This document shows, in pieces, positions 1 to 20,901 of a stretch of 20,901 nt of DNA. The position numbers were made by a program, and so were the translations under genes. Below the pieces are notes generated by a model. That model was not told the DNA's origin. It did no database searches and saw nothing but the letters and a program-made list of their open reading frames with translations. Source of the stretch: a virus. How positions within the stretch are numbered: the stretch's first letter is position 1; each line of letters opens with the position of its first letter. Where the stretch lies: positions 1-20,901 of IMG/VR virus record IMGVR_UViG_3300018424_000321, one strand, 5' to 3'.

Positions 1-1
1 C

Positions 2-358
2 TATGACAAGTCTGAGTTCGATCGTGTCGAACCTCTGATGGATGATGATGATAAACTGGAGAAGATCTATAACAACCTGAACGATCTCAATGAGTTCAGT
101 GACGCTAAGAACTTCAAGACCTACGAGGAACTGAAGAAGCGCCTAGACTACGTTCTGGGAGTCCGTGGCACGCCTAAGACTCAAGACCCCGAACTGGTCG
201 CTGAAGAGGAACAATGGGAGGCCGAACGTCGTGGAGAGTCCACTCCTCAGCGTTCTACTCCTTCTTATGAAGCACCCAAACCTGTTTCTCGTGTTGAGGA
301 AGATGATGAAGATGCAGATGATGCACTGAGTTACTTCCAACGACTCGCCGAGTCCTGA
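2..358 (+). CDS. 32: gp32-like single-stranded DNA-binding protein, C-terminal part
   Basis: This is the 3' end of a gene whose start lies left of the window; the frame is open from base 2. In T4-like phages gp32 coats single-stranded DNA during replication, recombination and repair, and its acidic C-terminus recruits partner proteins. The visible part has a stretch resembling the end of the T4 gp32 core (NLNDLNEF, then KNFKTYEELKKRL), a Pro/Ser/Arg linker, and a very acidic tail (VEEDDEDADDA) ending in an aromatic/hydrophobic tip (LSYFQRLAES). That layout is typical of phage SSBs. A Met at base 38 is internal, not a start, because the frame continues upstream. Its GC content (40-57% per 60 bases in the first 180) is well above that of the tail genes to the right. 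A strong terminator follows ten bases after the stop. Identity rests on remembered family features, not a search. Confidence 0.82.
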   Translation, partial: YDKSEFDRVEPLMDDDDKLEKIYNNLNDLNEFSDAKNFKTYEELKKRLDYVLGVRGTPKTQDPELVAEEEQWEAERRGESTPQRSTPSYEAPKPVSRVEEDDEDADDALSYFQRLAES

Positions 359-367
359 TTCATTGGT

Positions 368-394
368 CCCCTACTTCGGTAGGGGATTTTTTTT
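368..394 (+). terminator. Intrinsic terminator after gp32
   Basis: A perfect 7-bp stem (CCCCTAC / GTAGGGG) closes a TTCG tetraloop and is followed, after one A, by eight T residues. It sits ten bases after the gp32 stop and is oriented to end rightward transcription. There is no T-run on the other side, so it should not terminate the leftward transcript efficiently. The radical SAM gene on the other strand ends inside it. Confidence 0.93.
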
Positions 395-1615
395 ATCTAG
401 ATAAGTTTTCCAAACATTTGACAGTTCTGGAAAAGTTTTGATAGTATTCTCATTTCGTATGGTATCGAGATGAATCATCTGTTTAACAAAATCTGGTATC
501 AGGTGATCATCTTCAGCAAGATCAATGTATTTGATTAATGATTCAAAAGAAGAAATCATATCATCAGAAGCTTTATTTGGAATCAAAAATTCGTTAATAT
601 GATTTTCTATATTTTTCTTTGCTCTTCTTTTAGTTTCTTTATCAAGAATCCAAACAGAAAGATTTTGTGGTCCATGAAGAAAATTTAAATAGAATTTATT
701 AATGTCAGACATCAATCCCTCTTTGTATAAGGTTTGGTGTAAAGTTACAACATCAAATATGTTTAGTGCTTGAACGGTACAATCAAACCTTAACTGATGG
801 GTTTTAGTTCTATTGACAAAGACTTCATTAAATTGTCTTACATTTGATACGAATGTTTCCCATTTAAATCCATTTCGTATCAACTCTCCTCGTTTGCCAA
901 CACCATCTACACTAGTGCATACAAATACATTTTGAAATTTATCCCAAATATCAAAGATGTGGTGTTTTTTATATTTTAATACACTGAAGTTTGTACTATA
1001 GTTTAAATAGAAATCGTCCTTTTTATGCCTTCCTAGTTTCATTAACATGATAATCATCATGTAATGTTCTTCCGTTATCAGAGGTTCTCCACCAGAAAAA
1101 TAAAGATGATTTACTTTTTCTACATGTGGTTTGATACGATCAAAATTTATTTTTGCAAAATTATTATGAATCGAAAGTTTGCCATTCGTTTCAAATTCTA
1201 TACTTGAACTGGAAGATGGACAACAAGTTCTGCACTTGAAATTGCATTTATTTCCAAACTTAACATCCCAATGAATAAATCCCAGTTCGTTCACTGAGTA
1301 GTCTTCATTGGTATTGTAGATATAATTCGATCCGTGCTCAAACAAACTGTCATTGAAAATTTGTCTCAATGATTGTTGACCAGATAACTCTTTTTGATAA
1401 CAAGTTATACAAGAATTTACTGGTCTTTTTTCGACCATATTTTTTCTTATTTCTTTGATCTTATCATTGTTCCAAAGTTCTTCAATATTTTCTTGAAGGA
1501 CATTTCCAATAACTTCTGTTGATGCACAACACGGTTGCACGTTGCCATTTTGATTAATGTTTAGACTTAACCAAGGAGCTACACAAAAAACTTTACTGTT
1601 TGGATCAATTTTCAT
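371..1615 (-). CDS. Twitch-domain radical SAM protein
   Basis: A 414-residue putative radical SAM enzyme. The core has the cluster-binding motif C124-x3-C128-x2-C131 and, further on, the SAM-binding motif GGEP (about 175-178) after a hydrophobic strand (HLYFSGGEP). Upstream of the core are further cysteines at C11, C29/C30, C69 and C72, in a CxAPW...QPCC...CITC arrangement. This resembles a SPASM/twitch auxiliary 4Fe-4S module placed N-terminally, as in the family usually named twitch domain-containing radical SAM protein. Such proteins occur in marine T4-like phages, but I know of no established substrate. It is the last gene of the leftward operon, 20 bases after gp53, with no clear Shine-Dalgarno. 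It is more AT-rich than its neighbours (about 25% GC around 961-1020), which fits recent acquisition. Its last codons (NPLPK, stop) are encoded by the gp32 terminator hairpin. The radical SAM class is secure; the reaction is unknown. Confidence 0.9.
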   Translation of the reverse strand: MKIDPNSKVFCVAPWLSLNINQNGNVQPCCASTEVIGNVLQENIEELWNNDKIKEIRKNMVEKRPVNSCITCYQKELSGQQSLRQIFNDSLFEHGSNYIYNTNEDYSVNELGFIHWDVKFGNKCNFKCRTCCPSSSSSIEFETNGKLSIHNNFAKINFDRIKPHVEKVNHLYFSGGEPLITEEHYMMIIMLMKLGRHKKDDFYLNYSTNFSVLKYKKHHIFDIWDKFQNVFVCTSVDGVGKRGELIRNGFKWETFVSNVRQFNEVFVNRTKTHQLRFDCTVQALNIFDVVTLHQTLYKEGLMSDINKFYLNFLHGPQNLSVWILDKETKRRAKKNIENHINEFLIPNKASDDMISSFESLIKYIDLAEDDHLIPDFVKQMIHLDTIRNENTIKTFPELSNVWKTYLDKKNPLPK

Positions 1616-1635
1616 AATATATTCAAGTAATTTAC

Positions 1636-3975
1636 TTATACACCACTCAATGCGGGATTATATGTTGACTTTAAGGTATCCGATACGTAGTATTTCGATT
1701 GTGGATCATACTTCATAATATTTCTAAGATCATCAATAACTAATGGCAAATACTCAGGTCTTAAAAGCAATATTTTTCTCTTTTCGTCATTTAGTTTACT
1801 TTCATAATCATAGTTTGTAACTGGGAAAGAACTTGCAGAACCACTTACTCTAATTATGGAAGAAGAACCTGGATCGAAGTACTGTAATTCTTCTGTAATT
1901 TTCTCTTGCCAGTCAGTACCATTCCATTTCCATGTTTTGTTATTTTGGAGATGAAGGTCACCAATTTCCACATTAACAATATCGTCTGGTTCACTAACAA
2001 TTCTAAAGTATGGAGAATTTACATAATTAGATCCCCCATTAGTAACCACAATGCTGGAGATTCCAGTATTTGAGTTCATCTGTACCGTGAATGAGGCAGT
2101 CTTAGAAATTGGAGCAGCGTCTATCGTTATCGTTGGAGCAACGGTGTATCCAAATCCAGCATTCGTTATTGTTATTGATGTGACTATTCCAGATACATTT
2201 ATGAAACTTTCTCCCGTTGCAGTTACTGCTGGATATGGAGAAGAGAAAGTAATTGTTGGACTTACTGTATAACCGATTCCAGAGTTGGTAACAGTTACTG
2301 TAGATACACCACTATTCGTGACAGTAGATGAAGCTTCTGCTACTGAATCCAATCTGTATTGGAATAATTTATCTGGATTTCCACCTATACTTCCAGCAAC
2401 TAAAACCTCTTTTCTATCTGATTTGACGTATACATCTACAGGATCTGTTATTTTGTCACCAATATAGTAATTTGCAATATAACTTCCACTAGAAAGATCC
2501 CATGGAGTTGATAAATCAAATTCTAAAACTGACTGCAATGTAGAACCAACTGCAAATAGTTTGGAACCATCTTCAAAGAAAGTAAATCCAGCTACTTCAT
2601 CTTCTCCACTAAGTCCAGTTATGTTCAGATTTCCAGATGAAGCTCCAATGCTTGAAAGATCCCATGCTGTCGATAGATTATATTGATGAACGGTATCAGC
2701 ACCAGAGATATTTAATATGTAAACAACCGTCCCATCGGACTTTAATCTAACTGCCCCTGGTTCTGGAATAGGAAGTGATTGAGATACCGTTGCAGTAGAT
2801 ATATCCCAGTTAGTTGAAAGTGTATACTTAACTAGACTATAAACACCACTTAATCCACCACAGACAAACATATATTGTCCATCTGCACTGAAATCAATTC
2901 CTGTTGTGTAACTAAAATTCGTACTTACATCGAGACCATTTGCAAAAGAAAGAGTGGTTACGTTCCATGGAGTAGACAAATCATATTCATTAATTAAGGT
3001 TGAACCAAATAAACTTGAAGAATATACTTTACTTCCATCTGACTTTACATACGCACCTTCTACAGAACTTCCTATAGTTGTGCCTCCAATGGAAACATAT
3101 GTTCCAGAAGCAAATACAATCGGTGGGAAAGAAAACTGTATTGTTGGAGAAGTTAATCCATAACCAACTCCAGACTCTAAATCTACAATTGATGTTACTT
3201 GACCACTTTCATCAATTACACACGATGCTGCGGCACTGACAGAAGTTGGAGGACTACTAAAGGTGATATTTGGTGCCTCGTTATATCCTACGCCACCATC
3301 TAAGTTTACTATAGTTGTTACATAGTAGTTGTTTATTACGCATTCGGAAGTCGCATCCGATGTTGCAGGCGGAGCGGAAAGATATACAGTTGGTGTTGTA
3401 TTATATCCTTGACCACTGTTTTCAATGTAGGCACCAACAATAGTTCCACCTGTTCCAACTAATGGGAGTAGACTTGCTCCAATTCCTGCCGATGTAATTG
3501 CTGGAAAAGTGATTCCAGGAGGAACTGAAGTTATCGTTTGATACTCTGGTGCTTTATAAAAAGACTCATCAACTATTAGGTTTCCTGGTAGTACTAATCT
3601 TTTGTAAGAATCATAAACAGCGATTGTTTCGTAGTGATGTATTCCAGTATATGCTTGGTCTCCATATTTGTCTTCTAAAAATTTACCGAGAGAATTTTCA
3701 TCTAAAGGCCATTGAGAATTTAAATCTATAATATTATTCGTTATTAAAATTACCCAGTCTAGTTCCGCATCTTCATAAAATTTTTCTGCAATTTGTTCTG
3801 GTCTTTCGTTTCCAGTGATGGAATAATAATCAAATGCAGAGACTACAGAAACTACATCGTCTCTAATCTTTGCTCTTTTGAATAGATTTTTAACAATAGT
3901 AACCTCATCATTGGACAATTCATTTTTTGTCCTGTTGTTAATTTCAATATTTGGTAATTCGTTGAAGTATCCCAT
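1636..3975 (-). CDS. 53: gp53-like baseplate wedge subunit with large propeller-like insertion
   Basis: The first ~145 residues match the gp53 pattern: YFNELPNI start, a DYYSITGNERPEQIAEKFY segment, DWVILITNNIID, and a KYG...HHYET region. The last ~80 residues (YDYESKLNDEKRKILLLRPEYL onward) look like the gp53 C-terminus. In T4, gp53 (about 196 residues) holds adjacent baseplate wedges together. This protein has 779 residues because about 510 are inserted. The insert contains three GY-x3-P-type beta repeats (residues ~181-290), five propeller-like repeats (~303-545) and three more GY-x3-P repeats (~555-660). The reading frame is intact from the gp53-like start to the gp53-like end, so this is an elaborated protein rather than two fused fragments. 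Its ATG lies one base after the gp48 stop. I infer that the insert projects from the baseplate and may bind a receptor or fibre; that role is not shown by the sequence. Confidence 0.85.
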   Translation of the reverse strand: MGYFNELPNIEINNRTKNELSNDEVTIVKNLFKRAKIRDDVVSVVSAFDYYSITGNERPEQIAEKFYEDAELDWVILITNNIIDLNSQWPLDENSLGKFLEDKYGDQAYTGIHHYETIAVYDSYKRLVLPGNLIVDESFYKAPEYQTITSVPPGITFPAITSAGIGASLLPLVGTGGTIVGAYIENSGQGYNTTPTVYLSAPPATSDATSECVINNYYVTTIVNLDGGVGYNEAPNITFSSPPTSVSAAASCVIDESGQVTSIVDLESGVGYGLTSPTIQFSFPPIVFASGTYVSIGGTTIGSSVEGAYVKSDGSKVYSSSLFGSTLINEYDLSTPWNVTTLSFANGLDVSTNFSYTTGIDFSADGQYMFVCGGLSGVYSLVKYTLSTNWDISTATVSQSLPIPEPGAVRLKSDGTVVYILNISGADTVHQYNLSTAWDLSSIGASSGNLNITGLSGEDEVAGFTFFEDGSKLFAVGSTLQSVLEFDLSTPWDLSSGSYIANYYIGDKITDPVDVYVKSDRKEVLVAGSIGGNPDKLFQYRLDSVAEASSTVTNSGVSTVTVTNSGIGYTVSPTITFSSPYPAVTATGESFINVSGIVTSITITNAGFGYTVAPTITIDAAPISKTASFTVQMNSNTGISSIVVTNGGSNYVNSPYFRIVSEPDDIVNVEIGDLHLQNNKTWKWNGTDWQEKITEELQYFDPGSSSIIRVSGSASSFPVTNYDYESKLNDEKRKILLLRPEYLPLVIDDLRNIMKYDPQSKYYVSDTLKSTYNPALSGV
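1996..2325 (-). repeat. GY-x3-P beta repeats, C-terminal set in gp53
   Basis: This stretch encodes about three imperfect protein repeats (gp53 residues ~551-660). Each runs as a short strand (TVTNSG, TITNAG, VVTNGG), then G-x-GY or a variant, then a PTITF- or PYFRI-like strand. The same repeat type occurs on the other side of the propeller-like block and in gp5. It probably forms small beta modules. Confidence 0.75.
2341..3069 (-). repeat. Five propeller-like repeats inside gp53
   Basis: Residues ~303-545 of gp53 hold five units of about 45-55 residues. The full unit reads roughly as: hydrophobic strand, then (K)SDG(S/T)(K/V)-x-Y/F, a loop, then (Y/F)-x-LST-x-W(D/N)(L/V/I)(S/T). Clear LST-x-W-(D/N) motifs occur at about 333-338, 386-391, 434-439 and 488-493; the fifth unit ends in a degenerate QYRLDS. 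The order and spacing resemble WD40/YncE-like beta-propeller blades of phage proteins. The fold is inferred from the repeat pattern. Confidence 0.72.
3076..3435 (-). repeat. GY-x3-P beta repeats, N-terminal set in gp53
   Basis: Three imperfect units (gp53 residues ~181-300) each contain an SGQGY-, GGVGY- or SGVGY-type turn, a P or SP, and a strand ending in (S/F)xPP. They precede the propeller-like block and mirror the C-terminal set, so the propeller is flanked on both sides by the same module. Confidence 0.75.
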
Positions 3976-3976
3976 T

Positions 3977-5443
3977 TTAGTAACCTATTGATGTGTCGGA
4001 AACTGCGCTTAGATCATTTCTACCAGCTGCAACTGAAGACTGATAATCTTGATCGTAGATTGGTTCCAATTCACAAAAACTTAGTTTCATTGTTGTAGCA
4101 ATTGGCTGACCTTTTTCATAAGCTGCCCAAATACCATTTGGTGTATAATTACAAGCAAAGTCTTTTAGTGCACATGTCTTAAATCTATTTACACCTTCAA
4201 TGAGTTGTGTTTTTTCCGTCATATACTCTAATTTGAAAACATTTGGTGTTCCCAGGAAGAATGATGATGCACCAGACTTTCCTTTTCTCTTTTTCGCTGC
4301 CATTCCTTGTTTAAAGAATCTTATAATTCTTCTGATTTCTCTTGCTTCTTTCTCACTTCTAGCAGTAAGTTGATAATCAAATTCAAAAGTCCTTAAAGTA
4401 ACTCCATTAAACAATAACTCTGTATTAGAGTTTGGAATAATGCCTGCACCTCGAGCAAGAATAGACTCAGCTTCAACACCATATCCACCCATTTTTAAAA
4501 GTTTTGAAGCAAATGCTGGACCAGCTAATAGAGCTAATTCTTGCGATATTGCTCCGCTTGTTATCAACTTAGTTAGGTTATATGTAACCACACCAGCTCC
4601 AGCATTACCAACAAGAGCACCTAGGGCAGCGGAAAGACCAGTACCAGCCATATCGTTCAAGGTTGATGCTGTTGCTGCTGCAGAAAGAGCATTCATACTG
4701 TCTGCTTGCCAATCTACGCTGTTTTTATCAACAACTGTTTTTGGCATAGGAAGAAATACCATACCAATTTTTTGTTTTGCAGAAAAATCAGATTCTCTTG
4801 GTATCCCTCCCGACAAAATCTTTTTAGGATCACCGAAAACTGCTCCGGCTCTTGGTGGTTTATATCTATATTGAGTTATTTGAAATGTGTCCTGTCTCAA
4901 TACGTTCAAATCTAATGGATACGACATTGGTGTTGCAAATATTCTTGTAGCATTATCTACACCAAATGCATCTCCATTGACAGCAAGGGCCTTTGCTTCA
5001 TCTTCTAGATTTCCGATTGCACTTAAAACGTTTCCAATACCACCAAAAGGACCATTATTTACACCACCAAGGCCTCTTCCTTGGCCGTTATTTGATGACG
5101 TTGAATTGCTATTGGGAGTTGAAGATGTTGCTCCAGCTGGACTATTATTCTTTACCCATGGGGGAAGCACGGCATTCTTTGCATTTCCACCGATAGAAGT
5201 GTGAGATTTTTTTACAAACTCTATAGTATTTGAGTGAACAATCGCAAGAGTTTGAGGATTAATATTCAGAGAATTTCCTGCAGGAGTCCAATTACCATCT
5301 TTGTAAATTGGTAAAGTAGTTGCAGAAGCATTAGTGTCGATGATAATTACTTCCCCAGTTGTTGGATCATACTTGAGATCATAGTTGACCCCATTATGAG
5401 TTAAGACATATTGATTTGACTTGTTTATTTTTTGAAGTGCCAC
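3977..5443 (-). CDS. 48: gp48-like baseplate tail tube cap
   Basis: A 488-residue protein assigned to gp48, which in T4 caps the central baseplate and, with gp54, nucleates tail tube polymerisation. The C-terminal half carries the recognisable part: YPLDL...ITQYRYKPPRAG, a Gly/Ala-rich stretch, then a strand pair ending LLFNGVTLRTFEFDYQLTARS followed by a helix rich in Arg/Lys (KEAREIRRIIRFFKQGM). That is the tube-protein-like core shared by gp48, gp54 and gp19. T4 gp48 is about 364 residues; the excess here is an N-terminal beta-rich region and a low-complexity linker (Asn/Ser/Gly, around 108-135). Translation starts at GTG directly abutting the preceding TAA, and no better ATG was seen. It sits between the 175-residue gene and gp53 in the leftward operon. 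Confidence 0.85.
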   Translation of the reverse strand: MALQKINKSNQYVLTHNGVNYDLKYDPTTGEVIIIDTNASATTLPIYKDGNWTPAGNSLNINPQTLAIVHSNTIEFVKKSHTSIGGNAKNAVLPPWVKNNSPAGATSSTPNSNSTSSNNGQGRGLGGVNNGPFGGIGNVLSAIGNLEDEAKALAVNGDAFGVDNATRIFATPMSYPLDLNVLRQDTFQITQYRYKPPRAGAVFGDPKKILSGGIPRESDFSAKQKIGMVFLPMPKTVVDKNSVDWQADSMNALSAAATASTLNDMAGTGLSAALGALVGNAGAGVVTYNLTKLITSGAISQELALLAGPAFASKLLKMGGYGVEAESILARGAGIIPNSNTELLFNGVTLRTFEFDYQLTARSEKEAREIRRIIRFFKQGMAAKKRKGKSGASSFFLGTPNVFKLEYMTEKTQLIEGVNRFKTCALKDFACNYTPNGIWAAYEKGQPIATTMKLSFCELEPIYDQDYQSSVAAGRNDLSAVSDTSIGY

Positions 5444-5971
5444 TTAAGATTTGCTCCAGGCTTTATGATTTGGATAAGGTTGTCCTCTGGAATCAACAAA
5501 TTTTTCAGTAGGCAATAATGCAACGGAGGGCCAATCTTTTTCTGGAACTCTTAAAAATCCTCCACTAACTCCAGAAAAGAAATAACGATGTATAGTATTG
5601 CGAGGTATACCTATGGTACTGCCATTATTTATTAGTCCTTTTGCAACTCCTTCTCTTATCTTTCTATTGAGATAATGCAAATTCGTACCAATGAAGTATC
5701 CAGCGTTGTAATTTACTTCAGTAATATAAGTCAACGGTTGTGTATCATAGAATGGAAGTCCAGGAGTTTGTGCTCCATAAATGAAGAAATATAATCTACC
5801 AACCTCTATTCCACCCGTATCTATTTCATTAATATTGAATTGTTCAAGTTCACCAAGATACTGTCTAAGTTCTCCAGTATAAGTGTCACTCTTGACATTC
5901 TTTCCTTTAAATTTTTTGATTAGATCGTATCCGAAACCTTCTCCAGGTTGGAATATGCCGTCGAAACTCAT
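5444..5971 (-). CDS. Conserved T4-like phage protein of unknown function (175 aa)
   Basis: I recognise this as a conserved kind of protein in marine T4-like phages but cannot name it securely. It begins MSFDGIFQPGEGFGYD, then has a linker and a compact domain with RLYFFIYGAQTPGLPFYDTQ (residues ~60-79). That is followed by GYFIGTNLHYLNRKIRE and, near the C-terminus, a Trp-containing loop (EKDWPSVALLPTEKF). The LP-x-YD-x-x-P...G-x-N-HYL pattern occurs in structural or DNA-end-associated phage proteins. Its ATG overlaps the gp4 stop by four bases (ATGA), and a GAGGAGG lies ten bases upstream. Lying between gp4 and gp48, it is probably a virion assembly or head-tail joining protein. A gp2-like DNA end protector or a gp3-like tail terminator (T4 gp3 is of similar length) are possibilities I cannot separate. 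Confidence 0.6.
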   Translation of the reverse strand: MSFDGIFQPGEGFGYDLIKKFKGKNVKSDTYTGELRQYLGELEQFNINEIDTGGIEVGRLYFFIYGAQTPGLPFYDTQPLTYITEVNYNAGYFIGTNLHYLNRKIREGVAKGLINNGSTIGIPRNTIHRYFFSGVSGGFLRVPEKDWPSVALLPTEKFVDSRGQPYPNHKAWSKS

Positions 5972-6411
5972 ATTCCTAGATCCTCCTCGGTCATTATTTT
6001 AAATTCATAGTTACGATCATCACAATATTCTTTTGCAGCTTCCCACTTCGCTTGATTGACTACCCAAGTTTGAACTTTATGCGCCCATGCTTTTGTTCTT
6101 TTTTTGGGATTCTGTTCAGGCATTACTACCTGATTTTTTGGTTTGATTTCGATGACCATTACCCTAGTTTTACCAGTTTTATCTTTATATTTTACAAAGA
6201 AGTCTGGGAAATATCGATGGTACTTATTATCAAGAGGCGAACGATAAGGAATCCAAAACTCTTCAGATTGCCATTGGTTTACGTTTTCATTTAAATCACA
6301 GTATCTCATAAACTTTCGTTCCCAAAGAGAACGATAGATGATATTAGTCGGGTCACCCTTATATTTTTTAGGATTTTCTGGTTTGTATTTTCCTTTATAA
6401 CTCATATACAT
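5968..6411 (-). CDS. 4: gp4-like head completion protein (nuclease fold)
   Basis: A 147-residue protein matching T4 gp4 (gp50/4), needed to finish filled heads before tail joining; T4 gp4 is about 150 residues. It has the family pattern YKGDPTNIIYRSLWERKFMRYCD, then QWQSEEFWIPYRSPLD, then a PD-(D/E)xK nuclease-like core: PDFF in YFPDFFVKY and EIK in VMVIEIKPK. The conserved E in LWERKFM and the D and E-x-K residues are consistent with a TnsA- or PD-(D/E)xK-like fold, though activity in the virion is unproven. It is the first gene of the leftward operon. An AAGGA lies eight bases before the first ATG, so I chose that over the Met two codons later. A TATAAATA motif just upstream probably drives late expression. 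Confidence 0.88.
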   Translation of the reverse strand: MYMSYKGKYKPENPKKYKGDPTNIIYRSLWERKFMRYCDLNENVNQWQSEEFWIPYRSPLDNKYHRYFPDFFVKYKDKTGKTRVMVIEIKPKNQVVMPEQNPKKRTKAWAHKVQTWVVNQAKWEAAKEYCDDRNYEFKIMTEEDLGI

Positions 6412-6412
6412 A
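6405..6412 (+). promoter_or_regulatory. Possible late promoter for gp54 operon
   Basis: TATACATA differs in one base from the T4-type late promoter motif TATAAATA and lies 28 bases before the gp54 start, in the only gap between the two divergent operons. AT-rich sequence makes such matches common, so this is only a candidate. Confidence 0.3.
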
Positions 6413-6430
6413 GTATAGATCCTTAAGAAA

Positions 6431-6438
6431 TATTTATA
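6431..6438 (-). promoter_or_regulatory. Late promoter for the leftward gp4 operon
   Basis: On the minus strand this reads CTATAAATA, an exact match to the TATAAATA late promoter element of T4-like phages. It sits 19 bases before the gp4 ATG, in the divergent gap, so a transcript starting six or seven bases downstream would carry the AAGGA ribosome site. Position and exactness make it the best promoter candidate for the leftward operon. Confidence 0.6.
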
Positions 6439-6439
6439 G

Positions 6440-7399
6440 ATGGCTGAGAAATTCAGACCAGATTATGTAAGTAATAGGTATAGAGTAGATCCCATCTATG
6501 CTAGAATGACCCTTCCAAGAGGAACTAATGATGGAAGGGGTTCATTACCTGGTGTTCAGGAATTGTTTGGTGAACTTTCGCAAACATCACAATTCAAAGT
6601 AACATTGCATTTGGGGGATACATATCCAACCGAGAATTCCGATACTGATGTTAATGCGTGGTTAGTAAGTTGTGGAGTTCTTGGTTCTAACCTTTTTAAT
6701 GGAAATAATTCTGATTTGAACAGTCTTCGATATGAATTCATGTGTCATGAAGCAACTTTACCGGGATCAAATCTTGGCACATTTGAAGAACCTGGATCTA
6801 GACAGGGATTAACTGAAAAATTTGCGACAAGTAGAACTTTTAGTAGATTCTCATTACAATTTTATGTTGATGCTGAATATGGAATTGTTAGATTGTTTGA
6901 AGAATGGATGAACTTCATTAACCCACTATATGATACTTCAATCGGTAGAAAACGATCTGGAGATCCTAGAGGTGGAGTAGGACAGTTTGACAATAATCAG
7001 ATTTTTAGATTTAGATATCCAGAAACATATAAAAGAGAAATTTCCATTACTAAGTTTGAAAGAGATATGTTCTATAATCAAGGAAAAGGTGAATTTTCAA
7101 GAACACCTTCGATGATGACATATAAGTTTTTAAATGCATTTCCAGTACAATTGACCGCTATTCCACTATCATATGATACAAGTAACATAACTGTAACTAC
7201 AGTTGAATTTGAATATGATAGATATGTAACTTTGAATCATCAAGGAACTGGAAGTACAAATGAATTTCCTAGTGATTTCTTAGATCAACTTAATGATGCT
7301 CAAAGAGTATTAACTGCAAGACCACTAGTAACATTTTCAAGTGGAGAACAAAGTAAAGGACAATTTTCTGGTTCAAATCCCGACCTAGGACTACAATAA
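6440..7399 (+). CDS. 54: gp54-like baseplate tail tube initiator
   Basis: The 319-residue length is almost that of T4 gp54 (about 320). gp54 sits on the baseplate hub and starts tail tube assembly together with gp48, and it shares the tube protein (gp19) fold. Features that fit are the segment TSQFKVTLHLGD, the RYEFMCHEATLPGSNLGTFEE segment (tube-protein-like strand and loop), the FSRFSLQFYVDAEYGIVRLFEEWMNFINP helix region typical of tube proteins, and later strands including ITKFERD and TVTTVEFEYDRY. The start codon is the first ATG of the rightward operon; no strong Shine-Dalgarno is visible. It opens the rightward block, divergent from gp4 and 28 bases away from it. Confidence 0.88.
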   Translation: MAEKFRPDYVSNRYRVDPIYARMTLPRGTNDGRGSLPGVQELFGELSQTSQFKVTLHLGDTYPTENSDTDVNAWLVSCGVLGSNLFNGNNSDLNSLRYEFMCHEATLPGSNLGTFEEPGSRQGLTEKFATSRTFSRFSLQFYVDAEYGIVRLFEEWMNFINPLYDTSIGRKRSGDPRGGVGQFDNNQIFRFRYPETYKREISITKFERDMFYNQGKGEFSRTPSMMTYKFLNAFPVQLTAIPLSYDTSNITVTTVEFEYDRYVTLNHQGTGSTNEFPSDFLDQLNDAQRVLTARPLVTFSSGEQSKGQFSGSNPDLGLQ

Positions 7400-7402
7400 A
7401 TA
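7395..7402 (+). promoter_or_regulatory. Possible late promoter before gp26
   Basis: AATAAATA spans the gp54 stop region and lies 25 bases before the gp26 ATG, in the only sizeable gap (28 bases) of the rightward tail operon. It matches seven of eight bases of the T4-type late element. Distance and gap support it; the AT-rich background weakens it. Confidence 0.33.
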
Positions 7403-7427
7403 AATTCAACTGATTATATAATTTTCA

Positions 7428-8156
7428 ATGCCATTACCAACTATTGCTACACCGACTCATGAACTTGAGTTGCCTTCTACAGGAAAAAAAATTAAATACA
7501 GACCATTTCTGGTAAAAGAAGAGAAAATTCTAATCTTAGCTTTAGAGAGTCAAAATGTAAAAGATATCACTCTCGCAATAAAATCAGTTCTAAAGGATTG
7601 TATTTTAACAAGGGGAGTGAAAGTAGAGGATTTGCCTTCGTTTGATATTGAATATCTTTTCTTAAACATTAGAGGCAAATCAGTAGGAGAGGCTATAGAT
7701 CTAATTATAACTTGTTCTGATGACGGAGTAACCGAAGTTCCTGTCAAAATTTATGTTGATGAAATTCAGGTTCAAAAAGATCCAGAACATAGTCCTGAGA
7801 TAAAATTAGATGACAAAATTGCGATTAAGATGAAGTATCCATCGTTGGATCAGTTTATCAAAAACAATTTTGATTTTTCTGCGACGGAATCTTTATCTAC
7901 AATTGAACAGTCATTTGATATTATTGCGTCATGTATAGATGCAGTATTTACTGCTGAAGAATCTTGGGCTGCAGCCGACTGTACTAAAAAAGAATTGATT
8001 CAATTCATCGAAAGTATGAACACTGAACAATTCAAAAAGATTGAAAAGTTTTTTGAGACGATGCCTAAGTTGTCTCATACCTTTGAAGTAACAAATCCAA
8101 AGACAAAAGTAAAGAGTAGTGTAACGTTGGAGGGATTAACCAGTTTTTTCGGTTAA
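7428..8156 (+). CDS. 26: gp26-like baseplate hub / tail assembly chaperone
   Basis: A 242-residue protein assigned to gp26 (T4 about 208 residues), a baseplate hub assembly factor. The N-terminal pattern LPSTGKKIKYRPFLVKEEKILILALES is characteristic, followed by a helical region and DIEYLFLNIRGKSVGE. The middle has strands (VPVKIYVDEIQV) and a helical C-terminal domain. The position directly before the small gp51-like gene and two tape-measure candidates matches that of tail assembly chaperones (lambda gpG/gpT-like) in other tailed phages. The last codons (AGT TTT TTC GGT TAA) contain a T_TTT_TTC heptamer, so part of the product may be extended into gp51 by a -1 frameshift, giving about 305 residues. 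Confidence 0.85.
   Translation: MPLPTIATPTHELELPSTGKKIKYRPFLVKEEKILILALESQNVKDITLAIKSVLKDCILTRGVKVEDLPSFDIEYLFLNIRGKSVGEAIDLIITCSDDGVTEVPVKIYVDEIQVQKDPEHSPEIKLDDKIAIKMKYPSLDQFIKNNFDFSATESLSTIEQSFDIIASCIDAVFTAEESWAAADCTKKELIQFIESMNTEQFKKIEKFFETMPKLSHTFEVTNPKTKVKSSVTLEGLTSFFG
8129..8150 (+). other. Candidate programmed -1 frameshift site at the gp26/gp51 junction
   Basis: The heptamer T_TTT_TTC (8144-8150) is in register with gp26 codons, so paired tRNAs could slip back one base. The next codons in the new frame are CGG TTA ACA and then the ATG of gp51, with no stop. Nine bases before the heptamer lies GGAGGG (8129-8134), a Shine-Dalgarno-like element. It sits at a spacing like that which stimulates -1 slippage in bacterial dnaX, but 24 bases from the gp51 ATG, too far for normal initiation. 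No downstream stem-loop was worked out. Frameshifting itself is inferred. Confidence 0.55.
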
Positions 8157-8158
8157 CA

Positions 8159-8344
8159 ATGGCTCACATGCAGTTGGAGTCATATTATAGAATTAATTTT
8201 GCCCTAATGCAGTACCATAAATACTCATTGACTGAGGTTGAAAATATGATGCCTTGGGAAAGAGACATTTATCTTGCTTTGTTAAAACAACATATTGAAG
8301 AAGAAAACGAAAAAGTAAGACAGGCAGCAAACCGTGGCAATTAA
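8159..8344 (+). CDS. 51: gp51-like hub assembly / tail chaperone partner
   Basis: A 61-residue protein with the pattern YYRINFALMQYHKYSL...MPWERDIYLALLKQHIEEENEK. This resembles the short WER-x-IY motif of gp51-like and T-type tail assembly partners. T4 gp51 is much longer (about 249 residues), so the symbol is by position and motif. It starts two bases after the gp26 stop, in the -1 frame relative to gp26. No ribosome site sits at normal spacing before its ATG, so it is made by reinitiation, by a frameshifted gp26-gp51 fusion, or both. Its last 11 bases overlap the next gene. Its place directly before the tape-measure candidates matches a tail chaperone. Confidence 0.65.
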   Translation: MAHMQLESYYRINFALMQYHKYSLTEVENMMPWERDIYLALLKQHIEEENEKVRQAANRGN

Positions 8345-10082
8345 ATCAGCAATTAATCCAGGAAAAATGGTCGCCCAGAGACCGGCAACCATTTCTGGTG
8401 CTGTAAATTTTCTCGGAGGAGGTTCTCCCTTAGGAACATCAGTTGTTACATCTGCAGCTAATAAAATAGTAGGGTTTCAACGAGGTGCTGGAGCCGCTGT
8501 TGCACCAAGAGTTCCCGATCTAGGTTCCATAATTCAAACTTTATCTAGTAATATACTTTCAAACGTTGAAAATAAATTTGCATCTGCAAATCAAACTATA
8601 CAACAAGTAATTCAAAATAATTTTGCTGGACAACTTGGCCAATTCAGAAATCAAGTACAAGAAGCAGTTTCCAATCCACCAAGTAAAATATTATCTAATT
8701 TCTTAGGTCTTTACAAAAATGCAATCGAATATATTCGATTTTTGGGCGACAGAAAAAATGTAAAGAGACTGGGTGATAATATAAAAGCCTTACAAGGAGT
8801 ATTTACAGAATCTTTTGAAGTTGCAATATTAATAAGACAGACTATCAAAAAGATAGTCAAACAGCTCTCAAATTTGCCGAGAGCTAGATCTGGTCCAGGA
8901 GGATTGAACTTAGATGTTAGAGTTCCTGGTGGACCATTAAAGAGATCATTACCAACTAAAAGAAATTTAGCAAAAATGGCAATGATTGGTACTGGACTCG
9001 TTGGAGCTGGTGCAGTGGGATCCCAAGTAATCAATGCCATCTCTACACCAAGAGAAACTGCACAAGAAGTTGTCTCAGATTCATCAATGATACCACAAGA
9101 AGTGTTGTTTAGATTCACAGAAATACTGAATAGATTTGATAGAGCTTTACAGTCATTCCGATCCCCAAGTTCTAATCAGGGATCAATGCCAGTTCCTTCA
9201 CCAAGCATGTCACCTGATGATGAAAAAGAAAAAACTTCACCAGGTTCTTCATCTTCAGGAGCAGCTACTGCTGCTCCAGATTTAAAAACTGCCATTAGAC
9301 AATTAGAATCTGGTAACAATTATGGTGCTACCTTTAAAGGTTATCTAAGTGGTTTCTCAAGAAAAGATGAAGATATTACTAAGATGACTATTGCTGAGGT
9401 AGTTCAATATCAAAAAGATTATATTGCCCATCAGAAAGCACTGGGTATTCCTGAAGATAAGAGAAGTGCTGCGGTTGGTGCATATCAAATGCTTTATCCA
9501 GATACTGCTGCTCAAAAATTAGGAATATCTTTAGACTCTAAGTTTGATAAAGAAACTCAAGATAAACTATCTCAATATTATTTGAATGTTGCTGGATATC
9601 AAGATTGGAAAGCAGGAAAGATAACGGATGCAGAGTTTAATGATAGATTGGCAGGACAATTTGCATCAGTTAAAAAAGTAAGTGGAGTTGGTGCATATGA
9701 TAATGATGGTTTGAATAAGGCATATGGAAATATTATGCCTGTTCTACAGAAAGAAAAGAGTGGAGTAACAACTCCTGTCACGTCTGCAACTACTTACACA
9801 ACTATAGAAGAAGCGATAAGATCCTCTTCAAGTCCACAAGAAGTAATAGACAATATTATAACACAAGTATCAAAACCAGTTGCTTCTGGTGGTTCACAAC
9901 CACAAGTGAATATTGTACCTATAACTTTAGGTACACCCCAATCAAATAGTGGAGCAGGAATGAATGTAGGATCTTCACCTTCCTCATCTGGAGGATCTCA
10001 GGTTCCGTTCCTTTCTTCATCTAATGAAGATAACTTCTTCACAATGTTATCAAAAGTTGTTTATAACATCGTAGACGGATAA
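8334..10082 (+). CDS. Large tail/hub protein with lysozyme-like domain (tape-measure candidate)
   Basis: A 582-residue protein. The first ~300 residues have Gln/Asn-rich helices (NKFASANQTIQQVIQNN), a probable hydrophobic or membrane-like segment (about 212-236, LAKMAMIGTGLVGAGAVGSQ) and a Ser/Pro linker. Residues ~315-475 resemble a lysozyme/transglycosylase-like domain: QLESGNNY with a possible catalytic Glu325, then SAAVGAYQML (380-387) and a Trp-rich helical end. The C-terminus is low-complexity Ser/Thr/Pro. It probably lies in the tail lumen or hub and cuts peptidoglycan during DNA entry. The start is uncertain: GTG at 8334 overlaps gp51, or ATG at 8367 with AGGA close upstream. Being right after the chaperone pair makes it, or the next gene, the tape measure. 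Confidence 0.7.
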   Translation: MAIKSAINPGKMVAQRPATISGAVNFLGGGSPLGTSVVTSAANKIVGFQRGAGAAVAPRVPDLGSIIQTLSSNILSNVENKFASANQTIQQVIQNNFAGQLGQFRNQVQEAVSNPPSKILSNFLGLYKNAIEYIRFLGDRKNVKRLGDNIKALQGVFTESFEVAILIRQTIKKIVKQLSNLPRARSGPGGLNLDVRVPGGPLKRSLPTKRNLAKMAMIGTGLVGAGAVGSQVINAISTPRETAQEVVSDSSMIPQEVLFRFTEILNRFDRALQSFRSPSSNQGSMPVPSPSMSPDDEKEKTSPGSSSSGAATAAPDLKTAIRQLESGNNYGATFKGYLSGFSRKDEDITKMTIAEVVQYQKDYIAHQKALGIPEDKRSAAVGAYQMLYPDTAAQKLGISLDSKFDKETQDKLSQYYLNVAGYQDWKAGKITDAEFNDRLAGQFASVKKVSGVGAYDNDGLNKAYGNIMPVLQKEKSGVTTPVTSATTYTTIEEAIRSSSSPQEVIDNIITQVSKPVASGGSQPQVNIVPITLGTPQSNSGAGMNVGSSPSSSGGSQVPFLSSSNEDNFFTMLSKVVYNIVDG

Positions 10083-11911
10083 TGGCAGATAAAATAACTT
10101 CCCCTCTTTTGGGACCACTAAACAATATAGTAAAGATTAATAGAACGAAGTCTCAAATGAGAACCACTCAGACTTCGCTTCAAAATTATCTTAGATTTAT
10201 GGAAATTGAGACCAAAAAGGTCAAATCTATACAACTTCCATCGAAGAGAAAGATAAAAGATTTGCAAACATTGAATATTGCTTCATCATTTGGCAATGCA
10301 GGTAGTTTGTTGTCTTCATTGTTTTCTGGTGCTTTAGACGTTGGTGGATTTTTGGGTGAGTTTTTTGGTAGAGGAAAGGGAGGCGGAAAACCAATACCAA
10401 AAACAAAAGGTTTTAAGATTGGAGGAATAAAAGCTTTAGGAATCGCTAATGCTGCATTTGCTGGACTGGATTTTGCCACTGGACTTGCAGAAGGAGAATC
10501 TGTAGGAAAATCTGCTGCTGGATCTGGTGGTGCTTTAGCTGGTTCCCTTCTTGGTGGTGCAATAGGACAAGCATTAATTCCTGTGCCTGGATTGGGATTT
10601 ATGGTTGGAAGTATGGCTGGTAACTTCCTTGGAGGTTACTTGGGCGATAGAACATATGAAGCAGTGACTGGGGAGGGAAATCAGAAAAAAGAAGAATTGG
10701 ATCGTAGACTTAAAGTTCAAGCAGAGGAACAAAGATCACAATCACAAACCGGAATTTCTTTCATAGACGTTGTAAATCAATTTGGACAAACAATAAACAA
10801 TTTTGAAAGATTTGTTTATGAATCTTTTGCAGGTATGGCAAATGCTTCTGCCAGTGCCACTGGACAAGAACAAAATTATGAACTTGGTGCGGATTATCCA
10901 GATCAACAACAAGGTGCTGGAGAAAAAACAGGAGAACTTTCAGATATTATAGCTACTGGAGGAAAATCTCCAAGTCAAGTTATTAAAACAAGTGGATTTG
11001 GTCCTCGTTGGGGAAGAGAACACCGAGGTAACGATTATGCAGGAAGAGGAGTTGACAATGAACCAATTAGTGTCATTCAACCTGGAAAGGTAGTTTATGC
11101 TGGTGGATTAGGTACAGCAGGAAACGCAGTTGTTATTGACCATCCAGATGGTTCAACAACAAAGTATTTCCACTTAGCTAATGGATCCATATCCGTAAGT
11201 CAAGGTCAACAAATCAAACCTGGTCAAGTTATTGGTGTTGTGGGTAATACTGGAAGATCTACGGGAACTCATCTACACTTTGAAATTTGGAGAGGGGGTA
11301 AGGCGATAGATCCAAGTGGAGACGCGGACAACTATTTCAGATTTGGTGGAAGTGTTCAAGTAAAGGTACAGAAAAAAGAAGATAAAACGCCACCCCCGTC
11401 ACCAAAACCAATGACGGAGGATGAATTTCATGCCGCAAGAACTGATCGTGACGTTAGTGACAAAGCTGACATTAGAGTAGGAGACACGGAGAATTATAAA
11501 GATTATTTAAAATATTTTGAAGAGAATAAGAATAAAATCGCAGCTGCAGAAGCCAAACAGACAACCGCAGATGAAATAACTCCAGAAACAAAAAGTTCTT
11601 TCCAATCCAGAAGAGAAAGTAGGGGATCTGGTTATGTTCCACCAAGTGCTTCAGTAAGAGCAGATGAAAGTCAATCAAGAACTCAACCACAAGCCACTCA
11701 GAAAATACAACAATATCCATCATACAATGCACCAAGAGAGACTATTACCATAATGCCCATAATAACTCCACCAGGAGCACAACAAAGACCTATGATTATA
11801 TCTGCGGGAGGTGGTAAACAAGTTAGCATACCCGCAGGTAATTCGTCTAAAGGTGAAGTGTTAAATAATGTAGTAAAGAGTATGCTTTTAACAAACTTGT
11901 CTGGAAGTTAA
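10082..11911 (+). CDS. Tail protein with M23 endopeptidase domain (tape-measure candidate)
   Basis: A 609-residue protein. The N-terminal helix-rich part (residues ~15-65) is followed by a long Gly/Ala-rich hydrophobic region (~120-200, with LAGSLLGGAIGQALI), typical of tape-measure segments. Residues ~297-415 form an M23 (LytM-type) metallopeptidase: zinc ligands H314 and D318 in HRGND, a catalytic-type His364 in KYFHL, and H397-L-H399 in THLHFE. All key residues are present, so it should be an active endopeptidase against peptidoglycan cross-links. The C-terminus is a low-complexity Gln/Thr/Pro tail. The start overlaps the previous stop by one base (TAATG). With the previous gene it gives the tail two peptidoglycan hydrolases. 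Which of the two sets tail length is not resolved by sequence. Confidence 0.82.
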   Translation: MADKITSPLLGPLNNIVKINRTKSQMRTTQTSLQNYLRFMEIETKKVKSIQLPSKRKIKDLQTLNIASSFGNAGSLLSSLFSGALDVGGFLGEFFGRGKGGGKPIPKTKGFKIGGIKALGIANAAFAGLDFATGLAEGESVGKSAAGSGGALAGSLLGGAIGQALIPVPGLGFMVGSMAGNFLGGYLGDRTYEAVTGEGNQKKEELDRRLKVQAEEQRSQSQTGISFIDVVNQFGQTINNFERFVYESFAGMANASASATGQEQNYELGADYPDQQQGAGEKTGELSDIIATGGKSPSQVIKTSGFGPRWGREHRGNDYAGRGVDNEPISVIQPGKVVYAGGLGTAGNAVVIDHPDGSTTKYFHLANGSISVSQGQQIKPGQVIGVVGNTGRSTGTHLHFEIWRGGKAIDPSGDADNYFRFGGSVQVKVQKKEDKTPPPSPKPMTEDEFHAARTDRDVSDKADIRVGDTENYKDYLKYFEENKNKIAAAEAKQTTADEITPETKSSFQSRRESRGSGYVPPSASVRADESQSRTQPQATQKIQQYPSYNAPRETITIMPIITPPGAQQRPMIISAGGGKQVSIPAGNSSKGEVLNNVVKSMLLTNLSGS

Positions 11912-11912
11912 T

Positions 11913-13202
11913 ATGGCAAATCCGTCTCTAAGTAATCTAAAATATAACAGTGTAATAATATCTTCTTTAGATAAATCTAAAAAGATTGATTTGACTAATC
12001 AAATTCTTTTTGCAGATTATTATGAGGACATTTTGTCACCTTGTATAACTATGACTCTTCAGGTGACATCACAATATTCAATCTTTAATGGATTACCAAT
12101 ACGTGGAGGAGAAGTAGTCACATTTGATGTTTCTAGTTACAGTGGAGACTTCAAAATAGAAACATATGTCTACAAAGTTAGTGGTATAGTTGCTGATGGT
12201 AGTAAAGAAATGTTTACTTTACACCTAGTTTCCAGAGAAGGATTGACTAATGAGACTGCTAGAGTTCAAAAAAAATATCAAAAGAAACCCATAAATGAGC
12301 ATGTCACTGCCATTTTGAGAGATGTATTAAAGACCAATAACTTTAAGTCTGAGAATATAGAGAAAACATCTAATACTCTTTCTTTTATTGGAACACTAAA
12401 AAAACCATTTACAGTTTTAACCTGGTTGGGACCAAAGTCTGTACCATCCACAAGTAACTCTGGAAAAAATGGAACGAAGGGAAAGGGAGTTACTGGATTT
12501 CTTTTCTATGAAAATATTGATGGATTCAACTTCAGAAGTATTGATACACTAGTTTCTTCGACTAAATCCCAGTCTTCAAGTTCGGATAAAGAATCTATTT
12601 TTAAATATACATATACTCCAGTTATTGAAGACAATAAAGAAACAAATCTATTGTCGATATTAAACTATAATTTTGAGAAGAATATAGATTTAATGAAGGC
12701 TTTGCGGGTTGGAATGTACTCGAATGTAACATATTTTTATGATATTTACACAAATCGGGTAGATGGTGTAACATATAAAATGACTGAAGAGATTAAGTCC
12801 AAACTGGGTGGTGAAGGTAAACTAAATTATCCTAAAGAATTTGGTGATAAACCTTCACGAATACTCTTCAGAACAAGTGATGTTGGTGTAAATGACGAAG
12901 CTGGTGATCAATCAGATTCTGGTAGAGATGTAATAGATATGGCGAAGTCATTTTCTCGTTACAACCTACTGTTCACGCAGTCACTAAATATGGTAGTACC
13001 ATTAAACGTCAAACTTAAAGTTGGTAGCATAATTTATGCACAATTTCAAAAAGTAGATGCGTCACAATCGGGTGAAGTAGATGAACAACAAAGTGGAAAT
13101 TATCTCATTAAAGAGTTAAGACATCACTTTGAAGGCGGACAAATGGTAACATCTCTCAAATTAGTAAGAGATTCTTACGGTCTTTACGGTGCAAAACAAT
13201 GA
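11913..13202 (+). CDS. 27: gp27-like baseplate hub
   Basis: A 429-residue protein fitting gp27, the trimeric baseplate hub that in T4 (about 391 residues) holds gp5 and joins the tube. The N-terminal part has NQILFADYYEDILSPCITMTLQVTSQYSIFNGLPIRGGEVV and later LKVGSIIYAQFQ and YLIKELRHHFEGGQMVTSLKLVRDSYGL, typical of gpD/gp27-type hub barrels. The last segment resembles the hub C-terminus. Its stop overlaps the next ATG by four bases (ATGA). Position between the tape-measure candidates and gp5, with only a small gene between, matches the hub role. Confidence 0.8.
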   Translation: MANPSLSNLKYNSVIISSLDKSKKIDLTNQILFADYYEDILSPCITMTLQVTSQYSIFNGLPIRGGEVVTFDVSSYSGDFKIETYVYKVSGIVADGSKEMFTLHLVSREGLTNETARVQKKYQKKPINEHVTAILRDVLKTNNFKSENIEKTSNTLSFIGTLKKPFTVLTWLGPKSVPSTSNSGKNGTKGKGVTGFLFYENIDGFNFRSIDTLVSSTKSQSSSSDKESIFKYTYTPVIEDNKETNLLSILNYNFEKNIDLMKALRVGMYSNVTYFYDIYTNRVDGVTYKMTEEIKSKLGGEGKLNYPKEFGDKPSRILFRTSDVGVNDEAGDQSDSGRDVIDMAKSFSRYNLLFTQSLNMVVPLNVKLKVGSIIYAQFQKVDASQSGEVDEQQSGNYLIKELRHHFEGGQMVTSLKLVRDSYGLYGAKQ

Positions 13203-13411
13203 AAAACATAGACGATCACATTTCTAAGGACAGAGAAATTCTTGAAGATCCAACAATTTCTCCACAAGCCCGCAGACACACAGAACAGGAATTAGCTGAT
13301 CTAGAAGCATATAAAGAAAATCATCCTGGTGAGGAACATGATCCCACACCACTAGAACTCTATTGTGATACACATCCAGACGCTTCAGAGTGTAGAGTAT
13401 ACGACGACTGA
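13199..13411 (+). CDS. CP12-like protein (Calvin-cycle inhibitor type) in the tail operon
   Basis: A 70-residue acidic protein. Its C-terminus has C56-x8-C65 with a proline in the middle, followed by RVYDD: PLELYCDTHPDASECRVYDD. This is the pattern of the CP12 C-terminal tail, whose redox-controlled cysteine pair binds GAPDH in cyanobacteria and plants; CP12 then assembles GAPDH and phosphoribulokinase into an inactive complex. Phage CP12 proteins are known in cyanophages. The usual N-terminal cysteine pair and the AWD-x-VEEL core are not seen here; the N-terminal half is a plain charged helix with ARRHTEQELADLEAYKE. It overlaps gp27 (ATGA) and gp5 (TGATG), so it is co-translated with the hub genes. 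A purely structural hub-chaperone role cannot be excluded. Confidence 0.75.
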   Translation: MKNIDDHISKDREILEDPTISPQARRHTEQELADLEAYKENHPGEEHDPTPLELYCDTHPDASECRVYDD

Positions 13412-15654
13412 TGATTGAAGAATCCCTATTAAAATCCAACTTTGTTGGTAAAGATGGTTTTGTCTGGTGGGTTGGTCAAGTCGCTGATCCAAAAGTTTGG
13501 CGAAATGAAAAGACACGAGTTCTTGCCGAAGATAAAGCATGGGGATATAGATGTAAGGTAAGAATTGTTGGATATCATAGTTTTGATAGAAATGAACTAG
13601 ATGATGAAGAGTTACCATGGGCACATGTTTTAACAAGTGCCTCTGATGGTGCTCCCGCTCAAGGTGGATTTGGACAAACTCCTTTGCTTGTTGGTGGAGA
13701 GTCTGTGGTTGGTTTTTTTCTCGATGGGGATGAAGCTCAACAGCCTGTTGTAATGGGATGTTTTCATAGAAGTCCAGCTGTAATAAATGTAGCGGATCCA
13801 AATCCATTTGAACCTTTTACTGGTGCTAAAGGAAATTTAAGCACTGGTGCTACAAGACAAAAGAGACCAGACAAAACAGAGGTAAAAGAAGTTCCACAGT
13901 CAACTGGCAGTGGATCTCAATTTACCATGCAGAGCAACCCAAGTTTTGGTGTCGATGATGGTAGTTTAAATTTAGATCCAGACTGGAAAGGACTTACACC
14001 AAACACTTCTAAAAATGCTGGTGCAGTATGGGATCAATCTTTTACAATAGCTCAAGACAAATTATTCTATGATACTGCTGCAGAAATATCTTTTTTATCC
14101 GCATTTGATAAAGAAGGTCCAGTATCAAATGATAATGGGTGTAGTCAGAATATAATAGGATCTATTACCGCAACTCTTCAAAACTTTATAAAATTTGTTA
14201 ATGGTTTAGAGTCAACTGCTTTTGGATTTATAGATCCTCTTAGAAATAAGATAGTAGATATTAAAGGCCAAATAAGAAAAGTTGCAAGATTAATAGCTTC
14301 GTTGATGAAATTCACTATCAACGGAATGCGAGATAATATATTTCAACTGGTGGGATGTTTATTCAGAGGAATTTCAGCAACTCTACCACAACCAATAAAA
14401 CTTCCCATATCAGAGGCAACTAAAAATATACTAGACTTGATCTTCTGTATTTTTGAAAAATTATTTGGTCCTATCTGGGAATTTATTGCAAAGTTATTGG
14501 AAGGAATGGTGGGAAAATCACCCAATATTCCTAGATGTGCTGCAGAAGAAACGGTGGCAGCACTCATTGCAAAATTGGCAGATATGGTTGATGGAGCATT
14601 ATCAACTGTAATGTCAGGACTTGATTGGTTAGCAAATGGTATTGGTCAGGTTGGGAATTATATAAGAACAGGACTTAATTATATTCAACAAATTGTTAGT
14701 TTCTTAGATTGTGATGCTCTAACTTGCGGACCTATCGTTGCTTGGGATCCATTTGAAGGTGTAAATCTACCCAAGAATGATGATTGGGTTAAGGTATTAG
14801 ATAAGGTAGATCTTCTTGGATCAACTGAAGAAAGTATCGACCTTGCTATTGGATTTTTGTCAGTGTTTGGATCTTCAGATACTCCATTCAAAGATTGTAG
14901 GAAACGTATAGTAAATCCATCAACACAAGAAGACGCTCCACCTATACCATTAGGATCAAGATATTATAAATGTATTCCTCCAGAAATAATAATAAATGGT
15001 GATGGAATAGATGCAGAAGCCAAAGCTGTCGTTTCTATTTTAGATGGTTCTATACTAACAATTAAAGTTATAAATCCTGGAAAAGGATATACCCAACCAC
15101 CATCTATAAACATAGTAGATAATACAAGATATGGAAGAGGTGCAACAGCTAAGGCAAGTATTAATGCATCCGGTGAAATAGAATCAATAGTAATAACAGA
15201 TAGAGGATCTGGTTATTGTCCAACGGATTTAAACGAAATCATTACTGGATTGGGAATAACTTCAATCGGTGTAGGTGGAACAACAGTAATTCTTCCAACA
15301 GGAGGAGGTGGCGGTGTAGGTGGAGTTTCTACAGTTCCTGTTGGTATTGTCACATCAATCTTTATAGACAGACCAGGTATAGGATACACAAGTGGAGATG
15401 TCATTGATGTTGGGGGATGTTCATACTCTCCTGTAGTATCTCCAAGTGGTGGAATTATTAGTGTAGTTTCTTCAGAGTGTTCTCAGGAGTTTATTGACTA
15501 TCCAGAGGTCACCATAAATAGTAACACTGGTCAAGGTGCTCAACTTTATCCAGTGGTGAACTACCTACCACAGTTCGTAGTAGATAATGATTTCATTGGA
15601 GAAAGTAGAGTGGGTATTGGCACAACAATTATAAATGTGGTACAGTGCGTATGA
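13411..15654 (+). CDS. 5: gp5-like hub/spike base protein without recognisable lysozyme domain
   Basis: A 747-residue protein. Residues 1-125 match the gp5 OB-fold: GFVWWVGQVADP, GYRCKVRIVGYHS, PWAHVLTSASDG, then VVGFFLDGDEAQQPVVMGCFHR, the classic gp5/VgrG-like pattern. T4 gp5 (about 575 residues) then has lysozyme and beta-helix domains. I see neither here. Instead there is a linker, an unusual hydrophobic and amphipathic helical region (~244-434), and then GY-x-x-P-type beta repeats (~530-690) with Gly-rich turns (GGGGGVGGV). Cysteines recur through the helical part. It abuts the CP12-like gene (TGATG). The probable job is the hub trimer base; the helical and beta parts may reach the spike or membrane. 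The OB-fold assignment is good; the rest is unassigned. Confidence 0.82.
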   Translation: MIEESLLKSNFVGKDGFVWWVGQVADPKVWRNEKTRVLAEDKAWGYRCKVRIVGYHSFDRNELDDEELPWAHVLTSASDGAPAQGGFGQTPLLVGGESVVGFFLDGDEAQQPVVMGCFHRSPAVINVADPNPFEPFTGAKGNLSTGATRQKRPDKTEVKEVPQSTGSGSQFTMQSNPSFGVDDGSLNLDPDWKGLTPNTSKNAGAVWDQSFTIAQDKLFYDTAAEISFLSAFDKEGPVSNDNGCSQNIIGSITATLQNFIKFVNGLESTAFGFIDPLRNKIVDIKGQIRKVARLIASLMKFTINGMRDNIFQLVGCLFRGISATLPQPIKLPISEATKNILDLIFCIFEKLFGPIWEFIAKLLEGMVGKSPNIPRCAAEETVAALIAKLADMVDGALSTVMSGLDWLANGIGQVGNYIRTGLNYIQQIVSFLDCDALTCGPIVAWDPFEGVNLPKNDDWVKVLDKVDLLGSTEESIDLAIGFLSVFGSSDTPFKDCRKRIVNPSTQEDAPPIPLGSRYYKCIPPEIIINGDGIDAEAKAVVSILDGSILTIKVINPGKGYTQPPSINIVDNTRYGRGATAKASINASGEIESIVITDRGSGYCPTDLNEIITGLGITSIGVGGTTVILPTGGGGGVGGVSTVPVGIVTSIFIDRPGIGYTSGDVIDVGGCSYSPVVSPSGGIISVVSSECSQEFIDYPEVTINSNTGQGAQLYPVVNYLPQFVVDNDFIGESRVGIGTTIINVVQCV
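14140..14712 (+). other. Hydrophobic helical region within gp5
   Basis: Residues ~244-434 of gp5 are rich in Ile, Leu, Phe and Val with regular helix-like spacing (for example SITATLQNFIKFVNGLES, LDLIFCIFEKLFGPIWEF) and several cysteines. This replaces the region where T4 gp5 has its lysozyme domain. It could be a membrane-active or coiled hub element; the function is not known. Confidence 0.55.
15001..15480 (+). repeat. GY-type beta repeats in gp5
   Basis: This part of gp5 (residues ~530-690) has repeated units with GKGYTQPPSINI-, GSGYCPTDL- and GIGYTSGD-type turns and short strands (TIKVIN, SIVITD, SIFIDR). They resemble the GY-x3-P units in gp53, so the same small beta module appears in two baseplate proteins. 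Confidence 0.6.
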
Positions 15655-16217
15655 CAGAACAACCGAAAGAATATTCAAGAAAGTATCCTGGATTTGAAGT
15701 AAAATCTGGTACTCCTGATGCTGCGGGTAAAAAAATAGACTATGCTGTATTCACAGACAATGGTCAAGGATTTGAATATACTGTAGAAGGAAATTATTAT
15801 GAACGTTGCGACAAAACATCATATGAATTGTGTGGTGCAGAAATAACAGATGAGAAACAACCTGCGAAAGTAATAAAGGCCTCTAACGGAAATATTAATA
15901 TTGAAGCTCCAGGCGGAGAAGTAATTATACGAGCTAAAAGTATAAGATTAGTCGCTGAAGATGGCCAGGGTGAGATAACACTGACTGCATTAAAAGCAGC
16001 TGCGATTACTGCCCCTGTTCAGACTTTTAAGGGTGCAAACTCCAACACTGTCATGACAAATAGTCTTTCTCTTGGTGCTCAAGTTGTAGAGTCAAGTGGA
16101 AATATTCAAAACAGTGCAAACTCTGGAGCAGATGACACCGAATCATCTATACTGAATAAACTGTTAAAAATTAATGACAAGTTTAAAAAGTTCCTCAAAG
16201 CATGTCTTGGAGGTTAA
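15651..16217 (+). CDS. Probable spike/beta-helix protein after gp5
   Basis: A 188-residue protein. I chose ATG at 15651, which overlaps the gp5 stop (ATGA), over an in-frame GTG two codons earlier. Residues ~79-127 alternate hydrophobic residues in short strands with Gly turns (NGNINIEAPGGEVIIRAKSI and following), the look of a beta-helix spike like the T4 gp5 C-terminal domain or VgrG tip. The N-terminal half is less clear; the C-terminus ends in a basic helix (LNKLLKINDKFKKFLKACLGG). Its place right after a gp5 that lacks a visible beta-helix suggests the spike is a separate polypeptide here. I do not recognise a named family. Confidence 0.6.
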   Translation: MTEQPKEYSRKYPGFEVKSGTPDAAGKKIDYAVFTDNGQGFEYTVEGNYYERCDKTSYELCGAEITDEKQPAKVIKASNGNINIEAPGGEVIIRAKSIRLVAEDGQGEITLTALKAAAITAPVQTFKGANSNTVMTNSLSLGAQVVESSGNIQNSANSGADDTESSILNKLLKINDKFKKFLKACLGG

Positions 16218-16220
16218 ATT

Positions 16221-17081
16221 ATGCCCGTACAATCAGTCAACTACGTTGGTGATAAACTGGTAGTTGGTCCACTAGATTATTCTTTCATACCATTAGTTCC
16301 ATCTATTCCAGGCACAACTGTGTTCATTGGACCTGTCTGGATGGGAGTGGGAACACCAATTCCTACTGCAACGTGTATGATAGGACCTGGACTTACAACT
16401 CCAATTTCATTGCAAGTCACAGGAATTTCAAACATTCTGGGTATACTTAATGTTGGTGCTATTGGAAATTTTACTGGGTTAAATATAAAACTTGGTGCAA
16501 CTTTACGAAATGCATTGAGTTTAACATCCGGAATAAATGTAAAATCATCATTGAATACCGGATCAGCAATAAACGTATTTAATTCAGTTATAGTCGATAA
16601 AACCTGTACTGCTACAAAATTTATAGGTGACATCACAACAACTATTGGCATTAATCCACAAACTGTTGCTGAGATAACATTAGCAAAAGCTTTACCAGCA
16701 AAACCATTCGATATCAAACATCCAAACAAACAAGGACATCGTTTGCGTCACGTTTCCTTGGAAGGTCCAGAGATTGGTGTATATTATAGAGGAAAATTAG
16801 AAAATAATAACGTTATCAATCTGCCAGAATACTGGAATGGATTTATAGATCCAGAAACAATAACGGTTCAACTTACTCCTTTTGGATCATATCAAGAACT
16901 ATTCGTTGAAAAGATTGAATGGGGAAGAAAGGTTATTATAAAAAACAGAGAAGGAAGTGCCATAAATTGTTATTATACCATTCAGGCTGAAAGAAGTGAT
17001 CTAGATAAATTAATAGTAGAGTATGAAGGAGAATCTCCAAAGGATTATCCCGGTCAAGATTTTATAGGAGTCAATAGATAA
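16221..17081 (+). CDS. Virion structural protein with phage-type C-terminal domain (spike-tip or fibre candidate)
   Basis: A 286-residue protein with a good Shine-Dalgarno (GGAGG, seven bases before ATG, inside the previous gene's end). The N-terminal ~60 residues have Gly/Pro-rich turns (SIPGTTVFIGPVWMGVGTPI) that might be PAAR-like, but I could not confirm a PAAR motif. The middle has repeated short strands (SLTSGINVKSSLNTGSAINV). From residue 161 there is a domain I recognise from many phage tail and fibre proteins: KPFDIKHPNKQGHRLRHVSLEGPE, then VYYRGKL, INLPEYWNGFIDPETITVQL and INCYYTIQAERSDLDKLIVEYEG. Its gene abuts the next one (TAATG). Likely a tip or fibre component of the baseplate. 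Confidence 0.62.
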   Translation: MPVQSVNYVGDKLVVGPLDYSFIPLVPSIPGTTVFIGPVWMGVGTPIPTATCMIGPGLTTPISLQVTGISNILGILNVGAIGNFTGLNIKLGATLRNALSLTSGINVKSSLNTGSAINVFNSVIVDKTCTATKFIGDITTTIGINPQTVAEITLAKALPAKPFDIKHPNKQGHRLRHVSLEGPEIGVYYRGKLENNNVINLPEYWNGFIDPETITVQLTPFGSYQELFVEKIEWGRKVIIKNREGSAINCYYTIQAERSDLDKLIVEYEGESPKDYPGQDFIGVNR

Positions 17082-18802
17082 TGGCTACAGGAATAGGTAC
17101 TACAGCTTCACTATCAACTACTAGTGGAGTCTCCGATGCTTCGGTTTATATTCAAAGAGCTTTAGGACTAAGTACTTCAACATCATCTAAGAAGACTGTA
17201 AGAATTATTGACTCCATGAAGAGTGAAATTGAGTCGAAAAAACAACAGTATGAACAAATTAATGATTTATTATTATTACTTGATCTTGATTTGGATATGT
17301 ATTCTGAACTCATATTGAATATAGATGAAAAAATACCCACACCAATCCAAGAAATAAACACAAAAATTACTTCTGTTCAAGATGCATATAGAAACAGAGT
17401 AAATATTGGATGTAAAAATGATCTACATTGGGTATTGCAATCTACTAAAACTGTAAGTGGGATTGATACTCTCGGAAATCCTTTCAGTAAAAACTATTCT
17501 ACTTATAAGACTGAGAAGATACCATCAGAATACAGACAAATTAATTACTATGGAGCAAAATATTATAAAAGACCGAAAGATCGTGATTATGGATCTAGTG
17601 CAGTAAAAGAAATTCCCAGTGCTTCTGTAGGAATAGGTAGTACATATATGGTCTTATTAGACTCAACTACAGATTCAACTGGATTTAGAATCTTATCAGG
17701 AATTCAGACTGGAGATACTATAACAGATTCTATTGAACTGCCAATTATCTTTACAGTTGGAGATTTACCCGAGGTAGTTGGATTTGGATCAACTTCACTT
17801 TTGGGAATAAGTACAACATTTGGTGGATCTATTTCTTTTGGATCAACAATTCTTGCATATGCAGGCGTCAACACTACTTCGGGAATAAACACTGGAGATC
17901 CAATATGGAGAACAGGAATTACTTCTACTGATAGTGTGGTTGTTGGATTCGGTACAACTACTATCTCCATATCTGGCATTAACACTCTAGGAGTTTCAAC
18001 TACTTTCGAAATTGATACAACATCAATAATCCTAAGTAAACCTGCAATAGCTTCCACAAGTGAATCTATTTTCAACGTTGGAATTTATACTTCATATCCA
18101 ACAATCTTTATCAGTGAAACTTCTGCAAGTGGAACTGATGATGATAACTTCTTTGTAGTGAGGCAAACAGGTAGTGCAGAAAACTTTGACCCAGTTACAA
18201 ATGGAGAAAATCCTGTAGAAGTTGGACTTGTTAAAGACTCAAACAAAACTGGTTATGGACACGTAATCTCATTGATTAACAATGGAAGTCCAGATGTAAC
18301 AAAGACTTATACAGAAGATGTTGATCCAGAACCGTCTGTTGGTGCTGGATTTGCTTTCTATTATGAAGGAAATGAGTCTTGGCCAGGAATAAATGTACCT
18401 GTTCTCGGAGGTGTTGGGGGAACCAGTGTGGTTGGATATACTTTCACTTATGCAAATGAAGGACAAACACTAACTACATTAAGTGGGGTTGGTGTAACGA
18501 CTCCTTCGGCAGGTATTGCTTACGCAGGAACTAGTGCTTTAGCTCCGAGTGCTGGTACATGTGCCGCTGCTGATGCCGCAATTTCAACCGCCGAATCTGA
18601 ATTGGAGTCAATAAAAAATACAAATATACCAAAGATTAATGATTACATTACTAAAGCTAGAACATTAAGAACAATAAGAGATAGCAAACAAAGCAAAGCA
18701 TGGGCGTATAGGAGAGGTAGAGGTGCAATAAACAATGATATTAAAGAATTGGAGTCGGATATTGGAACTTTAGAAGACTTGGATTTGGATGAATTCGAAT
18801 GA
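17081..18802 (+). CDS. Large virion structural protein (coiled-coil and Gly/Thr-rich beta region)
   Basis: A 573-residue protein resembling a structural protein of marine T4-like phages, without a T4 counterpart I can name. Residues ~42-105 look like a coiled coil (DSMKSEIESKKQQYEQIND, then LDLDLDMYSELILNIDEK). The middle, about 190-480, is rich in Gly/Ser/Thr/Ile beta strands with recurring GFGST, GISTTF, GVNTTSGIN and GTSVVGY turns. Residues ~493-573 are helical again (AAISTAESELESIKNT, then KINDYITKARTLRTIRDSK), ending in an acidic tail (DLDEFE). This helix-beta-helix layout suits a long fibrous or baseplate peripheral protein. The ATG overlaps the previous stop (TAATG), and its own stop overlaps the next ATG (ATGA). 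Confidence 0.65.
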   Translation: MATGIGTTASLSTTSGVSDASVYIQRALGLSTSTSSKKTVRIIDSMKSEIESKKQQYEQINDLLLLLDLDLDMYSELILNIDEKIPTPIQEINTKITSVQDAYRNRVNIGCKNDLHWVLQSTKTVSGIDTLGNPFSKNYSTYKTEKIPSEYRQINYYGAKYYKRPKDRDYGSSAVKEIPSASVGIGSTYMVLLDSTTDSTGFRILSGIQTGDTITDSIELPIIFTVGDLPEVVGFGSTSLLGISTTFGGSISFGSTILAYAGVNTTSGINTGDPIWRTGITSTDSVVVGFGTTTISISGINTLGVSTTFEIDTTSIILSKPAIASTSESIFNVGIYTSYPTIFISETSASGTDDDNFFVVRQTGSAENFDPVTNGENPVEVGLVKDSNKTGYGHVISLINNGSPDVTKTYTEDVDPEPSVGAGFAFYYEGNESWPGINVPVLGGVGGTSVVGYTFTYANEGQTLTTLSGVGVTTPSAGIAYAGTSALAPSAGTCAAADAAISTAESELESIKNTNIPKINDYITKARTLRTIRDSKQSKAWAYRRGRGAINNDIKELESDIGTLEDLDLDEFE

Positions 18803-19482
18803 CATTATTTTGTTTTGGTGATAGTTGGGCTAGAGGTGCTGAACTTAAAGAATTCGAAAAACCTTTTGTGCATTGGTTGTCTGCGGAGTTAGGTACTTCG
18901 TATGTTAATTATGGGGAGGACGATAATAGTCTAGGTATGGTTTTAAACACAATAGTTTCTAAATCAAAAGAAATAACTGTTGATGATGTTGTTATTGTTA
19001 TAGTACCACCAGACATAAGATGGTACGATGAAGACGAGGAAAACGGATTTTATTCTTTGACCCTTTGGCAAAGAGATGATTATTTTAAATTTTTAAAAAA
19101 TAAAACATTAGAGTGGTTTATATATCATCATGTTTTGTTTATATACGCGATACAAAAAATATTAAATGATATTGGATGTCGTTATGTGATGGCACATAAC
19201 TATGGTCAACTAAATCCTGATGAGTGTAAAAAATATGATCTTTCCATTGATTACTCGAAATTTTTAAGTAATGAAAGTTTAACAAATTTATTGTCAACAC
19301 GTAGATCAGAATGGAAAAGTTATCCTACTCACTTACCTTCTTGTCATAGATATGATGAAGATGGCCCACCGACACATGAATTTTCAGGAATATACTTTGA
19401 GGGGTGTTGTGACCATCCAAATGAATTGGGACATCGAAAAATATCTGAATTAATTTTTAAAAAACTAAATCAATTTAAATGA
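18799..19482 (+). CDS. SGNH-hydrolase-like protein 1
   Basis: A 227-residue protein with the SGNH/GDSL layout. Block I is GDSW at residues 7-10 (catalytic Ser9), and a YGEDDNSLG loop may hold the block II/III Gly and Asn. The C-terminus has CDHPNELGH (His at 206 and 212, Asp at 205) followed by a helix (RKISELIFKKL), as in block V. Families of this type are esterases or lipases that remove acyl groups from carbohydrates or lipids; the substrate here is unknown. The spacing of the Asp and His is a little unusual. The gene overlaps its neighbours by four bases on each side. Its base composition is extremely AT-rich (about 15% GC at 19081-19140), which suggests recent arrival. Confidence 0.7.
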   Translation: MTLFCFGDSWARGAELKEFEKPFVHWLSAELGTSYVNYGEDDNSLGMVLNTIVSKSKEITVDDVVIVIVPPDIRWYDEDEENGFYSLTLWQRDDYFKFLKNKTLEWFIYHHVLFIYAIQKILNDIGCRYVMAHNYGQLNPDECKKYDLSIDYSKFLSNESLTNLLSTRRSEWKSYPTHLPSCHRYDEDGPPTHEFSGIYFEGCCDHPNELGHRKISELIFKKLNQFK

Positions 19483-20222
19483 CCAAGGTAGCTGTGTATG
19501 GAGATAGTTTTGCACATCGACATGACGGTTGGCCTAGTTATCTTGAAAAATTGATGAAAGCGGAAATTACTCTCTTTGGTGTTTCCGGAAGTTCAGTAGC
19601 GTATTCATACCATAAGTTTTTAGAGACTCACGAAAAATTTGATTTAGTATATTTTTTTTGGACAACTCATGATAGGAGTTGGTTAATTTCAACAAAAAAC
19701 AGTATATTTAATACTCTTCGCAGTGATTTAATACATTACACCAGTTTTCAACCACATTGGGACATAAAAGATACTTTTGACCTCCATAGACAAAAATATA
19801 ATTCAAATCTCACCGATGATCTAAAAAAATTTATATCTAATGAAAAAGAAAATTGCCAATTGTATCCAGATAAAAATTTTATAAGTGTTTTTGCTATGAG
19901 AGATAGTGTTAAATTAAGGAGACCAGATTGTATCAACATATCAACCATGGATGAAATTCAAATGGTAGGAACAAAATTAAAAAAAAGTTTTGTGGGAATG
20001 GGAAATATACAAAAACAGGACATGATGCAATTTTCTTCAAAATTTTTAGATGAAGATAGAGATAAAAGACCAAATCATTTAACTATTAAACAAAACAAAG
20101 AATTTGCAGCATATCTGAATCTATCGAAAGAAGGTAAAGTGGATTTGAATAAAACATTCAAAAATCCCTCAAAATATTACAGTATGTCAAAGACCTTCGA
20201 GGAGTCTGGATTTATCCGTTGA
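19479..20222 (+). CDS. SGNH-hydrolase-like protein 2
   Basis: A 247-residue protein starting MTKVAVYGDSFAH, with GDSF at residues 8-11 (Ser10). It has a GVSGSSVAYSYHKF loop as candidate block II and a C-terminal RPNHLTIKQNKEFA segment with a candidate Asp195...His200 pair. The pattern is that of phage SGNH-like proteins. It shares class but little visible sequence with the preceding gene, so the two are not a simple recent duplication. Its start overlaps the previous stop (ATGA). The long AT-rich codon use matches the previous gene. It could modify surface glycans, but a nonenzymatic role or a role in host takeover is also possible. Its stop codon overlaps the -35 box of a candidate promoter. 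Confidence 0.65.
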   Translation: MTKVAVYGDSFAHRHDGWPSYLEKLMKAEITLFGVSGSSVAYSYHKFLETHEKFDLVYFFWTTHDRSWLISTKNSIFNTLRSDLIHYTSFQPHWDIKDTFDLHRQKYNSNLTDDLKKFISNEKENCQLYPDKNFISVFAMRDSVKLRRPDCINISTMDEIQMVGTKLKKSFVGMGNIQKQDMMQFSSKFLDEDRDKRPNHLTIKQNKEFAAYLNLSKEGKVDLNKTFKNPSKYYSMSKTFEESGFIR

Positions 20223-20247
20223 CAAACCGAATCCCATCGTGTACTAT
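20219..20247 (+). promoter_or_regulatory. Candidate sigma70 promoter for the right-hand small genes
   Basis: TTGACA (20219-20224), a perfect -35 consensus, is followed by a 17-base spacer and TACTAT (20242-20247), which matches four of six bases of TATAAT. The start site would fall near 20254, about 18 bases before the ATG at 20272. The -35 overlaps the stop of the second SGNH gene. It resembles host-type early promoters used by T4-like phages. Confidence 0.55.
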
Positions 20248-20271
20248 GGATGTGTACCAATCAAATGACCC

Positions 20272-20445
20272 ATGATCACTGACCGCGAAACCATCAAGTC
20301 TCTCTGGGAACTGCAAGAGGATACCGCAGAACATTTCTGCGATGAGAACTTTCCTATGAGTGGTGAACTTTATTGGACTATGGTAGAATGTTTTGCCATT
20401 GCAAAACTCGCAGAGATTCGTGGTGAGGTAACTTCCGATGAGTGA
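20272..20445 (+). CDS. Small hypothetical protein (57 aa)
   Basis: A 57-residue frame starting ATG at 20272 (MITDRETIKSLWELQEDTAE) and ending TGA at 20445. It is acidic and helix-like, with two cysteines (C23, C40), and I recognise no family. It is the first of three small genes that overlap like an operon, with higher GC content and a sigma70-like promoter just upstream. Its stop overlaps the next start (ATGAGTGA region, eight bases shared). The overlap chain and codon style support it as real. Confidence 0.65.
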   Translation: MITDRETIKSLWELQEDTAEHFCDENFPMSGELYWTMVECFAIAKLAEIRGEVTSDE

Positions 20446-20557
20446 AGCACTTGACGCTTGGATGAAACTCGATTACGGTGAGGGATTCTTATTCTCTCTC
20501 TGGGTAATCGGAATGTATTATATTAAACTTAAAATGGATCGTAAATTTGGACGATGA
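20438..20557 (+). CDS. Small membrane protein (39 aa)
   Basis: A 39-residue frame. After a short charged start (MSEALDAWMKLDYGEG) it has one hydrophobic segment (FLFSLWVIGMYYI, about residues 17-29) followed by basic residues (KLKMDRKFGR), so a single-pass membrane protein with a cytoplasmic basic tail is likely. It overlaps the previous gene by eight bases and the next by four (ATGA). I recognise no family. Confidence 0.6.
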   Translation: MSEALDAWMKLDYGEGFLFSLWVIGMYYIKLKMDRKFGR

Positions 20558-20901
20558 CCTACGAAGCAGAAGTACAATTTAAGTTTGACGCCACGTTCAC
20601 TCCCACATATGGGACATCCTCCTGGACTGATGATGACTACATCCCCGAAGAGCATTACAAGATCACTGCACCAGCAGCAGATCTTAACTGCAAGCAGTAT
20701 TTCAAGTTATTTGAGAAATTTATGCTATGTGTAGGCATGGATCCCGCATCTATTCGCTCTGCTGCTATGTCATTAGTATTCAATGACTGTGTGCGTGAGG
20801 AAGACCAACGTAAGGTCTGTAAAGAGTATGAACTGACCATGGATGAGGACCTGGAGAAGAAATACCAGGAGTTCAAAGAGCGTGATGCTCAATGGGCAAA
20901 A
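20554..20901 (+). CDS. Hypothetical phage protein, C-terminus outside window
   Basis: An open frame of 116 codons from ATG (20554) to the last base, with no stop, so the gene continues to the right. It begins MTYEAEVQFKFDATFTPTYG and has a short strand-rich start, a Ser/Asp-rich loop (SSWTDDDYIPEEHY), and a helical part with FEKFMLCVGMDPASIRSAAMSL. A charged helix follows (LEKKYQEFKERDAQW). GC content is about 50% at 20581-20640. The style matches small host-interaction or early proteins of cyanophages; I cannot name it. Confidence 0.7.
   Translation, partial: MTYEAEVQFKFDATFTPTYGTSSWTDDDYIPEEHYKITAPAADLNCKQYFKLFEKFMLCVGMDPASIRSAAMSLVFNDCVREEDQRKVCKEYELTMDEDLEKKYQEFKERDAQWAK

Follow-up and report, generated by a model that had tools for sequence, protein, structure and literature searches.

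gp53 is a conserved baseplate protein with a LysM fold (PMC10811340, PMC10966104). In T4 it is present in six copies and sits in the upper dome round the hub rather than at the periphery (PMC3004832). Propellers are already known from phage adhesion organelles. The receptor-binding protein of Staphylococcus phage phi11 contains a five-bladed propeller that is closed by an N-terminal strand in blade 5 and whose best DALI match is glutamine cyclotransferase, and PhiKZ gp131C is a beta-propeller on a myophage baseplate with a suspected adhesive or enzymatic role (PMC4901313). Type I glutaminyl cyclases are also five-bladed (PMC3986218). Here we describe a gp53 gene that carries a propeller of this general kind. 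It resembles that of phi11 in its five blades, its predicted closure, its nearest-fold match to glutamine cyclotransferase and its location on the baseplate, whereas its scaffold is unusual: the phi11 propeller belongs to a trimeric fibre-like protein with a helical stem and tower, and this one is inserted in a wedge core protein and flanked by GY modules. No long helical stem, as in the homotrimeric fibre scaffold of phi11, was present in the gp53 model. PhiKZ gp131C differs in another way, with seven blades in a peripheral C-terminal domain versus five blades internal to gp53. In the part of the open literature covered by our search, we found no paper that treats cyanophages, beta-propellers and baseplates together, nor any five-bladed propeller held on GY arms in the gp53 wedge core.

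The gp53 gene and its insert

The window (the whole stretch of DNA analysed, 20,901 nucleotides) is a 20.9-kb virus fragment from the tail region of a T4-like cyanophage, the isolate nearest to it being Synechococcus phage S-SCSM2R (244 kb). One open frame of 779 amino acids, recognized as such in the first-pass annotation, which did not give its strand (minus), was assigned to gp53 by its N-terminal profile, its conserved C-terminal part and its gene neighborhood. Residues 1 to 144 matched phrog_232 (baseplate wedge; 3e-57, 195 bits) and the Pfam family Phage_gp53 (PF11246; 9e-8, 32.4 bits against a curated cut-off of 21), and gp48 (tail tube cap, 3977 to 5443) and the DNA end protector gene lie directly upstream, as in cyanophages, with the neighbors matching phrog_230 and phrog_429. 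Both ends of the protein align with T4-type gp53, and the difference lies in length: 196 amino acids in T4, the value given in the first-pass annotation, or 219 in the closest insert-free form, against 779 here. Measured against the 219-amino-acid relatives (L086 to L097), which are natural gp53s without an insert, the additional segment comprises approximately 558 residues and enters at about residues 117 to 126 of T4 gp53 in the alignment, where it separates the N-terminal part, which bears the LysM fold, from the C-terminal part. Thus, the earlier reading of gp53-like ends framing extra sequence was correct, and its estimate of about 510 residues was too low. The insert consists of three GY modules, a propeller, three further GY modules and a Trp-rich box (Table 1).

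Table 1. Positions of the gp53 gene and of the parts of its product in the window
Feature	gp53 residues	Positions	Strand	Basis or remark
gp53-type baseplate wedge gene	1-779	1636..3975	minus	one open frame, ~558-aa insert
gp53 N-terminal part (LysM-type core)	1-140	3556..3975	minus	phrog_232 and PF11246 matches; 78/140 identities to insert-free L086
Whole insert	~141-698	1882..3555	minus	alignment to insert-free relatives and T4 gp53
N-terminal arm, three GY modules	~164-203, 204-244, 245-287	3115..3474 (covers 168-287)	minus	motif positions and AlphaFold2 model
Five-bladed beta-propeller (predicted)	291-545	2341..3105	minus	repeat HMM, AlphaFold2 model, fold matches
Closing N-terminal strand (predicted), outer strand of blade 5	291-296	3088..3105	minus	DSSP of AlphaFold2 model; closure from strand order
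Blade 1	305-348	2932..3063	minus	AlphaFold2 model
Blade 2, acidic D/E361	356-402	2770..2910	minus	AlphaFold2 model and conservation
Blade 3, invariant R410	406-451	2623..2760	minus	AlphaFold2 model and conservation
Blade 4	461-504	2464..2595	minus	AlphaFold2 model
Blade 5, three strands, invariant D514	514-542	2350..2436	minus	AlphaFold2 model and conservation
C-terminal arm, three GY modules	546-663	1987..2340	minus	matches to phrog_701, phrog_460 and phrog_19630; models
Trp-rich box QNNKTWKWNGTDWQEKI, end of insert	671-695	1891..1965	minus	W682, W684 and W689 conserved in gp53 family
gp53 C-terminal part	699-779	1639..1881	minus	43 of 73 aligned residues identical to insert-free L086

The comparison of gp53 length and content across related phages, proposed with the first-pass annotation, returned 48 full-length insert-bearing proteins of 756 to 782 amino acids (the window included), which are encoded on distinct viral contigs, one of them 248,835 bases long (L013), and are 40 to 99% identical. 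Nearly all insert-bearing relatives fall in a single length class of 776 to 782 amino acids; two longer ones (L066 and L069) have 894 to 896. The isolate S-SCSM2R has a gp53 with the same layout and 41% identity over the whole length. Among the 576 annotated phage records that matched the 779-amino-acid protein, only one reached a query coverage of at least 80%, and the gp53 insert is common in a metagenomic lineage and rare among isolates. On a tree of the gp53 ends, the propeller-bearing rows require a single change of state, which is weakly supported (72/26), and either a gain of the insert or its loss in the bare L086 group would fit such a tree. Additionally, three short gp53s of 284 to 308 amino acids (L083, L085 and L092) have the usual N-terminal part followed by an unrelated C-terminal part of approximately 140 to 170 residues in place of the conserved one.

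Other genes of the window were also noted. Directly downstream of gp53, at 371 to 1615 on the minus strand, lies a gene for a Twitch/SPASM radical SAM protein (NCBIfam NF033640, 333 bits, cut-off 170). Two tandem overlapping genes on the plus strand (18799 to 19482 and 19479 to 20222) carry GDS-type motifs at their start and are possibly SGNH/GDSL-like; neither had a match in PHROG, and the product of the first weakly matched PDB entry 4rw0 (E value of 0.09).

The propeller and its arms

A repeat HMM was built by iteration, with Lentibacter phage ICBM2 and Roseobacter phage CRP-9 providing the seed, and the viral contigs were searched with the Lentibacter propeller as a single-protein query. 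In the window, the HMM found five repeats (residues 299 to 339, 343 to 393, 405 to 441, 456 to 495 and 498 to 543) scoring 22 to 45 bits, compared with a maximum of 5.8 bits in 400 shuffled controls. The count of five SDG...LST-x-WD repeats made from the letters alone therefore holds as a number and not as a motif, since four copies are canonical (DG...LST-x-W[DN]) and the fifth is degenerate (KSDRKEV, with no LST-WD). Each of the 50 long gp53s had exactly five repeats. The same number was found in S-SKS1, LR756508, S-SCSM2R and ICBM2, and 5 plus 5 in a Marivirga protein. In about 57 other proteins of marine viruses, 62 internal arrays had five repeats and the rest 10 or 15 (adjacent propellers), and all of the arrays with deviating counts (1, 3, 4 and 14) were cut by contig ends. 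Arrays of 5, 10 or 15 argue for a closed five-bladed unit, and this evidence is independent of structure prediction.

An AlphaFold2 model built from 33 sequences gave pLDDT values of approximately 90 to 97 over the propeller, with five four-stranded blades made up of 19 strands plus the strand at residues 291 to 296. From the strand order, this N-terminal strand is predicted to complete blade 5 in a velcro closure, and a closed five-bladed propeller in gp53 is thus supported by the model, in agreement with the earlier expectation that structure prediction would show propeller-like closure. The pTM of the full model was only 0.52, so that the model does not fix where the propeller lies with respect to that core of gp53. 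With VIA-align, the best solved fold was the C-terminal domain of YjiK (3qqz; Z score of 21.3, rmsd of 2.8, 225 residues aligned), followed by the glutaminyl cyclase 3mbr (Z score of 20.0, rmsd of 2.8, 214 aligned), and all others had Z scores below 17; a Foldseek search with the full model gave hits to propellers that differed in blade number and superposed poorly. The gp53 propeller thus shares the five-bladed fold of the type I glutaminyl cyclases, while identity to 3mbr and 3qqz is only 13 to 15% and there is no sequence-family match. The window propeller had no match in Pfam (SGL PF08450 and Lactonase PF10282 included) or NCBIfam, whereas 24 of the 31 members of its family matched Pfam SGL, and the free relatives L003 and L004 did so above the cut-off. 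The closed units of YVTN, lactonase and SGL propellers are six- or seven-bladed; the family profile is nearest by sequence to one of these, the archaeal surface-layer YVTN propeller 1l0q (1.9e-19), whereas the arrays described here have exactly five repeats.

On either side of the propeller are three beta-rich GY modules of about 40 residues each, with G-x-GY-x-P motifs at residues 190, 230 and 271 before it and at 568, 609 and, in degenerate form, 648 after it. The first-pass annotation had proposed symmetric GY repeats and a propeller mounted on beta-module arms, and both proposals agree with this arrangement in an otherwise normal gp53. By profile, the modules match a large number of virion and baseplate proteins from cyanophages, and they are found again at residues 515 to 613 of the hub protein encoded at 13411 to 15654 in the window. 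Folded alone, the C-terminal arm reached a pLDDT of 82 (82 to 61 over five models); it had no Foldseek match with an E value below 0.6 and a best VIA Z score of 3.5, an absence that excludes nothing.

Conservation and relatives of the propeller

The dN/dS of the propeller ranged from 0.04 to 0.27 in 13 pairs; the gp53 ends had similarly low values, and the N-terminal arm usually had higher ones. In the 48 gp53 propellers, R410 and D514 were present in every sequence and position 361 was acidic (D/E) in 46, whereas in 98 propellers of other proteins these residues were mostly replaced by F/A/T or G. According to the repeat register, all three positions lie on or just before inner strands and, by the same register rather than by coordinates, they probably face the channel or line a pocket. 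The strong purifying selection and the invariant charged residues seem to speak for a ligand or virion partner that is conserved, rather than for a receptor that changes fast, and they would fit such a ligand or partner at least as well as a host-range receptor site.

Propellers of the same family were found in other proteins. In S-SKS1, one occupies residues ~1096 to 1347 of a 1,571-amino-acid frame near gp6 that matches phrog_2885 (baseplate wedge); this frame (L180, 2683 to 7398) is unannotated in the deposited record. Roseobacter phage CRP-9 gp42, the start of which we take to be tail-fibre-type repeats, carries three, Lentibacter phage ICBM2 gp51 carries one, and in LR756508 the propeller is set between repeats. 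It also appears in tail proteins of unrelated podoviruses and jumbo phages that lack this baseplate. Because the same propeller occurs in tail proteins of other marine viruses, it looks like an exchangeable attachment part, and the distribution points to a mobile five-bladed propeller family common to cyanophages, roseophages and others. Outside the viruses, an 881-amino-acid protein on the chromosome of Marivirga aurantiaca (L179, from 5001) has two arrays of exactly five such repeats and is one of only two matches in a repeat pattern scan of 84,980 genomes.

Different cargo was found in the same setting. In the 675-amino-acid gp53 of S-H9-2 (L002, 3001 to 5028), GY modules flank a non-propeller domain, and residues ~293 to 432 match phrog_30655, a virion structural protein. 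The two longer gp53s noted above (L066, 5001 to 7682, and L069, 372 to 3059) have an extra domain of about 110 amino acids nested in the C-terminal GY arm (residues ~597 to 707 in L066). This domain matches phrog_677 (baseplate wedge/tail fibre connector) and may be cupredoxin-like, as suggested by a weak plastocyanin match (E value of 0.008) and a YYNC..H..M pattern resembling that of type-1 copper proteins.

Possible roles of the propeller

Our preferred account, which we regard as about evenly balanced between right and wrong, is that a gp53 wedge loop carries the GY-propeller-GY cassette and that the cyanobacterial surface offers a conserved ligand to which a face of the propeller binds. 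The loop between the LysM-type N-terminal part and the C-terminal part has received the cassette; the propeller could be plugged into it because its N and C termini would meet at blade 5, and the two GY arms would carry it away from the wedge core. Each baseplate would have six propellers, since T4 gp53 has six copies. The faces with the conserved charged residues would bind a glycan, a polyanion or an S-layer-type component, and a reversible adhesion would thus supplement the one provided by the fibres. An exposed position on the baseplate and binding of a receptor or glycan, both already suggested in the first-pass annotation, are what we infer, and host adhesion is favored by the recurrence of the domain in fibre-type proteins and by the propellers that phi11 and other phages employ in such proteins. 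Since T4 gp53 is located in the upper dome, the cell-facing side may be out of reach of the arms, and the slow evolution of the propeller is unlike that of a fast-changing host-range domain.

The main rival, given that gp53 is a core protein and that the propeller evolves slowly, is a structural or docking role, in which the propeller binds a virion protein (a fibre, a neighboring wedge, gp6/gp7 assemblies or a free decoration protein) and thereby braces or decorates a large baseplate. We consider this possible, at distinctly less than an even chance. Strong purifying selection, charged residues that are specific to the gp53 propellers and the nearly uniform protein length would all be expected of it, these phages generally have enlarged wedge and GY-rich proteins, and gp53 lies in the baseplate core, where its binding triggers wedge association (PMC3004832). 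However, the podovirus and jumbo-phage tail proteins carry the propeller without this baseplate, which indicates that the domain as such is independent of a wedge partner, and in S-H9-2 a different cargo takes its place between the GY modules.

An enzymatic role, as a hydrolase, a lactonase or a glutaminyl-cyclase-like protein acting on the host envelope, appears quite unlikely. The glutaminyl cyclase 3mbr is among the closest folds, and free relatives match Pfam SGL and Lactonase above the cut-off and, by profile, lactonase or paraoxonase chains. However, the propeller of the window has no match to an enzyme family in Pfam, and where it has R410 and D/E361 the free relatives have aromatic or small residues, so that no catalytic set is kept through the family. 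We judge it very unlikely that the domain is a neutral passenger, acquired once and tolerated in the loop: gp53s without the insert do exist in nature and the tree needs a single change of state, but the dN/dS of the propeller is far below 1 in 13 of 13 pairs and its five blades are exactly retained. A chimeric assembly or misread frame, which had been named as an outcome that would overturn the reading, has nothing in its favor and is ruled out for practical purposes, as the independent contigs of the 48 full-length sequences and the isolate S-SCSM2R share the same open frame.

Returning to adhesion through gp53, a broader proposal, which we put forward tentatively and consider rather doubtful, is that the wedge proteins of large marine cyanophages, gp53 among them, are display sites, where GY modules mount interchangeable cargo in the baseplate core and so would add, close to the trigger of contraction, a second layer of host sensing that does not depend on the tail fibres. 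The cargo would be the propeller in the gp53 described here and in a second wedge protein in S-SKS1, the putative cupredoxin-like domain in the two longer gp53s and another domain in S-H9-2. Descriptions of contractile machines present gp53-type LysM wedge proteins as small core components that are conserved universally. Overall, a widespread marine lineage has put a complete and conserved binding-type domain in gp53, which means that the inner wedge can carry cargo, and the gp53 propeller is a testable candidate for early host contact in viruses that are abundant in the ocean and for most of which no receptor is known.

Follow-up and report, generated by a model that had tools for sequence, protein, structure and literature searches.

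A predicted programmed −1 frameshift at the gp26/gp51 junction would make short and long tail assembly chaperones in T4-like phages

In a marine T4-like phage, the adjacent genes annotated as gp26 and gp51 are best read as a single locus from which a programmed −1 ribosomal frameshift would make both forms of a tail assembly chaperone, and we put the probability of this reading at about 0.9. Slippage itself, its efficiency and the chaperone function of the products in this phage are what we infer from the genome and its relatives, as laid out below.

Results

The DNA analysed (the window) is a stretch of 20,901 nucleotides, positions 1 to 20,901 of IMG/VR record IMGVR_UViG_3300018424_000321, and is part of a phage akin to cyanophages. 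The best isolate match of its gp26 protein is in Synechococcus phage S-SCSM2R (74% amino-acid identity), and gp26 is the sole match to PF12322 within the record. The 3′ end of gp26 reads AGT (8142) TTT TTC GGT TAA (8154-8156), with one sense codon between the heptamer and the stop, and the codons following a slip would be CGG (8150) TTA ACA ATG (8159). An earlier reading of the sequence alone had proposed a heptamer in gp26 codon register, a −1 frame running into gp51 without a stop, a GGAGGG element placed 9 nt ahead of the heptamer and 24 nt ahead of the gp51 ATG, and a fusion of about 305 residues beside a 242-residue gp26. Every one of these was reproduced when the coordinates were re-read: the heptamer is exact, the −1 frame is stop-free until 8342-8344, and the fusion (TAC-NC, the long form) comes to 241 + 64 = 305 residues. 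Two points go beyond that reading. One is a downstream hairpin; the other is the status of ATG 8159, which, at a position occupied by Leu in many lineages, may be just a Met codon within the predicted fusion. Profile matches (Pfam, phrog) gave no tape-measure assignment for the two downstream ORFs of 582 and 609 aa. Features of the junction are collected in Table 1.

Table 1. Features of the gp26/gp51 junction in the window.
Feature	Positions	Strand	Basis
gp26, predicted short form of tail assembly chaperone (TAC-N), 242 aa	7428..8156	+	PF12322 E 6e-72; phrog_150 positions 5-232 of 282
GGAGGG, putative SD-like 5′ stimulator, 9 nt before heptamer	8129..8134	+	SD position and GAG-for-Glu counts
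Predicted slippery heptamer T_TTT_TTC	8144..8150	+	T6 in same register in 357/361 distinct loci
Predicted −1 frame C-terminal extension, 64 residues (CGG TTA ACA ATG to stop 8342-8344)	8150..8344	+	Open frame; phrog_634 and phrog_150 positions 240-280
Zero-frame stop TAA, end of short form	8154..8156	+	
Predicted hairpin, 8 nt past heptamer: 8159-8165 with 8177-8183, plus inner 2-bp stem; spans gp51 ATG	8159..8183	+	Folding z-scores, pair counts
ORF named gp51 in annotation of relatives, 61 aa from ATG	8159..8344	+	
Next gene, 582 aa, GTG start overlapping gp51 end; tape-measure position	8334..10082	+	phrog_18972 (unknown function) E 2e-64

Comparison with relatives was based on a first IMG/VR scan, six further scans and isolate genomes, which together gave 361 distinct loci. 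One scan used a pattern containing FF, which biases it toward FF at the protein level but not toward particular nucleotides, and the other scans did not; raw locus counts are inflated by phylogenetic relatedness. Heptamer, register and −1 relation were kept in the related junctions, with the SD element about 10 nt upstream in marine relatives, and the free variation of heptamer and frame between two retained genes that the sequence-only reading had named as contrary evidence was not seen among them. TTTTTTC was exact in all 79 intact-junction loci of the first scan (gp26 64-100% identical), and the T6 core stood in gp26 register in 357 of the 361 loci, down to about 30% protein identity. These include cyanophages and phages of Methylophilales, Pseudomonas, Cronobacter, Aeromonas, Stenotrophomonas, Vibrio, Delftia and Sinorhizobium; the site was read separately in Delftia phage PhiW-14 and Sinorhizobium phage phiN3. 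The seventh base varies (C in 313, A in 22, T in 21 and G in 1 of the 357), as does the residue ahead of the six Ts (S, N, D, A, G or R), the codon of which always ends in T. Elsewhere in 270 representative gp26 genes an in-register T6 occurs at 32 of 62,951 codon positions, compared with 270 of 270 at the 3′ end.

Six Ts might simply accompany a conserved SFF C-terminus in T-rich genes, with the −1 relation to gp51 arising by chance: the C-terminal EGLxSFF motif is indeed conserved at the protein level, and TTT makes up 72% of Phe codons in these gp26 genes. However, FF elsewhere in gp26 is mostly written TTCTTT (161 of 279 instances) and just 8 of the 279 have the form T/TTT-TTY; the second Phe has become Leu (TTA or TTG) in 23 loci with T6 intact, and the −1 frame is open throughout. 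The Phe-to-Leu lineages, together with those in which gp51 lacks a start codon (see below), contradict such a coincidence, the probability of which we regard as next to nil. Since the flanking and second residues change while T6 stays, it is the six Ts that appear to be under constraint, not Phe-Phe, and conservation of the heptamer exceeds what the amino acids need. On the evidence of these comparisons, the predicted programmed −1 frameshift site is real and strongly conserved. As a separate observation on this end of the protein, gp26 of several non-cyanophage relatives (L086-L089, L337 and others) has a zinc-ribbon-like CPKCG or CPHCG near its C-terminus where cyanophages have NPKTG.

A homopolymer is also a potential site for slippage by RNA polymerase, in which case mRNAs with an altered number of Ts would give the fusion by normal translation. 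The run is exactly six Ts long in 336 of the 357 loci, whereas described bacterial cases use runs of about nine (PMC5009743). Moreover, the run begins at a third codon position in every case, and this argues against polymerase slippage, for which such a register is irrelevant, whereas it does matter for ribosomal slippage on X_XXY_YYZ. We consider the transcriptional route highly improbable.

Upstream of the heptamer, an SD core was found at a distance of 7-17 nt in 343 of 357 loci, as against 7.8% of control sites. In the 262 cyanophage-like representatives the match ends 10 nt upstream in 201, and the Glu codon at the SD is GAG in 80% compared with 28% elsewhere in the same genes. By these codon counts, the upstream SD is kept synonymously.

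Downstream, the 50 nt past the heptamer were folded and compared with dinucleotide shuffles. The corresponding segment of the window (8151-8200) gave −9.6 kcal/mol and a z-score of −1.9; a 100-nt fold of the window alone was not significant (z −0.57). Over 80 diverse loci the mean z was −2.09, with 49% below −2, and the same test at seven control offsets in gp26 and gp51 gave means from −0.61 to +0.10, so that the folding signal is confined to the 3′ flank of the heptamer. An RNAalifold consensus over 111-150 loci was empty, with no structure, as would be expected if the stem is placed differently between lineages; folding was instead assessed genome by genome, through z-scores set against control offsets, and by counting pairs in one fixed register. 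In the shared stem register 71.6% of cells pair, compared with 27-46% when the register is slid, and two-sided changes in the stem numbered 34 against 14.4 in shuffles, a control limited in what it proves by relatedness among the loci. The stem of P-SSM2 shares this register but is longer, and relatives of S-PM2 have a long stem in a different one. Hairpins were stronger on average in genomes with the gp51 ATG (mean z −2.63) than in start-less ones (−0.97), a difference partly confounded by kinship. Very strong hairpins were also found in loci with no ATG there (L189, L199 and L205), which weakens the idea of the hairpin as a mere mask of the gp51 ATG. The hairpin is thus lineage-variable, not universal, and may stimulate slippage, hide the ATG, or both.

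The −1 ORF spans 56-68 codons in the 324 loci measured, and stretches of 56 codons open in the −1 frame were found at 2 of 6,352 sampled places elsewhere in gp26. In 55 distinct loci (35 after thinning) this frame contains no ATG, GTG or TTG ahead of the conserved N-F motif of gp51, and the residues upstream of that motif are themselves conserved (R/L-I/L-A-L-x-H-x-x-L-x-x-Y-Y). Independent initiation of gp51 at a common start codon is impossible in these loci and frameshifting is needed, which makes them, among the comparisons made here, the strongest evidence for it. On a tree of 183 gp26 proteins, presence of the start codon switched at least 9-10 times on well-supported branches, showing that the heptamer persists through repeated gain and loss of start codons.

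Many loci do have a start, and translation that terminates at 8154-8156 could in principle resume from the ATG 2 nt further on, yielding a separate gp51, with the hairpin closing that ATG until a ribosome arrives. Such an ATG, at codon 3 of the −1 frame, is present in 203 loci, the hairpin covers it and is on average stronger where it occurs, and three loci without the heptamer show the usual coupled layout, TAATG (L090, L091 and L441). Against this, the 55 start-less loci keep the heptamer, for which, as for its register, reinitiation offers no role; the same codon encodes Leu in 107 loci; and very strong hairpins occur without the ATG. An SD core lies at initiation distance in only 2 of 240 ATG-bearing loci; for comparison, the proportion is 139 of 349 at gp26 starts and 75 of 322 at those of the gene that follows. 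Reinitiation as the sole explanation is therefore improbable, and it may operate alongside frameshifting.

Four of the 361 loci lack T6. L355 is a T4-type gp51. L090 (Vibrio VAP7) and L091 (Vibrio K475), an Ackermannviridae member and a similar phage, keep the −1 relation without the heptamer, as does L441 (Shigella ChubbyThor), of Ackermannviridae or similar; their TAATG junctions suggest that coupled initiation replaced slippage in this group, or the reverse. In the fourth, L304:1501-2391 (IMGVR_UViG_3300049043_000112, 236 kb), gp26 and gp51 are in one frame encoding 297 aa, and loss of the heptamer is consistent with a 2-nt deletion. No second copy was found in the 236-kb contig, and L304 is either an assembly error or a phage making only the long form. 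Its fusion was predicted as one protein with a pLDDT of 91.6. Short gp51 rows, whose N-termini were misaligned when included, were left out of the alignment used for folding. Different phages' chaperones need not share a detectable fold. A Foldseek search of the L304 model against the PDB gave no match below E 0.35 and a sequence search of the PDB gave no match; predicted viral structures of T4-type hub proteins do match the model.

We compared the two products with protein families and with their T4 namesakes. Within the 282 positions of phrog_150, gp26 covers 5-232 and gp51 covers 240-280, and gp51 also belongs to phrog_634. T4 gp26 (208 aa) and T4 gp51 (249 aa) both match PF12322 and phrog_150; of the two, gp51 alone reaches phrog_150 position 280, with a further match to phrog_634 (the family of cyanophage gp51), and it aligns end to end with gp26 plus gp51 of the window. 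The T4 genes are separate and on opposite strands. In an unrooted tree, T4-type gp26 (support 84/91), T4-type gp51 (100/99) and the slip-site group form separate clades. Family coverage, including the C extension, identifies T4 gp26 as the short form and T4 gp51 as the long form, so that the two T4 paralogues are what the window phage would make by slippage from one locus: its short and C-extended forms are encoded by one sequence, and in T4 the homologues are a short and a long protein. Accordingly, "gp26" of the window would be the N part, and "gp51" the C-terminal extension, of one tail assembly chaperone of the lambda G/GT type. The sequence-only reading had taken them for the T4-like equivalent of G/GT; family matches support the chaperone assignment, but the "gp51" of the window is not equivalent to the product of T4 gene 51. 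T4 gp51 is needed for tail assembly yet absent from the virion (PMC3004832).

Three side observations concern other parts of the window. The minus strand at 371-1615, inside the structural gene block, encodes 414 aa with SPASM and radical-SAM-like domains. Also on the minus strand, 1636-3975 encodes a gp53-like baseplate wedge protein. This has 779 aa, and long repeat-like insertions separate its N-terminal gp53 part from its end; the T4 protein gp53 has a mass of 23 kDa (PMC3004832). Two adjacent ORFs at 18799-20222 (227 and 247 aa) each open with a GDS motif (FGDSWARG, YGDSFAHR) resembling SGNH-type hydrolases, and no Pfam match was found for them.

Discussion

We propose that most ribosomes would read gp26 to the stop at 8154 and release the 242-aa short form. 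Pairing of GGAGGG with the 16S anti-SD would hold some of them, as would, probably, the hairpin from 8159. Held ribosomes would slip one base back on T_TTT_TTC, with tRNA-Phe re-pairing on TTT TTT, and continue in the −1 frame through CGG TTA ACA ATG to make the 305-residue long form. The lambda pair gpG/gpGT suggests by analogy how the work may be divided, with the N part binding the tape-measure protein and the C extension bringing in tail-tube subunits. In ATG-bearing loci, the window included, free gp51 made by reinitiation besides the fusion is possible. A frameshift level of 6-7% was found in two tail-chaperone genes tested (PMC3711429). It is a speculative and rather doubtful extension of the proposal that the full dnaX-type signal drives slippage far above the few percent of lambda-type sites, bringing the long:short ratio nearer to that which T4 may obtain from two genes, and that the hairpin shuts off free gp51 in ATG-bearing lineages.

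The arrangement resembles lambda gpG/gpGT in several respects: one locus would yield a short and a rarer long form through a −1 slip where the first ORF ends, no other role is obvious for either gene, and both lie in the tail gene block (PMC5009743). Unlike lambda, the predicted site here has the form T_TTT_TTN, accompanied by a conserved SD and in many cases a hairpin, in a phage with a contractile tail, and the proteins are of the PF12322 family, for which homology to gpG is putative at most. T4 gp26/gp51 are of the same protein family, the C extension of T4 gp51 included, but in T4 they are two paralogous opposite-strand genes without a frameshift, where the window phage has one locus with a predicted slip site. 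In layout the junction resembles Escherichia coli dnaX, in which an SD-like element, an X_XXY_YYZ heptamer and a 3′ hairpin follow in the same order (PMC3711429), with an SD spacing of about 10 nt. The heptamer is built on U6 here as opposed to A6G, the dnaX frameshift product is the shorter one, and the hairpin here is not universal.

In long-tailed phages, G-T frameshifting was described in a 2016 review as conserved except in T4 (PMC5009743). By its title and the citations to it, Vladimirov et al. 2022 already covers tail assembly chaperones and poly-T signals of T4-like phages, and it is cited for poly-T slippery signals in T4-like TAC-N genes (PMC12846349). The latter report describes a chaperone frameshift in Pakpunavirus/Vandenendeviridae (GTTTTT, phage Adele) that is likewise a T-rich −1 site ending the short form with an uninterrupted −1 frame, and supports it by a comparative argument of the same style; that phage is of a different family, and the passages on its site describe neither an SD nor a hairpin (PMC12846349). 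We found no published description of an SD plus hairpin at a T4-like chaperone slip site, Vladimirov et al. 2022 entering this search through its title and citations. The kind of device is thus already known, and the dnaX-like set of stimulators may be new for tail chaperones.

For many marine T4-like genomes these results imply a change of annotation, since the "gp51 baseplate hub assembly catalyst" would be the tail end of the gp26 product. This part has been given an arbitrary start or missed outright, as in Cronobacter S13 and Aeromonas avDM12, where gp51 is unannotated though the −1 frame encodes it. The comparison also suggests why T4, the exception to G-GT frameshifting in the review, has gp26 and gp51: both forms would be supplied by duplicated genes. 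Because a slip site, duplicated genes, a TAATG junction and an in-frame fusion all occur in one family, comparing them offers a test of which long:short chaperone ratio a contractile tail requires.
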